From Candidatus Marinarcus aquaticus (lineage in GTDB: Bacteria > Campylobacterota > Campylobacteria > Campylobacterales > Arcobacteraceae): a stretch of DNA of 64,000 nt. The notes beneath the pieces are model-generated. The model searched no databases and was not told the origin of the DNA. It saw only the letters and a program-made list of their open reading frames with translations. Both the position numbers and the translations under genes were made by a program. Positions 1 through 64,000 of the stretch are shown one piece after another. The first letter of the stretch is position 1, and every line of letters starts with the position of its first letter. The DNA lies in NCBI RefSeq assembly GCF_004116335.1, contig NZ_PDKN01000002.1, positions 248,001-312,000 of the forward strand, read 5' to 3'.

Positions 1-399
1 GAAGCATATGAGCGCATCAAAGATGCAAATGCGTTTAAAAACTCAATTATTGCTCACGCAAAGAGGAAGAGGCCCATTTATGCAGAGTGTGCAGGATTGT
101 TGTTTATCTCAAAATGTGTGGATGAAAAAAAGATGTTGGGTCTGCTTGATATAGAGTTTACCCTTTCCAATCGTTTTGTACGTATGGGATACTATGAAAA
201 TGATTTGGGTATCACGGGTCACGCGTTTCACTATACCAAACCCAAAAATGAGAACATACAAGGGGAGTATACCTTGTATAAAGGGAACAAAGCTTTAGGA
301 AAAGTTGCGGCATTTCAAAAAGGAACGGTCTTTGGTACCTATTTGCATACCATGTTTCGAAATAACTTCACAAAAATCCAAGATAAGTTCGGTTTTTAA
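1..399 (+). CDS. cbiA: Cobyrinate a,c-diamide synthase, C-terminal part (5' truncated by window)
   Basis: The frame is open from base 1 to a TAA at 397-399, so only the last 132 residues are visible. They belong to the class-I glutamine amidotransferase-like domain of CobB/CbiA: a PIYAECAGL segment carries the nucleophilic cysteine (codon 88-90), and a GTYLHTMF segment near the end carries the expected histidine (codon 346-348). The family amidates the a and c carboxylates of cobyrinic acid using glutamine and ATP in cobalamin synthesis. The N-terminal ATP-binding half lies outside the window. BioD/CobQ relatives share the fold, but the YAEC...YLH pairing favours CbiA/CobB. Confidence 0.85.
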   Translation, partial: EAYERIKDANAFKNSIIAHAKRKRPIYAECAGLLFISKCVDEKKMLGLLDIEFTLSNRFVRMGYYENDLGITGHAFHYTKPKNENIQGEYTLYKGNKALGKVAAFQKGTVFGTYLHTMFRNNFTKIQDKFGF

Positions 400-460
400 T
401 ATAAGTTGAACTTATATAATAACTAAAGAAAATTTAAAGTAAAAAGTACTATTATTCCGT

Positions 461-667
461 CTACAAAGGATTTATTTTACTTTTTAAACTTTTTGGTATT
501 TGTGCAAATGGTTTAAAATCATTTTTTAAAAATTTTTCTCCTTGAAAAACAGCCATTTCTATGTTCATTTTATCTCGTTTGAGAGTTAAAAGTTTATATG
601 TCAGACCGTTTTCATCGTATGAAAAATTGTACGGTTTTAAATCAACTATCTTTTTTGTTTTTGCCAT
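461..667 (-). CDS. Small hypothetical protein, 68 aa
   Basis: A short lysine-rich, soluble-looking protein with no recognised domain, signal peptide or membrane segment. Its start is divergent from the neighbouring anion channel gene. A perfect TATAAT lies on the minus strand at 673-678, only 5 nt before the ATG, and no Shine-Dalgarno sequence lies between, so the message may start at or next to the ATG. The alternative is a later methionine (residue 34). A real gene is suggested by clean use of the space between two genes and by the promoter, but function is unknown. Confidence 0.55.
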   Translation of the reverse strand: MAKTKKIVDLKPYNFSYDENGLTYKLLTLKRDKMNIEMAVFQGEKFLKNDFKPFAQIPKSLKSKINPL

Positions 668-672
668 AAAGT

Positions 673-678
673 ATTATA
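673..678 (-). promoter_or_regulatory. -10 box for the 68-aa gene
   Basis: Perfect TATAAT read on the minus strand, ending 5 nt from the ATG. This spacing predicts a leaderless or near-leaderless transcript. Confidence 0.5.
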
Positions 679-703
679 AGGTAAATCCAATAAAGGATAC
701 TAT

Positions 704-1675
704 ATGGAACAAGAGAATTTAAAGAAAATTCCAAACCGTCTTCAATTTTTCCCAGTAATGATGTTTGCTATTGTTATGGGGCTTAGTGGGCTTACGCTCG
801 TATTTAGAAAAGCGCATGAGACACTGCATTTTAGTGCTCTTCTTGATCTAAGCTTATCTTTTTTAACTGTTGCTGTATTTATTGCAGTGTTGTTGACGTA
901 TGGCATTAAAATCATAAAATATACCGCACAAGTCAAACAAGAGTTTAATCATCCTATTCGTATTAACTTTTTTGCCGCGATTTCAATTTCATTTATTTTG
1001 GTCTCTATGATTGTACACCCAATGCAAAAAGCATTGTCGTATGATTTATTTATCATTGGGGCTGTGTTACATGCTTTTTTTACTTTTTATACTTTGTCTT
1101 TTTGGATCAATAAAAGCTTAGAGATACAACATTCCAATCCTGCATGGTTCATCCCTATTGTAGGAAATTTGATTGTGCCAATTGGTGGGGTAGGGTTTGT
1201 TGATGATGCTGTGTTGCTCTATTTCTTTTCTATTGGTATTTTCTTTTGGATTATCATGTTGGCGATTATTTTAAATCGTATCATTTTTCATGTACAGTTT
1301 GCACAAAAGTTTATGCCTACGCTGTTTATTTTGATTGCTCCCCCTTCAATTGGACTGCTCTCATACTTTAAACTTACGCATGAGTTGGATATGTTTGCAT
1401 ACATTTTATTTAATTTGGGATTGTTTTTCACACTGCTGTTATTGTTTATGTATAAAAGTTTTTTAAATATCAAGTTTTTTATTTCTTGGTGGGCATTTAC
1501 ATTCCCTTTAGCTTCAATTGCATTGGCCAGTATGCTCATGTACGAGCAGACAAAAGTGGCGTTTTACAGTTACATTTCTTACTTTTTTATTTTGTTTGTA
1601 AGCTTAGTTGTGTTAATAGTAGCTTATAATACAATAAAACATATGTTTAAAAAAGAGATATGTATCATGGAGTAA
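704..1675 (+). CDS. TDT-family / SLAC1-like anion channel or C4-dicarboxylate transporter
   Basis: A 323-residue inner membrane protein with about ten hydrophobic segments and almost no extramembrane loops. Sequence blocks typical of the tellurite-resistance/dicarboxylate (TDT, TehA/SLAC1) family are visible: NPAWFIPIVGNLIVP in the middle and a WWAFTFPLAS block near residues 265-275. TehA homologues are trimeric anion channels; substrate cannot be read from sequence. The ATG at 704 follows an AAAGGA ribosome site at good spacing. The aldo/keto reductase follows after 5 nt, so the two are probably co-transcribed. Confidence 0.8.
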   Translation: MEQENLKKIPNRLQFFPVMMFAIVMGLSGLTLVFRKAHETLHFSALLDLSLSFLTVAVFIAVLLTYGIKIIKYTAQVKQEFNHPIRINFFAAISISFILVSMIVHPMQKALSYDLFIIGAVLHAFFTFYTLSFWINKSLEIQHSNPAWFIPIVGNLIVPIGGVGFVDDAVLLYFFSIGIFFWIIMLAIILNRIIFHVQFAQKFMPTLFILIAPPSIGLLSYFKLTHELDMFAYILFNLGLFFTLLLLFMYKSFLNIKFFISWWAFTFPLASIALASMLMYEQTKVAFYSYISYFFILFVSLVVLIVAYNTIKHMFKKEICIME

Positions 1676-1680
1676 ATTGA

Positions 1681-2700
1681 ATGAATTATAAATACATAGG
1701 ACGAACAGGACTACGAGTAACGGATATTTGTCTGGGTACGATGACGTTTGGTACGACGACAAGCAAACAAGAAGCATTTGAGATTTTAAATAAAGCGTAC
1801 GAAAAAGGGATCAACTTTTACGACACGGCTGAAATCTACCCAGTACCACCCACAGCGAAACTGGGTGGTCTTACTGAACAAATTGTTGGGGAGTGGTTAA
1901 AAACTAAACCCAGAGACTCTGTGATTTTAGCAACCAAAGTCTCAGGTGCTGCTTCAGGATGGTTTGTGCCTCCTACTCGACACGGTTTGACTGCTATTGA
2001 CTCATTTCACATTAAAAGAGCCATTGAAGGAAGTCTGAGACGTCTGAATACGGACTATGTGGATTTATACCAAATGCACTGGCCAGATACCATTGTGCCT
2101 ATTGAGGAGTCTTTAAAAGCGTTTGATGAGTTGGTTAAAGAGGGAAAAGTAAGATACTTAGGAACATCAAATGACACAGCATATGGATTAACCAAAGCCA
2201 ATGAGACTTCTAAACACAAAGGTCTAGCACGGTTTGAATCCATACAAAACAACTTCTCTCTTTTAAACCCACGATTTTTAGATGAGCTTTCAACGGTGTG
2301 TAAAAAAGAGCAAATTTCATTGTTACCATACTCTCCAATAGGAGGAGGGGTTTTATCTGGAAAGTATAATGGAAACTTCTATCCTGAAGGTGCACGATTC
2401 TCTTTATACATGCAAAACAGCAGTAAACGTGTGCAAGCTATGGCAGATAGATTTGTCAATGAGAAGACAAAAGAGGCAACGACAAAATATATGGCGATGG
2501 CTAAAGAGTTAGGGATTTCTCCTGTAACGTTGGCGGTTGCTTGGTCAAAACAGCATGATTTTGTGGCTTCAACAATTATTGGAGCACGTAAATTAGAGCA
2601 GTTGGATGATTCACTTGCTGCACTTGATGTTACGTTGAGTGATGAAACGTTAGATAAAATTAAGGCTATACAAAAAGAAATTCTTTATCCAATGGGATAA
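1681..2700 (+). CDS. Aldo/keto reductase (Tas-like)
   Basis: A 339-residue cytosolic NADPH-dependent oxidoreductase with a complete aldo/keto reductase barrel. It opens with YIGRTGLRVTDICLGTMTFG; the catalytic tetrad is represented by the NFYDTAEIY block (Asp, Tyr), the ATKVSG lysine and the YQMHWPD histidine. The cofactor-binding C-terminal block IIGARKLEQL is also present. Length and the VPPT insert resemble the Tas/YajO branch. The physiological substrate is unknown. It closely follows the anion channel gene and is followed by the long non-coding segment from 2701. Confidence 0.88.
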   Translation: MNYKYIGRTGLRVTDICLGTMTFGTTTSKQEAFEILNKAYEKGINFYDTAEIYPVPPTAKLGGLTEQIVGEWLKTKPRDSVILATKVSGAASGWFVPPTRHGLTAIDSFHIKRAIEGSLRRLNTDYVDLYQMHWPDTIVPIEESLKAFDELVKEGKVRYLGTSNDTAYGLTKANETSKHKGLARFESIQNNFSLLNPRFLDELSTVCKKEQISLLPYSPIGGGVLSGKYNGNFYPEGARFSLYMQNSSKRVQAMADRFVNEKTKEATTKYMAMAKELGISPVTLAVAWSKQHDFVASTIIGARKLEQLDDSLAALDVTLSDETLDKIKAIQKEILYPMG

Positions 2701-2746
2701 CACATGCCAAAGCCTTGCTTTGGAATCTCTCTTGTGCCTCCGTTCG

Positions 2747-2800
2747 GAGGTCACGCTTTGCTACTTTTCTCAACGCGAGAATAAGTAGCGCAAAAGCGCT
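2747..2800 (+). repeat. Degenerate direct repeat, copy A
   Basis: Reads GGAGGT, then GCTTTGCTA, a CTTTTCTC/GAGAATAAG hairpin arm pair, and ends in an AGCGCAAAAGCGCT hairpin. The same order of elements recurs at 3123-3184. Confidence 0.5.
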
Positions 2801-3122
2801 GTTTTTAGGCATTGCCATACCACAAAAAATTTCCAAATCAAATTAACCTACGGGTAACTAAGCGTATCTTTCTTTACTCTCCGAGTAGCTATCGCCCAAA
2901 TAATATTGTCATAGAAAAAGTAGATTACTTCATAGAGTAACGAATGGAAGAAAAAACTCAACATCTGCAAGAGCGCAAATGTGGAAAATATTTTGTGGAG
3001 AAAGTCGAGGACTGTTTGAGTAAATCAATAACCTAAATGGATATTGATTTACGAGTTCCGCAGACGAATAAAATATTTTTTGATTTGAAGGTATTTGCTT
3101 TAGCAAACTCTGAAGCCGTTGA

Positions 3123-3184
3123 GGAGGTTCTTTGCTAACTTTCTTTACGGAAAAAGAAAGTGTAAGCGAAAAGCTTTAGCTTTT
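3123..3184 (+). repeat. Degenerate direct repeat, copy B
   Basis: Reads GGAGGT, then CTTTGCTA, the ACTTTCTTT/AAAGAAAGT hairpin, and ends in GCGAAAAGCTTT. It matches copy A in order and partly in sequence, with compensating changes that keep hairpins in the same places. Confidence 0.5.
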
Positions 3185-3245
3185 AAAGAGGTTTTCATAA
3201 TTAATACCTACTATCATTTTAATTCTCTATTTATGCTTATTTAGT

Positions 3246-3251
3246 TACAAT
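3246..3251 (+). promoter_or_regulatory. Possible -10 box for the orphan gene
   Basis: TACAAT 27 nt before the ATG at 3278, followed by an AAAGGA ribosome site. No -35 element is evident, which is normal for this phylum. Confidence 0.4.
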
Positions 3252-3277
3252 CAAATGTATATAAAGGAATTAACTTC

Positions 3278-3778
3278 ATGATTGAAAATAGAAGAAGATT
3301 TATAGAGAAAATTCTTTTTTCATTAGTATTAATCAAATTAAATTTATTGTCAAATTCTATTGATGTGAAACAGAAATTAAAACTTTATAAAGTGGAAGAT
3401 ATTTCTTCTGAAAGTACAGAAGGTGGTTTAATCGAATATCTATTTGATATGGATAATAAATTAAAAAAAGTAAATATCATTCAATGCTGGGAAAGAGGAA
3501 AACTTGAAGTAGAATTATTTATTAAGGAAAATAGAATTTTTAAATTAATTGAGATTAAACAAAAATATAATCGACCTTTTTATTATACTCAAGAAATAGC
3601 TCAAGAATTAGGTGATAATGAATGGTTTGATGAAAAGAAAAAAAATGTAATTACCACTATCATCTATAAAGATAATAAGTTGGCATATCAAACAATTAAT
3701 AATCAGATAACAAAGTTTAATGAAAATTTATATGCACAATATGTAAATTATGTAAATAAAGTAAAAGAAAAAATATAA
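3278..3778 (+). CDS. Hypothetical AT-rich orphan protein, 166 aa
   Basis: I do not recognise this protein. The first about 25 residues hold a basic start and a hydrophobic stretch (ILFSLVLIKLNLLS) that could be a weak signal or anchor, followed by a charged, beta-rich-looking body and a lysine-rich tail. Base composition is visibly more AT-rich than the flanking operon, and five of its six arginines use AGA. It lies directly after the hairpin-rich segment and before ybgC, so segment and gene may have arrived together. The ATG is preceded by AAAGGA at a workable spacing. Confidence 0.55.
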   Translation: MIENRRRFIEKILFSLVLIKLNLLSNSIDVKQKLKLYKVEDISSESTEGGLIEYLFDMDNKLKKVNIIQCWERGKLEVELFIKENRIFKLIEIKQKYNRPFYYTQEIAQELGDNEWFDEKKKNVITTIIYKDNKLAYQTINNQITKFNENLYAQYVNYVNKVKEKI

Positions 3779-3790
3779 TAAAGGTTTTTT

Positions 3791-4159
3791 TTGAAAATAC
3801 AAGTCTATTATGAAGATACAGATTGCGGTGGCGTCGTCTATCACTCAAACTATTTAAACTTTTGCGAACGTGCAAGAAGTAACCTTTTTTTCTCAAAAGG
3901 TTTAAGCCCACATAATGACACAGAGTTCTTTGTAGTCAAAAAAATCGAAGCTGACTATATCCAACCTGCAAAGTTTGCAGATGAACTGGAAGTAACTACA
4001 AGCTTAGTGAAGATGAAAAATACCTCTTTGATAATGGAGCAAAACATCTACAGAGGCGAAGAGCATCTGTTTAAAATGCTTGTAACGGTTGTATTTTTAA
4101 AAGATATGAAACCAACACGTATCCCACAAGAACTTTTGAGTGTCTTTGATGAGAATTAA
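3791..4159 (+). CDS. ybgC: YbgC-type acyl-CoA thioesterase
   Basis: A 122-residue hotdog-fold thioesterase. The N-terminal motif YYEDTDCGGVVYHSNYL contains the catalytic aspartate of the 4-hydroxybenzoyl-CoA thioesterase/YbgC family, in which it hydrolyses short-chain acyl-CoA or acts near phospholipid synthesis. The start is TTG at 3791: it gives the family-typical MKIQVYYEDTD opening, and an AAAGG lies 6 nt upstream. A TATAAT at 3774-3779 overlaps the stop of the orphan gene and may supply a local promoter. The next gene overlaps by 11 nt. Confidence 0.88.
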   Translation: MKIQVYYEDTDCGGVVYHSNYLNFCERARSNLFFSKGLSPHNDTEFFVVKKIEADYIQPAKFADELEVTTSLVKMKNTSLIMEQNIYRGEEHLFKMLVTVVFLKDMKPTRIPQELLSVFDEN

Positions 4160-4640
4160 AACAACTTTAAAAGCGGCACTTATAACGCTTTTATTAACTC
4201 TTTGTTTACATGCAGATGATAGACTTTACTTTTTACCCAATGATGCTAAAAAGGCTGAGAAACGCATTGAGCATTTAATAGAAAATGCCAATAAGAGCAT
4301 AGAAATTGCAATGTATAACTTTTCACTCAATCGTTTTGCCAAAGCTTTGGTTAAAGCACATAAAAGTGGGGTAGAGGTCAAAGTTTTTTTAGATGCCCAA
4401 AAAACAAAAGATGACAAGAGTGAGTATGAGTATTTAAAAGACAAAGGTATCAAGGTAGTGCGTATCAAAGATGCAAAACTGCATACTAAGTTGGCTTTGT
4501 TTGATAGACAAACGGTTCTGTTTGGAAGTTCCAATTGGACCAAAGAGTCGTTTGATGAAAACTATGAGGTCATTTACGTCACTTCACAAGAAGAAGTGGT
4601 CAAACCATTTACAGAATTTTTAAAAAATTTAAAGGATTAG
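4149..4640 (+). CDS. Secreted phospholipase D-like nuclease (single HKD)
   Basis: A 163-residue protein with an N-terminal signal peptide (hydrophobic core ALITLLLTLCLHA) and one HKD motif, LHTKLALFDRQTVLFGSSNWT, about residue 113 on. Single-HKD proteins of this size resemble the Nuc endonuclease, which works as a dimer; periplasmic nuclease activity is inferred, not shown. I chose ATG at 4149 rather than the GTG at 4140 because it starts immediately before a basic n-region; both overlap the ybgC end. Cardiolipin-synthase-type activity is unlikely for one HKD and this length. Confidence 0.82.
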   Translation: MRIKTTLKAALITLLLTLCLHADDRLYFLPNDAKKAEKRIEHLIENANKSIEIAMYNFSLNRFAKALVKAHKSGVEVKVFLDAQKTKDDKSEYEYLKDKGIKVVRIKDAKLHTKLALFDRQTVLFGSSNWTKESFDENYEVIYVTSQEEVVKPFTEFLKNLKD

Positions 4641-4645
4641 AAAAC

Positions 4646-5902
4646 GTGTTAGAACTATTTATTTTAGGATATTGTCTGTTTTTTGTCTTCACGGTGTACA
4701 CATCATTTATGCAAATCAGTTTTGTACAAAAAGCCAAAATACAACCAGCTGTTATTTTGGATTCAACTAAGTATGAGGAAGCTGGGAACTACTCTATAGA
4801 AAAAGAGCGAATAGCAATGGCCTCTGCTTTTTATGAGTTTGTGATTTTCTTTGCATGGATTGGCTTTGGACTTCAAACTTTAGATGCACTCATTCAAGTA
4901 GAGCAGGGGTGGTTAAAAGCGATTATCTTTGTGGATGCGTTTATCATTATCAATTGGCTCTTAGGGCTGCCTTTTAGTTTGCACTCGACGTTTAAACTTG
5001 ATAAAAAGTACGGTTTTTCAAACATGACACCAGCACTGTACATCAAAGATACGATTAAAACAGGAGTTCTGTTTTTACTCTTTGGATCTGCTGTGATTGC
5101 TGTGATTGCTGTGATTATTGAAAACTTACCTATGTGGTGGATTTGGGGATTTGCATTTATTTTTGCGGTGATTATTTTAATCAATATGCTCTATCCGGTT
5201 ATCAGAGATAAGATGTTTGATAAGTTTGAACCACTCAAAGACAAAGAGTTAGAGAGTAAAATCAATAACTTACTCACACAAGTTGGGTTTAAAAGCAGTG
5301 GAGTCTTCAGTGTGGATGCCAGTAAGCGAGACAACCGGTTAAATGCCTATTTTGGTGGTTTGGGAAGCACCAAACGAGTAGTGCTTTTTGATACACTGGT
5401 AGAAAAACTTTCACACAATGAACTTTTAGCTGTTTTAGGACATGAATTGGGGCACTTTAAAAATGGAGACATTCTTAAAAACATTGGCATCATGGGATTT
5501 GTGATGTTCATATTCTTTGCAATATTTGGGAACTTAAGTGAAGAGATGTTCTTAGGACTTCATATCAACAATGAACCGTATGCCATTATCACGGTGTTTT
5601 TAATGTTCTCTCCAATTTTCTCATTTTTCTTAATACCACTGATTTCAAGTATCAGTCGACACAACGAATATGCTGCTGATGAGTTTGGATCAAACTTACA
5701 AACCAAAGAGGACTTAGTCACTGCACTTTTAAAGCTTGCTAATGAAAACAAGTCATTTCCACTCTCTCATCCGTTGTATATCTTCTTTTATTACTCTCAC
5801 CCACCATTGGTTGAGAGACTTAAAGAGTTAGGATTTGAGCCAAGCAGTGAACGACTCAATGACATGGCATTGCAAAGTGATTATGTGAAAGAAGAAGTAT
5901 GA
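4646..5902 (+). CDS. M48 family (Ste24/CAAX-type) zinc metalloprotease
   Basis: A 418-residue integral membrane protease with about seven hydrophobic segments. The zinc site is HELGH at residues 266-270 and the third ligand is in the NEYAADEFG block about 70 residues later. The long N-terminal membrane half and the RDNRLNAYFGGLG segment place it with Ste24-type peptidases rather than the short HtpX type. Bacteria have no prenylated CAAX substrates in general, so it is probably a membrane-protein quality-control enzyme. It starts with GTG at 4646 and shares an ATGA overlap with rmuC. Confidence 0.88.
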   Translation: MLELFILGYCLFFVFTVYTSFMQISFVQKAKIQPAVILDSTKYEEAGNYSIEKERIAMASAFYEFVIFFAWIGFGLQTLDALIQVEQGWLKAIIFVDAFIIINWLLGLPFSLHSTFKLDKKYGFSNMTPALYIKDTIKTGVLFLLFGSAVIAVIAVIIENLPMWWIWGFAFIFAVIILINMLYPVIRDKMFDKFEPLKDKELESKINNLLTQVGFKSSGVFSVDASKRDNRLNAYFGGLGSTKRVVLFDTLVEKLSHNELLAVLGHELGHFKNGDILKNIGIMGFVMFIFFAIFGNLSEEMFLGLHINNEPYAIITVFLMFSPIFSFFLIPLISSISRHNEYAADEFGSNLQTKEDLVTALLKLANENKSFPLSHPLYIFFYYSHPPLVERLKELGFEPSSERLNDMALQSDYVKEEV

Positions 5903-7089
5903 TAGAGACAGCGATATTTTGTGGCGGTTTGCTTGTAGGTGCGGTTGTTGTTTATTTAGTATTAAAACAACGGCACCAACTCATTGTATCAAACCTAGAG
6001 AATGAAGCCAATTTAAAGCTTGAATCACTCAATGACAAGCTTCAAAATGAGCAAGCTCATTTCAATGAAAAGAGCCGTTTGATTGAAGAGTCAAAAGAGA
6101 GCATGCAAAGTGAATTTGAAAACTTGGTGAATAAACTCTTTCATGAAAACACACAAAAATCGAATCAAAATCTTAACTTGATGTTAAAACCTCTTAAAGA
6201 GCAGTTAAACTCATTTACGACACGAGTCAATGAAGTTTATAATGAAGAGACGAAACAAAGAAGTTCTCTCTTAACAGAAATAAAGAACTTAAAAGAACTT
6301 AATCAAAAAATCTCTCAAGATGCCATTAATTTAACCAAAGCCTTAAAAGGGGAGAATAAAACCCAAGGAGATTGGGGTGAGATGATTTTAGAGAGCATTT
6401 TAGAGCAAAGTGGTCTTCGAAAAGATAAAGAGTACACCATACAAAACTCATACACGGATGATAACAATAAACGGCTTCGTCCGGATGTGATTTTACACTT
6501 GCCAGAGAACAAAGACATCATCATTGACTCTAAAGTCTCACTCAATGCCTATGTGCAACATGTAAATGCCGAAACAAAACAGGAACAAGAAGAGGCTAAA
6601 AAAGAGCTAGAGAGATCATTTATGGCACATATCAAAGGATTAAGTGCCAAACGATATGAAGATATCAAAGAATTGCGAAGTTTAGACTTTGTGTTGATGT
6701 TTGTCCCCATTGAAGGGGCATTTTTACTGGCAGCCTCACAAAATGGAAATCTTTTTAAAACCGCTTTTGATAACAACATCATGATTGTCTCACCTTCTAC
6801 ACTCTTTGTAACGCTTAGAACCATTGAAAACATCTGGAAGTTTGAGTATCAAAATGAAAATGCCCAAAAAATTGCTGAAAAAGCAGGGAACTTGTACGAC
6901 AAGTTTGTGCTGTTTTTAGAGAGCTTCCAAACCGTGGGTAAAAGCATTGAAAAAGCACAAGAGGCGTATGATACTTCAATGAACCGATTAAGCAGTGGAA
7001 AAGGCAATGTCGTTTCAAAAGTTGAAGAGTTTAAACAAATGGGCGTAAAACCCAACAAACAAATAGGGCAAAACCTATTAGAAGAGTAA
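5899..7089 (+). CDS. rmuC: DNA recombination protein RmuC
   Basis: A 396-residue protein with an N-terminal membrane anchor (residues 3-22), a long coiled coil to about residue 140, and the RmuC nuclease-like core (QGDWGEMILESILEQSGL, then RPDVILHLP and IIDSKVSLNAY). The family limits DNA inversions at short inverted repeats; the core resembles a PD-(D/E)XK nuclease. It overlaps the M48 protease by four bases and is followed after 3 nt by the permease, so the run from ybgC to 8325 looks like one operon. Confidence 0.92.
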   Translation: MIETAIFCGGLLVGAVVVYLVLKQRHQLIVSNLENEANLKLESLNDKLQNEQAHFNEKSRLIEESKESMQSEFENLVNKLFHENTQKSNQNLNLMLKPLKEQLNSFTTRVNEVYNEETKQRSSLLTEIKNLKELNQKISQDAINLTKALKGENKTQGDWGEMILESILEQSGLRKDKEYTIQNSYTDDNNKRLRPDVILHLPENKDIIIDSKVSLNAYVQHVNAETKQEQEEAKKELERSFMAHIKGLSAKRYEDIKELRSLDFVLMFVPIEGAFLLAASQNGNLFKTAFDNNIMIVSPSTLFVTLRTIENIWKFEYQNENAQKIAEKAGNLYDKFVLFLESFQTVGKSIEKAQEAYDTSMNRLSSGKGNVVSKVEEFKQMGVKPNKQIGQNLLEE

Positions 7090-7092
7090 TAT

Positions 7093-8325
7093 ATGGAATT
7101 TTTATTTGAATTTGCAAACAATTTTTTAAAACTGTTGGATGCTATGAGCATCTATGTGATGGTGGGACTTTTAATTGCAGGGATTTTAAAACAGTTGATT
7201 CCCGATGATTTTGTGGCTTCTCATTTGGGAAAAGACTCAACGACTTCTGTGATTAAAGCCACACTTTTTGGAATACCATTGCCTGTATGTTCATGTTCAG
7301 TCATACCACTTGCACAAGGGTTGAAAAAAGAGGGTGCGAGTAAGGGTGCTGTGCAGAGTTTTTTGATTTCTACACCCATTACAGGAGTGGATTCTATTTT
7401 GGCTACGTTCTCTTTTTTTGGACTTGTATTCACTGTTTTTAGAGTCGCCAGTTCCGTTGTCATTGCTATTGTAGTAGGGCTTTTACAAAACTTTATTGAG
7501 AACAAACCTAAAAAAGAGGAAACAATCACACCAAGCTTTACTGCATCTGCTGAGTTCAGTATCACAGGTTTTGGTGTTCAAGCTCCGATACAAAAAGAAG
7601 AAGAGAATTCAAGTTGTGGATGCAGTTCATCTGCTTCAAGTTGTTGTGGCAGTGAAGGTAAAAAGAGTTTCTCATTGGTTGCAGCTTTAAAGTATGGCTA
7701 TGGCACGCTCTTTTCAGATATGGCAAAATCATTGTTAATAGGGCTTATTTTAGGTGCAGCATTTACCACCTTTTTACCTCAAGAGTATGCTAAACTGCTT
7801 TTTGACAATGAAATCTTGACCTATTTTGTAATTTTAATTGTGGCCATGCCCCTGTATACGTGTGCAACGGCTTCACTGCCTATTGCTGCAGCATTGATGC
7901 TTCAAGGTATGAGTGCAGGTGCCGCGTTTGTATTTTTAACGGCAGGTCCAGCCACAAGTGCTGTGACCATGAGTGTGATTTATAAAATGTTGGGGCGTAC
8001 GTCATTGTTTGTATATACCATAACGATTGCGGTGATGGCACTGATTTTTGGATATGGGTTTGATACGTTCTTTGGCAACTTAGAGATCCTTAATATCTCA
8101 CATGAACATGAGAGCAGTTCTATTATCTATTCGGTTGCATCTCTTTTAATGCTTGTTTTAATTGTTTATCACCTTCTGAAAGATAAATTCTCTCAAAACA
8201 GCAGCGGTTGTTGCTCTTCTGGTACGTCAAGTGACTCATGTTGTTCTACAAATTCAAAAGAGGAAGCCTCTTTGTGTTGCAGTGACCAAAAAAAGATAAG
8301 CACTCAAAGTTGTTGTTCAAAGTAA
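7093..8325 (+). CDS. SO_0444/UPF0718-type permease with cysteine-rich loops
   Basis: A 410-residue permease of the ArsP/DUF318 family. Two membrane-bundle halves are each marked by a conserved block: PLPVCSCSVIPLAQGL near residue 60 and PLYTCATASLPIAAAL near residue 255. A cysteine cluster sits in the central cytoplasmic loop (about 173-186, CGC and CC pairs), and the C-terminal tail has further CC motifs. Relatives are annotated as Cu/Zn efflux transporters; the cysteine clusters suggest metal capture, but substrate is inferred. It ends the upstream operon and a 9-bp hairpin follows. Confidence 0.8.
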   Translation: MEFLFEFANNFLKLLDAMSIYVMVGLLIAGILKQLIPDDFVASHLGKDSTTSVIKATLFGIPLPVCSCSVIPLAQGLKKEGASKGAVQSFLISTPITGVDSILATFSFFGLVFTVFRVASSVVIAIVVGLLQNFIENKPKKEETITPSFTASAEFSITGFGVQAPIQKEEENSSCGCSSSASSCCGSEGKKSFSLVAALKYGYGTLFSDMAKSLLIGLILGAAFTTFLPQEYAKLLFDNEILTYFVILIVAMPLYTCATASLPIAAALMLQGMSAGAAFVFLTAGPATSAVTMSVIYKMLGRTSLFVYTITIAVMALIFGYGFDTFFGNLEILNISHEHESSSIIYSVASLLMLVLIVYHLLKDKFSQNSSGCCSSGTSSDSCCSTNSKEEASLCCSDQKKISTQSCCSK

Positions 8326-8345
8326 GAGTATTTTTTCTCTTACTT
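8320..8345 (+). terminator. Hairpin at the end of the permease operon
   Basis: AAGTAAGAG pairs with CTCTTACTT around an 8-nt T-rich loop, overlapping the stop codon. No U-run follows, so strength is uncertain. Confidence 0.5.
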
Positions 8346-8427
8346 TAAAATGTTTCTTTTTGTTTTAAAAATAACAATCTTTTATACTTCAATATGACAA
8401 TTTGGTGATAATTAATTCTATTGTTGT

Positions 8428-8433
8428 TATAAT
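8428..8433 (+). promoter_or_regulatory. -10 box for the HD-GYP gene
   Basis: Perfect TATAAT in a T-rich stretch, 31 nt before the ATG, with an AGGAAGAAGG ribosome site between. Confidence 0.55.
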
Positions 8434-8464
8434 AAAACAGATGTAACCCCTCAAAGGAAGAAGG

Positions 8465-9409
8465 ATGTCTGTGACTGAAGTAGGACATAAATATTATCTG
8501 ATTGATAAAATTGTGATTACGCTGAACTCTGTTTTAACGTTTGATTTGTATAAAAAAGATGAAGGCGAAAAACCAACCTTGATGCTGCACAAGCACATGC
8601 CCATTGTTCAAGAACTTTACGACAATGAGATACAAGAGTATGATTTATATGTGCACGAAGATGAAAAGCAACACTATGATTTGCTTTATAAAACATTTTC
8701 GAATAAAGGTATCGCGCCTCAAAAAATGTTGCCACTGTACAATCATATCAGTGAAAATGTACACAAACTCTTTCAAAACCCAGAATCCATGACAAACTAT
8801 AAAGTTGCTAAATCAAGCGTTTCTGGGCTTGTCTCAACCGTACTTTCAAAAGATTTTGGAAGCTCTTCGTTTCTTTCTGTTTTGGTTTATGACTATTATA
8901 CACATACTCATTCACTCAATGTATGTGTGTATGCTGTAAGTTTAGGGCGACATTTAGGTATGGGAAAAGACCAACTTGAAGAGCTTGGTATTGCCGCACT
9001 GTTACACGATATTGGAAAAAGTAAAATTGATGAAGCAATCTTATACAAAGAGGGGAAACTCAGCGAAGATGAGTTTAAAAAAGTCAAAGAACATCCTGTG
9101 CACGGTTGGAATATTTTAAAACTTTTGGGTATTAAAAATAAAAATATTTTAGCAGGTGTACGTTCTCACCATGAGAAACTTGATGGTACGGGCTATCCTG
9201 ATGGTTTAAAGAGTAAAGAGATTCATATCTATGCTAAGATTATTGGGATGTGTGATGTATTTGATGCCATTACTACCAATCGAAGTTATAATGACCCTAA
9301 AAGTACATTTGAAACACTCATTATGATGAAAAAAGAGATGCGAAATCATCTGGATACGGTGTTAATTAATCACTTTATTATGATGCTTAAAGAGCAAGCC
9401 ACTGCTTAA
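8465..9409 (+). CDS. HD-GYP domain protein (probable cyclic-di-GMP phosphodiesterase)
   Basis: A 314-residue cytosolic protein. The N-terminal about 130 residues have no recognised fold. The C-terminal half is a full HD-GYP domain: THTHSLNV helix, LLHDIGKSKI with HD at 181-182, EHPVHGW, SHHEKLDGTGYPDG from about 234, and DVFDAITTNRSY. All expected metal ligands and the GYP motif are present, so hydrolysis of cyclic di-GMP is likely. It has its own promoter and is convergent with moeA. A GGDEF-EAL protein elsewhere in the window (52899-55145) shows the same second-messenger chemistry. Confidence 0.88.
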   Translation: MSVTEVGHKYYLIDKIVITLNSVLTFDLYKKDEGEKPTLMLHKHMPIVQELYDNEIQEYDLYVHEDEKQHYDLLYKTFSNKGIAPQKMLPLYNHISENVHKLFQNPESMTNYKVAKSSVSGLVSTVLSKDFGSSSFLSVLVYDYYTHTHSLNVCVYAVSLGRHLGMGKDQLEELGIAALLHDIGKSKIDEAILYKEGKLSEDEFKKVKEHPVHGWNILKLLGIKNKNILAGVRSHHEKLDGTGYPDGLKSKEIHIYAKIIGMCDVFDAITTNRSYNDPKSTFETLIMMKKEMRNHLDTVLINHFIMMLKEQATA

Positions 9410-9463
9410 GATTTAAGGGTATCTTCTTTTGATGTCGTGATTTGAACATTCATTTTTCTTCTT

Positions 9464-10681
9464 TTATAAATGGTCTAATAAAATAATATCGACACTTTGT
9501 CCTGCTTGAATATCTTGGCTGTTTTCTTCTTGTATAAGCAATGCCGTGTTCCCCAGCATGTTGGTTAAAATCGCACTCGTACCACTCTTTTTGCCTTCAA
9601 AATCAACCATATATTCACCATTTTCATAGCTGACATTACACGCTGAAAAAATGGTTTTATTGGCTTTTTTAGGAAAGTCATGACGAATTTTTGCTTGCAT
9701 AATTTTGAGAGTTTCCTTACCGTTTCTGAATTTATAAATGGTATGCAGCATATATATAATCGCACATACCGTTGATGAGTAGGCAAAACCAGGCAGTGCA
9801 ATGATAAATTTTCCCTCTTTTATAGCAACCAAGACATGCATTCCTGGTTTCATACTCACGCCATGAAAGAGTACGGTTGCATTGAGTCGGGTTTTGACGA
9901 CATCTTGAACAAAATCATAATCACCCACACTCACACCGCCTGTTGTAACCACAATATTGGCTTGGGAAAGTCCCTCTTCAAGCAGTTGTGTAATAGAATC
10001 AATGTCATCTTTGACTGTACCCATTTGAATGGTATGTGCGCCTGCTTTTTTCGCTAAAGCTTCAATGGTTAAGTGGTTGGAACTTCGTATTTGAGCTTGG
10101 TTGCTTTGAACTTCTCCTAAATCCAATACTTCACTTCCTGTGCTTGCAATTGCGACTGTTGGGTTGGCATAGATTTTTACTTGTGGAATGTTTAATGAAG
10201 CCAATACTCCAATGTGAGCAAAACCAATTTTAGTGCCTTTTTTGATTAAAACTTCATTCTCTCGGTAGTTTTCTCCGATTTCACGTACAGCAAAACCAGT
10301 AGGAACACTTTCATTTATGGTAATAGTATCTCCATTAACTGTGACGTTTTCAATAGGTATAAGCGTATCACTTCCTTGAGGCATCAGCGAGCCTGTAAAG
10401 GTTTTGATACAAGTACCTGTTGTTACAATTGAGTCGGTCACACTTCCTGCTGGATTTTTATCGGTAATAGTCAATTGTTTAAGTTCCTGATCTGTTGCTT
10501 TTATGGCATATCCATCCATCCCTGAAGTAGGGTATGCAGGTGAATTCTCAACAGCAATAATATCTTCTGCCAAGATGGAGTTTAATGCCTCTGAAATAAA
10601 AGATTTTTTAGTAGGAAATAGGGTTAAAGTTACATCATCAATTTTGTTGATTGATTCTTTAAAAGGGATAAAATTTCTCAT
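9464..10681 (-). CDS. moeA: Molybdopterin molybdenumtransferase MoeA
   Basis: A 405-residue enzyme inserting molybdate into adenylated molybdopterin. N-terminal AYPTSGMDGYAI matches the family's PxxxMDGYA block; the MogA-like domain has ASTGSEV, RSSN and VTTGGVSVGDYDF; the ALPGFAYS segment replaces the usual LPGNPVS. It is divergent from the molybdenum enzyme sorA, across a 214-bp intergenic region, so cofactor supply and enzyme are physically linked. The unusual LPGFAYS loop may mark a second, lineage-specific MoeA paralogue; whether another copy exists cannot be seen here. Confidence 0.9.
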   Translation of the reverse strand: MRNFIPFKESINKIDDVTLTLFPTKKSFISEALNSILAEDIIAVENSPAYPTSGMDGYAIKATDQELKQLTITDKNPAGSVTDSIVTTGTCIKTFTGSLMPQGSDTLIPIENVTVNGDTITINESVPTGFAVREIGENYRENEVLIKKGTKIGFAHIGVLASLNIPQVKIYANPTVAIASTGSEVLDLGEVQSNQAQIRSSNHLTIEALAKKAGAHTIQMGTVKDDIDSITQLLEEGLSQANIVVTTGGVSVGDYDFVQDVVKTRLNATVLFHGVSMKPGMHVLVAIKEGKFIIALPGFAYSSTVCAIIYMLHTIYKFRNGKETLKIMQAKIRHDFPKKANKTIFSACNVSYENGEYMVDFEGKKSGTSAILTNMLGNTALLIQEENSQDIQAGQSVDIILLDHL

Positions 10682-10849
10682 AGTATGCTCCTAAATATAC
10701 TTGTAATATTAGCAGATAATTTTTAATGTTTTCTTTCAAAAATGTCAGATATAAAAACTTCATAGAGAGTGAAGAAAAGTGATGTATTCATAAAGTATGA
10801 ATTTTTACATAAATTTTACACTCTTTGTGATTATCTTGTGACATAATAG

Positions 10850-10855
10850 TAGAAT
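10850..10855 (+). promoter_or_regulatory. Possible -10 box for sorAB
   Basis: TAGAAT 41 nt before the chosen sorA start; CATAAT at 10842-10847 is an alternative. Confidence 0.35.
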
Positions 10856-10895
10856 AGTGTAGATATACACTAAATCTTGATATAGGAGAATGAGT

Positions 10896-12221
10896 ATGAG
10901 CAAGAGAAACAGAGAGATTGGAATTCATGAAGCATACCAACTTGACGCACAAAAAGCAGATTTAGAACTTTTTGGACGTGAATATGAAGAGTCATCACGA
11001 AGAGGATTTTTAAAGAAGAGTTCTTTAATGGCAATGGCAGCGGTTGTTGGTTCAAATATCCCTTTTGCATCGAATATGCCCAATGGATTGATTCCTGCAG
11101 CATTAGCAAACAGTGAAAAACCTTTTGCGATTCCTGGGAAAGATGGTTTAGTCTATCTCAATGATCGACCAGTGAATGCTGAGACTCCTCCCCATTTATT
11201 AAATGATGAGTTTACCCCTGCAAAACATTTTTTTATCAGAAATAATGGTATCCCACCAAAAATGGAGACCATTGATGCTGAGAATTGGACATTGGAAATT
11301 GCAGGTGAAAGTTGTGAAAATCCAACCACCTTTACTGTAAAAGAATTAAAGAAAAAATTTAAACACTATACTTATGCTTTACAGTTAGAGTGTGGAGGTA
11401 ATGGTCGAAGTGAGTATAACCCACCAGCAAAAGGAAACCAATGGACAACAGGTGCGATTGCTTGTGGTCGATGGACAGGTGTCAGACTCAAAGATGTCTT
11501 ACAAGCGTGCGGCGTTAAAGACGATGCGGTTTATATTGGATATTATGGTGCCGATACACACTTAAGTGGAGACCCTAAAAAAGTGGTTATTTCTCGTGGG
11601 GCACCTATAAGTAAAGCACTGCAAGAAGAGTCACTGTTGGCTTGGGCTTATGAAGGAGAAGATATCCCTTATTACAATGGATATCCGTTACGATTAGTTA
11701 TGGCTGGTTGGCCTGCATCCGTTTCAGGTAAATGGTTGAAAAAAATTGTAATTCGAAATCAAGTGCATGATGGACCAAAAATGACAGGTCAATCATATCG
11801 AGTACCTTGTAACCCAGTAGCTCCGGGAACAAAAGTGCCGAATGAAGACATGTGTATCATTGAATCAATGCCTGTAAAATCATTGATTACTTATCCAAAA
11901 TCTGGCGTTACACACTCCATAGATAAAAAGTTTTCATTCAACGGTAAAGCGTGGGCTGGGGAGCTTGAAGTAACCAACATGGAAGTATCTATTGATTTTG
12001 GTGCCACATGGAAAAAAGTGAAAAAGTTGAATAAACCACTTAATCGTTTAGCGTGGCAAACATGGGAAGCGAGTGTGAAATTTCCTAAAACAGGTTATTA
12101 TGAGGTTTGGGCACGAGCAACTGACAGTACAGGTAAAAAACAACCAACCATTTTACCGGGTTGGAACCCAAGAGGATACTTAAATAACGCTTGTCACAGA
12201 ATTGCCGTGCAAGTAGTATAA
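10896..12221 (+). CDS. sorA: Sulfite dehydrogenase, molybdopterin subunit (SorA-like)
   Basis: A 441-residue periplasmic molybdoenzyme of the sulfite oxidase family. A twin-arginine signal (SSRRGFLKK plus hydrophobic stretch) begins about residue 32. The LECGGNGRS block near residue 166 carries the cysteine that ligates molybdenum; ARATDSTGKKQP and the dimerisation domain follow. The cytochrome gene 11 nt downstream makes the SorAB pairing (sulfite:cytochrome c oxidoreductase) more likely than SoxC or YedY. I start at ATG 10896: AGGAG at 10884-10888 is 7 nt upstream, whereas the ATG at 10890 is only 1 nt from it. Confidence 0.85.
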   Translation: MSKRNREIGIHEAYQLDAQKADLELFGREYEESSRRGFLKKSSLMAMAAVVGSNIPFASNMPNGLIPAALANSEKPFAIPGKDGLVYLNDRPVNAETPPHLLNDEFTPAKHFFIRNNGIPPKMETIDAENWTLEIAGESCENPTTFTVKELKKKFKHYTYALQLECGGNGRSEYNPPAKGNQWTTGAIACGRWTGVRLKDVLQACGVKDDAVYIGYYGADTHLSGDPKKVVISRGAPISKALQEESLLAWAYEGEDIPYYNGYPLRLVMAGWPASVSGKWLKKIVIRNQVHDGPKMTGQSYRVPCNPVAPGTKVPNEDMCIIESMPVKSLITYPKSGVTHSIDKKFSFNGKAWAGELEVTNMEVSIDFGATWKKVKKLNKPLNRLAWQTWEASVKFPKTGYYEVWARATDSTGKKQPTILPGWNPRGYLNNACHRIAVQVV

Positions 12222-12232
12222 AAGGAGCCAGC

Positions 12233-12574
12233 ATGACAACATTTATAAAAGCAGGGCTTCTGAGTTTAAGTCTGGTTTTCTCTGTGCAAGCTGCAGAGAT
12301 AGATAAACAGAGCGGTTTGATTGTTGCTCCTGGAATGGAAGAGGTGAAAGCCACGTGTACGGTTTGCCACAGTGCAAAGTTTATAATTTTGCAACGAGGT
12401 GACAGAGATACATGGCTTTCGATGATTCGTTGGATGCAAAAAACGCAAGGACTGTGGGAGTTAGACCCTAAACAGGAAGATACAATTTTGACCTATTTAG
12501 AGACCAATTACCCTCCGGGAAAAGCTTCAAGAAGACCTAATTTAAAAGCGAAAGATCTGCCCAATATTCAATGA
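12233..12574 (+). CDS. sorB: Monohaem cytochrome c subunit of sulfite dehydrogenase (SorB-like)
   Basis: A 113-residue protein with a signal peptide (cleavage after about VQA-A, residue 20) and a single CTVCH haem site at residues 42-46. Several downstream methionines (for example in WLSMIRWMQ) could be the sixth ligand. Small size and position directly after sorA fit the electron-accepting subunit that passes electrons from sulfite to the respiratory chain. AAGGAG precedes the ATG at 12233. A strong hairpin terminator follows at once, closing a two-gene operon. Confidence 0.85.
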   Translation: MTTFIKAGLLSLSLVFSVQAAEIDKQSGLIVAPGMEEVKATCTVCHSAKFIILQRGDRDTWLSMIRWMQKTQGLWELDPKQEDTILTYLETNYPPGKASRRPNLKAKDLPNIQ

Positions 12575-12575
12575 T

Positions 12576-12603
12576 AAAAAGAGTTGATTTTTCAACTCTT
12601 TTT
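12576..12603 (+). terminator. Rho-independent terminator of sorAB
   Basis: 12-bp perfect stem (AAAAAGAGTTGA with its complement) around a 4-nt loop; the 3' arm itself ends in a T-run. Confidence 0.85.
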
Positions 12604-12696
12604 AGAGATTTCTTCTAAAATTATTAAAACCTATGTTGATGCTATGTTTGTGTAGTATAGTTGTTCATTATTTTTAAAACTGTGCAAGGATTTTTC

Positions 12697-15600
12697 ATGC
12701 ATTATGATGATGAACTCATTAACGAAACAATTGCTTTGGCTTCATCTTGGCAACATCAGGCCAATCGACTCCACTTGGAGTTTGATCAAGAGTTTTATTC
12801 CATCATGAATAGTATTCAAAAGTATCCCCAAGATAAGATATTTCTTATTGAGTTACTGGAAGTTATTTTTGCAACAAAAAGCAATAAACGTATTGCTCAT
12901 GTTCTTGATTACTTAATTGAAAAGTATGGTATAGCTGATTTTTTTACAAAAACACAAAAAGCACTTCTGTTTTTGTTTCAACACTCCACAAAAAATATTC
13001 CTGATGTTTCTGTCCCTTTTTTTCAAGAGTACATTAAAAATGAAGTCAAAAAACTGTTGGTATATGAATCTCAACTTGATGAATTTTTAGAACGCAAAGA
13101 TTATCAAGAGGTGAAAACAACGATTAATCTTATGCATGGCTTGACAATGAATGAATTGGAGGCGCAAAGAGCCATAGAAAATTACATACGAGAGTTGGGA
13201 AACCCTTATGTAAAAGCCATCTCTGTTAAGATTTCCAGTATTGATTCTATGATGGACTTAACCGATTTTGATGGCAGTGTTGAACGTATTGTGCATAAAT
13301 TAACTCTTATTTTTAGACAAGCACAAAAATATACAGTTAATGGGTGCAATAAGCTTGTATTTATTGAGATGGAAGAGTCTACCACACTGCCTATTATTAT
13401 TGAGAGTTTTAAACAACTTCTCAATAAAGAGGAGTTTAAAAATTTTAAAGCAGGTATCACTTTGCAAGCTTATTTAAAAGTAGCTCTAGAGATCTTAGAA
13501 AATCTTATTTTATGGATGGAAAAACGTCATGAAAAAAAAGGTGAAAAAATTATCATACGTTTGGTTAAAGGAGGGAGTTTACAAAAAGAGTATACTTCTT
13601 GTGTATTAAAACCATTGCCTTTAGCAACATTTGAAAATAAAATACATACCGACACTCAGTTTAAAAAAATGGCAAGAAGACTGATTGAGGAACAATTTTG
13701 TGAACTTTGTGATGTTCATATTGCCACACACAATATTTTTGACTTGGCATATATCTACTGTTTTGCCAAACAAAAGAGACAACTCGAACGTTTAGGTTTT
13801 GAGATGTATGAAGGAATCAATGAGTCTTTGAAAATTGCAATACAAAACCAAAGCAAAGAGGTCATAACCTATTCATCAGTATTGTTGCGTGATGATTTTT
13901 CCAATGCAATAAGGTTTTTAGTCAAACGCATACATGATTTGACCTCTTCGTGCAGTTTCCTCTCCCATGCGTATCGTTTGCAAGTTGATTCAGATAATTG
14001 GGTTGAGTATAAAAAACAGTTTTTACGCTCATTACAAACAGATGAATTGAACCTAGAAGAAGAGCACTTCTTATGCGAAAATGAACCAGTGACGGACTTC
14101 AGAGTTGCTCACAACAGAACATGGCTTAATAGTGCTTTGCAACAGTATAATGAGGGGAATGAATCTCTTAAAAATAACGAACAAACTATTGAATTTGAAA
14201 CAATACAAGGGGTTTCTTTAAAACTTGATATTCAACAAAAAATCGATTGGTTAGAAGAACTCATTGTCAATATTGCAAATCACCGAAAAGAGGTTGTGTT
14301 TGCTTTGAAAAAAGATGTGGTCACCAATGACAAAGAGATCAGTTTAGCTATTGATGTATTACATCTTTTTATAAATGCTTTAAAAGTGTATGGTGAAGAG
14401 TTTGAGTTCAATGTGGTTTCAAAACACTATAAAATCATCATTGATGAGAGCTTTGCATTTAATGACATCATCACTCTTTTGGTCTCTGTTTTGATGTTTG
14501 AACATACTGTTATTCTTGAAGGAAATAGACACATCGCTTCTCTTTTAGCGCATCTTGACAGACTGTTTACTCAAAGTCAACGCTTAACAAAACGCTTTTT
14601 TTGTCTCTATAGCATGATCAAAGAGCATACCGCAGTGGATTATGTTATTCAAAAAAATAAACGAATGAAAAAAGTTTTTTATATTTCAGACATATCCAAT
14701 AAAGAGTTGGCCATACGTACCATTTTTAACAGTTCATTAAAAAACTGTTTGGACTATTGGGGAAGCATTATATTGCTTTTACAAAAGGATGTGTACCATG
14801 ATGAGAAGTTTTTACAGCGATTGACCAACAGTAAGAACATCAAAGATAAGAATATTCTTTATAACAATAAACAAATAGAGAGTATCTGTGTTAATGACGT
14901 TTATGAAGCGGTTGATTTGATTAACACTAATCCCACGTATATGAGTGCGAGTATTGAAAGTTTGGATGAAGAAGAGATTGAATATTTCTCTAAAAGATGT
15001 CTAAATTCGCACTTGTATGTTAATAAAACGTTAGAGTGTGAGAGTAAATACACGCTGTATGACATGTTCAATCATATTGACTTTTACTTGCCCAAAGAGT
15101 CCTTTGAGTGTTTGCACTATTTTGGTTTTTTTACACATGTTAACGCTTTACAGAGACAGAGCACTGAAGTTAAAAAAACTCAAACACTCCTAGATGACTT
15201 GATTTATCTGACACCTTTTTTTAAAGATGAGTTAAAAGCAGTGGCATGCTCTTATGAACAGGCGTATCAAACAATATTTCATCAAGAGCATGAATTCAGA
15301 CATTTTCAAATAGAAAAAAGTGTGATACGTTATATAAAGCTAAATCGTATACTGCTGGTGTTCAGTGACAAAGATGATATTAAATCGTTATTGTCTCGAA
15401 TGATTGCTTGCAGAGTAGTAGGTATTGAGTTTTCAATCTATTGTGGAAATAATGAAAAGCTTCGAATGTTTTGTGTTCAACATCGCTCAACTCTTTTTAA
15501 AAAAGAGGAAGATTTGATTGAAGAGGATTTAAAAGCTGGGATTGAACTTAAAGTTTATGATAGAGTTTTGTCTACTTCAAACATTGAACCCATAGAAGAA

Positions 15601-15741
15601 ATTTATATGAGTCTGCTCATAAAGCCAGTAAATTTGGACGGAAGAGTTGAATTAAGAAACTATTTCAAAGAACAACGATACTATAGTCTTTCACATAAAT
15701 ATGGAATAAAAACAGAGCAGCAAAAAGGACATTTGTGTTAG
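12697..15741 (+). CDS. putA: PutA-like protein: proline dehydrogenase domain plus decayed aldehyde dehydrogenase domain
   Basis: A 1014-residue protein. Residues about 165-440 align by motif with the proline dehydrogenase barrel: VKISSIDSM, IRLVKGGSL at 288-294, THNIFDLAY, EMYEGIN, FLVKRIHDLTSS at 408-419. The usual RR pair that binds proline's carboxylate is K410-R411. After CENEPVTDF (460-466, matching the PutA linker NEPDTDF) comes an aldehyde dehydrogenase-like half that has lost the PWNFP, TGS and ETGGKN motifs; C684 may sit where the catalytic cysteine does. LDEEEIEYF...HLYVNKT still matches the ALDH end. I start at ATG 12697 (AAGGA 6 nt upstream), not the TTG at 12661. The downstream gene overlaps it. 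Confidence 0.8.
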   Translation: MHYDDELINETIALASSWQHQANRLHLEFDQEFYSIMNSIQKYPQDKIFLIELLEVIFATKSNKRIAHVLDYLIEKYGIADFFTKTQKALLFLFQHSTKNIPDVSVPFFQEYIKNEVKKLLVYESQLDEFLERKDYQEVKTTINLMHGLTMNELEAQRAIENYIRELGNPYVKAISVKISSIDSMMDLTDFDGSVERIVHKLTLIFRQAQKYTVNGCNKLVFIEMEESTTLPIIIESFKQLLNKEEFKNFKAGITLQAYLKVALEILENLILWMEKRHEKKGEKIIIRLVKGGSLQKEYTSCVLKPLPLATFENKIHTDTQFKKMARRLIEEQFCELCDVHIATHNIFDLAYIYCFAKQKRQLERLGFEMYEGINESLKIAIQNQSKEVITYSSVLLRDDFSNAIRFLVKRIHDLTSSCSFLSHAYRLQVDSDNWVEYKKQFLRSLQTDELNLEEEHFLCENEPVTDFRVAHNRTWLNSALQQYNEGNESLKNNEQTIEFETIQGVSLKLDIQQKIDWLEELIVNIANHRKEVVFALKKDVVTNDKEISLAIDVLHLFINALKVYGEEFEFNVVSKHYKIIIDESFAFNDIITLLVSVLMFEHTVILEGNRHIASLLAHLDRLFTQSQRLTKRFFCLYSMIKEHTAVDYVIQKNKRMKKVFYISDISNKELAIRTIFNSSLKNCLDYWGSIILLLQKDVYHDEKFLQRLTNSKNIKDKNILYNNKQIESICVNDVYEAVDLINTNPTYMSASIESLDEEEIEYFSKRCLNSHLYVNKTLECESKYTLYDMFNHIDFYLPKESFECLHYFGFFTHVNALQRQSTEVKKTQTLLDDLIYLTPFFKDELKAVACSYEQAYQTIFHQEHEFRHFQIEKSVIRYIKLNRILLVFSDKDDIKSLLSRMIACRVVGIEFSIYCGNNEKLRMFCVQHRSTLFKKEEDLIEEDLKAGIELKVYDRVLSTSNIEPIEEIYMSLLIKPVNLDGRVELRNYFKEQRYYSLSHKYGIKTEQQKGHLC

Positions 15742-16691
15742 CAAATATTGATGTACATGTCGATGGTTTAACGGAGGTTGAGTCTTTAATCATTTTAGAG
15801 AATATTCAAAAGCTCATTAAAAGTTATTTTAATTTGGATTTACGACGCTTATCTAAGATTATTGTGACCACTGATTTGGATAATGAAGTTAAGCGTTTGA
15901 CCAACGAACTTAATAAGGATTTTCAAGGAACCTATTTGAGTAAAAATCGCTCGTATGCCAAGGTGGTCATTCTGCCTCACAGCAATGATTTTGAGATGGT
16001 GTTGGTATTGCGCAACGATTTTGTTCGATGTCTCAATCACAAACACGACGGTGAATCTTTGGTTTTATATGAAGATGCCATACATATTTTTCATCATGAA
16101 ATGGTGCATATTCATGATAACAATAAAAAAATTGATGCCTTCCCCCAAGAGATGCGTTCTCATGATTATTATGGAAAACGAAAAATTACGTATCCTTTGG
16201 CCATGATTTGTTGGAGTGAATACATTTGTAACTATATCTCTTCGGAGAGTGCTGTTCATTCAGATATTCCTTCAATTCTTTTTAATTCATTGATAGAAAA
16301 CATTCACCATCTTCGTGAAAATGCACGCAATGAGATATTGGCATTTCGAACCAATAAAGATATTGATAAACTCACAAAATCTTTAAATCTGCAAATAGAA
16401 GCACTTGTAAAAAATGCAGCATATTTGATTGGATATGTGCAAGGATTAAATTTAAATATTGAAGCATTAAATGACCACAATGCGGTTGAACTGGAAAAGT
16501 CATTTTTCTTTAAAACATGGCAACAAATGAATACGCACTTGCATAATATGAGGGAGCTTTATCCTGATGCTTGGGTGAGTGTAAAAGTGTTTGAAGAGTT
16601 GGCTCATAGTTTTGAATTTTTATATGAAAGAGTAGGTATTAAACTTTTAGAAGATGAAGGTATTATCAGTTTTGAAGTGGTACTTCATTAA
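15735..16691 (+). CDS. Unknown HEXXH protein coupled to the PutA-like gene
   Basis: A 318-residue protein that I do not recognise as a named family. HHEMVHIHD at residues 120-128 includes an HEXXH zinc-site pattern, and a WSEYICNY segment about 36 residues later could give the third, glutamate ligand, as in gluzincin peptidases. No signal peptide or membrane segment is seen, so it is probably cytosolic. The GTG start at 15735 overlaps the end of the PutA-like gene by 7 nt, with AAAGGA just upstream, which implies translational coupling. Peptidase activity is a guess from the motif. Confidence 0.7.
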   Translation: MLANIDVHVDGLTEVESLIILENIQKLIKSYFNLDLRRLSKIIVTTDLDNEVKRLTNELNKDFQGTYLSKNRSYAKVVILPHSNDFEMVLVLRNDFVRCLNHKHDGESLVLYEDAIHIFHHEMVHIHDNNKKIDAFPQEMRSHDYYGKRKITYPLAMICWSEYICNYISSESAVHSDIPSILFNSLIENIHHLRENARNEILAFRTNKDIDKLTKSLNLQIEALVKNAAYLIGYVQGLNLNIEALNDHNAVELEKSFFFKTWQQMNTHLHNMRELYPDAWVSVKVFEELAHSFEFLYERVGIKLLEDEGIISFEVVLH

Positions 16692-16720
16692 ACCTATTTT
16701 GTTTTTTGAACAGTTTTTGA

Positions 16721-16726
16721 TATAAT
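16721..16726 (+). promoter_or_regulatory. -10 box for ttcA operon
   Basis: Perfect TATAAT in a T-rich context, 28 nt before the ttcA start. Confidence 0.6.
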
Positions 16727-16753
16727 CGCAAAAAAATTTTAGGACAAAGAGCA

Positions 16754-17515
16754 TTGATTGAATTAAGTAAAAAAATTTCGAAACTGGTTGGAAAAACAAA
16801 TGCAGAGTATGGATTGATCAAAGAGGGAGACCGCGTTCTTGTTGGTTTCAGTGGTGGAAAAGACTCTACGACACTTATACATGCGCTGAATCATCTGAAA
16901 AAAGTAGCACCCTATAACTTTGAGTTTAAAGCCGTAACGGTTACGTATGGAATGGGTGAGCAAGTACAATTTTTAGCTGATCATTGTAAAGAGCATGCTA
17001 TTGAACATGAGATTATAGATACTGAAATTTTTGAACTTGCGGGTGAAAAAATCAGAAAAAATTCATCGTTTTGTTCGTTTTTCTCTCGAATGAGAAGAGG
17101 GTATCTTTACAGTACCGCACTGGAACAAGGGTACAATAAATTGGCCTTAGGACATCATCTAGATGATGCCATGGAATCATTTTTTATGAACTTTTTGTAC
17201 AATGGCGCACTTCGTTCAATGCCTCCTCAATATAAAGCAGAAAATGGTTTAACTGTAATTCGACCATTGATTTTTTGTAGAGAACGACAACTGCGAGCAT
17301 TCGCTCAAAGCAATGAATTGAATGTCATTGGAGATGAAGCGTGTCCTGCAATGCGATTTGATATAAAAATGCCTCACGCCAGAGAAGCAACGAAAAAACT
17401 CTTGGCTCAGATGGAGGAGGAGAACCCTCAGATGTTTATTTCGATGAAGGCTGCTTTTAATAACGTGCAAACTTCCACTTTCTTTCAAAAAGAGTTTTTA
17501 GACGACGTAGAATGA
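16754..17515 (+). CDS. ttcA: tRNA 2-thiocytidine biosynthesis protein TtcA (variant Fe-S site)
   Basis: A 253-residue PP-loop ATPase; GFSGGKDST near residue 31-39 binds ATP, and GHHLDDAMESFFMN is characteristic. The family thiolates cytidine 32 of tRNAs. The usual CxxC before RLRRG reads C107-S-F-F110-SRMRRG here, so the second cysteine is phenylalanine; a later cysteine (C197, in DEACPAMRFD) is retained. Start is TTG at 16754; AGGAC precedes it. It overlaps the next gene by 4 nt. The altered site could reflect a lineage-specific subfamily. Confidence 0.85.
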   Translation: MIELSKKISKLVGKTNAEYGLIKEGDRVLVGFSGGKDSTTLIHALNHLKKVAPYNFEFKAVTVTYGMGEQVQFLADHCKEHAIEHEIIDTEIFELAGEKIRKNSSFCSFFSRMRRGYLYSTALEQGYNKLALGHHLDDAMESFFMNFLYNGALRSMPPQYKAENGLTVIRPLIFCRERQLRAFAQSNELNVIGDEACPAMRFDIKMPHAREATKKLLAQMEEENPQMFISMKAAFNNVQTSTFFQKEFLDDVE

Positions 17516-17976
17516 AACTTTTAGTCTCTGCATGTCTTTTAGGACAAAATGTTAAATATGATGGGTGGAACAATCAGATTCATTCAGAATTGTTTGACAA
17601 AATCCTCTCCAAATGTGAAGTGATTGCTTTTTGTCCTGAAGTTGAAGGAGGGCTTTCTACTCCAAGAGCCAAAGCTGAAATCAAATCTTTTGATCCCATC
17701 AAAGTAAAAACTATTGATAATGAAGATGTCACCGATGCTTTTGAGAAAGGGGCACAAAAACTCTTAACCCTTTGTTTGCAAGAGAATATTACAGTGGCTT
17801 TAATGAAGTCAAAATCACCTTCGTGTGGGAATAATCTTATTTATAATGGAGCGTTTGATGGCACACTCATTGAACAAAGTGGGGTTGCGGTAAGACTGCT
17901 TTTAGAGAATGGAATTAAAGTCTATAATGAGAAAGAGCTTACAAAATTAGATGAAGCGCTGAACAAGGTTTCGTAG
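17512..17976 (+). CDS. DUF523 family protein (YbbK-like)
   Basis: A 154-residue protein with the DUF523 signature: opening VSACLLGQNVKYDG, then CPEVEGGLSTPRAKAEI and KSKSPSCGNNLIYNG. Conserved cysteines at these places suggest metal or redox chemistry, but no function is established to my knowledge. It overlaps ttcA by four bases (ATGA) and its 3' end overlaps the 3' end of the convergent trxC by 30 nt. Confidence 0.85.
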   Translation: MKLLVSACLLGQNVKYDGWNNQIHSELFDKILSKCEVIAFCPEVEGGLSTPRAKAEIKSFDPIKVKTIDNEDVTDAFEKGAQKLLTLCLQENITVALMKSKSPSCGNNLIYNGAFDGTLIEQSGVAVRLLLENGIKVYNEKELTKLDEALNKVS

Positions 17977-18378
17977 ATTTTGTTCATCCATTGCACCTGA
18001 AATACGCTCTACTTCTTTCCCATTTTTAAAAACAATCAATGTGGGAATAGAACGAATACCATATATACTTGAAAGATTTTGTTCTTTTTCGGTATTGACT
18101 TTCGCAAATCGCGCTTGTAAAGGGAATGCACCTGCCGTTTTTTCAAACACAGGTGCCATCATTTTACATGGACCACACCATGAAGCCCAAAAATCAACAA
18201 TCACAGGGATATCACTGTTGACCACATGTGTATCAAATGTTGTTGCTGTAAGTTCAATGGGGCTTGTTTCAAGCAGTGAAGCTTTGCATTTTCCACAATT
18301 GGCTTTTGCATAGTGCTCTTTTTTAGGAATAAAGTTCACACTGTTACAAGAGGGACAAACCACTTTGATTTTATCCAT
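17947..18378 (-). CDS. trxC: Thioredoxin TrxC (thioredoxin 2 type, zinc-ribbon N-terminus)
   Basis: A 143-residue thioredoxin with an N-terminal zinc ribbon (CPSC at 9-12, CGKC further on) and a canonical WCGPC active site after FWAS. Thioredoxin 2 proteins reduce cytosolic disulfides and are often oxidative-stress linked. It begins 1 nt after the end of the mini rod-like gene, so it is the last gene of a three-gene minus-strand operon with a metalloprotease-like and a flagellar-like protein, an unusual setting for trxC. Confidence 0.9.
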   Translation of the reverse strand: MDKIKVVCPSCNSVNFIPKKEHYAKANCGKCKASLLETSPIELTATTFDTHVVNSDIPVIVDFWASWCGPCKMMAPVFEKTAGAFPLQARFAKVNTEKEQNLSSIYGIRSIPTLIVFKNGKEVERISGAMDEQNLRNLVQRFI

Positions 18379-18379
18379 C

Positions 18380-18628
18380 TTATGCCTTAATATCTAAAAG
18401 TCGAGCCGTAACGGCATTGATGGTGTCAATTGCTTTAGCATTTGCTTCATAGGCTATAACAGTAGGTATTTGCTCAACAATGGCATCAACTAAATCTTGA
18501 GTGACCTCTTGGTTTTGTGGATCACCCACACTGTTTGCTACTTCTGCTATGACTTGCGCTGATTCGTTGAGTCTTAACTCCTCATTTTTCATGGCGGTTA
18601 ATGAACTGATATTTGAATTAACTTGCAT
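18380..18628 (-). CDS. Mini flagellar rod-like protein, 82 aa
   Basis: The N-terminal NISSLTAMKNEELRLNESAQVIAEVANS resembles in layout the rod/hook family opening (ALxAxxxRLxxxAxNIANxxT), and the C-terminal DLVDAIVEQIPTVIAYEANAKAI resembles the family's closing helix (E...RAYEANAKVI). The D0-type helices are joined by only about 20 residues, so there is no body domain. It could be a rod or hook accessory, or a decoy for the flagellar export apparatus. It overlaps the upstream metalloprotease-like gene by 11 nt. Similarity is by eye and needs profile confirmation. Confidence 0.65.
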   Translation of the reverse strand: MQVNSNISSLTAMKNEELRLNESAQVIAEVANSVGDPQNQEVTQDLVDAIVEQIPTVIAYEANAKAIDTINAVTARLLDIKA

Positions 18629-19106
18629 TGGATTCTCCTAAAGAGTGTAATAACATCTTATTTAAGTTTGCAGTACGGGCAATTTGTGCATCAGCACCAC
18701 TGAGTTCATTGGGGGAACTGGCAGCTCGTTGAAGTTGCCCCAACTTATAACTGGCTGCTTGGGGGTCTTTAGGCATAGAAGTGTCCATGCGTACATGACC
18801 ACCTACGGCATACAGTTTTCCATCAGGTCCCATTTGGTAGTTGTAGACAATTCCTGAAGCTGTTGGCCCATTGGCTGCATGTGCTTGTTCGTGTGCACGA
18901 GTTTCGTTGTCTTTTTGTTGAAATTTATTTAAAACTCGATGATAATCTTGTTCGTCATATTGTGCAGGTGCCGTTGAGAGTTCAACTCTGTCGACTTTAT
19001 TGAAGTTGCCTGTACGTTCTTGATTGTCTATTTTATCCAGTTGAGCATACTTTTCTGCCAGTTTTGCATAAATGACACTGGATGATGCATATCTATTGAC
19101 CCACAT
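18618..19106 (-). CDS. SprA-related putative metalloprotease
   Basis: A 162-residue protein matching, from memory, the SprA-related family annotated in Campylobacter as putative metalloprotease: ETRAHEQAHAANG (an HExxH-type motif), YNYQMGPDGKLYAVGGHVRMDTS, then a PxxxxxKLGQLQRAASSP region. The N-terminal half is low in recognisable features. I place the start at the ATG at 19106, which has GGAGAG upstream, rather than the in-frame ATG at 19148. It leads the operon with the mini rod-like protein and trxC. Confidence 0.75.
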   Translation of the reverse strand: MWVNRYASSSVIYAKLAEKYAQLDKIDNQERTGNFNKVDRVELSTAPAQYDEQDYHRVLNKFQQKDNETRAHEQAHAANGPTASGIVYNYQMGPDGKLYAVGGHVRMDTSMPKDPQAASYKLGQLQRAASSPNELSGADAQIARTANLNKMLLHSLGESNAS

Positions 19107-19201
19107 ATAAGTTGCTCTCCTTTCATAGACTTTTCTTAATTTTAACATATGTTCTTAAAAAATACTTTAGCTTTATAAATTAGTATTATAGTTTTTTAGA
19201 C

Positions 19202-19207
19202 TATAAT
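19202..19207 (+). promoter_or_regulatory. -10 box next to the 122-aa membrane gene
   Basis: TATAAT 5 nt before the first ATG (19213) and 17 nt before the second (19225); no Shine-Dalgarno sequence. Confidence 0.45.
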
Positions 19208-19212
19208 AATTT

Positions 19213-19581
19213 ATGATTTTATTTATGAAAAATATACATCTTATTTGTGCGGTACTTTTTACTTTGTATATCGTAATTGACCGTGCATACATACGACTTT
19301 TTATTGAAAAAAAACGACGTGAAATTTTTTATAAAAATGTCAAATATCCGATGCTTTTACTCTCTGTTTGTTTGATTATAAGTGGCGGTGTATTGTTTTT
19401 TAACACTGCTTGGAGTGGGTTGCTTTTTGCTAAGTTTATCAGTGCTGTTTTACTGCTTTTGGGCTTTTTCTTTTGTCCGGTGTATATGAAAAAAAACAGT
19501 TCTATGGTTAAACAGATGATGTATCGATGGGGTGTGGTTGTGTTGCTTATAAGTACTTTGAGTTTAGCAGCGGTACTTTAA
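19213..19581 (+). CDS. Small four-helix membrane protein, unknown function
   Basis: A 122-residue protein with four hydrophobic segments (about residues 6-24, 45-65, 70-88, 103-121) separated by short basic loops. I do not recognise a family. The start may be the ATG at 19213 or 19225; both are so close to a TATAAT that the mRNA would have almost no leader. Its stop codon overlaps the 3' end of the convergent SulP gene by four bases. Confidence 0.65.
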   Translation: MILFMKNIHLICAVLFTLYIVIDRAYIRLFIEKKRREIFYKNVKYPMLLLSVCLIISGGVLFFNTAWSGLLFAKFISAVLLLLGFFFCPVYMKKNSSMVKQMMYRWGVVVLLISTLSLAAVL

Positions 19582-21122
19582 AGATCCAGCGCCACTTTGT
19601 ATTGAGGTTCATCTTCATTATATTCACAATAGGCTTTTGCTGTTGTAAGGTTTTGTTTACAATCTGGGCTTAAGTATCGAATACGCAATTGTGCTTTTTT
19701 CTTTTTGTATTCTAAGGCAATTTGATCAAGTGCATCGAGTGCTTCTTGGTCAACAATCCGGGCATTTTTAAAGTCAAGTATCACATAAGTCGGGTCATTT
19801 TCAATGCAAAGCAGGGATTTAAACTCATCAATATTGTTAAAACAAATGGCTCCTTTAAACTCATAGGTTTTAATACGGTACTCTTTCAAATCCTCTTTAA
19901 CGCTGATGTGCAGGTTTCTCATGGTATAGAAAATAAAAACCGTAAAGGTACAGACTAAAAAAGCGATATGCAACTCTGTTAAAATCGTAATAAGGGTGAT
20001 TGCAATTAAAAGAAATTTTTCTAACTTGCTCATGTATTTGATACGATGCATGTTTTGCCATTGTAAAATATTTAAAGCGACCATAAATAAAATTCCCAAT
20101 AAAACAGCCAATGGAACGTACATAACATACGCAGAGAAATAGAGAATAAAACTTATTAATATCAAACTTACAAGCAAGGTTGAGAGTCGACCTTGTGCAC
20201 CATTTTTAAAATTAATCATTGATTGGCTGAGCATGACTGATCCTGCCATGGCACCAAAAAAACCGCATGCCATGTTACCTGCACCTTGTGCAATACACTC
20301 TTGATTGTCTCGGCTTCTTTTTTGACTCATCTCATCAAGCATACACAAGGTAATAAGTGATTGTAAAAGCCCTACAACAGCAATGAGTAAAGAGTACGGT
20401 ACAATGATAAGCAGCGTCTCTTTAGAAAGGTGAACGGTAGGAACGTAGAAGTGTGGCAAGGCAACACTTAAATTGACAATATCGCCCACTTTTTTTGTGT
20501 CCAAATTAAAAAAGTAACTGATTGAACTGATGATAACAAGCGCAATCAGTGTTACAGGAATATATTTTGAGTATTTTGAGAAGTAGTAAAGGATAAAAAT
20601 GGTTCCTGCAAAGAGTGCGTAAAATGTGTAACTTTCTCCTTTAAGCAGATATAATTGAGTTGTGATGATTAGAATGGCCAAACCATTTACAAAACCAAAT
20701 ATCATGTATTGAGGTACAAGCCGAATATATTTACCTAATTTAAAAATACCAATAAGAAGTTGAAATAATCCTGCAAAAATGGTTGCGACTAAAATGTGTT
20801 GAAAAATATAAGTGGAGAGTTCTTGGTTGTGTAAAAGTTTATATAAAAAAGGGTCTGGAATACTCTCTTTGATTTTATAACTCAGTGCCGCAATAATGAT
20901 AGCAATGGCTGCACTTGGACCTGAAATAAGCCCCGCTTTTCCACCCAAGATTGCAGTGATCAAACTTAAGATAATTACAGTATAAATACCAATTAATGGG
21001 GAAACCCCAGCAATAATTGAAAAAAGTACGGCTTCAGGAATCAATACAAAACATAATACTATCGGAGATAAAATATTATTTTTAAAGCTTGAACCAATCA
21101 ATGTCTCTTTAATGTTTATCAA
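19578..21122 (-). CDS. SulP-family anion transporter with STAS domain
   Basis: A 514-residue transporter. The membrane domain begins about residue 18 with the family's PEAVLFSIIAGVSPLIGIY block, and has the SGPSAAIAI substrate-site motif and a GAGNMACGFFGAMAGSVMLSQS block. A STAS domain with YVILDFKNARIVDQEALDAL closes the protein. Bacterial SulP proteins move sulfate, bicarbonate or dicarboxylates; the substrate is not readable here. A second SulP gene lies at 31353-32924. Confidence 0.88.
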   Translation of the reverse strand: MINIKETLIGSSFKNNILSPIVLCFVLIPEAVLFSIIAGVSPLIGIYTVIILSLITAILGGKAGLISGPSAAIAIIIAALSYKIKESIPDPFLYKLLHNQELSTYIFQHILVATIFAGLFQLLIGIFKLGKYIRLVPQYMIFGFVNGLAILIITTQLYLLKGESYTFYALFAGTIFILYYFSKYSKYIPVTLIALVIISSISYFFNLDTKKVGDIVNLSVALPHFYVPTVHLSKETLLIIVPYSLLIAVVGLLQSLITLCMLDEMSQKRSRDNQECIAQGAGNMACGFFGAMAGSVMLSQSMINFKNGAQGRLSTLLVSLILISFILYFSAYVMYVPLAVLLGILFMVALNILQWQNMHRIKYMSKLEKFLLIAITLITILTELHIAFLVCTFTVFIFYTMRNLHISVKEDLKEYRIKTYEFKGAICFNNIDEFKSLLCIENDPTYVILDFKNARIVDQEALDALDQIALEYKKKKAQLRIRYLSPDCKQNLTTAKAYCEYNEDEPQYKVALDL

Positions 21123-21226
21123 CTATAACCCTTTGAGTCTAAACCGCGAGTATACCTTAAAAATATTTAAAGCCAAATGAAAATGAAAAGTCGCAAAATG
21201 AGCTTTTAAATTCAAGATATTTTGGA

Positions 21227-21232
21227 TATAAT
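21227..21232 (+). promoter_or_regulatory. -10 box for pssA-ppx
   Basis: Perfect TATAAT 27 nt before the pssA start, with AAAGGAA between. Confidence 0.6.
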
Positions 21233-21258
21233 TTCGCAAAATGGATTAAAGGAACTCA

Positions 21259-21816
21259 ATGGGATTTTTGTTTAATAAAGAGAGTCATTTCAATTTAGCG
21301 AATTTAGCTACGTTTTCAAATATTGCTTCAGGTATTTTTGCACTGTATTTTTTAACGCATGGCGAATTTTTCGGAGCGGCGTTGTTTGCTTGGTTGGGCG
21401 GAGCATTTGATATCATGGACGGTAAACTCGCACGTAAATATAACCTCTCTACTCAGTTTGGAGTTCAACTTGATTCTTATGCAGATTTTCTTTCATTTGT
21501 GATTGTTCCCTCTCTTTTCATCTACTTTGCAGTTATTGATGGCAAAGAGTTAGAACTCAATACTGTTTTTATTATTTTTGTATTTATCTATTATATCATC
21601 TCTGGTCTTCGACGATTGATTCAGTTTAATATCAATGCTGATGTCGGTGAAGTAGAACAATATTTTACAGGTGTGCCTACGCCTTTAGGAGCAATCTTAC
21701 TGTGGGTGGTTTATATCATTTGGTTAACAGGTTTTGTGCATGAATATGCTGTGCTTATTTCGATGGTAATCATTGGATATCTGCTCAATTCAAAAGTAAA
21801 AATCAGACATCCATAA
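21259..21816 (+). CDS. pssA: CDP-diacylglycerol-serine O-phosphatidyltransferase
   Basis: A 185-residue inner membrane enzyme of the CDP-alcohol phosphatidyltransferase family. The catalytic motif is complete: DIMDGKLAR, eight residues, then GVQLDSYAD. Length and the FLSFVIVPS continuation match the PssA type that makes phosphatidylserine from CDP-diacylglycerol and serine. Its last codons form a long hairpin with the start of ppx (see 21799-21833). Confidence 0.88.
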   Translation: MGFLFNKESHFNLANLATFSNIASGIFALYFLTHGEFFGAALFAWLGGAFDIMDGKLARKYNLSTQFGVQLDSYADFLSFVIVPSLFIYFAVIDGKELELNTVFIIFVFIYYIISGLRRLIQFNINADVGEVEQYFTGVPTPLGAILLWVVYIIWLTGFVHEYAVLISMVIIGYLLNSKVKIRHP

Positions 21817-21833
21817 TTCACATGTCTGATTTT
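21799..21833 (+). promoter_or_regulatory. Hairpin sequestering the ppx start codon
   Basis: A perfect 12-bp stem: AAAATCAGACAT (21799-21810) pairs with ATGTCTGATTTT (21822-21833). The 3' arm begins with the ppx ATG, and the pssA stop codon is in the 11-nt loop. No Shine-Dalgarno sequence precedes the ATG. Ribosomes finishing pssA would open the stem, so ppx translation is probably coupled to pssA. Confidence 0.6.
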
Positions 21834-22733
21834 GTCACTGCCATTGATTTAGGATCCAATTCATTTCGTGTCGTAAACTACGATTTCTCAAACAACAAAA
21901 TTCTCAATGATTATCATGAAGTTGTTGGTATGGCTGATGGCTTAGTGGATACGGGAAAAATCTCACCAGAAGCACAAGAACGTGTGATCAATGCCATTAA
22001 AACGGCTTCAAAACAACTTGACTTTCACCCAAAAGATGCCATTGCGGTTACGACTGCTGCTATGAGATATGCTAGTAATAATCAAGAAGTACTTAAGAAC
22101 TTCCGAGAACAAACGAGTATAAACTTCAAAATCATTGAAGCAAATGAAGAGGCGCGTTTGACCCTTTTAGCCATAGAGTATGCGCTTAAAAGAGAGGGCT
22201 TAAAGAGTGAAAAGTTTATTGTTTTAGATATTGGTGGGGGATCTACAGAAGTGATTATCTATAATCATGGTAAGGTGCATGCACAAAGTTTTTCTTTTGG
22301 TATCGTAACTTTAACACAAAAATATACCTCCATCGAAGCGGTTAAAGAAGAATTAAATGAACAAAAGAAGAGTATTGTAAACTATTTACAACAAACAAAA
22401 GAGAATTTAGGGGAGTTTACTTTTATCTCAACGGCAGGCACTCCCACAACAGTTGCTGCAGTGAAATTAGGTCTTGATGCCTATGCTTATGACCGAGATT
22501 TAGTCAATGGCACGATTGTCAATCGTGATGATTTAAAAGATGTATTAACAATGTTTAAAAATAAACCTTTTGAGGAGCTTACTGAACTTGTAGGAAAAGG
22601 ACGAGTTGAGTTTATTGAAGTGGGAATTTTAATTTTTCAAACCATGTTTGAAGCTTTGGGGCAAAACGAAAGTATTGTGTTTGATGATGGTTTAAGAGAG
22701 GGGGTAGCGATCGATTATTGTTTACGACAATAA
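21822..22733 (+). CDS. ppx: Ppx/GppA family phosphatase
   Basis: A 303-residue actin-fold phosphatase. AIDLGSNSFRVV opens the protein as the phosphate 1 motif, LDIGGGSTEVII is phosphate 2, and STAGTPTTVAA lies further on. At this length it has only the catalytic core without the C-terminal HD-like domain of long Ppx proteins. The family degrades polyphosphate or pppGpp; the choice cannot be made from sequence. The 3' end overlaps that of a convergent flagellin-like gene by 12 nt, inside a hairpin. Confidence 0.85.
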   Translation: MSDFVTAIDLGSNSFRVVNYDFSNNKILNDYHEVVGMADGLVDTGKISPEAQERVINAIKTASKQLDFHPKDAIAVTTAAMRYASNNQEVLKNFREQTSINFKIIEANEEARLTLLAIEYALKREGLKSEKFIVLDIGGGSTEVIIYNHGKVHAQSFSFGIVTLTQKYTSIEAVKEELNEQKKSIVNYLQQTKENLGEFTFISTAGTPTTVAAVKLGLDAYAYDRDLVNGTIVNRDDLKDVLTMFKNKPFEELTELVGKGRVEFIEVGILIFQTMFEALGQNESIVFDDGLREGVAIDYCLRQ

Positions 22734-22736
22734 TCG
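22712..22736 (+). terminator. Bidirectional hairpin covering two convergent stop codons
   Basis: CGATTATTGT pairs perfectly with ACAATAATCG around a 5-nt loop. Stops of both ppx (22731-22733) and the flagellin-like gene (22722-22724) fall inside. There is no U-run on either side. Confidence 0.45.
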
Positions 22737-23528
22737 CACACTTTGCTCTTGTGCAATATTGGCTTGAGAAGAGACCAAATATCCCATTTGAGCTACGACA
22801 TTTGTTTTGGTGAAATCTGCACTCTCTTTTCCAAAGTTGATATCATTGGTGCTGGCATAGTTGTTAACAGCTTGCAGTTGCTCTTCAATGGCATCTCTTG
22901 CAACAGTCTCGATGTTTTTTTCAATATTTTGTATCTCTTTTGAGGCATTGGTAAGACGTTGGCTGTTTTGGCTTAATGACGTAGCAAAAACTTCATTCCC
23001 AAACTCATTTGTAATGTCATTGTTATTAAAGGCACTTACAATCTCTTTTGAAATATTCGCTGTATTGGGAAGTTCGATAGAGAAGCTTGCATTACTGGTT
23101 ACAATATTGATGTATTCATCTTCTTGATTGAGAAGAGATTTATTATTAAATCGTGTTTGATTTGCTGTTTGATCAAACGATTGAAGCAGAGATTGAATTT
23201 CATCTTTGAGTTGTATTTTCTCTTCTTGTGAGGTTTTGTTATCTTTGATGGTTTCAAGGCGTGATGCAATTTGTTTTAAATCACTGTTTTGTTTATCCAA
23301 TGCTTGTTGTGTGATTTTAGTGGTTGCAATGCCTTCATTCAGACTGGTTAATGCATAGGAAAAAGCGTTTCGGTTTCCTTTATCGATGTCATTGATTAAG
23401 ACATTTGTAGCATCTTTTTCATTTTCTCTAATGGCTTGATTGGATTGTACACCCGTTGAAGATTGTTGAGAGAGTGGGCCTAAATTGTTGTTGACACTGT
23501 TTTGACCATTGATGCTGTTTACATCCAT
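22722..23528 (-). CDS. Flagellin-like protein, 268 aa
   Basis: A helical, glutamine/asparagine-rich protein. The C-terminal FTKTNVVAQMGYLVSSQANIAQEQSVRLLS resembles the flagellin D0 terminus (FxKxxILxQAGxxxLAQANxxPQxVLxLL), and the region at about 52-130 has the flagellin D1 pattern (NAFSYALTSLNEGIATTKITQQALD, NQTRFNNKSLL). The usual N-terminal D0 opening is replaced by a glutamine/asparagine-rich leader of about 50 residues. It may be a minor flagellin or a filament-associated protein. It lies alone, without other flagellar genes beside it. Confidence 0.7.
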   Translation of the reverse strand: MDVNSINGQNSVNNNLGPLSQQSSTGVQSNQAIRENEKDATNVLINDIDKGNRNAFSYALTSLNEGIATTKITQQALDKQNSDLKQIASRLETIKDNKTSQEEKIQLKDEIQSLLQSFDQTANQTRFNNKSLLNQEDEYINIVTSNASFSIELPNTANISKEIVSAFNNNDITNEFGNEVFATSLSQNSQRLTNASKEIQNIEKNIETVARDAIEEQLQAVNNYASTNDINFGKESADFTKTNVVAQMGYLVSSQANIAQEQSVRLLS

Positions 23529-23680
23529 CTAAAAACCCCTTGAATGAAATGTTTCTTAATGATTATATTTAAATAAGAATAAAACAAATATAAAACAAAC
23601 TATTTAATTTTCTTATATTAAAGATGAATTAATTTACATTTTTGTAAAATGCAATCTATTTTAATTACGGAGATATTATT

Positions 23681-25372
23681 ATGAAAATGACAGGCGCAAA
23701 AATTGTGATCGAATCTTTACATAAAGAGGGTACGGAAGTCGTCTTTGGTTACCCAGGTGGCGCTATAATGAATGTCTACGATGAAATCTATAAACAAAAC
23801 CATTTTCAACATATTTTAACACGACATGAGCAAGCAGCAATCCACGCTGCAGATGGATATGCACGAGCTACAGGAAAAGTTGGAGTTGCAATAGTAACAA
23901 GTGGTCCAGGTTTTACAAATGCAGTTACAGGTTTAGCAACAGCATACATGGACTCAATTCCAATGGTTGTTATCTCAGGACAAGTACCAACACAAATTAT
24001 TGGTACCGATGGTTTCCAAGAGATTGACGCTGTAGGTATTTCACGACCATGTACAAAACATAACTATTTAGTAAAAGATGTTAAGGATTTACCAAGAGTT
24101 TTTAAAGAGGCATTTCATATTGCAAGTACAGGACGACCAGGTCCAGTACACATTGATATTCCAAAAGATGCAACGATTAATGAAGCAGATTTTGTATACC
24201 CAAAAGAGGTCTATTTACCAACGTATAAACCAACAACGAAAGGGAACAAAAAACAGCTTAAAAAAGCATTGGATGCTCTTAAAAAGTCTAAAAAACCATT
24301 GATTTATATTGGTGGAGGGGCTGTTTTATCAAACTGTGCCCATGAAATCAGAGAGTTGGCTAAACGATGCAACATTCCAGCTGTTGAGACATTGATGGCA
24401 CGAGGTGTAATGGGGCATGATAATCCCCTTCTTTTTGGAATGTTGGGAATGCACGGAGAGTATGCAGCAAATATGGCAGCATATGAAACAGACCTTTTAA
24501 TCTCGTTGGGTGCACGATTTGATGACAGGGTAACAGGACGATTAGATGAGTTTGCTAAAGGTGCACAGGTTATTCATATTGACATTGACCCAGCATCCAT
24601 TGATAAATTGGTTAAACCAGATTTCCCCATTGTAGGGGATTTGAAAAATGTATTAGAGAGCATGTTAGAAGCGCTTAAAGAGATTGAACTCATTGATTAT
24701 ACATCATGGGTCAAAGAGCTTACAGAGTATCAACAAAAAGAGCCTTTAAGATACAACGAGAGTGAAGATGGAGCGATTAAACCTCAATGGGTTATTGAAG
24801 AGGTTGGTCACATCTTAGGAAACAGAGCAGTTGTTTCAACAGACGTTGGACAGCACCAAATGTGGGCAGCACAATTCTATCCCTTTTCATATCCAAGACA
24901 GTTTATCACCAGTGGTGGATTAGGAACAATGGGATTTGGACTTCCTGCAGCCATGGGTGTTGCGCGAGGTATGAAAGATAAAGTCAGTGTTAACTTCACA
25001 GGAGATGGTTCAATTTTAATGAACATTCAAGAGTTACTAACGTGTACAGAGTATGAGTTACCGGTTATTAACATCGTATTAAATAATAACTACCTTGGAA
25101 TGGTACGACAGTGGCAAACGCTGTTTTATGAAAACCGATTGTCGGAAACTGATTTATCAATCCAACCAGACTTCACAAAATTGGTTGAAGCATTTGGTGG
25201 AAGAGGGTACAAAGTACATACAAAAGAGGACTTTAAAATTGCACTTAAAGATGCTGTTGAGAGCAAAAAAGTGTGTATGATTGAAGTTATTGTTGACAGA
25301 TTAGAAAATGTTTTACCAATGGTTCCAAACGGACATGCATTAAATGAAATGACACTTTTAGGAGATGAGTAA
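23681..25372 (+). CDS. ilvB: Acetolactate synthase, large subunit
   Basis: A 563-residue thiamine-diphosphate enzyme. VVFGYPGGAIMNVYDE opens the pyrimidine domain, the catalytic glutamate is in RHEQAAIHAADGYAR, and GDGSILMNIQEL...NNNYLGMVRQWQ is the diphosphate-binding motif. It condenses two pyruvates (or pyruvate and 2-oxobutyrate), the first step of valine, leucine and isoleucine synthesis. The regulatory subunit gene overlaps its stop by one base, so they form one operon. The 152-bp upstream region shows no obvious leader peptide or attenuator. Confidence 0.95.
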   Translation: MKMTGAKIVIESLHKEGTEVVFGYPGGAIMNVYDEIYKQNHFQHILTRHEQAAIHAADGYARATGKVGVAIVTSGPGFTNAVTGLATAYMDSIPMVVISGQVPTQIIGTDGFQEIDAVGISRPCTKHNYLVKDVKDLPRVFKEAFHIASTGRPGPVHIDIPKDATINEADFVYPKEVYLPTYKPTTKGNKKQLKKALDALKKSKKPLIYIGGGAVLSNCAHEIRELAKRCNIPAVETLMARGVMGHDNPLLFGMLGMHGEYAANMAAYETDLLISLGARFDDRVTGRLDEFAKGAQVIHIDIDPASIDKLVKPDFPIVGDLKNVLESMLEALKEIELIDYTSWVKELTEYQQKEPLRYNESEDGAIKPQWVIEEVGHILGNRAVVSTDVGQHQMWAAQFYPFSYPRQFITSGGLGTMGFGLPAAMGVARGMKDKVSVNFTGDGSILMNIQELLTCTEYELPVINIVLNNNYLGMVRQWQTLFYENRLSETDLSIQPDFTKLVEAFGGRGYKVHTKEDFKIALKDAVESKKVCMIEVIVDRLENVLPMVPNGHALNEMTLLGDE

Positions 25373-25869
25373 TGAATAATTTTAACCACTATTATGACAG
25401 TGAAGAGATCAGAAGGGTTGTTTCGGTTATTGTATTAAATGAGGATAATGTGCTCTCACGAATTGTAGGGCTTTTTTCTGCACGAGGGTACAATATTGAC
25501 TCTTTAACCGTGGCTCCTATTCCTCAAAGTGAATATTCAAGAATTACCATTGTAACGAATGGGGACAGACGAATTATTGATCAAATTGTAAAGCAGTTAA
25601 ATAAACTTATTCCTGTTTTAAAAGTAAATGAACATCAAAATATGATTGAGAAAGATACGGTATTGATTAAGTTCCCAATTGACCAAGATATCAGTAATAT
25701 CGATGTCATTGCACGGGCATATCATGGATCCATTCAAAACGTAACTGAAGATGCTATTTTTGTATCAGCAACAGATTCTCCAAGTAGAGTTGCTAATTTT
25801 ATCACGGTTATGCAAAAGTTCCAACCACTCGAGATTGTTCGAAGTGGCGTGGTTGCAATGGAGCGATAG
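25372..25869 (+). CDS. ilvN: Acetolactate synthase, small regulatory subunit
   Basis: A 165-residue subunit with an N-terminal ACT domain (VSVIVLNEDNVLSRIVGLFSARGYNIDSLTV) and the C-terminal ALS_ss_C domain (FVSATDSPSRVANFITVM). It binds valine and stimulates the catalytic subunit. Coupled to ilvB by a one-base overlap (TAATG). A hairpin with a T-run follows at 25907. Confidence 0.94.
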   Translation: MNNFNHYYDSEEIRRVVSVIVLNEDNVLSRIVGLFSARGYNIDSLTVAPIPQSEYSRITIVTNGDRRIIDQIVKQLNKLIPVLKVNEHQNMIEKDTVLIKFPIDQDISNIDVIARAYHGSIQNVTEDAIFVSATDSPSRVANFITVMQKFQPLEIVRSGVVAMER

Positions 25870-25906
25870 GTTTAATTGACACAAAACCGTTTTAATTGCT
25901 TTTAAA

Positions 25907-25951
25907 GGCCTTTATTTGGTAGAATACTGCCATATAAAGGCCATTTTTTTT
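25907..25951 (+). terminator. Terminator of ilvBN with a -10 box inside its loop
   Basis: GGCCTTTAT pairs with ATAAAGGCC (25934-25942) around an 18-nt loop, followed by a run of eight Ts. TAGAAT at 25920-25925 is in the loop and is well placed to serve as the lpxD promoter. Confidence 0.7.
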
Positions 25952-25964
25952 ATAAGGATACTCA

Positions 25965-26918
25965 TTGACACTTCAAGAATTCATAAACTATTTAAATATT
26001 GAGTCTCAACACACTTCAGATATTGAAATCACAGGATTAAACACACTTCAAGATGCAACATCTTCTCAAATTAGCTTTTTAGAGAATAAAAAATATACTC
26101 ATGAATTAGAAAAAACCAATGCAGGAGCTGTTCTTGTAACACAAGAGTTAGCACACTTGGTTCCTAAAAACTGCATTGCACTGATTACACCAGAACCGTA
26201 CTTAAAACTGGCGTATGCTTCAAAACTTTTTGCACCCAATGTGGTTGAAACAGAAGGTAAAGAGCCAGAAATTGGTGAAAATACAACTATCATGCCACAT
26301 GTTTATGTGGGTAAAGACAGTGTGATTGGAAAGAACTGTACGATTATGTCAGGAGCGTACATTGCTGATAATGTTCACATTGGTGATAATACACTTATTT
26401 ACCCAAATGTAACCGTATACCGAGATTGCACTATTGGAAATGATTGTATCATTCATGCAGGGACTGTGATAGGTTCAGATGGGTTTGGATTTGCTCACAC
26501 AAAAGAGGGTAAATATATAAAAATTTATCAAAATGGAAATGTGGTCATTGGAAATGATGTTGAGTTAGGTTCAAACACTTCTATTGACAGAGCGGCGTTT
26601 AATTCAACCATCATTGGAAATGGTGTAAGAATTGATAACTTGGTGCATATTGCACATAACTGTATTTTAAAAGATGGATGTATTCTAACAGGACAAGTAG
26701 GCTTGTCTGGTTCTACAACACTGCACGAATATGTTATTATGGGTGGACAAAGTGCCACAGCAGGGCATTTAGAAATTGCTCCATTTACAACGATTGCTGC
26801 ACGAGGTGGGGTAACAAAAACCATTAGTGAGCCTAAAAAGCAGTGGGCAGGTTTCCCTTTGATGGAACATCGAGTTTGGTTGAAACTGCAAGGTCGAATT
26901 GCCAAGTTATTAAAATAG
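25965..26918 (+). CDS. lpxD: UDP-3-O-acylglucosamine N-acyltransferase LpxD
   Basis: A 317-residue left-handed beta-helix acyltransferase of lipid A synthesis. The N-terminal uridine-binding domain ends near residue 100, hexapeptide repeats run from there, and the LVHIAHNC block (His 228/231) contains the catalytic histidine. GQVGLSGSTTLHEYV and GGQSATAGHLEI complete the helix. The start is TTG at 25965, with AAGGA upstream. ftsK follows after 13 nt. Confidence 0.95.
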   Translation: MTLQEFINYLNIESQHTSDIEITGLNTLQDATSSQISFLENKKYTHELEKTNAGAVLVTQELAHLVPKNCIALITPEPYLKLAYASKLFAPNVVETEGKEPEIGENTTIMPHVYVGKDSVIGKNCTIMSGAYIADNVHIGDNTLIYPNVTVYRDCTIGNDCIIHAGTVIGSDGFGFAHTKEGKYIKIYQNGNVVIGNDVELGSNTSIDRAAFNSTIIGNGVRIDNLVHIAHNCILKDGCILTGQVGLSGSTTLHEYVIMGGQSATAGHLEIAPFTTIAARGGVTKTISEPKKQWAGFPLMEHRVWLKLQGRIAKLLK

Positions 26919-26931
26919 AGGATTATACAGA

Positions 26932-29115
26932 TTGAATAAAATTATTTCATTGATCATTGCTTTTATCATTGTTTATTTAGAGTTTGCAATTTTTGCGTTG
27001 GACAAAGCCAGTGTTGGAAAAATAGGTTATGTGTTTGCTCATACTTCACACAGCTACTTAGGATACTTGGCATATATTTATCTTTTTATTTTTGTTTATG
27101 TGATTTACAAACTCAATTTTTCAAAAACGGATGGTTTAGATTTAACGCTTCGTTTGTTAACCCTTGTGACTGCTTTTGTCTCTTTGATTATTTTCCAAGC
27201 TTTGATTTTAAAAGACTCAACAGCAGGTATTATTGGAAACAGTATCGTAAAAGAGTTAAGCCCTTTTATTGGAGATGCGGGGTTATGGATTTTTATGATC
27301 ATTGGTTTGGCCATTTTTTTGACGGTTTTTTTAGAACATAAAAGAGAAGAACTCAGCTCAAATTTGAAAAATCTGATTACTTATAAACCCAAAGAGAAAA
27401 CAAGCGTGCAAAATGGTTTTATGAAAAAAAAAGAAGCACCAGCCAAAGAACATAAAAAAGAGAAAGTGACCGTTAAAGAAGTCGGAGACACCGCTGAAAT
27501 ATCAATTGAAGAGGATAATGAAGCTGATATTGAATTCAAAAAAACTGAAACAAATAGTAAAAATACGGTTGAGTTTGAAGAGGCTGAACTGGTTGATGAA
27601 ACAACACTTCTGGCTAAAGAAGAGACACCTCATGCACTCATTGTAGATGAACTTGAAGAGAATAAAAAATTATTGGATGAAATTGAACTGGGTGAAGGGG
27701 AAAAACCAAAAGATTTTAAACTGCCTCCCACAGAGTTTTTTCAAGAAGCACCTAAAGAGTCAAAAACAAAAGTAAACGAAGCTTTTATTGATAATAAGAT
27801 TGCTGATTTACTTGAAAAACTGATGATGTTTAAAATTGAAGGGGATGTGGTACGAACCTATACAGGACCTATTGTAACAACATTTGAGTTTAAACCAGCT
27901 CCCAATGTTAAAGTCTCTAAAATTTTAAACTTGCAAGATGACTTGGCCATGGCTTTAAAAGCGCAAACCATACGTATTCAAGCACCCATTCCTGGTAAAG
28001 ATGTGGTGGGAATTGAAGTTCCTAATGATGACCCACAAGTTATCTATATCAAAGAGCTTTTAGAGAGTGAAATTTTTCAAAATGCAAAATCACCTTTAAC
28101 GATGATTTTAGGAAAAGATATTGTGGGTAAACCCTTTATTACGGATCTTAAGAGATTACCTCATTTATTGATTGCAGGGACAACTGGAAGTGGAAAGTCT
28201 GTGGGGTTAAACTCAATGATTTTATCACTTTTATATAAGAATTCTCCGGATAATTTAAAACTGATTATGATTGATCCTAAGATGTTGGAATTTTCAATGT
28301 ACAATGATATCCCACATCTTTTAACGCCTGTTATTACAAAACCTACTGAAGCCATAAATGCGTTATCAAACATGGTTTCTGAAATGGAGAGACGATACAC
28401 GTTGATGTCTCAAACAAAAACAAAAAACATCGAAAACTATAATGAAAAAGCAAAAAAAAATGGGTATGAACCATTCCCTTATATTGTTGTGATTATTGAT
28501 GAGTTGGCAGACTTGATGATGACCAGTGGTAAAGAGGTTGAGCTTTCTATTGCTAGGCTTGCACAAATGGCACGAGCAAGTGGTATTCACCTAATCGTTG
28601 CAACGCAACGACCATCTGTGGATGTTGTAACGGGTCTGATTAAAGCAAACTTACCAAGTCGTGTTTCGTATAAAGTAGGGCAAAAAGTCGATTCTAAAAT
28701 CATTTTAGACTCTATGGGCGCTGAATCATTGCTTGGTCGTGGAGATATGCTTTTTACCCCTCCTGGTATGTCAGGACTCGTACGTGTACATGCTCCTTGG
28801 AGCACAGAAATTGAGATTGAAAAAGTCGTAGAGTTCTTAAAAGACCAACGCGAAGTTGAGTATGATATGCAATTTGTCAAACAAAAAGAAGAATCAGCGC
28901 TTGCTGGTGAATTTGAAGGTGATATGGGAGAGTTGGATGAACTCTATGAAGAGGCAAAACAGATTGTGATTATGGATCAAAAAAGCTCTATCAGTTACCT
29001 TCAAAGAAAGTTGCGAATTGGATACAACCGAGCTGCCACGATTGTGGAACAGCTTGAGAAAACAGGGATCCTTTCTGAAGCCAATATAAAAGGGAATCGA
29101 GAGATTCTGGTTTAA
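26932..29115 (+). CDS. ftsK: DNA translocase FtsK
   Basis: A 727-residue cell-division translocase. Four hydrophobic segments occupy the first about 140 residues, followed by a charged Glu/Lys-rich linker, the translocase motor with Walker A GTTGSGKS near 416-424 and Walker B IVVIIDELADLMM, and the C-terminal winged-helix gamma domain (LRIGYNRAATIVEQLEKTGI). It pumps chromosome dimers toward the terminus and activates Xer recombination; xerH and a candidate dif site lie in this same window. Start is TTG at 26932. Confidence 0.95.
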   Translation: MNKIISLIIAFIIVYLEFAIFALDKASVGKIGYVFAHTSHSYLGYLAYIYLFIFVYVIYKLNFSKTDGLDLTLRLLTLVTAFVSLIIFQALILKDSTAGIIGNSIVKELSPFIGDAGLWIFMIIGLAIFLTVFLEHKREELSSNLKNLITYKPKEKTSVQNGFMKKKEAPAKEHKKEKVTVKEVGDTAEISIEEDNEADIEFKKTETNSKNTVEFEEAELVDETTLLAKEETPHALIVDELEENKKLLDEIELGEGEKPKDFKLPPTEFFQEAPKESKTKVNEAFIDNKIADLLEKLMMFKIEGDVVRTYTGPIVTTFEFKPAPNVKVSKILNLQDDLAMALKAQTIRIQAPIPGKDVVGIEVPNDDPQVIYIKELLESEIFQNAKSPLTMILGKDIVGKPFITDLKRLPHLLIAGTTGSGKSVGLNSMILSLLYKNSPDNLKLIMIDPKMLEFSMYNDIPHLLTPVITKPTEAINALSNMVSEMERRYTLMSQTKTKNIENYNEKAKKNGYEPFPYIVVIIDELADLMMTSGKEVELSIARLAQMARASGIHLIVATQRPSVDVVTGLIKANLPSRVSYKVGQKVDSKIILDSMGAESLLGRGDMLFTPPGMSGLVRVHAPWSTEIEIEKVVEFLKDQREVEYDMQFVKQKEESALAGEFEGDMGELDELYEEAKQIVIMDQKSSISYLQRKLRIGYNRAATIVEQLEKTGILSEANIKGNREILV

Positions 29116-29124
29116 TGTGAGCAA

Positions 29125-29150
29125 ACATAAAAGCAAATCTGCTTTTATGT
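29125..29150 (+). terminator. Terminator after ftsK
   Basis: 11-bp perfect stem ACATAAAAGCA/TGCTTTTATGT with a 4-nt loop; only a weak T-run follows. Confidence 0.7.
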
Positions 29151-29209
29151 CGTTTTGAACTTCTTTTTTCTCAAAAAAACTAACTTATAAAAATAATAGA
29201 CTAAAACCC

Positions 29210-29215
29210 TATAAT
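29210..29215 (+). promoter_or_regulatory. -10 box for hpf
   Basis: Perfect TATAAT in a T/A-rich context, 65 nt before the chosen hpf start. Confidence 0.5.
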
Positions 29216-29280
29216 CTGCCCATAAATTTATAATACATATGTTAGAATTAAGAATAAATATAAAGAAGAAGGAGTATGTT

Positions 29281-29823
29281 ATGAATACAAGTATTGTAGG
29301 AAGACACATAGAACTAACAGATGCTATCAAAGATTATGTAAATAGCTCAGTAGATATTTTTAAAAAATATAATTTAGATATTATTTCAGTAAATTCAATC
29401 ATCAGTAAAGAAGAGAGAAATAGTAAACCTGTATTTGTTTTTGAGTTCACGTTAAATGTAGCACATTTAGATACAATTGTTGTAAAACAAAAAGATAAAG
29501 ATTTGTATTCTGCGGTTGATATTGCAGTAGACAGAGTATCTAAAGTTCTAAGAAGACATCATGATAAAATCACTGGACACAAAGCAACAAAATTGACTGA
29601 AGTTGAAGCGGTAGAAGTGGAAGATGCAATCGCAAATGAGTTGGATAAATTTGAAAACGAAATCGTGCCTGTACGATTGGTTTCTTATAAACCAATGGAT
29701 ATTGAAGAGGCATTAAATGACCTTAAAGGAAGTGATGCTGTATTTAAAGTATTCTATGATAAAGATGATAACATGCGAGTACTTTACAGAACAAGTACTG
29801 AAGGTAAATTTGGTCTTTACTAA
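29281..29823 (+). CDS. hpf: Ribosome hibernation promoting factor (long form)
   Basis: A 180-residue protein. The N-terminal HPF/RaiA domain has TSIVGRHIELTDAIKDYV and LYSAVDIAVDRVSKVLRRHHDK, and the C-terminal domain (about residue 120 on, with SYKPMDIEEALNDL and VLYRTSTEGKFGLY) is the dimerisation module of long HPF proteins that form 100S ribosomes. I start at ATG 29281 with AAGGAG 6 nt upstream; an earlier in-frame ATG at 29239 lacks a ribosome site. Its own promoter and terminator flank it. Confidence 0.92.
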   Translation: MNTSIVGRHIELTDAIKDYVNSSVDIFKKYNLDIISVNSIISKEERNSKPVFVFEFTLNVAHLDTIVVKQKDKDLYSAVDIAVDRVSKVLRRHHDKITGHKATKLTEVEAVEVEDAIANELDKFENEIVPVRLVSYKPMDIEEALNDLKGSDAVFKVFYDKDDNMRVLYRTSTEGKFGLY

Positions 29824-29844
29824 GAAATCTTTTAAGATTTGGAT

Positions 29845-29878
29845 AAAAGGTATTAGCAGTTTTGCTAATACCTTTTTT
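29845..29878 (+). terminator. Rho-independent terminator of hpf
   Basis: 14-bp perfect stem (AAAAGGTATTAGCA and complement), GTTT loop, T-run at the 3' arm. Confidence 0.88.
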
Positions 29879-29912
29879 CGTTTAGGCAAAATATAAAATT
29901 GGGAAAATAAAA

Positions 29913-31325
29913 ATGAAAAAAATAGCGTTAATTGGGCAACCAAATGTTGGTAAAAGTTCTTTGTTTAATCGAATTGCAAAAAAGAGAATTGCAATCGTCA
30001 GTGAACAATCAGGGACAACAAGAGATATTCGAAAACACAATGTAGAGATTTTCGATAAAGAAGCTTTAATGCTTGACACAGGTGGTATTGATGAGACTGA
30101 TGATGCCATTTTTTCAAATGTGAAACGAAAGTCTGTTGAGACAGCCAAAGAAGCAGATATCATACTGTTTATGGTAGATGGGAAACGAATACCAGATGAT
30201 AAAGATAAAGAGTTGTATTATGAGCTTCAAGCATTGGGCAAAGAGTTGGCTTTGGTTGTCAATAAAATTGATAATGATAAAGAGATGGAGAGACTGTGGT
30301 CTTTTTATGAATTTGGTATTGGTGAAGAGAATCTCTTTGGAATTTCAGTCTCTCATAATCGGGGAACAACAAAACTTTTTGATTGGATTTATGACAGACT
30401 GCCAGAGACAGTTGAACCTATTCAAGTTAAAAAAGAGAAAGAGGGTGAAGAGGACGATGAGTTTGAGTATGATGAAGAGCTTATCGAAGAAGTTATTGAA
30501 GAAGAGAGTAATGAGATTAAAGTTGCCATTATTGGAAAAGTTAATGTGGGGAAAAGCTCTATTTTAAATGCTTTAACGGGACAGGAACGTTCAGTAGTCT
30601 CTCCTATTGCAGGTACAACCATTGACCCTGTTGATGAGTCTTTTGAGTATGAAGGTAAAAATATCACTTTTGTGGACACTGCTGGTTTACGACGACGTGG
30701 AAGTATTGAAGGGATTGAGAAGTATGCTTTAATGCGTACAGAAGATATGCTTCAAAAAGCAAATATTGCACTGCTTGTTTTAGATGCCAGTAAACCTTTT
30801 GCAGATTTGGATGAAAAAATTTCAGGATTGGTCGATAAACATGGTTTGGCAACCATCATTGTTTTAAATAAATGGGATGAGAACATGGATACCTTTAAAA
30901 AGCTTGAAGAAGAGGTACGACGACGTTTTCGCTTCTTGTTTTTTGCTCCTATAATTGCAGTATCAGCAAAAACAGGACGAAGTATTGACCGGCTTAAAGA
31001 TAAAATCATTGCTATTCATGAGAACTATTCACGACGTATTTCTACGTCAGTGTTGAATAAAACAATTGAAACAGCAGTGATGAGACATGCATTGCCAAGT
31101 CCAAATGGGGCTTATTTACGTATTTATTATGCAACACAATTTGGTGTGAAACCTCCAAGAATTGCATTGATTATGAATAAACCAAAACTTCTGCATTTCA
31201 GTTATAAACGATATTTGATGAACTTTTTAAGAGAGAATATCGATTTTGAAGGAACACCAATTCACTTAGTCACAAGAGGAAAAGGTGAAAGAGAAGAAGA
31301 GGAAGAGGTTGTAACACAATATTGA
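29913..31325 (+). CDS. der: Ribosome biogenesis GTPase Der (EngA)
   Basis: A 470-residue protein with two tandem G domains: GQPNVGKSSLFN at residues 8-19 and GKVNVGKSSILN about 205-216, each with DTGG/DTAG and NKxD motifs (VNKID, LNKWD), separated by an acidic linker. The C-terminal KH-like domain with YYATQFGVKPPRIALIMN binds ribosomal RNA. It acts in 50S subunit assembly. A SulP transporter gene starts 27 nt downstream. Confidence 0.95.
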   Translation: MKKIALIGQPNVGKSSLFNRIAKKRIAIVSEQSGTTRDIRKHNVEIFDKEALMLDTGGIDETDDAIFSNVKRKSVETAKEADIILFMVDGKRIPDDKDKELYYELQALGKELALVVNKIDNDKEMERLWSFYEFGIGEENLFGISVSHNRGTTKLFDWIYDRLPETVEPIQVKKEKEGEEDDEFEYDEELIEEVIEEESNEIKVAIIGKVNVGKSSILNALTGQERSVVSPIAGTTIDPVDESFEYEGKNITFVDTAGLRRRGSIEGIEKYALMRTEDMLQKANIALLVLDASKPFADLDEKISGLVDKHGLATIIVLNKWDENMDTFKKLEEEVRRRFRFLFFAPIIAVSAKTGRSIDRLKDKIIAIHENYSRRISTSVLNKTIETAVMRHALPSPNGAYLRIYYATQFGVKPPRIALIMNKPKLLHFSYKRYLMNFLRENIDFEGTPIHLVTRGKGEREEEEEVVTQY

Positions 31326-31352
31326 TATAAAATCAAATAAAGGAGTGATTCG

Positions 31353-32924
31353 TTGAATAATATTAAAAATAATGTTCTGGGTGGAATTACAGCAGCGGTT
31401 GTGGCTTTACCATTGGCCTTGGCTTTTGGTGTTGCAAGTGGTGCTGGAGCAACGGCCGGTTTGTATGGTGCGATTATTTTAGGTTTTTTTGCTTCTTTAT
31501 TTGGGGGAACCAAAACACAAATCTCTGGTCCTACGGGACCCATGACCGTAGTTATTGCTTCAGCAGTGGTGGCTTTTTCAGGTGACATTAATGCCGTCAT
31601 GACCGTTGTACTTATTGCTGGAATCTTACAAATAGCCTTTGGTGTTTTAGGTATTGGTAAATGGGTTCGTTATATTCCTTATCCTGTAATCTCAGGCTTT
31701 ATGAGTGGAATAGGGTGTATTATTATCTTACTTCAAATCAACCCTTTTGTCGGTGTAGAGTCTTCGGGTCCAATTTTACAAACGATTATTGACATACCTA
31801 AAACATTTCAAAATGCCAGTCTTCCTTCACTTATAATTGCAACTTTAACACTCGTGATTATGTTTTTTACACCTAAGAAAATATCTTCAATTATACCTTC
31901 AGCTTTGATTGCCTTAGTAGTGATGACATATGTGAGTGTGTTTTTCTCTTTTTCAATTCCAACTATTGGGGAAATTCCTACCACACTTCCAGAGTTTATC
32001 TTGCCTACAACTTTTGAGTTTATTAAACTCAAAGAGGTGGTTACGTTTGCAGTTACTTTGGCTCTATTAGGAACGATTGATACACTTTTAACTTCAGTGG
32101 TTGCTGATTCCATGACCAAAACAAAACATAACTCCAATAAAGAGTTAATAGGACAAGGTATTGGTAATGCTTTGTGTTCATTTGTGGGAGCTATTCCTGG
32201 AGCGGGAGCAACCATGCGAACGGTTATTAACATTAAAAGCGGCAGTGATTCGAACCTTTCAGGAATGGTTCATGCGGTTACGTTGTTAGTCATTGTGCTT
32301 TTTCTTGCCCCTCTGGCTTCACAAATTCCATTGGCTGTGTTAGCGGGTATTTTAATCAAAGTAGGATTTGATATTTTAGATTATCGTTTCTTTAAAATCA
32401 TGACCAAAGTACCAAGAAAAGATTTGGTCATTATGAGTGTGGTGCTTTTATTAACGGTGTTTGTTGATTTGATTATGGCCGTAGGTGTAGGTATTACGAT
32501 TGCATCCATTCTCTCTATTTATCATATTTCTAAACACACAAAGTTTCAAACGAAAAAATCCAAAGATATTATTGCTTTGGATTTAAAACAGTCAACTACA
32601 AAAGTGTTGAAAATTCATGGGTCACTCTTTTTTGCAACGTCTGAAATGTTAGAGAAGCGTATGAATAAATTGAAAAATGTTGAGAATATTATTATTGATG
32701 CCTACAGTGTTGGTTTTCTTGACCTCTCTGCAATGTTAACGCTGGAAGAGATCGTGCAACATCTTGTGCAAGAACATAAGGAGGTCTATTTGCTTTTAAA
32801 TGAGGCCAATCGAAGAAAAGTACTTAAAATTGATACAAAAGGGGTTTTCTCCTCAATTCATATGTATAAAACACTGCAACAAGCAATGAATGATATTGAA
32901 AAAAGGGCAATGGTTAATGGCTAA
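31353..32924 (+). CDS. SulP-family anion transporter with STAS domain (second copy)
   Basis: A 523-residue transporter opening with NVLGGITAAVVALPLALAFGVASGAGATAGLYGAII, typical of the SulP branch annotated as sulfate or bicarbonate (BicA-like) transporters; the SGPTGPMTVV substrate motif and a C-terminal STAS domain (IIIDAYSVGFLDLSAMLTL) are intact. It differs clearly from the SulP protein at 19578-21122. The start is TTG at 31353 after AAAGGAG. It overlaps hemD by 8 nt. Substrate unknown. Confidence 0.88.
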   Translation: MNNIKNNVLGGITAAVVALPLALAFGVASGAGATAGLYGAIILGFFASLFGGTKTQISGPTGPMTVVIASAVVAFSGDINAVMTVVLIAGILQIAFGVLGIGKWVRYIPYPVISGFMSGIGCIIILLQINPFVGVESSGPILQTIIDIPKTFQNASLPSLIIATLTLVIMFFTPKKISSIIPSALIALVVMTYVSVFFSFSIPTIGEIPTTLPEFILPTTFEFIKLKEVVTFAVTLALLGTIDTLLTSVVADSMTKTKHNSNKELIGQGIGNALCSFVGAIPGAGATMRTVINIKSGSDSNLSGMVHAVTLLVIVLFLAPLASQIPLAVLAGILIKVGFDILDYRFFKIMTKVPRKDLVIMSVVLLLTVFVDLIMAVGVGITIASILSIYHISKHTKFQTKKSKDIIALDLKQSTTKVLKIHGSLFFATSEMLEKRMNKLKNVENIIIDAYSVGFLDLSAMLTLEEIVQHLVQEHKEVYLLLNEANRRKVLKIDTKGVFSSIHMYKTLQQAMNDIEKRAMVNG

Positions 32925-33555
32925 AATTTATGCACTCAATGATCAAATCTATGATGGTGTTGAAAACATACCTCTTTTAGGTATAAATTATCTGCCCAAA
33001 AAGATTGATTTTTCAAGTTATGATGCTTTGATTTTTACATCAAAAAACGCGGCATACTCGGTGGACTCTTTTAACCAAGAGTGGAAAAGAGTACCTGCAT
33101 ATGTGATTGCTCCTAAAACAGCCAAAGAGGTTCAAAAACTGGGCGGAAACGTTGTTTTCACTGGTCACAGTGGGCATGGACAAGAGTTTGCAAATGAATT
33201 GTTGAAAGTCTTAACAACGCAAAGAGTTCTGTTTTTAAAAGCTAAAAAAGTGCTCTCTGATTTACCCAATATCTTAAAAGAAAATGGTATAGATATTGAG
33301 TCCATAACCGTTTATGAAACGTCGTGCAATAGACTTCTAAAAAAGTATGATATTGAAAAAGATTCCGTTATTATCTTCTCTTCCCCTTCTACAATTGAGT
33401 GTTTCTTTACGTATTTTACTTGGGATGAAAGCTATAAAGCTGTGGTCATTGGAGGAACAACAGCCAAGTATCTTCCAAAAATCGTTTCCTACACCATTGC
33501 TGAAGCTACTTCAATGGAAGAGTGTATTAAAAAAGCCAAAGAGTTATTAATCTGA
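32917..33555 (+). CDS. hemD: Uroporphyrinogen-III synthase HemD (divergent)
   Basis: A 212-residue two-domain protein with the weakly conserved HemD pattern: YDALIFTSKNAAYSV near residue 36, AYVIAPKTAKEVQKLG, VLFLKAKKVLSDLPNIL, VYETSC, and VIIFSSPSTIECFF. It cyclises hydroxymethylbilane in tetrapyrrole synthesis. I start at ATG 32917, the natural MAKIYALND start, rather than 32890. Sequence conservation in this family is poor everywhere, so the call rests on the ordered weak motifs and length. Confidence 0.82.
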   Translation: MAKIYALNDQIYDGVENIPLLGINYLPKKIDFSSYDALIFTSKNAAYSVDSFNQEWKRVPAYVIAPKTAKEVQKLGGNVVFTGHSGHGQEFANELLKVLTTQRVLFLKAKKVLSDLPNILKENGIDIESITVYETSCNRLLKKYDIEKDSVIIFSSPSTIECFFTYFTWDESYKAVVIGGTTAKYLPKIVSYTIAEATSMEECIKKAKELLI

Positions 33556-33618
33556 GTAATTCTTTTATCTTCAAAGTCACAAACGAAAAATTTAATCTCT
33601 TATTTAATCATTATTAGA

Positions 33619-33624
33619 TAAAAT
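33619..33624 (+). promoter_or_regulatory. -10 box for the structured RNA upstream of purD
   Basis: TAAAAT 6 nt before 33631, where the closing stem of the predicted RNA begins. The spacing fits a transcription start at the base of that stem. Confidence 0.45.
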
Positions 33625-33630
33625 AAGTCT

Positions 33631-33802
33631 ATATCTAAGTATAACGGGATTTCCATTGTTGAGGGTCCGATACTGTGTTTATGTGTGTAATCGTAGTCGA
33701 CTGGTGTGTAACGGTTCAACTGAACTGTTCCTTAAGGTTGCCTCTTACGTGCAGTTATTGGCTTTTGTGGGCCATTTTGATGGTTAACGTCTACTTGGAT
33801 AT
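33631..33802 (+). ncRNA. ssrS: Probable 6S RNA
   Basis: A 172-nt structured, relatively GC-rich stretch between hemD and purD. ATATCTAAGTA (33631-33641) pairs with TACTTGGATAT (33792-33802); inside it CCAT/ATGG (33653-33656/33780-33783), GGTCC/GGGCC (33664-33668/33769-33773) and CTGTGT/GTGCAG extend a rod, capped by an AACGGTTC/GAACTGTT hairpin (33710-33729). A long interrupted rod with internal bubbles and about 170-180 nt fits 6S RNA, which mimics an open promoter and binds RNA polymerase. I recall 6S RNA lying near purD in related genera, but that is memory. A purD leader riboswitch is the alternative. Confidence 0.55.
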
Positions 33803-33832
33803 TTGGATAATAATTAAATAAGGATTTTAATA

Positions 33833-35104
33833 GTGAATATATTAATACTTGGTAGTGGTGGTCGAGAATACTCTATTGGATTGGCGATTTCTAAAGAAGA
33901 AACAGCGCACAATCTTTTTTTTATGCCTGGAAATGGTGCAACTTCAAACCTTGGTGAAAATATTAATATTAAAGATTATAATGAGTTGGCTCTATGGGCT
34001 AAAGAGAAGAGCATTGATTTAACCATTGTTGGACCAGAAGCTCCATTGGTTGATGGAGTCGTTGATATATTCAAAAAACATGATTTAACTATTTTTGGAC
34101 CAAGTGCAGCTGCAGCACGACTTGAAGGTTCAAAAGCATATATGAAAAATATTTTAAAAAAATACAATATTCCTACTGCAGCATTTATTGAAACAACAAA
34201 CAAAGATGAAGCATTTGCATTTATTGATTCAATGACAAGAACACCTATTGTAGTAAAAGCAGATGGGCTTTGTGCAGGAAAAGGTGTAATTATAGCTCAA
34301 AGTAAAGAAGAAGCAAAAGAAGCAGCTGCAGATATGTTAAGCGGGGCATCTTTTGGTGATGCTGGAAATAATGTTGTTATTGAAGAGTTTTTAGATGGAT
34401 ATGAACTCTCTATCTTTGCTATTTGCGATGGAGAGAATTATAAAGTTTTACCTGCAGCACAAGACCATAAGCGAATTGGTGATGGTGATACCGGACCAAA
34501 CACAGGTGGAATGGGTGCCTATGCTCCAACACCATTAGTCAATGATGATATTTATAAAAAAGTAGAAGAGAGAGTGATTAAACCAACGCTCAAAGGGATG
34601 CAACAAGAGGGAGCTCCTTTTGAAGGGGTTCTTTTTATTGGGGTCATGGTGGTTGATGGTGAGCCAATCATTTTAGAGTACAACGTACGATTTGGTGATC
34701 CTGAGTGTGAAATCATTATGCCACTTTTAGCAACATCTGTGTCTGAACTTTTCTACAAAGGTGCAACCAAAGATTTGGATTCATTGAATATCGAAATTAA
34801 AAAAGAGTTTGGTGTGGGTGTTGTAATGGCGAGTGCTAATTACCCATACTCAAGCAGTGAACCCGCACAAATCATAGTTGATGAGATTGTAGATGAAGAT
34901 ATTTTAAACAATACTCATATCTCTTATGCAGGTGTAAGTAAAGAAGGAGACGAACTCTTTGCTACTGGTGGAAGAGTGTTAGTGTGTGTGGGATTTGGTG
35001 AAAGTATCAAACAAGCACGAGACAGAGCTTATGCATTGTGTGGACAAGTGCACTTTGCAGGTAAAAAATGTCGAACTGATATTGCATATCAAGCGTTAAA
35101 GTAA
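33833..35104 (+). CDS. purD: Phosphoribosylamine-glycine ligase PurD
   Basis: A 423-residue ATP-grasp enzyme of purine synthesis. The family start [17 protein letters not shown], the [15 protein letters not shown]-grasp block, [22 protein letters not shown] and [10 protein letters not shown] are all intact. The start is GTG at 33833, with AAGGA 8 nt upstream. No separate promoter is evident between the structured RNA and purD, so read-through from the RNA promoter is possible. RDD protein, lptD, PRTase and pnp follow with tiny gaps. Confidence 0.96.
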
Positions 35105-35111
35105 GCCTCCA

Positions 35112-35561
35112 ATGCAATACAATAAAGAAGAGATAGAAACCAAGAATTTAGAGTTGGCCTCTTTTATTTCAAGAGCCATTGCATTTATCATTGACGATTT
35201 GTTGATCACTTTGGTTGTGGTTGTTCTTTTTTGGGAACAAGTAAATGCAACCAATGGAGAACTTCTTAATTTATTGATGATTATGAATGATAATTTGGGA
35301 CAAATTCTTTTAATGAAATTTGTTTATCAAGGCTTCTTTATTTGGTATTATGGTGCAACTATTGGAAAAATTGTTGTTAAAATCAGAGTGGTTGATTATG
35401 ATAATTTTGGCCGTGTAAGTTTTGGGGCAGCTTTTATTCGATCTTTCTTTAGACTTATCAGCGAAATGTTCTTTTACGTCGGATTTATGTTGGCTTTTTT
35501 TACGCAAGGAAGACAAACCCTACAAGATAAAATTGGTAAAACGTTGGTGATAAATGCTTAA
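35112..35561 (+). CDS. RDD family membrane protein
   Basis: A 149-residue protein with three hydrophobic segments (about residues 25-45, 65-85, 120-140). The family's signature appears as SRAIAFIIDDLLITL at the first segment (the R-D-D residues) and GKIVVKIRVV after the second; QTLQDKIGKTLVI closes it. Function of RDD proteins is largely unknown; ion exchange has been proposed for some. It overlaps lptD by 8 nt and keeps the same place between purD and lptD that I recall from relatives. Confidence 0.85.
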   Translation: MQYNKEEIETKNLELASFISRAIAFIIDDLLITLVVVVLFWEQVNATNGELLNLLMIMNDNLGQILLMKFVYQGFFIWYYGATIGKIVVKIRVVDYDNFGRVSFGAAFIRSFFRLISEMFFYVGFMLAFFTQGRQTLQDKIGKTLVINA

Positions 35562-37647
35562 AAAATTATGTTTAGTTGTATTAATTGCATGCAATATATT
35601 TGCACAGGAAGTAGAAGAAGAGAAGTATCAAATCAATGCAAAGTTTTTAGATACTAAAAATGATATTGTTACAGCAGTTGGAGATGTGGTTATTTTTTCA
35701 AAAACCCATTTTATGACAGCCAATAAAGTGATTTATGACAGAAAAAACAAAACGTTTGAACTTTTTGATGATGTGGTCATTTTAAAAGATAATATGTTGC
35801 AAGCTCAAAGTAATTATGCTTTTGTGAATATGCAAACCGATGAAATGATACAAAATCCGACACTTTTACTTGATAAAAAATCAAACCTTTGGATTAATAC
35901 CAATACTTCTGAAAAAAAAGATGTAAAAATCAAACTGGAAGACTCAGTATTGTCAAGTTGTGACTGTGAAGATCCGTTTTGGAGTATGAAATTCTCAAGT
36001 GGAGATTATAATACGGAGGATAAATGGGTTAATATGTTTAACACACGTCTTTATTTAAAATCGGTGCCACTTTTTTATATTCCATACTTTGGATTTTCTG
36101 CAGATACCACAAGACGTTCTGGATTATTGATCCCTTCACTTGGATATTCTGGAGATGAAGGGGTATTCTATTCTCAACCAATTTATTATGCTCCTCGACC
36201 TGATTTTGACTTAGAAGTGGTGCCACAAATTAGAACCAATCGAGGAGAAGGAATTCATGCATATTTAAGATGGGCCGACTCTCCTTATTCAATGTTGCGA
36301 TTTTCAAGTGGTATTTTTTCTGAACACAGTGACTATTATGAGCAAGAGGATTTAGAGAATAAAAAACATTTTGGTTGGAGTTTGGATTATGAAAGAAGTA
36401 AACTTTTTTCAGATGATAAGAGCCAAGATGGTTTATACATCAATGCAAAGTGGCTGAATGATGTCGAGTTTGATAATATTGCTGGTGAACGATTTGCTGA
36501 AAATTATAATAAACGAATTGAATCGAAGCTTAATTATTTTTATAAAACTTCAGAGTATTATGGTGGAATCTATGCACGACACTATAATGAAACAAATTTA
36601 GAGAGTAATGATGCTATCATGCAACAATTGCCACAAGTACAACTGCATCAATTTACAGACTCTTTTCTTTTTGATAATCTTATATATTCAAGTGATTTCA
36701 GATACACAAACTACACAAGACAAGAAGGCATACGAGCACAACAATATGATATAAATATTCCTATTTCTTACTCTTTTAATATGTTTGATGACTATATCCG
36801 TGTGACGTTCAAAGAGGAGCTTGAGTTTACAAATTTGCAATATGATAACTCGATTGCACATTTAGAAGATGGAAGTTATTTACGAAACAGACACATTTTA
36901 GAAGTGGGTACGGATTTAATCAAGCCGTATGAAAACTATCTGCATACTTTAAACTTTACCACGCAATTTTCGGTGCCAAATAGCATTAAAGAGAAAGGTG
37001 ATTTATATACAATTAATAGCAATTATAATGAATTAGCACCTTTCCCTGTTACAGAAGATGATAAAACACTTACTTTTACTCTTAATCACTCTTTATATGA
37101 CCGAGAGAATTTACGCCAAATCATTAATCATAAATTAAAACAAGCCATTATTTATGATGATTTTAATAGTTCAACTTTAGGTGATTTAGAAAATGAAGTC
37201 ACCTTTAATTATATTTTAGGCTCTATTTATAATCGTTTGATATACAGTAATCAAGACAATGAATTGATTGAATCTTCGTCAGGTTTTAATTTTACGTATG
37301 ATTGGTTCCGATTTAATGCTACGCATTATATGTCAAAAAACACCCCTCACTCAGGTAAAGAGGATTTAGAGTCCTATACACTTGCAGCAACAACAAGATT
37401 TGCCAGAGATTATGAGTTAACGTATCGATTGGATTATAATATTCAAGATGATGTTAAAAGTCGTGAGGGAATTATTTTTACTATTAATGATCAATGTTGG
37501 CAACTTAATATCAGTTTTGAAGATGAATTGGTGGCCACATCAACCACAGATGGGGATGACTCACGTCGGCAACAAGTGGTCTATTTTAACTTATTGTTAA
37601 AACCAATTGGTGGTATTCGACAATCATTTAAACCAAGCGGAAACTGA
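35554..37647 (+). CDS. lptD: LPS-assembly outer membrane protein LptD
   Basis: A 697-residue outer membrane protein. A signal peptide (residues 1-17) precedes the OstA/LptA-like domain (YQINAKFLDTKNDIVTAVGDVVIFS), then the beta-barrel. The SSCDCEDPFWSM block with paired cysteines near residue 133, and SVPLFYIPYFGFSADTTRRSGLLIPSLGYS, are classical LptD features. It inserts lipopolysaccharide into the outer leaflet. With lpxD also in the window it indicates a normal LPS outer membrane. Confidence 0.92.
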   Translation: MLKKLCLVVLIACNIFAQEVEEEKYQINAKFLDTKNDIVTAVGDVVIFSKTHFMTANKVIYDRKNKTFELFDDVVILKDNMLQAQSNYAFVNMQTDEMIQNPTLLLDKKSNLWINTNTSEKKDVKIKLEDSVLSSCDCEDPFWSMKFSSGDYNTEDKWVNMFNTRLYLKSVPLFYIPYFGFSADTTRRSGLLIPSLGYSGDEGVFYSQPIYYAPRPDFDLEVVPQIRTNRGEGIHAYLRWADSPYSMLRFSSGIFSEHSDYYEQEDLENKKHFGWSLDYERSKLFSDDKSQDGLYINAKWLNDVEFDNIAGERFAENYNKRIESKLNYFYKTSEYYGGIYARHYNETNLESNDAIMQQLPQVQLHQFTDSFLFDNLIYSSDFRYTNYTRQEGIRAQQYDINIPISYSFNMFDDYIRVTFKEELEFTNLQYDNSIAHLEDGSYLRNRHILEVGTDLIKPYENYLHTLNFTTQFSVPNSIKEKGDLYTINSNYNELAPFPVTEDDKTLTFTLNHSLYDRENLRQIINHKLKQAIIYDDFNSSTLGDLENEVTFNYILGSIYNRLIYSNQDNELIESSSGFNFTYDWFRFNATHYMSKNTPHSGKEDLESYTLAATTRFARDYELTYRLDYNIQDDVKSREGIIFTINDQCWQLNISFEDELVATSTTDGDDSRRQQVVYFNLLLKPIGGIRQSFKPSGN

Positions 37648-37649
37648 TA

Positions 37650-38300
37650 ATGAAACTGAATAAAAAGTATTTTAAAAACCGACATGATGCGATGCAGCAA
37701 CTTATTGATGTGTTGCCTGCTGATACCATGAAATATGAAGAGTGGATCATCATTGCAACGTCTGCAGGAGCTGTTCCCATTGCATACGAGTTAGCAAAAA
37801 ACTTAAAAGCTTCATTTGATTTTATGTTTTCCCATAAAATTGAAGCACCCAACAATGAAGAGTGTGAAGTGGCTATTGTAACAGAAAGTGAGGAGGTCGT
37901 TATTCATGAAGAGTTAGTTAAAACATTTGATATCAGTTTGGATTTTGTTTTCTCAAAAGCAAAACAAGTCTATGAGAATGAGATTTTAAAATATATATAT
38001 AAATACAGAGATGGTGAACGATTGTCAGATCTTCATAATAAAAATGTATTATTGGTAGATGAGGGGTTAAACACCAGTCTTACAATGATGGCGTGTATTA
38101 AAACAGCCATTAACTTAAAGGCAAAGTCGGTTTCAGTAGCCGTTCCTATTCTTCCAACAGTGAGTGCTCCAATCATTGAATCAATCGCAGATGATTTGTA
38201 CTATGTGCGAAAATTGGATCATTTTGTCAGCATAGATTTTTATTATGAAGAGTTAGAAGAGATCACCTTTGAAAAAGTACAAGAGATAACTAAAGGATAA
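37650..38300 (+). CDS. Phosphoribosyltransferase-like protein
   Basis: A 216-residue protein of the predicted phosphoribosyltransferase group. IIIATSAGAVPIAYELAKNL resembles the substrate-loop start, and NVLLVDEGLNTSLTMMACIK sits where the PRPP motif (typically VDDGIATGATM) belongs; the acidic pair is D-E and the TG is replaced by TS. The hood regions are short. PRPP binding is therefore uncertain. It lies between lptD and pnp with 2-3 nt gaps, in what looks like one operon from purD to pnp. Confidence 0.7.
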   Translation: MKLNKKYFKNRHDAMQQLIDVLPADTMKYEEWIIIATSAGAVPIAYELAKNLKASFDFMFSHKIEAPNNEECEVAIVTESEEVVIHEELVKTFDISLDFVFSKAKQVYENEILKYIYKYRDGERLSDLHNKNVLLVDEGLNTSLTMMACIKTAINLKAKSVSVAVPILPTVSAPIIESIADDLYYVRKLDHFVSIDFYYEELEEITFEKVQEITKG

Positions 38301-38303
38301 TAT

Positions 38304-40481
38304 ATGTCAACCGTATGTGAGTTTGAATTAAGTAATAAAACAGAAGTTTATGAGTTTAATAAGGTCGCAAAACAAGCCAATGGTTCTGTTTTAGCAAAAT
38401 TAGGAAATGCTGTCGTATTAGCTACAGTGGTAAGTGAATTTGATAATCCAGTAGAAGAGGATTTTACTCCTTTAACGGTGCAATATTTAGAAAAAACATA
38501 CGCTGCAGCAAAAGTACCGGGTGGATTTTTTAAACGTGAAGCAAAACCAAGTGAGTTTGAAACACTCACTGCGCGTGTGATTGACAGAAGTTTACGACCA
38601 CTTTTCCCTAAAGGATTTGTTTATCCTACAACCATTACGGTAATGGTTTTAAGTGCAGATAAAGATGTTGATATTCAAGCCATGGCATTAAATGCAGCAT
38701 CTGCAGCTTTATATACTTCTAATTTACCAGTTAAAAAATCAGTTGCAGGTGTTCGAGTAGGGCGTATTGCTGGTGAGTATGTTGTTAACCCTGATGAGAC
38801 TTCAATGAGTGAATCTACTTTAGATCTTTTTGTTGCAGGAAGCAAAGAAGAGCTTTTAATGATTGAGATGAAATCAATTGCATCAGAAGAGATGGTTGAA
38901 ATCGATATTGAAGCATTTACAAAAGTGCACAGAGCCAATGAGATGAGTGAAGATGAATTGGTTGAAGCCATTTCTGTGGCACAAACTGCATTAAAAGAAG
39001 CCAATGAGACCTATGAAGTTGGTTTTGAATCAGTTTCTAAAGAGATGGCTCAAGTTGAGTTGGTTCAGTTTACAATTGATGAAGCAATCATTGAATATGT
39101 CAGAGAAAACTATACTGAAAACATTAAACAAGCGATTAAAAAACTGGCAAAAAGTGAGCGAGCAACTGAGTTAAAAGATGTGGCTAAATTGATTTCAAAT
39201 GATGAGCATTGCGTGAATCACTCTTTTGAATTAGCTGATGTGTATGAAGCGGTTTCAATTGTTAAAAGAGAGTTGGTACGAAGCATGATTGTTAATGAAA
39301 ATGTACGTGCTGATGGAAGAGGGCTTAAGCAAGTTCGACCTATTAGTATTGAAACCAATATTTTACCTTCCGCACACTCTTCGTGTCTTTTTACGCGTGG
39401 TGAAACACAAGCACTGGTTGTAGGAACATTGGCCGATGCAAAAAGTGGGCAAATGTATGAAAAATTAACAGAAAAATCAACATTCACTGAAAATTTTATG
39501 GTGCACTACAACTTCCCAGGTTTTTCTGTGGGTGAAGCCAAACCAATGTTTGGAGTAGGAAGAAGAGAGTTGGGACATGGTAATTTAGCTAAAAAAGCAT
39601 TGGAAGCGACGATTGACTCAGATTTTTCAGATACCATTCGATTGGTTTCAGAGATTTTAGAATCTAATGGATCTTCGTCTATGGCGACCGTATGCGGTGG
39701 TTCCTTGGCACTTAAAGCCGCAGGCGTTCCTGTTTCAAGTCTGGTTGCAGGTGTTGCCATGGGAATGGTCGTAGAAGATGGAAAATATGCGGTTTTAACT
39801 GATATCATGGGCTTAGAAGATCATGATGGAGACATGGATTTTAAAGTTGCTGGTTCAAAAGAGGGGATTACAGCACTTCAAATGGACATTAAACTCGGAG
39901 GTATTGAACTATCTGTTTTAAAAGAGGCACTCGAACAAGCAAAAGAGGGACGAACTCATATTTTAGCTATCATGGAAGAGGCTGCTTCAGAGATTGTGCC
40001 AAGTGAAGCGTTACCTCTTATTGAACAGTTTGCCATTGATCCAGGTAAGATCATGGCGGTTATTGGAAAAGCAGGTTCAACAATCAAAGAGATCATTGAA
40101 AAATGGGATGTATCAATTGATTTAGACCGAGACAGCGGAAATGTAAAAGTCAGTGGAGAGAGTAAAGATAACGTTTTAGGTGCGTGCGAACATATCAAAA
40201 CAATTTCCAACAATGCACCCTCACGAAAAAGTTCTAAAAGTTTAGATTTTGAAAAAATATATAAACAAGATGAAGTGTATACTGGAAAAGTAGAGAGAAT
40301 TACCGATTTTGGTGCATTTGTTGCACTGCCTGAAGGTGGAGAAGGATTACTTCATATCTCTAAGATTTCTAAAGAGAGAGTCAATAAAGTAAGTGATGTT
40401 TTAAACGTCGGTGACAGCGTTGAAATCAAAGTTTTAAATGTTAAAAAAGACAGAATAGAACTGGCTTCATCAAGTTTATAA
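38304..40481 (+). CDS. pnp: Polynucleotide phosphorylase
   Basis: A 725-residue exoribonuclease. Two RNase PH-like cores are visible (first with KVPGGFFKREAKPSEFETLTARVIDRSLRPLFP, second with RADGRGLKQVRPI and FSVGEAKPMFGVGRRELGHG), followed by a KH domain (MAVIGKAGSTIKEI) and an S1 domain (YTGKVERITDFGAFVALPEGGEGLLHIS). It degrades RNA 3' to 5' with phosphate. Last gene of the purD-pnp run; cheY follows after 77 nt with its own ribosome site. Confidence 0.97.
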   Translation: MSTVCEFELSNKTEVYEFNKVAKQANGSVLAKLGNAVVLATVVSEFDNPVEEDFTPLTVQYLEKTYAAAKVPGGFFKREAKPSEFETLTARVIDRSLRPLFPKGFVYPTTITVMVLSADKDVDIQAMALNAASAALYTSNLPVKKSVAGVRVGRIAGEYVVNPDETSMSESTLDLFVAGSKEELLMIEMKSIASEEMVEIDIEAFTKVHRANEMSEDELVEAISVAQTALKEANETYEVGFESVSKEMAQVELVQFTIDEAIIEYVRENYTENIKQAIKKLAKSERATELKDVAKLISNDEHCVNHSFELADVYEAVSIVKRELVRSMIVNENVRADGRGLKQVRPISIETNILPSAHSSCLFTRGETQALVVGTLADAKSGQMYEKLTEKSTFTENFMVHYNFPGFSVGEAKPMFGVGRRELGHGNLAKKALEATIDSDFSDTIRLVSEILESNGSSSMATVCGGSLALKAAGVPVSSLVAGVAMGMVVEDGKYAVLTDIMGLEDHDGDMDFKVAGSKEGITALQMDIKLGGIELSVLKEALEQAKEGRTHILAIMEEAASEIVPSEALPLIEQFAIDPGKIMAVIGKAGSTIKEIIEKWDVSIDLDRDSGNVKVSGESKDNVLGACEHIKTISNNAPSRKSSKSLDFEKIYKQDEVYTGKVERITDFGAFVALPEGGEGLLHISKISKERVNKVSDVLNVGDSVEIKVLNVKKDRIELASSSL

Positions 40482-40558
40482 TTTTTATATTAAATTAATA
40501 GTTCTTTGGTTATTATATATCAAATGTTACAAATGAAAAGAGACTACAAGGGGTTTTT

Positions 40559-40927
40559 ATGTCAAAGCTTTTGATCGTTGATGATTCAACTATGTTAAGG
40601 GACATGTTAAATTACGCGTTAAATGAAGGCGGTTACAGCGATGTGACTGAGGCAATTGATGGTAAAGATGGTTTAGAAAAGGCGAAAGCCACACAATATG
40701 ATTTAATCATTACAGACGTTAATATGCCGAATATGGATGGAATCACTTTGATTGCAGAGCTTCGAAAATTACCTCAGTACGGTTCAAAACCTATTTTAGT
40801 TTTAACAACTGAAAGAAGTGATGAAATGAAAGTAAAAGGTAAAGCGGCAGGAGCTACGGGATGGATTGTTAAACCGTTTGTTCCCGATCAGTTATTAAAA
40901 GCGGTTAATATCGTATTGAGTCGTTAA
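40559..40927 (+). CDS. cheY: Single-domain response regulator CheY
   Basis: A 122-residue receiver domain. LIVDDST holds the acidic pair, LIITDVNMPNMDG the phosphoacceptor aspartate, LTTE the conserved threonine, and WIVKPF the lysine. Position directly before cheA supports a chemotaxis role: when phosphorylated by CheA it would bind the flagellar switch. The operon continues cheA-cheR-cheD-cheB. Confidence 0.9.
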   Translation: MSKLLIVDDSTMLRDMLNYALNEGGYSDVTEAIDGKDGLEKAKATQYDLIITDVNMPNMDGITLIAELRKLPQYGSKPILVLTTERSDEMKVKGKAAGATGWIVKPFVPDQLLKAVNIVLSR

Positions 40928-40962
40928 TATATACTATTTATTTAAATTAAAGAAGGTGCAAT

Positions 40963-43092
40963 ATGTCTAGTTTTGATATTTCTAAATATAGAGAGATGTT
41001 TTTAGAAGAAGCCGTTGAACTTTTTGAGTCTGCAAATAATGTTTTACTTGAGGCTGAGAGTAATGGGTCTTTAACTGAAGATGAAATGGGACAACTCTTT
41101 AGAGATGTTCATACTTTAAAAGGAAGTGGTGCTTCTGTTGAATTAGCACTTTTTGCTGAGTTTACTCATGATGTTGAAAACATGATGGATAAACTGAGAA
41201 ACCATCAAATCGAATTCCAAGTTGAGATGGTGGATACATTAATTGATGCACTGGATGTTATGAAGGAACTTCTTGAATTAGAAGTTGCTGAAGAGTTGAC
41301 TCGAGAGACTTTTACAGAGATGACCGAAGGGCTTTTATCAGATATTCGAAATTATATAAATGGTGGGGGTGCTCCTGTTGAAGAGAGTGCCACACCAGAA
41401 GTTGCTGAAGCATCAATGATGGATGAATCAGAGGAAACAGCACCTGCCTCTGCTGGTGGTTCTTTTCAATCTGAAACGTATGGATTTTTTGATGAAGCTG
41501 GAGCTTCATCTTCAACAAATGATTTTGATGGAGAAGCATACTTTGAATCTCAACCTTATGGCTTTTTCGATGAAAGCTTCTTAGAAGATGAAAACAGCAA
41601 CTTTGGATTCTTTGATGAAGAGTTACAAAACTCTGCATTTGGACGAAAAGAGGCGAAACGTGTTCAACAAGAGCAAACAGATGGTTCTGGATTTTTTGAT
41701 GGAGTAGGGCCAGTGGATCCAAATGCAAAAATTGAAAGACTCAATGCAACCATTAAAGAAAAAGCAGCACAACAAGCCAGTGCCCCAGCAGAAAAACCTA
41801 CTGCAGGAGCACCTGCTGGAGCGGCTGCAAGAAAACGACCAGAAAGAAATGCAGACAAAAAACCAGCAGCAGCTACAACTAATAATATTCGTGTAAACCT
41901 AGATAAAATTGACTTACTGATGAACAATGTAGGAGACTTGGTTATCACAAATGCAATGTTAACGCAGTTTACAACAACCATTGAAGATACAAAAACTCGA
42001 GTTTCTGTTCTTGAAAGATTGGAACTGTTAGAACGACATATTCGAGACATGCAAGACTCTATTATGAGTATTCGAATGGTACCAATGGAGTCTATTTACT
42101 CTAAATTCCCAAAAGTTGTTCGAGATATCTCTAAAAAACTGGGTAAAAAAGTTGAATTTAAACATTTCGGTGATAATGTTGAGATTGATAAAGCTATGAT
42201 TGAAGGGTTAACAGACCCATTAATGCACATTATTAGAAACTCACTTGATCACGGGCTTGAAACTCCAGATGAAAGAACAGCCAGTGGAAAAGATGAAACG
42301 GGTGCAATCATCATCAGTGCTGAACAAGCTAACGGACAAATGATTATCACCATTGAAGATAATGGTCGAGGAATCAACTCTGAAAAAGTAGCACAAAAAG
42401 CGCTTGAAAATGGACAAATCGATGACAATCAGTTTGCTTCTATGACTGAAAATGATAAAGCAATGCTTATTTTTGGTGCAGGAGTGACGACAGCTGAACA
42501 AATTACTGATATCTCAGGTCGAGGTGTTGGTATGGACGTTGTAAAAACAAACATCCAAAAACTGGGTGGTGCAATCAAACTTGATACAGAGTTAGGTCGA
42601 GGAACAACCATTACAATTGTGTTACCATTAACTCTTGCAATTCTTGATGGTCTTGATATTGCAGTAGGTGAACATAAATATATTTTACCATTGAGTTCAA
42701 TTGTTGAATCACTTCAACCTACAGAAGATATGATTAAGAAAATTGGTGATGGAACACAAGATCTTCTTATGTTGCGAGAGGAATTTATTCCTGTGGTGAA
42801 AGTACATCAACTCTTTGGAATTGAACCAAAATACCATGATATTGAAGATGGTATGTTGATTGTTGTTAAATCAGGAAATATGAAAGTTGCTCTGTTTATT
42901 GATGAATTCTTACATCAACATCAAGTGGTTGTTAAACCATTGGATAAAAACTACAGAAGTGTTGAAGGAATTGGTGCTGCAACTGTACGTGGAGATGGAA
43001 GTATTGGTCTTATTTTAGATATTTTAGGAATCATTAACGCACAAAAAAAAGTGGAAAGAAGTACGATAGAGGCAGCAGCTAAGGCTTCATAA
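40963..43092 (+). CDS. cheA: Chemotaxis histidine kinase CheA with repeated GFFDE motifs
   Basis: A 709-residue kinase. The N-terminal HPt domain has the phosphorylated histidine at H50 (FRDVHTLKGSG). Between residues 173 and 247 a low-complexity acidic linker carries four short copies: YGFFDE (173), YGFFDE (199), FGFFDE (214), GFFDG (243). Then come dimerisation, ATP-binding (HIIRNSLDHGLE, DNGRGI, GRGVGMDVV) and a CheW-like domain (P5). No separate cheW is in this operon. The repeats stand where the CheY-binding P2 domain usually is and may act as docking peptides. Confidence 0.93.
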   Translation: MSSFDISKYREMFLEEAVELFESANNVLLEAESNGSLTEDEMGQLFRDVHTLKGSGASVELALFAEFTHDVENMMDKLRNHQIEFQVEMVDTLIDALDVMKELLELEVAEELTRETFTEMTEGLLSDIRNYINGGGAPVEESATPEVAEASMMDESEETAPASAGGSFQSETYGFFDEAGASSSTNDFDGEAYFESQPYGFFDESFLEDENSNFGFFDEELQNSAFGRKEAKRVQQEQTDGSGFFDGVGPVDPNAKIERLNATIKEKAAQQASAPAEKPTAGAPAGAAARKRPERNADKKPAAATTNNIRVNLDKIDLLMNNVGDLVITNAMLTQFTTTIEDTKTRVSVLERLELLERHIRDMQDSIMSIRMVPMESIYSKFPKVVRDISKKLGKKVEFKHFGDNVEIDKAMIEGLTDPLMHIIRNSLDHGLETPDERTASGKDETGAIIISAEQANGQMIITIEDNGRGINSEKVAQKALENGQIDDNQFASMTENDKAMLIFGAGVTTAEQITDISGRGVGMDVVKTNIQKLGGAIKLDTELGRGTTITIVLPLTLAILDGLDIAVGEHKYILPLSSIVESLQPTEDMIKKIGDGTQDLLMLREEFIPVVKVHQLFGIEPKYHDIEDGMLIVVKSGNMKVALFIDEFLHQHQVVVKPLDKNYRSVEGIGAATVRGDGSIGLILDILGIINAQKKVERSTIEAAAKAS

Positions 43093-43094
43093 CC

Positions 43095-43943
43095 ATGGAT
43101 AAAACATTAGCTTTAAATGAAAAAGTTAAGAAGTTATTATATGGTTTGACAGGAATCACACTTTCAAACAATAAAGACATAATGATTTCTAACCGGTTGT
43201 ATAAATTACAACGAGATACCAAATTTGTAGGTACCATTGATGATTTATTGGATCAAATAGAAGAGGGTGAGTATATTAATGAATTTATTAACTCATTTAC
43301 AACCAATAAAACACATTTTTTCAGAGAAGATTTTCATTTTATCGATTTAAAACAGAGAGTTATTCCTGAGTTTTTAGAGAAAAATGGTTCTGGAGCAGAA
43401 CTTAAAATGTACTGCTCGGCCTCTTCTACAGGAGAAGAACCATATTCAATGGCCATGACTGTTAAAGAAGCAGAAGAAGAATTGAATCGAACGATTAAAT
43501 CTTCCATTATTGCAACAGATATTGATACCAATGTTTTACAATATGCAGCTGATGGTATTTATCGGTTTTCAAAAAGTGCGAAAGAGTTTCCTGATTGGGT
43601 TAAACCACAAAAATATTTTAAACGACGTGTGGTTCAAAATATTGGGAATGAAGAAGTTTTAATAAAAGTAAAAGATGAATTGAAACGTATGATTTCTTTT
43701 CAAAAAATGAATTTAAATGATGCTTCATATCCCTTTAAAGATAATCAATTTGATGTTATTTTTTGCCGAAATGTGTTGATTTATTTTTCCGCAGAAGATC
43801 AAAATTTGATTTTAAAAAAGTTGTTCAGACACCTTAAAATAGGGGGTACACTCTATATTGGACACTCTGAAAATCCTCATGACTTAATACATTATGTTCA
43901 AAAAGCTGGGCAAAATACATTTGTAAAGATAAAGGAAATTTAG
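43095..43943 (+). CDS. cheR: Chemotaxis methyltransferase CheR
   Basis: A 282-residue enzyme methylating receptor glutamates. TTNKTHFFREDFHF ends the N-terminal domain, MYCSASSTGEEPYSMAM is the S-adenosylmethionine-binding site, and FDVIFCRNVLIYF is the later motif. It begins 2 nt after cheA and is followed by cheD after 1 nt, so expression is tightly linked. Confidence 0.93.
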   Translation: MDKTLALNEKVKKLLYGLTGITLSNNKDIMISNRLYKLQRDTKFVGTIDDLLDQIEEGEYINEFINSFTTNKTHFFREDFHFIDLKQRVIPEFLEKNGSGAELKMYCSASSTGEEPYSMAMTVKEAEEELNRTIKSSIIATDIDTNVLQYAADGIYRFSKSAKEFPDWVKPQKYFKRRVVQNIGNEEVLIKVKDELKRMISFQKMNLNDASYPFKDNQFDVIFCRNVLIYFSAEDQNLILKKLFRHLKIGGTLYIGHSENPHDLIHYVQKAGQNTFVKIKEI

Positions 43944-43944
43944 T

Positions 43945-44625
43945 TTGATTATTATTGGACATAAAGACGGTAGTATCGAAAAAGCATCAAATTCACGTTT
44001 TACTCAAAAAATCAAAGGTTATAATGCACACACTGTTATTGGTGGTGAATTTGCTGTTGGTTTGGACGATGATGAAGTCGCTTTTAAGACACTGCTTGGG
44101 TCATGTGTAGCTGTTATGTTTTATGATAAAGTCAAAAAAATTAAAGCCATGAACCATTTTTTGCTTCCAACGACTTCAAACTCTAATGAGGATATGAAGT
44201 ATGGCCTTTATTCAGTTGAGGCCATGCTCAATGAGATGTATAAATTAGGTTGCAGAAAAGAGAATATGACGGCTAAAATTTCAGGTGGTGCAGATATTAT
44301 GCAACTGAATATGTCGGCTATTGCTTCAATAGGTCATCGTAATGTTGAGTTTGCAAAAGATTTTTGTAAAGCAGAAGGTTTTAAGATTGTATCTGAACAC
44401 ACACGAGGTGAAAGAGGGCGATTGATTCTTTTAACTACTGATTTTCAAACATTTATTAAAGTAACAGAAAAATCTGATACTAACGCGAAAATCCTTGGTG
44501 AAGAGCGATTGCTTCAAAAAGAGATCACGAGAGAGCCTGTGCTTAAAGAGTATGTTGGTGGTGTTGACTTATTTGATAAAAAATCAAAAGAAGTTGAACC
44601 TCAAATGGAAATTGAACTTTTTTAA
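43945..44625 (+). CDS. cheD: Chemoreceptor glutamine deamidase CheD
   Basis: A 226-residue protein with the CheD core: LLGSCVAVMFYDK contains the catalytic cysteine, and KAMNHFLLP the catalytic histidine. It deamidates receptor glutamines to glutamates. The C-terminus ends in EIELF, resembling the usual CheD ending. Start is TTG at 43945. A 5' extension of about 40 residues before the core makes it longer than most CheD proteins. Confidence 0.92.
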   Translation: MIIIGHKDGSIEKASNSRFTQKIKGYNAHTVIGGEFAVGLDDDEVAFKTLLGSCVAVMFYDKVKKIKAMNHFLLPTTSNSNEDMKYGLYSVEAMLNEMYKLGCRKENMTAKISGGADIMQLNMSAIASIGHRNVEFAKDFCKAEGFKIVSEHTRGERGRLILLTTDFQTFIKVTEKSDTNAKILGEERLLQKEITREPVLKEYVGGVDLFDKKSKEVEPQMEIELF

Positions 44626-44636
44626 AGGCTTGATGG

Positions 44637-45728
44637 ATGTATACCGTAATTGTCATTGATGATTCTGCTTCTATGAGAAGAATTTTAAAAGATATGATAA
44701 ACAGTATTGATGAATTTGAAGTCATCGAAGAGGCTGTGGATGCATTTGATGCTCGGGAAAAAATTAAAAAGTATGAACCTGACTTAGTAACCATTGATAT
44801 AAACATGCCCAAAATGGATGGCGTGGTTTTTCTACGTAACCTTATGAGACTTCATGCAATGCCTGCTGTGGTTATTTCAGGTGAAAGTGTTCGTGGGAAT
44901 GATATTTTTGATGATGGTGCGGTGGGATTTATTCCAAAACCTGAAACCGGTGAATCCATGATCTCATTTGGTAAACGTATTAAAGAGACACTTCTTAACT
45001 TAACATTTTTATTGAAACGTTATACACTGAAAAAACCAAAACCTCAAGTTGAAATTAAAAGAAAAAGTGCAGGTAATGAAGATAAGTATGGCGTTGAAAA
45101 ACGTATTCACCCCGATGAAGTCTTGGTAAAACGTCCTTGTACTTTTCCTGGAAGAAAAATCATTGCAATTGGTTCATCAACGGGTGGAGTTGAAGCATTA
45201 ATCAAAGTATTTTCAAAGTTAAGAGCCAATCTTCCCCCTATCGTGATCACACAACATATTCCGTATGGTTTTTCTAACTCATTTGCACAAAGGTTAAACA
45301 ACACTTCTGAAATAGAGGTGTGTGAGGCAAAAGATGGAATGATATTACAAAGTTCACATGCCTATTTAGCACCTGGAAATATGCATATGAGTGTTATTCG
45401 ATCGGGACAAAATTATAAGATACAACTGCTTGATACGGTACGAGTGAGTCGTCATAAACCAAGTGTGGATATTCTTTTTAGAAGTGTAAATAATGAAATA
45501 GGAGGAGGTGCCATGGCCGTTATGATGACGGGTATGGGAGATGATGGTTCCATTGGTATGAAAGAGTTGTATGATAATGGTGCTTATACCATTGCACAAG
45601 ATGAAGCCAGTTGCGTTGTGTTTGGAATGCCTGCAAAAGCTATAGAAGCGGGTGCAGTGAAAGATGTTGTTTCCTTGGATGAAATTGCAGATTATATCAT
45701 CGAGTTTTCACAAGGAAAACGTCGATAA
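44637..45728 (+). CDS. cheB: Chemotaxis methylesterase CheB
   Basis: A 363-residue protein: N-terminal receiver (VIDDSA, VTIDINMPKMDG, PKP) and C-terminal methylesterase with the Ser-His-Asp triad in AIGSSTGGVEAL, ITQHIPYGFS and MTGMGDDGSIGM. It removes receptor methyl groups in response to CheA phosphorylation. It ends exactly where the convergent xerH gene ends, with no intergenic base. Confidence 0.94.
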   Translation: MYTVIVIDDSASMRRILKDMINSIDEFEVIEEAVDAFDAREKIKKYEPDLVTIDINMPKMDGVVFLRNLMRLHAMPAVVISGESVRGNDIFDDGAVGFIPKPETGESMISFGKRIKETLLNLTFLLKRYTLKKPKPQVEIKRKSAGNEDKYGVEKRIHPDEVLVKRPCTFPGRKIIAIGSSTGGVEALIKVFSKLRANLPPIVITQHIPYGFSNSFAQRLNNTSEIEVCEAKDGMILQSSHAYLAPGNMHMSVIRSGQNYKIQLLDTVRVSRHKPSVDILFRSVNNEIGGGAMAVMMTGMGDDGSIGMKELYDNGAYTIAQDEASCVVFGMPAKAIEAGAVKDVVSLDEIADYIIEFSQGKRR

Positions 45729-46790
45729 CTACTTAAAATCATCCATCACGGATGTGGCCGCTTTGAGTCTCTCTTTATCAAAGTGTGTATAAATTCTTGA
45801 AGTGTTTAAATCAGCATGTCCTAAAGCTTCTTGCACTAAAATCAAATCATGATTTTTTTGATAAAGCCTTGTTGCAAATGTGTGTCTTAGCATATGTGCA
45901 CCATTTTTCTCTTTACGTATACCTGCTTGAAGTAGGATTTTATCCATGATGTAAGATACATATGGTTGAGAGAGGCGTTTTCCTGTACGAGAGCAGAAAA
46001 GTAGGGGAGTCGATGGTTTATACTCCAACCACTCATTTAAATCTTTTTGTATGTAGTGACTCTTTATCATTGCAATGCGTTGTTTATTCCCTTTTCCACT
46101 GATTCTAAAAATATGAAAACCATCTTCTTGTACAATATCTTTGATTTGAATATCTAAAGCCTCACTTACACGCATCCCTGTATAAAGGATGGTTTTAATA
46201 AGCAGTCGATTTTTTGCTTGGGCATAATCTTTAAATGATGTTGTTTCAATCGCTTGTAAAAAACGTTCAATCTCTTCATCATGCATATATGTAGGAAGTT
46301 TTTGTCCTTTAGAACCACCCAAACCAGCAAAGTTTTTAAGCTCAATCCTATATACATGCGATTTTCCATCATCATCTTCATTTTGTTTATCGATGTACTT
46401 AAACAGCGATAATAGAGCCATTCTGTAGTTTTTTTTAGTGGCATCGGATAAACCAGAGGTATACGTGGCTAAAAAATCGATTAGAGTTTCCTCATCAATC
46501 TCTTTCATTGAAGCAAACCCTAAAGATACCAACTGTTCATAGAGTTTTTCTAAAGGATTGATGTAGGTGTTGATTCCAATAAGTCCACACTGTCTGGCTT
46601 CTTTGCAAAGTGATTTGAGTTCATCAATATTTTGAACACCTTTATTTAAACGCTGAATAATAGTATTGAATTCAGTTTTGTCTTGAACATTACGATTCGA
46701 AAGTGTGGTCAGTTTCAATTTAACAAAACGTTCCATCCAAAACAGAAGTGTTTTATTAAAGTTGTTATGAAAGTCCAATGGATAACGCAT
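45729..46790 (-). CDS. xerH: Tyrosine recombinase XerH
   Basis: A 353-residue tyrosine recombinase. The catalytic residues are visible: R in YTGMRVSEAL, K in GKGNKQR, HxxR in HMLRHTFATRLY, H in ALGHAD and the nucleophile Y in SRIYTHFD. Length and the long N-terminal domain match the single-recombinase XerH system of Campylobacterota, which resolves chromosome dimers at one dif site under FtsK control. A 28-bp dif-like site lies 49 bp upstream of the gene (46839-46866). Confidence 0.9.
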   Translation of the reverse strand: MRYPLDFHNNFNKTLLFWMERFVKLKLTTLSNRNVQDKTEFNTIIQRLNKGVQNIDELKSLCKEARQCGLIGINTYINPLEKLYEQLVSLGFASMKEIDEETLIDFLATYTSGLSDATKKNYRMALLSLFKYIDKQNEDDDGKSHVYRIELKNFAGLGGSKGQKLPTYMHDEEIERFLQAIETTSFKDYAQAKNRLLIKTILYTGMRVSEALDIQIKDIVQEDGFHIFRISGKGNKQRIAMIKSHYIQKDLNEWLEYKPSTPLLFCSRTGKRLSQPYVSYIMDKILLQAGIRKEKNGAHMLRHTFATRLYQKNHDLILVQEALGHADLNTSRIYTHFDKERLKAATSVMDDFK

Positions 46791-46838
46791 GGAGCAATAC
46801 CTTATATACTAATGTAGTGAACAGTATATCATATCCTA

Positions 46839-46866
46839 ATTTATGAAAACATTAATTTTCACAGTT
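46839..46866 (+). other. dif: Candidate dif recombination site (difH)
   Basis: An 11-bp arm ATTTATGAAAA (46839-46849), a 6-bp spacer CATTAA, and an 11-bp arm TTTTCACAGTT (46856-46866). The arms are imperfect inverted repeats, 8 of 11 positions, with the inner TGAAAA/TTTTCA perfect. This arm/spacer layout is that of Xer dif sites. It lies just upstream of xerH and at the point where gene polarity switches from mostly + to mostly -. Confidence 0.65.
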
Positions 46867-46884
46867 TTTAATATATTGCTCTTC

Positions 46885-47160
46885 TCACCAAAGGCTACCA
46901 GTCTCAAACTCACAACTGCTGCTGTCCATCTCCAAATAGATGTCCTCATTGTAATCCATATAAATGGAATACTCTCCAATACTAATGGAATTTTCAATCT
47001 CGCGTTTATTTAAATAAACATCTTGAGTATCACAACACAGATCACTTAAGTAATACTCCACCATTGAAGGAGCCATGGAAGCCATGACATCTTCTAAAGC
47101 ATGGAAGTTATCCACGTTAAATGTTGAAAAAAGAAGTGCTTTATTGATTTGAGTAATCAT
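46885..47160 (-). CDS. Hypothetical acidic protein, 91 aa
   Basis: A small acidic protein with no recognised domain. It has a CC pair (residue about 42) and a single cysteine near the end; no signal peptide. It is followed by the dif candidate and preceded, after 9 nt, by the coiled-coil gene, with which it probably forms an operon. Function unknown. Confidence 0.6.
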   Translation of the reverse strand: MITQINKALLFSTFNVDNFHALEDVMASMAPSMVEYYLSDLCCDTQDVYLNKREIENSISIGEYSIYMDYNEDIYLEMDSSSCEFETGSLW

Positions 47161-47169
47161 AGAGGGTAA

Positions 47170-47631
47170 TTACTTATTCCCAAACCCATTTAAAAGCGAA
47201 GCCATACGATTTAAGTCCAGTTTACCCTCTTCTTCTGGTTGTTTCGAGGTTGATGAAGCAGTTGTAAATTCATCTTCAATTGATTTTTTATTTTCAGTCG
47301 TAACAACAGCAGCAATATCTACTTCAGGTTCTTTTACTCGTGTGTTGTTTATGTTTGATTCATTGCTGTTGCTTGATGAGCTGTTTCCCAAAAGTGACTC
47401 AATTTTCCCCAACATTGAGTTGATATTAGTATTTTGCTCTTGACTGTTACTTTGTAGGTTATTAATATCGTCTTCTAAATTCTCTTTCTCTTTTAGAAGA
47501 CTGTTTTTCTCTAAAGTTAATTTTTCAATTTGATTATTTAATACTGTGTTTTCATCTTGGAGTTTTTCATATGCTTTAATCAGTTTCGCCAATGCATCAT
47601 TTAATTTCGCTATTGTTTCACTGTTATTCAT
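47170..47631 (-). CDS. Coiled-coil hypothetical protein, 153 aa
   Basis: Residues 5-75 form a strong leucine-heptad coiled coil, followed by a serine/asparagine-rich linker and a C-terminal DLNRMASLLNGFG helix. The layout, coiled coil plus short terminal helix, is reminiscent of small division-ring or scaffold proteins such as ZapB, but no homology is claimed. It lies in an operon with the 91-residue protein, close to the presumed replication terminus. Confidence 0.65.
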   Translation of the reverse strand: MNNSETIAKLNDALAKLIKAYEKLQDENTVLNNQIEKLTLEKNSLLKEKENLEDDINNLQSNSQEQNTNINSMLGKIESLLGNSSSSNSNESNINNTRVKEPEVDIAAVVTTENKKSIEDEFTTASSTSKQPEEEGKLDLNRMASLLNGFGNK

Positions 47632-47686
47632 CGATATTCCTTATATAAAAATGTTTTGTATTTTAAGAACAGTATTATGACAAAAA

Positions 47687-49648
47687 TTAACTGATAATAT
47701 CATCAATTTTTAACAATGCATCCACACTTGGTTCTTTATGTGCAAATTCATAGAAAAGTTCATTCATATCTTTTGAACCACCCATTTGTAAAATAAATTT
47801 CTTATAACGAAGTGCGAGCTCTTTATTGAAAACATTCGTATTTAAGAACTCATAGTAAGCATCTGCGCTTAAAACTTCCGCCCATTTATAGCTGTAGTAC
47901 CCTGCACTGTATCCCCCTGAGAAGATGTGAGAGAAACCATGTTGGAATTTGTTGTATGCTGGTGGTTTAAGAGCTGCTATCTCGTCTCGAATTGAATCAA
48001 GCAAGGCTTGAACTTCATCACCTTTGTATAACTTTTGATAGAGTTTAAAGTCAAACAGTGCGAACTCAACTTGTCGAATCAAGGCAAGTGAAGATTGGAA
48101 GTTACGAGCTTTGATGATTCTTTCAATTGCTTCATCGCTTAATACCTCTTTGGTTTCATAATGTTTAGCAAAGAGCTTTAAAACATCTTTGTCGTATGAA
48201 AAATACTCTAAGAACTGTGATGGAAACTCCACTGTATCCCATGCCACACCCGAAATACCACTGACAAAAGGCTCTTCAACTTTACTTAACAGGTGGTGCA
48301 ACGCATGACCCATTTCATGGAAAAGGGTTACCACATCATCGTGTCTAAGCAGTGAAGGTGTTCCCTCTTTTGAAGGTGGGAAGTTGCAAACAATATAGGC
48401 AGTAGGCAACTGTTTTTGATTATGTTGGTTAACATAATGAGTGTGCCAATTGTTCATCCATGCTCCACCTCTTTTATCTTTACGACTCTCTAAGTCAATA
48501 TAAATTCGAGCACTTAATGTGTTGTCATCATAAATATCATAGACTTTAACTTTTTCATCCCAAGCTTTGGCATTGGTCTGTTTAAACTTAATATCAAAGA
48601 CTTTGTTTAAGAAATCAAAGAATCCATTGAGCACTGAATCTTGCTCAAAATAAGGACGATAATACTCTTGGTCAATATCATATTTTGCTTTTTTAAGCTT
48701 CTCACTGTAGTAAGAAACATCATAACTTTGAAGTTGAGTAATGCCATCATCTTTGGCCAATTGTGCCACTTCATCCAGTTCAATAAAAGCTTTTTCTTTA
48801 GCTTTATGTGCTAATTCATATAAAAAGTTAATAACCTCTTCTTCACTGTTTGCCATTTTAGTTGCAAGTGAATATTGAGCATAGTTTTTAAACCCAAGTA
48901 TTTGAGAACGCTCCAATTTTAGTTCCAATATTTCATCAATTATTTTTTGGTTTTCTGGAGCTCTTGTTGTATAAGCTTTATATATATTTTCTCTTAAACT
49001 TCGGTTGCTTCCATAGGTAATATAGGCCAAATATGAAGGCATTTGAAGGGTGAATTTATACTTTGTTTTCCTCTCTTCTTCAAACATTGCTAACTCTAAA
49101 TCGCTTTTAGGAATCTCTTTAACATCTTCAAAATCTTCTACAATCATCTCAAACTCATTGGTTGCATCTAAAAGATTTTGTGAGAACTTATTGCTCAGTG
49201 TTGAGAGCCTTAAGTTGATCTCTTTGAGTCTGTTTTTTTCATTTTCTTCTAAGCCACATCCACCTAATTTGAAGTCACGAATCTCATTTTCCAATACTTT
49301 TATTTGTATATCATTTAAAGAACTTTTATAGTTAGAATGTATATCTTTTATAGACCTATAAATATTTTCATTTTGCGAGAGCTCAGTTTCATAAATTGAG
49401 ATCAATGGAATGATCTCTTCTTGCACTTTTTGTGTCAATTTAGAATTTTTAACTGAATCGATATGAAACAAAGGAGTGAGAAACTCATTGAGCTTTTCAG
49501 CTAACTCTTGGTACGGTTTTAAAAAGTTATCGTAGGTTTTATTTTTTATGGACAAAAGAGCATCAATCGCTTCCCTACTCTCATTTAGTTTTTTCTCTAA
49601 TAACTCTTTGCTTTGTTCTAGTTTATCAATATTAAAATCTTGAAACAT
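47687..49648 (-). CDS. M3 family oligopeptidase (OpdA/PrlC-like)
   Basis: A 653-residue cytosolic zinc peptidase. LFHEMGHALHHLL carries the HEXXH zinc site, with the third ligand expected in the following WDTVEFPSQFLEYF block; HGFSHIFSGGYSAGYYSYKWAEVLSADAY is the substrate-binding region typical of M3A enzymes. The family degrades short peptides, including cleaved signal peptides. A TATAAT at 49680-49685 on the minus strand lies 31 nt upstream. Confidence 0.93.
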   Translation of the reverse strand: MFQDFNIDKLEQSKELLEKKLNESREAIDALLSIKNKTYDNFLKPYQELAEKLNEFLTPLFHIDSVKNSKLTQKVQEEIIPLISIYETELSQNENIYRSIKDIHSNYKSSLNDIQIKVLENEIRDFKLGGCGLEENEKNRLKEINLRLSTLSNKFSQNLLDATNEFEMIVEDFEDVKEIPKSDLELAMFEEERKTKYKFTLQMPSYLAYITYGSNRSLRENIYKAYTTRAPENQKIIDEILELKLERSQILGFKNYAQYSLATKMANSEEEVINFLYELAHKAKEKAFIELDEVAQLAKDDGITQLQSYDVSYYSEKLKKAKYDIDQEYYRPYFEQDSVLNGFFDFLNKVFDIKFKQTNAKAWDEKVKVYDIYDDNTLSARIYIDLESRKDKRGGAWMNNWHTHYVNQHNQKQLPTAYIVCNFPPSKEGTPSLLRHDDVVTLFHEMGHALHHLLSKVEEPFVSGISGVAWDTVEFPSQFLEYFSYDKDVLKLFAKHYETKEVLSDEAIERIIKARNFQSSLALIRQVEFALFDFKLYQKLYKGDEVQALLDSIRDEIAALKPPAYNKFQHGFSHIFSGGYSAGYYSYKWAEVLSADAYYEFLNTNVFNKELALRYKKFILQMGGSKDMNELFYEFAHKEPSVDALLKIDDIIS

Positions 49649-49679
49649 TTGTTGTTCTCCTTTTGTTTTTTACTCTTAT

Positions 49680-49685
49680 ATTATA
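49680..49685 (-). promoter_or_regulatory. -10 box for the M3 peptidase gene
   Basis: Perfect TATAAT on the minus strand, 31 nt before the ATG, with AAAAGGAG between. Confidence 0.55.
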
Positions 49686-49687
49686 GG

Positions 49688-49715
49688 ATAGTACAAAAAT
49701 TATTTTTTGTACTAT
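49688..49715 (-). terminator. Hairpin at the 3' end of prmC
   Basis: ATAGTACAAAAA pairs perfectly over 12 bp with TTTTTGTACTAT, loop TTAT. It covers the prmC stop codon region and lies just upstream of the next promoter. Confidence 0.6.
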
Positions 49716-50539
49716 TTGGTTTTAAATTCAATACAAAAACCTCTATCAAATTGAGCATAGTCTTTGTAAAACTCAATGCTTTTTGTATCAAATTTTTTTA
49801 AATACTCTTTAAGAGGCTTCTCTTGGTCATAACCCATTTCACAACATAAATATCTAATATTATGTTTTGAAGTATAATTAATAATATCTTTAAGAAGTTC
49901 ATCTCCAACCTCGCCCCCAAACAATGCATTGCTTGGTTCGTAGCTGACATTTTTTGGCAGCACATAATCATTTGCAATATAGGGAGGATTGGATATACAC
50001 ATATCAAACTCCCCTATTACATTCTCAAAAAGATCACTTTTTATAAAACTGATTCTGTTTTGAACGTTATGTTTGTTCGCATTTTTTTGAGCTAATTGCA
50101 ATGCTTTTTCATTGATGTCTACGGCAATTATTTCAATCTCTTCAACAAGCAATGCCAACATTACACTGATGATACCACTGCCGGTTCCAATCTCTAAAAC
50201 TCTTTTTTTACCTTGTATGTTTTTTAACATATCAATAGATTTTTCAACGAGTATTTCTGTTTCAGGTCGTGGTATGAGTACGCCTTCTTGTGTTAAAAAA
50301 GTCTCTCCATAAAATGAGGCTTTGCCTATAAGATACTCTAAAGGGTAATCTTGTGCCCTTTTTTGTACCAGCTTCTCTAAGGCTTTTTCTTCTGTGAATT
50401 CATTGTGATAGTTTAAATGAAGCCAAATAGTGTTCTTATCTAAAAGATACTGAATAAGTATCTCTACTTCTTTGTTGGGAATATGCGTGATATTTTGTAA
50501 AAGTTTCGCATATTTGTTTATACTCTCTTTTATTGTCAT
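49712..50539 (-). CDS. prmC: Release factor glutamine methyltransferase PrmC
   Basis: A 275-residue methyltransferase with an N-terminal helical domain, PRPETEILVE linker, VLEIGTGSGIISVMLAL S-adenosylmethionine site and the NPPYI catalytic motif (CISNPPYIA). It methylates the GGQ glutamine of release factors. It is divergent from the lipoprotein gene at 50656. Confidence 0.94.
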   Translation of the reverse strand: MTIKESINKYAKLLQNITHIPNKEVEILIQYLLDKNTIWLHLNYHNEFTEEKALEKLVQKRAQDYPLEYLIGKASFYGETFLTQEGVLIPRPETEILVEKSIDMLKNIQGKKRVLEIGTGSGIISVMLALLVEEIEIIAVDINEKALQLAQKNANKHNVQNRISFIKSDLFENVIGEFDMCISNPPYIANDYVLPKNVSYEPSNALFGGEVGDELLKDIINYTSKHNIRYLCCEMGYDQEKPLKEYLKKFDTKSIEFYKDYAQFDRGFCIEFKTK

Positions 50540-50620
50540 AAAATAGTTTTCCTTTAATTAAAGAGCTTATTATAGTATATTTTAGTTGTGGTTGAACTTT
50601 GATTTTTTTCTAAGAAGCTT

Positions 50621-50626
50621 TATAAT
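50621..50626 (+). promoter_or_regulatory. -10 box for the lipoprotein gene
   Basis: Perfect TATAAT 29 nt before the ATG. Confidence 0.55.
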
Positions 50627-50655
50627 ACAATCCTTCTTAAATAAAGGATAAATAG

Positions 50656-50949
50656 ATGAAAACGCTATATTTAGGCTTAATGACTGCTTTTTTATTTTCA
50701 GGATGTTTCAGTAGCAGTGATCAAAACAGTGAAGGAACATGGACCTCTTTTATCTACCCAGATAAGCAAAATCTTAAAAGAAGCATGGAGTATGGTCAAT
50801 TTGATACGCTAGAAGAGTGTACAAAAGCTTCTGTTAAAAAAATCAGTGAATTGGGCTTGGCTCAAAGAGGATTTATGGAGTGTGGTTTGAACTGTTCATT
50901 TCATGAAGGAATGAAAACTTTAGTGTGTGAAAGAGTTGTTAAAAAATAG
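50656..50949 (+). CDS. Small lipoprotein, 97 aa
   Basis: A signal sequence ending in a lipobox (LFSGC, cysteine 17) marks a lipid-anchored protein. The mature part is short, with four further cysteines (TLEECTK, MECGLNC, LVCERV) that could form two disulfides, and a WTSFIYPDKQNLKRSMEYGQFDTLEEC core. I do not know the family. It has its own promoter and stands alone before the ABC exporter gene. Confidence 0.75.
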   Translation: MKTLYLGLMTAFLFSGCFSSSDQNSEGTWTSFIYPDKQNLKRSMEYGQFDTLEECTKASVKKISELGLAQRGFMECGLNCSFHEGMKTLVCERVVKK

Positions 50950-51049
50950 AGTTACTTTTGTATAAATATTTTTTATAAAATGTCCTAGTTTATGGAATTT
51001 TGACCCTTTAACAATAATTTAAAGTGTAGTATTTAAAAATGCCTTTAAA

Positions 51050-51055
51050 TATAAT
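51050..51055 (+). promoter_or_regulatory. -10 box for the ABC exporter gene
   Basis: Perfect TATAAT 24 nt before the ATG at 51080, in T-rich sequence. Confidence 0.5.
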
Positions 51056-51079
51056 ACAATTTTATGGAATCTCATATTT

Positions 51080-52849
51080 ATGATACAAGAAAAAATCACT
51101 TTTAGAACGATTTTAAAACTGATACTACAACAAAAAAAGCTTTTTGTTTGGGGCCAAGTTGCAACATTGATTGCCATTGTTATCAGTATCCCTATTCCCT
51201 TAATGCTTCCGGTGCTTGTGGATGAAGTTTTGCTGGACAAACCTGCCGTGTTTGTAAATACCATAGATTTTGTGTTTGGACAAGGCAATGCCTTTTATTA
51301 TATCGCCATTGTGGCCTTAACTGTTATATTCTTGCGTTTTTTACATTTTGCTTTCAGTGTGGTTATCACCAAGATTTTTACGGCTATTTCTAAGTATGTT
51401 ACGTTTGAGGTGCGAAAAAAGTTAATCAGCCACCTTAAACAGGTCAGTATGAATGAGTATGAGAGTGTCGGAAACGGTGCCATTACCTCGAATTTAGTGA
51501 CCGATGTAAATACTTTGGATAACTTTATTATCACAGGTGCGAGTAAGTTTGTAGCTTCGGTACTTTCATTGATTGCTATTTCTTTTGTCATGATACTCAT
51601 ACACCCTACTTTAGGTTTGATGATTTTAATCATTCAACCAATTATTATGGTGATTTCAAAAAAAATATCCGCTTCTGTTGTGGACTTAAAAAAACAAGAG
51701 AATCATGCTATTGAGGACTTCCAAGATAATTTATCAGAGTCGTTGGAGTTGTTTGGACAAATCAAAGCAAGCAACAAAGAGGATTACTTTTTTAATGATT
51801 CCATTGTAAAAGCTAAAACTGTACAACTCACATCTAATGCGTATAACTATAAGAGTGTAGCATATGAACGTTTCTCTTTTACGGTGTTTTTAGCTGCATT
51901 TGAGCTCTTAAGAGCTTCAGGGCTTATTATGGTAGCTTACAGTGATTTAAGTATTGGTATGATGTTTGCCATGTTTGGGTATATTTGGTTTATTATGACT
52001 CCTGTACAAGATATTCTTTCCATGCAGTATGCCTATGCTACAGCCAAAGCTGCGGTTGAAAGACTCAATAAAGTTTTGGCTTTAAAACTTGAAAAGAGTG
52101 GTCACAAGGCCCTTTTTAAAGAGGATATTGCCATAGAAGTTAAAAATTTGAGTTTTGCATATGAAGAAGGCAAAGAGGTTCTTTCTCATGTTCATTTAAC
52201 AATTCCTGCTAAAGAAAAAGTGGCACTCATTGGTGCAAGTGGAAGTGGGAAAACCACACTTGCACAGCTTATTGCTGGTTTTTATGAAAAGAGTTCGGGG
52301 GATATTTTATACAATGGTTTAAGTATTGATGAACTCAATAAACAGACATTGAGAGAATCAATTTTTTTGGTCTTACAAATGCCGATACTTTTTAACAGTA
52401 CTTTGCGATTTAATATCACCATGGGTAATGATGACATACAAGATGAGGCGATTTTAGAAGCATTAAGAGTGGCACAACTTTATGATCAGCTTGAAAAAAT
52501 GCCCAATGGTTTGGACACTATTGTCGGAAAACATGGTATTCGACTCTCTGGAGGACAACGACAACGTCTCTCAATCGCTCGTATGATCATTGCAAACCCC
52601 AAAGTGATTATTTTAGATGAATCAACGTCTGCATTGGATGTTTACACAGAAAACAGACTGTTTGACTCTTTAAATGCATTTTTTGAAGATAAAACGGTGA
52701 TAACCATTGCACATCGTTTAAGCACGGTAAAAAATGCCCATACCGTATTTGTATTGCACGATGGGCAAATTGTTCAAAGCGGTACGCATGATGATTTAGA
52801 GCGTGAAGAAGGCCATTATGCTCAGTTTGTTAAAAATCAATTGATGTAA
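51080..52849 (+). CDS. ABC exporter, fused permease and ATPase
   Basis: A 589-residue half-transporter: six membrane segments in the first about 320 residues, then an ATPase with Walker A GASGSGKTTLA, Q-loop VLQMPILF, signature LSGGQRQRLSIAR, Walker B VIILDEST and the switch IAHRLS. The domain order is that of MsbA-like lipid or peptide exporters. No substrate-defining neighbour is present, so the cargo is unknown. Confidence 0.9.
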   Translation: MIQEKITFRTILKLILQQKKLFVWGQVATLIAIVISIPIPLMLPVLVDEVLLDKPAVFVNTIDFVFGQGNAFYYIAIVALTVIFLRFLHFAFSVVITKIFTAISKYVTFEVRKKLISHLKQVSMNEYESVGNGAITSNLVTDVNTLDNFIITGASKFVASVLSLIAISFVMILIHPTLGLMILIIQPIIMVISKKISASVVDLKKQENHAIEDFQDNLSESLELFGQIKASNKEDYFFNDSIVKAKTVQLTSNAYNYKSVAYERFSFTVFLAAFELLRASGLIMVAYSDLSIGMMFAMFGYIWFIMTPVQDILSMQYAYATAKAAVERLNKVLALKLEKSGHKALFKEDIAIEVKNLSFAYEEGKEVLSHVHLTIPAKEKVALIGASGSGKTTLAQLIAGFYEKSSGDILYNGLSIDELNKQTLRESIFLVLQMPILFNSTLRFNITMGNDDIQDEAILEALRVAQLYDQLEKMPNGLDTIVGKHGIRLSGGQRQRLSIARMIIANPKVIILDESTSALDVYTENRLFDSLNAFFEDKTVITIAHRLSTVKNAHTVFVLHDGQIVQSGTHDDLEREEGHYAQFVKNQLM

Positions 52850-52866
52850 CTTTTATCTTAATGTGA

Positions 52867-52872
52867 TAGAAT
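52867..52872 (+). promoter_or_regulatory. Possible -10 box for the GGDEF-EAL gene
   Basis: TAGAAT 26 nt before the GTG start, followed by AAGGAAGAG. Confidence 0.4.
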
Positions 52873-52898
52873 AATTCAAATTATTATTAAGGAAGAGT

Positions 52899-55145
52899 GT
52901 GTCTTTTTTTCGTAAAAAATTGTGGTCTATTTACTATATTCTTCTTATTGCAGCTACATTAGCACTTATTCTTTTTTCAACTCTATTTTGGAATCAAATA
53001 CAAAAACAGTTTATACACGAACAAGAGAGTTTGACCAAAATCACTGCAAATTCCATCGAGTCTATTTTTTTGCAATATGAGACACTTTTAGATGTCTTGG
53101 GTTTTCAATTAAGTGCGAACAACACCTACAATTCTGTGCATCAAACACAAAAAATATTTGATCATATTTTAGATAAGAAGAGTGCCGTTTTGGGTTTTGC
53201 TTTAGCAAGACCCAATGGAGTCATTTACGCTAAAAGTTCTAATTTAACGCATAATTTAGTGAATAATCTTTTAGAAAAAGAGGAGACACGAAGTACATTT
53301 TTAAAAGCAGTGGCTTCTGAAAACATGGTCATTGGCCGAACCTATTTTCACTCTACGTTTAAAAATATCATTGTGCCTATTCGAAAAGCCATTAGAAGCA
53401 ACGAAAATGAAGTGGTCTCTGTCATTATGTCTGGCATTGACTTGAATCGAGGTTTTGATTTTTTAAAAACACAACTCGATGAGTATGAAAAAGATATTGT
53501 TTTGCTTCGAGAATATGACTCTTTTGTTCAGTTTGAACCACACAACCATAATATTTCAACCTATTTAAAAAAAGTGGATAAATCTTTTTTAATTACACAA
53601 TTAAAAGAGTTTGATTATGACAAAATAAAAGAGAGTGAAAAAATTTATTCTTTTAAATATAAAACACTCTTTGGTGATGAAACAGCACTCTTTAGTGTAA
53701 AATATATTAAAAAATATGAGTTATGGGCTGTTGTGATGGCACCCTATTCTCTTTTATATGAACAATTCTTTCAAATTGAAATAATTGCTTTACTGATATT
53801 TCTAATCACATCCGTGCTGATTTATCAACTCTTTAAAAAGATCTATTTGCATGAAGAAAAAAAGAAAGAGCAACTTTATCATCAAGCCAATTTTGATGAG
53901 TTGACCTCTCTTTATAACCGCACGTACCTCTCCCGTTTTGAAAAGAGTCTTACGATAAAGGGTTCCAAACCATTCAGCCTTCTGTTTATTGATATTGATA
54001 ATTTTAAAAATATCAATGATAATTACGGTCATGATTATGGTGATAAAGTTTTAATTGAAGCCAGCAAACGTTTAATATCTATTGCCAGTTCACAAGATAT
54101 ACTCGTACGACACAGTGGAGATGAATTTTTATTTATTACATATATTACGGATCACGAAGAGTTGCGTTATTTGGCACGAAAAATTATCGAATTGCTTTCT
54201 CAACCTTATTTTATAGAGCAGTATAATTTTATGTTGGGTGCGAGTATTGGAATTGCACAGTTTCCACAAGATGGAAGCAGTTTTGATGAAATTAAACGTT
54301 ATGCCGATTTTGCAATGTATGAAGCAAAAAGTCATAAAAATCACTACTGTATTTTTGAAAATAAAATTAAAAACAATTACATAAAACAGTTTGAAATCGA
54401 GCAAGAGATGAAGCTGGGACTTATGAAAAAAGAGTTTTATATGCATTACCAACCTCAGGTTGATTCAAATGGGAATATTTTAGGCGTAGAAGCGTTGGTT
54501 CGATGGCATAATAAAAACTTAGGCGTGATTCCTCCCAATGAGTTTATTCAAATAGCTGAATCGATTGGTTTGATGAAAAATTTAGGAGAATTTATTTTAA
54601 AAACCACGCTTATGGAAATCAGTGAGTTGCAACGTTTGAGCAATAAACGTTTTAAAGTTTCGATTAATGTCTCCGTAAAACAGTTTATGCAAAAAGAGTT
54701 TTATGAAACCGTGTTGAACATGATTAAGAAGTTCAATATACCAAGCGAGTTGATTACATTAGAAATAACTGAAAATATGTTTATTGAAGATATCCGTTAT
54801 ATTGCTCGATTACTACGTAAGTTTAAGAAACATGATATTGCTATATCGTTGGATGATTTTGGTACAGGGTACTCCTCTTTAAATATTTTAAAGAAATTGC
54901 CGATTGATGAGCTAAAAATCGATAAATCATTTGTGGATGATATTTTACGCAGCAAAGAGGATTTGCATATGGTTGAAGGGATTGTCTCTATTGCTCAAAA
55001 ACTCAATTTGGATATTGTGGCTGAAGGGATTGAAAACCGTCAACAGTTAGAGTGTTTAGAACAGATGGGTTGTCGTGTATATCAAGGCTATTTGTTTGCT
55101 AAACCGATGAGTAAAAGTGATTTGTTGCATTTTCTAGAAAAATAA
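52899..55145 (+). CDS. Membrane GGDEF-EAL protein
   Basis: A 748-residue sensor. A first membrane segment (about 10-30) and a second (about 295-315) enclose a periplasmic sensing region of Cache type in layout. The GGDEF domain reads RHSGDEF at its signature, an active-type variant, with FIDIDNFKNIND. The EAL domain has EALVRW, EITEN, DDFGTGYSSL and KIDKSFV, with all common metal ligands. It may both make and degrade cyclic di-GMP. The start is GTG at 52899 after AAGGAAGAG. Confidence 0.9.
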   Translation: MSFFRKKLWSIYYILLIAATLALILFSTLFWNQIQKQFIHEQESLTKITANSIESIFLQYETLLDVLGFQLSANNTYNSVHQTQKIFDHILDKKSAVLGFALARPNGVIYAKSSNLTHNLVNNLLEKEETRSTFLKAVASENMVIGRTYFHSTFKNIIVPIRKAIRSNENEVVSVIMSGIDLNRGFDFLKTQLDEYEKDIVLLREYDSFVQFEPHNHNISTYLKKVDKSFLITQLKEFDYDKIKESEKIYSFKYKTLFGDETALFSVKYIKKYELWAVVMAPYSLLYEQFFQIEIIALLIFLITSVLIYQLFKKIYLHEEKKKEQLYHQANFDELTSLYNRTYLSRFEKSLTIKGSKPFSLLFIDIDNFKNINDNYGHDYGDKVLIEASKRLISIASSQDILVRHSGDEFLFITYITDHEELRYLARKIIELLSQPYFIEQYNFMLGASIGIAQFPQDGSSFDEIKRYADFAMYEAKSHKNHYCIFENKIKNNYIKQFEIEQEMKLGLMKKEFYMHYQPQVDSNGNILGVEALVRWHNKNLGVIPPNEFIQIAESIGLMKNLGEFILKTTLMEISELQRLSNKRFKVSINVSVKQFMQKEFYETVLNMIKKFNIPSELITLEITENMFIEDIRYIARLLRKFKKHDIAISLDDFGTGYSSLNILKKLPIDELKIDKSFVDDILRSKEDLHMVEGIVSIAQKLNLDIVAEGIENRQQLECLEQMGCRVYQGYLFAKPMSKSDLLHFLEK

Positions 55146-55147
55146 TA

Positions 55148-55235
55148 TGGCAGACAGGAAGGGATTCGAACCCTCGATGGCGTTAACCATACCCGCGTTC
55201 CAGGCGAGCTCTTTCAACCACTCAGACACCTGTCT
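55148..55235 (-). tRNA. tRNA-Ser (GGA)
   Basis: On the minus strand a 7-bp acceptor stem AGACAGG/CCTGTCT, discriminator G and an encoded CCA end; long variable arm typical of serine tRNAs; TTCGAAT in the T loop; anticodon loop CTGGAAC gives anticodon GGA. The 88-nt gene lies 2 nt after the convergent GGDEF-EAL stop. Confidence 0.93.
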
Positions 55236-55302
55236 ACTTAAAAGATGAGAATTATAACCAACTAAAGTTCAACAAAGGCTTAGTTTGAGATAAAATGATA
55301 AG

Positions 55303-55618
55303 AAAAGGCACAGCTGTAAGCCGAGTTTTGTATTAGACAATAATTTATCTCGTTGTTTAATTGCTTAAACACTCTTGCGAAGAGAGGGATTGTGAAGTTC
55401 CCACCACCTCTTCTTGCTGCTGGTTGGGTTTACAAAGCACTTAAGATTGCTCAAAAGTCTGGTGGTCTCTTACACCACCGTTTCACCCTTACCCAAAATG
55501 GGCGGTCTACTCTCTGTTGCACTGTCCCTTAGGTTGCCCTAGCCATTCGTTAAATGGAACCATACTTCACTGCAGCTCGGACTTTCCTCTTGTAAAAAGC
55601 TATTGTCTGCTGTACCTG
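55303..55618 (-). ncRNA. rnpB: RNase P RNA
   Basis: On the minus strand the conserved 5' block GAGGAAAGTCCGAGC and the conserved 3' block AACTCGGCTTACAG are present. The outermost helix P1 pairs GGTACAG (5' end, complement of 55610-55616) with CTGTGCC (complement of 55307-55313). A TACAAT on the minus strand (55625-55630) is correctly spaced for a start near 55618. It is the catalytic RNA that matures tRNA 5' ends. Ends are estimated from P1. Confidence 0.93.
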
Positions 55619-55624
55619 AAAAGG

Positions 55625-55630
55625 ATTGTA
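55625..55630 (-). promoter_or_regulatory. -10 box for rnpB
   Basis: TACAAT on the minus strand, 6 nt before the inferred RNA start. Confidence 0.5.
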
Positions 55631-55642
55631 TCCAAAAAAGGT

Positions 55643-56170
55643 TTACTTTCTTATAATATCATAGGATGTAGGAGGATAAAATTCAAATAAATCATTGGGT
55701 AAAATCAAATTCTCTTTAATATTTGAAAATGCAATACTGACTTGGTTTTCCAGTTCATCTTGGTAGTTTATGGACTCTATTTGATTCTGTTTTACATGAA
55801 TATCGTATTGAATTTCATACAAAGTGGTTCGATAAAGTGTGGGTGAGATCTCTTTGGCATTTTTGATGATATCTAAAATATCCACTTCTTGATGAAGTTT
55901 TGTATAGATGGCTTGTTCCAGTTCTGGCTCATCGACGATGGCATAACTGTTATTAATATAGACATTTTTAATGATGGGTTTTTTATATTGCCATAGAATT
56001 CTTGCATTGCCTTTGATAAAAACTTCTCCTTTATAAACAATCGTTTTATCACTGCTGTTTTGAATGGTTTGTATGAAATTGGCTTGAAATGTTTTGATAT
56101 TATCAAAGATATTGGCTTGCGCACCAACAACAAGCAAAAAAGCGACTTGTAATAGCATTTTATAAACCAT
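55643..56170 (-). CDS. lolA: Outer-membrane lipoprotein carrier LolA
   Basis: A 175-residue periplasmic protein. A signal peptide (MLLQVAFLLVVGAQA) is followed by FQANFIQTIQNSSDKTIVYKGEVFIKGNARILWQYKKP, the LolA opening with its basic-aromatic strand. It carries lipoproteins from the inner to the outer membrane. It is divergent from secA, and the matching Lol permease gene lies beyond secA, so the lipoprotein-sorting pieces are close together. Confidence 0.88.
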   Translation of the reverse strand: MVYKMLLQVAFLLVVGAQANIFDNIKTFQANFIQTIQNSSDKTIVYKGEVFIKGNARILWQYKKPIIKNVYINNSYAIVDEPELEQAIYTKLHQEVDILDIIKNAKEISPTLYRTTLYEIQYDIHVKQNQIESINYQDELENQVSIAFSNIKENLILPNDLFEFYPPTSYDIIRK

Positions 56171-56189
56171 ATTTTAACCTTAGTTTTTA

Positions 56190-56195
56190 TATAAT
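56190..56195 (+). promoter_or_regulatory. -10 box for secA
   Basis: Perfect TATAAT 31 nt before the secA ATG, with AAAGGA between. Confidence 0.55.
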
Positions 56196-56226
56196 CTTGC
56201 CATTATAACAGAAAGGATTTTATTTT

Positions 56227-58839
56227 ATGTTGAATATTTTCTCAAAGATTTTTGGTACGACAAATGACAGAGAAGTCAAACGATATGCTAAACGAGCTGA
56301 AGCAATCAATGCTTTAGAAGAGCAGTTCAAAGTGATGGACGACGAAGCGTTAAAAAACTATTTTAACGAGTTGAAAACGCAAGTTCAAGCCAATGAAAAA
56401 ACCTTGGATGATGTTTTGAATGAATCGTTTGCAATTACAAGAGAAGCGAGTCGACGTACTTTAAATATGAGACACTATGATGTTCAACTTATTGGTGGTA
56501 TGGTTCTAAATGATGGACGCATTGCAGAGATGAAAACAGGTGAAGGTAAAACTTTGGTTGCAACACTGCCTGTAATTTTAAATGCAATGGTGGGTCGAGG
56601 TGTACATGTTGTTACAGTTAATGACTACCTTGCAAGCAGGGATGCAAAAGAGTTAGAACCCCTTTATAACTTTCTGGGCTTCAATGTGGGTGCTATTGTT
56701 GCAGAATTGGGTGATGAACAATCACGAAAAGAGCAATATCTCGCCGATATTACTTATGGTACTAACAATGAGTTTGGATTTGATTATCTTCGTGATAATA
56801 TGAAGTATGATTTGCAAGAGAAGGTTCAACGAGACCACTACTTTGTCATTGTGGATGAAGTGGATTCTATTTTAATTGATGAAGCACGAACGCCTTTGAT
56901 TATCTCTGGACCTGCAAACAGAAAAGGTGTGGATTATGCAAAAGCCAACTCAATCGCTCTACAACTGGAAAAAGGTGAATTAATTGAACCTAAGAAACCA
57001 GATGAAAAACCTATTACAACAGGTGATTTTACAGTCGATGAGAAAAATAAAGCAGTATTGATGACAGAAGCAGGGATTGAAAAAGCTGAACAACTCTTTG
57101 GCGTAGATAATCTCTACTCTTTAGAAAATGCCATGCTTTCTCACCATTTAGATCAAGCTTTAAAAGCACACCATGTGTTTGAAAAAGATGTGGATTATGT
57201 TGTAAGAGACAATGAGGTTATCATCGTTGATGAGTTTACAGGACGATTAAGTGAAGGTCGACGATACTCTGATGGTCTGCACCAAGCACTTGAAGCCAAA
57301 GAGAATGTGAGTATCCAAGAGGAGTCTCAAACATTAGCAGATATTACTTACCAAAATTACTTTAGAATGTACGACAAACTTGCTGGTATGACAGGTACAG
57401 CTCAAACGGAAGCAACAGAGTTTGCAGAGATTTATAACTTGGATGTTGTCTCTATTCCAACCAATGTCCCAGTTCAAAGAATTGATCGAAACGACCTTAT
57501 TTATAAAAGTGAACGAGAGAAGTTTGATGCCGTGTGTGCGAAAATTCAAGAATATCACAAAAAGGGACAGCCTGTTTTAGTGGGTACTGCTTCAATTGAA
57601 AAATCAGAGCACTTGAATAAGCTTCTCAAAAATGCAAAAGTTCCTCACACGGTGTTAAATGCAAAACAACACGAAAAAGAGGGAAAAATCATTGCAGATG
57701 CAGGACAAAAAGGTGCTGTAACGATTGCAACAAATATGGCAGGACGTGGGGTTGATATTAAATTGACTCAAGAGACACTTGACTTGGGTGGTTTGGCTAT
57801 CATTGGTACTGAGCGACACGAGTCAAGACGTATTGATAACCAGCTTCGAGGACGTTCTGGACGTCAAGGAGATGTGGGTGAATCTCAATTTTATCTCAGT
57901 TTAGAAGACAATCTTTTACGAATTTTTGGAAGCGATAAAATTAAAGGGATTATGGAGAGACTGGGAATTGAAGAGGGAGAACATATCGAATCTTCAATGG
58001 TCACACGTGCAGTTGAAAATGCACAGAAAAAAGTAGAATCAATGCACTTTGAGAGCAGAAAACACCTGTTAGAGTATGATGATGTTGCCAATAAACAACG
58101 AAAAGTAATTTATGCATTCAGAAATGACTTATTAAATCCAGAGTTTGATATTGCTTCTAAAATTGATGAAAACAGACTTGAATATGTGGCAAATCTCTTA
58201 GCATCATGCGAAATTTTTGATGGTATGCCAAGTGAAGACTTTGATTATGACAAAATCATTGTCAGACTTAAAGAGGAGTTAAACTTAGTTGCAACTAAAG
58301 AGGATTTACAAGCAGACGATTATGTGGCATTAGAAGAAAAACTTATCTCTATTTTAAAATCAATGTATGATGATAAAATGAGTCTGGCAGCACCTGATCA
58401 ACGAAGTGAAATAGAGAGAATTCTCTATTTGCAAATTCTTGATAATGCTTGGAGAGAACACTTATACTCTATGGATACACTCAAAACAGGTATTGGTCTT
58501 CGAGGATATAACCAAAAAGATCCATTGGTTGAGTATAAAAAAGAGTCATATAACATGTTTGTTGAATTGACTTCATCCATTAAAAATGAGATTATTAAAG
58601 TTCTTTTTACCGTACAACTTCGAAGCAAAGATGATGAGCAACGAGACAAAGAGATGTTAGAGAAAATGATTTCTGATATGGAACATGACCAAGAGCAACT
58701 TCAAACAAACTTGAGTGATAATCCAAAACTGGAAAAAAAGATTGCACGAAATGAGCCATGCCCTTGTGGTAGTGGTAAAAAATACAAACAGTGTTGCGGG
58801 AAAAGTGGTCCTAAACGAGGATTGGTCGCAGGAAATTAA
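56227..58839 (+). CDS. secA: Preprotein translocase ATPase SecA
   Basis: An 870-residue motor. [14 protein letters not shown] is Walker [21 protein letters not shown] Walker B and DEAD-like region, and [17 protein letters not shown] belong to the second nucleotide domain. The C-terminus has the SEC-C zinc module [17 protein letters not shown]. It drives secretion through SecYEG. The Lol permease gene begins 1 nt after its stop. Confidence 0.97.
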
Positions 58840-58840
58840 C

Positions 58841-60046
58841 TTGAATAAACAGTTGGTTAATTTCATTGTCAAAAAGTATCTTCGTTTTGACAAAAAGAAT
58901 CCTTTTATCTCTATAAGTGCCCTGCTCGCCTTTATTGGTGTGGCAGTGGGTGTCATGGTTTTAATTATAACCATGGCTATTATGAACGGAACTCAAAAAG
59001 AGTTTGAAAATAAACTCTTTATTATGAACTACCCTCTTTCAATCTATCCAAAACTTCAAGGTGCAGTCAATCAAGAGTTGCTTGATGAATTGGAAGCAAC
59101 ATTTCCTAACTTACAATTCTCACCCTATGTCTCTTCTCAAGTGATTGTACAAAATGCCGATGAAATGAGTGGTGGTGTTATTTTTGGTGTCAATCAAGAA
59201 AAAGAGGCAAAAATCAATGCTATTTATGCAAAAGCAGTTGAAAATTTGAGTTTAGAGAAGTATGATTTGATTGTGGGACAAGGCATTCAAAACAAACTTT
59301 TTGCCAGTGATGGTTCTAAAGTCACACTTTATTTTACTTCTCTTAATCCCAGTGGTTTTTCAATGATGCCAAAAATGAAACGTTTTTCAATGCAAGGTGC
59401 TTTCTCTTCGGGGCTTAACGCGTATGATAAAGCCTATATGTATACCTCTATTGAGGCACTTCAAACTGTTCTAAAGCGTTCAAAAAATGAGTTTGATGGT
59501 ATTCATATTTTCTCAAAAGAACCTTTTAAAGATATCAAAAAATTAGAAGAAACAATTGGGAACTACCGTGTGGGTATTGTCGGTTGGTGGCAACAAAATG
59601 GAAACTTCTTTGCTGCCATGGAGATGGAGAAAAAAGCACTTTTTGTTGTATTGATGTTGATTATTCTTGTAGCTTCACTGAATATCATCTCTTCATTACT
59701 TATGACCGTCATGAGCCGAAGAAAAGAGATTGCACTTCTTTTATCAATGGGAGCTTCTTCAAAAGAGGTGAAACAAATTTTTTTAAAAATTGGTATTACC
59801 ATTGGTTTTAGTGGAATCATCGTTGGAATTGGATTGGGATTTTTCGGGATATTTTTATTGGATAATTTTGATATTATTTCATTGCCAGCAGATGTATATG
59901 GTACGAGTAAATTGCCTTTAGAGCTTGCAACACTTGATTTTGTCTCTATTGTCATTGGTGCAGTGGTGATTGTCTTTGCTGCTTCCTTTTATCCTGCATA
60001 TAAAGCAACGCACATTGATGTGATTGAAGTTTTAAGAAACGAATAG
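58841..60046 (+). CDS. Lipoprotein-releasing ABC permease (LolC/LolE type)
   Basis: A 401-residue permease with one N-terminal membrane helix (about 25-47), a large periplasmic domain, and three C-terminal helices (about 270-295, 320-345, 370-392), the LolC/E/MacB layout. It opens with a VNFIVKKYLRFDKKNPFISISALLAFIGVAVGVMVLI stretch typical of LolC/E. I start at TTG 58841, 1 nt after secA, with AGGAAA upstream. It extracts lipoproteins for LolA; the LolD ATPase is not in the window. Confidence 0.88.
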   Translation: MNKQLVNFIVKKYLRFDKKNPFISISALLAFIGVAVGVMVLIITMAIMNGTQKEFENKLFIMNYPLSIYPKLQGAVNQELLDELEATFPNLQFSPYVSSQVIVQNADEMSGGVIFGVNQEKEAKINAIYAKAVENLSLEKYDLIVGQGIQNKLFASDGSKVTLYFTSLNPSGFSMMPKMKRFSMQGAFSSGLNAYDKAYMYTSIEALQTVLKRSKNEFDGIHIFSKEPFKDIKKLEETIGNYRVGIVGWWQQNGNFFAAMEMEKKALFVVLMLIILVASLNIISSLLMTVMSRRKEIALLLSMGASSKEVKQIFLKIGITIGFSGIIVGIGLGFFGIFLLDNFDIISLPADVYGTSKLPLELATLDFVSIVIGAVVIVFAASFYPAYKATHIDVIEVLRNE

Positions 60047-60071
60047 TTTCAAACTTCAATCGCATAAAATA

Positions 60072-60572
60072 TTATAAAATATCTTCTTTTATTTCATCAC
60101 ACCAGACATTGATACGCTCATCTGTAAGTTCACTTTCATTATCTTCATCTAAAGCTAACCCTACAAAAAAGCCCTCTTCTTTTTGTGCTTTTGATTCTTC
60201 ATGGCTGTAGTCACTGTTTGGCCATTGACCAATCACTTTTGCACCTTTTTGTGTGATTTGTTCATACAAAGTTCCCATGGCATCAACATAATTATCTGCA
60301 TAGGATTCTTGATCTCCTAAACCAAAAAGTGCAACTGTTTTTCCTGAGAAGTCAAGATTGCAAAAATCATCCCAAGCATCATCCCAATCATCTTGTAAAT
60401 CACCATCTCCCCATGTGGAAGAACCAATAATTACTTTGTCATACTCACCAATTTTTGATACATCATTGCTTGCAATATCAAAAACAGCGTCTATACCTAA
60501 ATTTTTCGCAATACTTTTTGCTACGATTTCAGTATTTCCTGTGCTACTTGCATAAAAAACAGCTGTTGCCAT
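60072..60572 (-). CDS. fldA: Flavodoxin
   Basis: A 166-residue electron carrier. ASSTGNTEIVAKSIA is the FMN phosphate loop, IIGSSTWGDGDLQDDWDDAW the 50s loop and ALFGLGDQESYADN the 90s loop, all typical long-chain flavodoxin features. In this phylum flavodoxin serves pyruvate and 2-oxoglutarate oxidoreductases. It is the last gene of a three-gene operon whose promoter region has two Fur-box-like sites, so induction under iron limitation is likely. Confidence 0.95.
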   Translation of the reverse strand: MATAVFYASSTGNTEIVAKSIAKNLGIDAVFDIASNDVSKIGEYDKVIIGSSTWGDGDLQDDWDDAWDDFCNLDFSGKTVALFGLGDQESYADNYVDAMGTLYEQITQKGAKVIGQWPNSDYSHEESKAQKEEGFFVGLALDEDNESELTDERINVWCDEIKEDIL

Positions 60573-60580
60573 TTTGCCTC

Positions 60581-61345
60581 CTATCTTAAAATTGAACGCA
60601 GTGAATAAGGAATGATTTTAATACCATACTCACTGCAAAGTTTATTATTTTCAAATTCAGGTATTTTTACTTGAAGATGTTTATTAAAATGGTTATCTTT
60701 AGGATACACTAAATAGATATTTTTATAGTGTGTCTCTTTGATACATTGTACTGCCTTAGAGATGTGCTCATCAATGATACATTCTTTTTTGTCTTCAAAA
60801 AAATTCCAATATGGAAAGATTTTAATATCATCCACTTGTGAGGAGATGATATTGATACAATCCGATTCTTTTTCAATGCATCGTGTTTTTTGGTCTCGTA
60901 AGAGTTTCTTGACAATAAATTGCTCAAATGAGCTTTGTGCACTTACTTTGAGTGTGAGATTTGTTCCACCAATCATATTAAACAGTTTTAGCGCTAATGA
61001 GCAGTTTTTTTGTTGTAAAAATGCTCGAGTTGTTGTGTTGTGTTTCATGTTGAATAGTTTTTGTATGTCATTATCAAAAAAAGAAGTGATTTTTTTGATT
61101 TTAGGAGAACCATTTAAATGAAATGGAACAAAACTCACATCTAACAAACTCATGATTTTTTGGACAAAAACATCGCATAAAGGCAGGTGTTCACAACGCT
61201 TTATCTCTTGTTTGTTAAATCTGAGCTCTTTACAGACTTGGTGATTGAAAAACTCCAAAAAGAGCCTTCTTTGTGCATTGATTTTTTGAAACTGATCAAA
61301 CTGTGGCAGATACTCTTTTGATTTAGAAAAACCCATTTCACTCAT
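60581..61345 (-). CDS. Hypothetical protein in the flavodoxin operon, 254 aa
   Basis: I do not recognise a family. The protein is soluble-looking, with several cysteines (for example KRCEHLPLCDVF and KTRCIEKESDC). The C-terminal part, KNIYLVYPKDNHFNKHLQVKIPEF followed by YGIKIIPYSLR, has the alternating strand pattern of an alpha/beta nucleotide- or nuclease-like fold, but no catalytic motif stands out. It overlaps the 68-residue gene upstream by 4 nt and precedes fldA by 8 nt. From memory the Campylobacter jejuni fldA operon (Cj1382c-Cj1384c) has the same order. Confidence 0.75.
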   Translation of the reverse strand: MSEMGFSKSKEYLPQFDQFQKINAQRRLFLEFFNHQVCKELRFNKQEIKRCEHLPLCDVFVQKIMSLLDVSFVPFHLNGSPKIKKITSFFDNDIQKLFNMKHNTTTRAFLQQKNCSLALKLFNMIGGTNLTLKVSAQSSFEQFIVKKLLRDQKTRCIEKESDCINIISSQVDDIKIFPYWNFFEDKKECIIDEHISKAVQCIKETHYKNIYLVYPKDNHFNKHLQVKIPEFENNKLCSEYGIKIIPYSLRSILR

Positions 61346-61548
61346 CTTCTACTCCTTTTTAATACTCGTATATTAAATCCCGTTGTGATTTTATAAGGTA
61401 CGAACAGATTATCTAAGGTATGAGTGATTTGTAACAGCTCATCAATGTCTGCATCAATATGATTTCTTTGAGACATAAAAGTATTAATAGAAGCATTAAA
61501 TTTATATGTACGTAAAAAGTCAAACCGTTGTAAGTGCTCTTGACTCAT
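61342..61548 (-). CDS. Small hypothetical protein leading the flavodoxin operon, 68 aa
   Basis: A short basic-ended protein without recognised domain. It starts at an ATG with a strong GGGGGAG ribosome site just upstream and is the first gene after two Fur-box-like palindromes. The stop overlaps the next start by 4 nt. Its size and place match a small gene that I recall heading the fldA operon in Campylobacter, function unknown. Confidence 0.7.
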   Translation of the reverse strand: MSQEHLQRFDFLRTYKFNASINTFMSQRNHIDADIDELLQITHTLDNLFVPYKITTGFNIRVLKRSRR

Positions 61549-61561
61549 CTCTCCCCCTTTA

Positions 61562-61576
61562 TGATAATAGTTATCA
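61562..61576 (-). promoter_or_regulatory. Fur-box-like operator 1
   Basis: TGATAATAGTTATCA: a 15-bp 7-1-7 palindrome differing from TGATAATnATTATCA at one position. 13 nt upstream of the first operon gene. Confidence 0.7.
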
Positions 61577-61611
61577 TAATTATAAAGAGAGTTAGCTTAA
61601 AGTATTATTAA

Positions 61612-61626
61612 TGATAATCGTTATTA
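61612..61626 (-). promoter_or_regulatory. Fur-box-like operator 2
   Basis: TGATAATCGTTATTA: same 7-1-7 pattern with two differences, 50 bp from operator 1. Confidence 0.65.
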
Positions 61627-61634
61627 AAAATAAA

Positions 61635-64000
61635 TTACTCTTTTTGAGAATCATTAAAGTAGTTTATACCTTTTGAAGGAAGATCAAAAAGACGTTTTAC
61701 CATGTCTAAAGGTACATTGGCGGCTTCTTTTGAGAGATTGGTGTTGATTTTAGGGTCATCCAAACTTCCACTGATTTGTACCGATGTTGCTACACGGTTG
61801 TCATCACCTAAGAACAGGTAATTCAGTACAGGGATATACCCCACAATTTTTGTATAATCTTTCATGAAAATAATATCAATATCTGCATCAACAATGCGCT
61901 TATTTAAGTCCATAGAACCCTGCCCTATAAAGTCTGCCATATTGCCTTGCGTGTTTAGATTTTCAAAGGTAAATTGTTGCTTCTGAATATTGTAATTAAA
62001 ATCAAATCCTCCTTTAACTACTCTGTATCCATTGAGATTAAAGCCTGAGTTGGTTGCCATTCCTACGACCGATGGAAGTGCCAACAGTGGATTAATAAGA
62101 CCCGGAGCAGTATTCACAAAAATGATTAAGTTATTTAGCAATGCCAAGTTTTTGATTTTTGTATCATCAAGTGAAACATGTCCTAAAAGCTTGGTTGTGC
62201 TTCCCTTGGCTTGCAAATCAATGCTGCCTTCACTTAGAAGCTCTTTTTTATCCAATAAAGCGTTGATGAACTCATCACTGGCCTTTTTTATATCGATTCG
62301 AACATCGTCAGCATTTTTTTCATTGTATAAAAGTGTTGTTTTATTGTGTTGCAAATCAAGTTTTGTTTGTTGTTTATTTAATGTAAGTGTGTAGTTGGAA
62401 CCTAAAAGTTTTTGAGTAGGCGTGAGGTAGATATTTGAGTTATGTCCTTTTATAACGGTCAGCAACTTTTCATTAAGCGTTTTTTCTTCATTGCTTGTGT
62501 TTTTGTTTTTTTCTTCATTGAGCAAATCCAAACCATTGAGTTGCAAGTCAAGTCGGTTTTTATTTAAAAGCAGTTTAAACTCATTTTGTGGGGAGTGAAG
62601 TGTTAAAACACCTTGTTTTACACCTCCTTCAAGTGTCATTTTAGTGAGTTTATTTTGATTGTGCACAGCAATAGGAAAATCAAGCTCTTGAAGTTTTGCA
62701 TTGATAGTGATCTCATCTTTTTGCTTTAAAAGCAGATAAAGTTCTCCTTGTTTTATCTTAAGATCTTGCAGGAGTGTTGAGTATGCGTAGAGTTTTTCTA
62801 AAGAGTTCAGTGCTACTTTGACACCCTCTTTTTGAACAGCGATGATGGTATCGAAGTTATCTAAGCTTATTAGCGTGTCTTCATGAAAGTCAACGTCTAC
62901 CTTGGTCGTACTGTTTTGAAGTTTGATTAAATCCATATCGTTGTGTTGTATGTGTAAATCATGCAGATCAAAGACCCCTTTTGCTTTTGATGCAGTGGTA
63001 TCAATCTCTAAGTTTAAAATACCTTTGGTTAAGTCATCCACTTCTACCTTTGAATCTTTAATAGTCACTTTTGAGTTGTCTAAATAGACATCGGCTTCAT
63101 GTGCAAAAAACTCAAAGTTTTGTAGTCTAAAATGGCTATTGCTGGCTTTAAAGTGCCCTTTGGTTAAAATAGTATCCACATCATTAAAATAGATTTGTAA
63201 AGCAAAATCAGAATCCGTACTGCCATCTGTTTGTATTAAAGGCAGTTTGACTTGATACGCTTGTAATAATTCTAAAATCTCTTCGTTGAGGCGACTTTTA
63301 GTTTTGATGTTGACAACAATATTTGAACCCTCTTTTGAAATACCATGTATGACAACGTTACTGCCATCAATGGGTGTGTTTTTAAAAATGGGGTTTTCTA
63401 AAAAGAATGAGAGATTATCATTTTTAAAGGTCACGTTGACTTGTGAACTTTGTACGGGATCTAAATCGTGTTTGAATGTTATGTTCGCATTTTGTATCGT
63501 TGCTTCACCATCTAAACTCTCAATCACGGGTAAAAAACTCTCTCGGTTGATTTTCCCTTTTAAATACGTAACGTTTAAATTCCCCGTGATATTATCATAC
63601 AGCCACTCTTCAATGGTGTGTTGAAGACGTACAAAGTTTTTGACAAAATGCAGGTTTTTAAAAGGTTTGAGGCTAGAGAGGTCAAAATAGATATAATTAG
63701 CATCTGAACGTGCATCAATAACCGTATCTAAGCCTTCTAAATAGGCATTGCCTTTAAAGATAAAATTATCGGTTTTAAGATTAACATCAAATTCTCCTTC
63801 AAGCATCATGTCGTAATCTTTTAAATACATGGAATAGAGTTTTAAGATAATATTTTTACCTTCAACAAAAGGTTGTGCCGCAATGTTGATGAATTTGGTG
63901 TCCACATAGAAAATATCGTTATCTAAAGTGATGGTAAACTCATTGTTATCCACAATAAGCCGTTCTATATCGACTTTTTGAAAAAGACGCAGTGCCGTTG
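61635..64000 (-). CDS. AsmA/YhdP-like envelope protein, C-terminal part (5' truncated by window)
   Basis: The frame stays open to the right edge, so the N-terminus is missing; 788 residues are visible. The body is built of repeating beta-strand segments of the AsmA/TamB/YhdP type, and the last about 160 residues form the AsmA-like C-terminal domain (FDFNYNIQKQQFTFENLNTQGNMADFIGQGSMDLNKR, then FLGDDNRVATSVQISGSLDDPKI). Such proteins bridge inner and outer membranes and move phospholipids. A GTG at 63953 is within the gene and is not the start. It ends 8 bp before Fur operator 2. Confidence 0.82.
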   Translation of the reverse strand, partial: TALRLFQKVDIERLIVDNNEFTITLDNDIFYVDTKFINIAAQPFVEGKNIILKLYSMYLKDYDMMLEGEFDVNLKTDNFIFKGNAYLEGLDTVIDARSDANYIYFDLSSLKPFKNLHFVKNFVRLQHTIEEWLYDNITGNLNVTYLKGKINRESFLPVIESLDGEATIQNANITFKHDLDPVQSSQVNVTFKNDNLSFFLENPIFKNTPIDGSNVVIHGISKEGSNIVVNIKTKSRLNEEILELLQAYQVKLPLIQTDGSTDSDFALQIYFNDVDTILTKGHFKASNSHFRLQNFEFFAHEADVYLDNSKVTIKDSKVEVDDLTKGILNLEIDTTASKAKGVFDLHDLHIQHNDMDLIKLQNSTTKVDVDFHEDTLISLDNFDTIIAVQKEGVKVALNSLEKLYAYSTLLQDLKIKQGELYLLLKQKDEITINAKLQELDFPIAVHNQNKLTKMTLEGGVKQGVLTLHSPQNEFKLLLNKNRLDLQLNGLDLLNEEKNKNTSNEEKTLNEKLLTVIKGHNSNIYLTPTQKLLGSNYTLTLNKQQTKLDLQHNKTTLLYNEKNADDVRIDIKKASDEFINALLDKKELLSEGSIDLQAKGSTTKLLGHVSLDDTKIKNLALLNNLIIFVNTAPGLINPLLALPSVVGMATNSGFNLNGYRVVKGGFDFNYNIQKQQFTFENLNTQGNMADFIGQGSMDLNKRIVDADIDIIFMKDYTKIVGYIPVLNYLFLGDDNRVATSVQISGSLDDPKINTNLSKEAANVPLDMVKRLFDLPSKGINYFNDSQKE

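Follow-up and report, generated by a model that had tools for sequence, protein, structure and literature searches.

A folded module with invariant internal loops in a likely dispersed, non-autonomous repeat element of Candidatus Marinarcus aquaticus and other bacteria

Introduction

The window analyzed here, a stretch of 64,000 nucleotides from Candidatus Marinarcus aquaticus, contains at positions 2701-3277 a segment crowded with hairpins. The question raised by this locus is whether the hairpins are under selection and, if so, as part of what kind of element. A preliminary description made from the sequence alone had suggested that structure is under selection here, the candidates being a dispersed repeat, a non-autonomous element and a structured RNA. 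This proposal is supported by the comparisons reported below. What is conserved is a long hairpin in which two internal loops (GA/GCA and CTGTYTGAG/GAGTT) are invariant and the stems covary freely, and positions 2701-3192 likely represent a decayed copy of a repeat element that is dispersed and non-autonomous.

Features of the element in the window

The hairpins are as previously described, and no open reading frame of 60 or more amino acids was found in 2701-3277. The recognizable element extends from about 2701 to a right end near 3192; the remaining 85 bases (3193-3277) are the ordinary leader of the next gene and lie outside it. The features of the element are listed in Table 1. The fold of 2980-3192 was better than that of dinucleotide shuffles on both strands (z -4.4 on the plus strand and z -5.2 on the minus strand, with 0 of 200 shuffles as good), as was the fold of 2701-2815 (z -3.7). 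In this genome the stems are rich in A and T; complementarity within the 14-bp stem 3020-3033/3039-3052 is 93%. Both ends are present in the window copy, but of the two modules only the right-hand one; in intact relatives a second, left-facing module lies at the place matching 2815-2984 of the window. The ACACATGCC... segment outside the left end is common to the copies G000:C2:389561 and G000:C12:41189 (G000 being the window genome) and to genome G009. Neither a terminator-like site after the right tail nor an above-chance promoter-like site was found in the window element.

The hairpin-dense, non-coding character claimed in the preliminary description thus held, as did its ordered landmarks: GGAGGT (2746-2751 and 3123-3128), TTTGCTA (2757-2763 and 3131-3137) and AAAGC after each hairpin. 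Its claim of two copies of one module (2747-2800 and 3123-3184) held only in part. These are better described as the inverted outer tails of one palindromic element, since intact copies in relatives show them as such.

Table 1. Features of the repeat element and its parts, in window positions
Feature	Position	Strand	Remarks	Basis
Extra hairpin CCAAAGC/GCTTTGG	2707-2723		Directly outside left end	
Left terminus TCTCTCTTG	2726-2734		TCTCWTGAAG in intact copies	Comparison with ends of intact copies
Left terminal hairpin GTGCCTCC/GGAGGTCAC	2734-2754			Fold
Left tail hairpin GCTACTTTTCTC/GAGAATAAGTAGC	2755-2797	-	Counterpart of right tail	Copy alignment and fold
Centre and left-half remains	2815-2984		No recognizable left core module in the window copy	
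Outer stem P0, AAAATATTTT (2985-2994)/AAAATATTTTT (3070-3080)	2985-3080	+	Encloses core module	Sequence and fold
Core module, model R1	2998-3073	+	P1 GTC/GAC; loop GA/GCA; P2 GGA/TCC; loop CTGTTTGAG/GAGTT; P3 variable hairpin	
P3 apical hairpin, loop TAAAT	3020-3052	+	Contains the nested stem 3021-3051 of the preliminary description	
Conserved spacer GAAGCCGTTGAGGAGGTTCTTTGCTA	3112-3137	+		
Right tail hairpin ACTTTCTTT/AAAGAAAGT	3138-3161	+		
Right terminal hairpin AAAAGC/GCTTTT and right end AAAGAGGT	3169-3192	+		

The element is adjoined by an ORF of 166 amino acids (3278-3778, plus strand) without a significant Pfam match; the syntenic gap in the congener G001 has other genes. Ordinary RNAs elsewhere in the window are the RNase P RNA (55301-55618, minus strand), a tRNA (55151-55235, minus strand) and a purD RNA motif (33693-33800, plus strand).

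Copies in the genome and in the Arcobacteraceae

A similarity search of the window genome gave five matches to the element. A second long copy (C2:389561-390065) has 86% identity over 482 bp; C4 and C12 carry partial copies. When the two long copies are aligned, nearly everything matches except the apical hairpin, which has been swapped wholesale for unrelated but still paired sequence (AGTAAATCAATAACC...GGATATTGATTTAC versus AGGAGAAAAAAGTGC...GCACTTTATTTGAC). The second copy also carries a 22-nt insert at TTT^GC within the conserved spacer, equivalent to window position 3133/3134.

In a search of 60 relatives, pieces of the element were found in 12 of 41 genera. A covariance model of the core finds matches in 40 of the 104 genomes of the family, at most 38 in any one genome; of 397 genomes sampled from the phylum it matches 17, two of them from another family. 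Within the Arcobacteraceae the core is paired with a second, inverted core inside a palindrome bounded by short terminal inverted repeats, and copies are found at unrelated sites within a genome. Most modules are arranged as divergent pairs, with about 250 bp between them. Intact copies (in G001, G014, G030 and others) are imperfect palindromes ending in TCTCWTGAAG...CTTCAAGAGA, with terminal inverted repeats of about 10 bp. From the end inward they consist of terminal hairpin, tail hairpin, spacer and core module, with the other half inverted; the modules of both halves read outward. Genome G014 has many copies at unrelated sites, 460-590 bp long and 82-93% identical over that length.

Two other arrangements were observed in the family. 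Genome G028 carries a head-to-tail array of module plus tail with a spacing of 559 bp (L024, C1:330573-333613), adjoining a ribD-like gene. Several elements of genus g14 (L251, L253, L264) are followed at their right end by another repeated sequence (...ATAAATATAAGAAAATGTAGTTT...GACAAATAGATATACAT...).

Structure and covariation of the core module

The core is about 76 nt long, and the consensus of 29 modules has the invariant columns GAGGACTGTYTGAG and GAGTTCCGCA. When 21 aligned modules were scored against the stated structure, 88.2% of the cells were paired and 78 cells had changed on both sides, versus 25 in shuffles. The covariation score was 0.497, versus 0.209 for shuffled alignments and 0.06-0.15 for slid structures. 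Taken alone this test is biased towards structure, as alignment and structure were built from the same sequences. A test without this bias used 88 distinct modules, collected with a pattern in which only the loop and P2 strands are specified. Here P1 was paired in 76-95% and basal P3 in 75-95%, with 32-50% at variable positions after shuffling. A cross-phylum alignment including the window module scored 0.432, versus 0.116 when shuffled and 0.01-0.06 for slid structures. The P2 columns of this alignment are uninformative, being invariant by construction of the pattern; P2 does vary within the Arcobacteraceae (GGA/TCC versus AAA/TTT).

One strand of the module is the one under selection. At stem positions flanked by Watson-Crick pairs and with near-duplicates removed, G-U pairs outnumber A-C pairs by 83 to 31 (p 6e-7) on the strand bearing CTGTYTGAG, with the caveat of phylogenetic dependence. 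Equal numbers would be expected of a double-stranded palindrome, in which every G-T is read as A-C on the opposite strand, so the excess shows selection of one strand as a folded single strand. The bias is compatible with RNA and also with single-stranded DNA, in which G-T is a milder mismatch than A-C. We lean slightly towards RNA read outward over single-stranded DNA exposed during replication as the recognized strand; in the absence of transcription data the matter is not settled.

Distribution across bacteria

The GTDB genome collection was searched with the pattern GGACTGTYTGAG-N4..24-GAGTTCCGCA. At least 120 places matched, versus a chance expectation of about one (our arithmetic, from 257 Gb, two strands, 21 gap lengths and about 21.5 specified bases). 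The same folded core is present in at least nine bacterial phyla. Going by their record titles, the matches come from Beta- and Gammaproteobacteria, Nitrospirota, Lachnospiraceae, Coriobacteria, Bacteroidales, Patescibacteria, Myxococcota, Spirochaetes and Gastranaerophilales. Many matches come from metagenome bins, and isolates are also represented (Dechloromonas hankyongensis, Niveibacterium, Sulfuricella). Several loci in other phyla show the same divergent module pairs, 190-260 bp apart. The copies examined in Lachnospiraceae, Bacteroidales and Patescibacteria are mostly single long hairpins, and single modules without tail occur in several phyla.

The preliminary description had mentioned tails like ACTTTCTTT/AAAGAAAGT in intergenic repeats of other bacteria, and this held: the tail hairpin recurs downstream of modules elsewhere, in 14 of 35 cases (one upstream) and, in the GTDB-wide set, in 16 of 83 (none upstream). 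It had also named what would refute it, a unique segment varying without compensation; the segment is instead multi-copy, and its stems change with compensation.

The element is almost absent from plasmids and phages. No DNA similarity to the Arcobacteraceae copies was found in either; with a Dechloromonas copy as query there were hits in two plasmid records, covering only the tail or a part, and none in phages. Among 17 pattern matches in IMG/VR only one was convincing, L108 in a GC-rich prophage. Escherichia coli gave no match. No Rfam 15 family was found for the window (also at E<=1) or for 16 loci from other phyla, a Pfam search with spurious translations of the element gave nothing relevant, and nothing on its sequence or its spurious peptide was found in the searchable literature.

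Sites and gene neighbourhood

Three sites were compared among relatives. In the congener G001 the window site is occupied by two other genes, without a module. At a site adjacent to valS the element is present in G014, a GGDEF-EAL gene takes its place in G089, and G030 is also without the module. At the third site the element is complete in G014 and G030, and only a 67-bp remnant is found in G089. Thus sites vary and copies decay. None of these was a clean, precise empty site, given the GGDEF gene at one and the remnant at another. By eye no target duplication was evident at the copy ends examined, a clean empty site for precise comparison being lacking. As neither these nor a partner protein was found, movement is inferred from dispersal and was not observed.

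In other phyla divergent intergenic regions are avoided (module in 2 of 43), and in the wide set the copies are placed downstream of genes. No recurrent partner protein or gene family was found beside the module at 123 loci. Defence-type neighbours were seen (AIPR, AbiTii, putAbiC, a Gabija-like helicase, TIR and a cytosine methylase), without background control. At L065 (G102:C28:33000-37600) a small membrane gene and a toxin-antitoxin-like gene pair lie between two complete elements; the 2-kb interval between modules in this genome was considered as an autonomous copy and rejected on account of that content. In Gallionellaceae (L146, L155, L199) divergent modules 0.9-1.3 kb apart surround single small genes in a cassette-like arrangement. 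The ORFs between them were rejected as transposases, being unrelated small genes of different families, one encoding an 8xMP membrane protein.

A short insert was noted in passing. In 23 of 104 family genomes the 22-23-nt sequence CTCAAAGAGAGTGCAAGCACAA(G) occurs as an insert behind TTT (mostly TTT^G), 42 times in all, and its hosts are the present element, another hairpin repeat (AGAGTAACTCGTTACTCT...) and genes. It lies in the second copy of the window genome at C2:389992-390014 (L002/L337), also at L330 and L331, and is absent at window position 3133/3134. In G102, and apparently in G101, 23 nt of it split the reading frame of an integron integrase gene. None was found in IMG/VR. It behaves as a very short site-specific insert.

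Comparison with known systems

REP, REPIN and BIME repeats are mobilized by TnpA_REP (RAYT) and tagged by GTAG or CGTC (PMC3733652, PMC8266576). They resemble the present element in their short folded units, frequent inverted pairs, chromosomal dispersal in many phyla and conserved unpaired bases; in these repeats such bases are recognized single-stranded, as may be the case here. The present core differs in its length of about 76 nt, its two internal loops, the lack of a GTAG/CGTC tag at the stem foot and stems that are not conserved between copies. Membership is not supported by the tag, which is missing from the invariant columns of the consensus, nor by a cognate Y1 (HUH) transposase, as PF01797 is absent from G000, G001 and G089 among others. 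By our count PF01797 occurs in 19 of the 40 carriers among the family genomes and in 17 of the 64 that lack the module, and the module is nearby at only one of 20 Y1 loci. The window genome and other high-copy genomes are without any Y1 transposase.

Integron attC sites and OTH-22-1, an attC-like motif of several phyla defined by RYYYAAC (PMC8632094), are likewise folded single strands with a variable stem and a few invariant unpaired bases, found in many phyla; some copies of the present element also flank cargo genes, as attC does. Identity was rejected, as the consensus of 29 modules has no RYYYAAC/GTTRRRY boxes. Nor does the integron integrase fit, a complete one (TIGR02249 above the cut-off) being present in only two of 12 carriers, G001 and G089, and absent from G000 and G014. 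A group II intron or retron is not supported either, with PF00078 in only six of 12 carriers and in none of G014, G030 and G028. Since each is missing from some high-copy genomes, neither Y1 transposase, integron integrase nor reverse transcriptase is required as mover.

Bacterial MITEs (for example ERIC, CREE and MITEAba12) share length, terminal inverted repeats, intergenic position and multiple copies. The terminal inverted repeats and the dispersed copies of G014 qualify, and the Arcobacteraceae form is MITE-like. In contrast to MITEs, the element conserves structure rather than end sequence and spans phyla; no target duplication was evident at the ends examined, and no recurrent partner protein beside 123 loci. 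Structured intergenic motifs of Arcobacter sp. L, unnamed or of the HRC type including HRC-4/sig70 and some also in other phyla, were reported (PMC6429828) by the laboratory that described OTH-22-1. They are similar in being structured, intergenic and from a related genome; whether any consensus is the same was not checked.

Explanations considered

Taken together, the data are likely best explained by a dispersed, non-autonomous, structure-recognized repeat, although the protein that recognizes or moves it is unidentified. A host protein acting in trans would recognize the folded strand through the two loops, by analogy with IntI on attC and TnpA_REP on REP. Copies would then spread through chromosomes or persist in them, chiefly downstream of genes. 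Anything beyond recognition as a folded strand is inference. It is possible that template-switch correction of quasi-palindromes keeps some of the stem pairing, which would count against this explanation; it would not keep the invariant loops or the G-U bias. The best reading is probably a new family of such repeats, new relative to searchable databases and literature, identity with HRC-4/sig70 or the unnamed Arcobacter motifs being unchecked.

According to the strongest rival, the element works as a functional structured RNA, either a 3' UTR or a small RNA, with protein binding or the protection or termination of transcripts as its role and repeat behaviour only as its mode of carriage. The one-strand bias of G-U over A-C, the outward reading of the modules in both halves, the position of wide-set copies downstream of genes and rarely between divergent genes, and the fold (z -4.4) speak for it. 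Against it stand the lack, in the window copy, of a terminator-like site after the right tail and of promoter-like sites above chance, the lack of association with a gene family, and the absence of the element from 64 of 104 family genomes, which makes it dispensable. We consider this rival possible but less likely than not. An ordinary MITE, moved as double-stranded DNA by a DDE transposase with incidental hairpins, would fit the inverted repeats of about 10 bp, the length of 460-590 bp and the tens of near-identical copies per genome. It is unlikely, as cross-phylum conservation concerns the internal loops and not the ends, wobble pairs are strand-asymmetric, no target duplication was seen at the ends examined, and several phyla have single modules without tail. 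Chance hairpins in decaying AT-rich intergenic DNA, paired only through mutational correction, would agree with the AT-rich stems of the window genome, and quasi-palindromes do self-correct. This explanation is all but excluded, and is refuted for the core module by the recurrence of the invariant loops across genera and phyla and by the shuffle controls for covariation and fold.

Implications

The structure-recognized repeat may also be read more boldly, as a pan-bacterial class of folded nucleic-acid elements with its own dedicated binding or recombining protein, predating the phyla in which it is found or repeatedly transferred between chromosomes, and with a loop-recognized hairpin distinct from attC, REP and IS200/605 ends. 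As that protein is unidentified, we offer this only tentatively and do not favour it. The same loop bases in Campylobacterota, Proteobacteria, Bacteroidota, Bacillota, Actinomycetota and Patescibacteria imply a very old recognition system or wide transfer, and this range contrasts with the near-absence from plasmids and phages. With the covariance model now available, carriers and copies can be counted, and the element would account for a class of spurious small ORFs in annotation.
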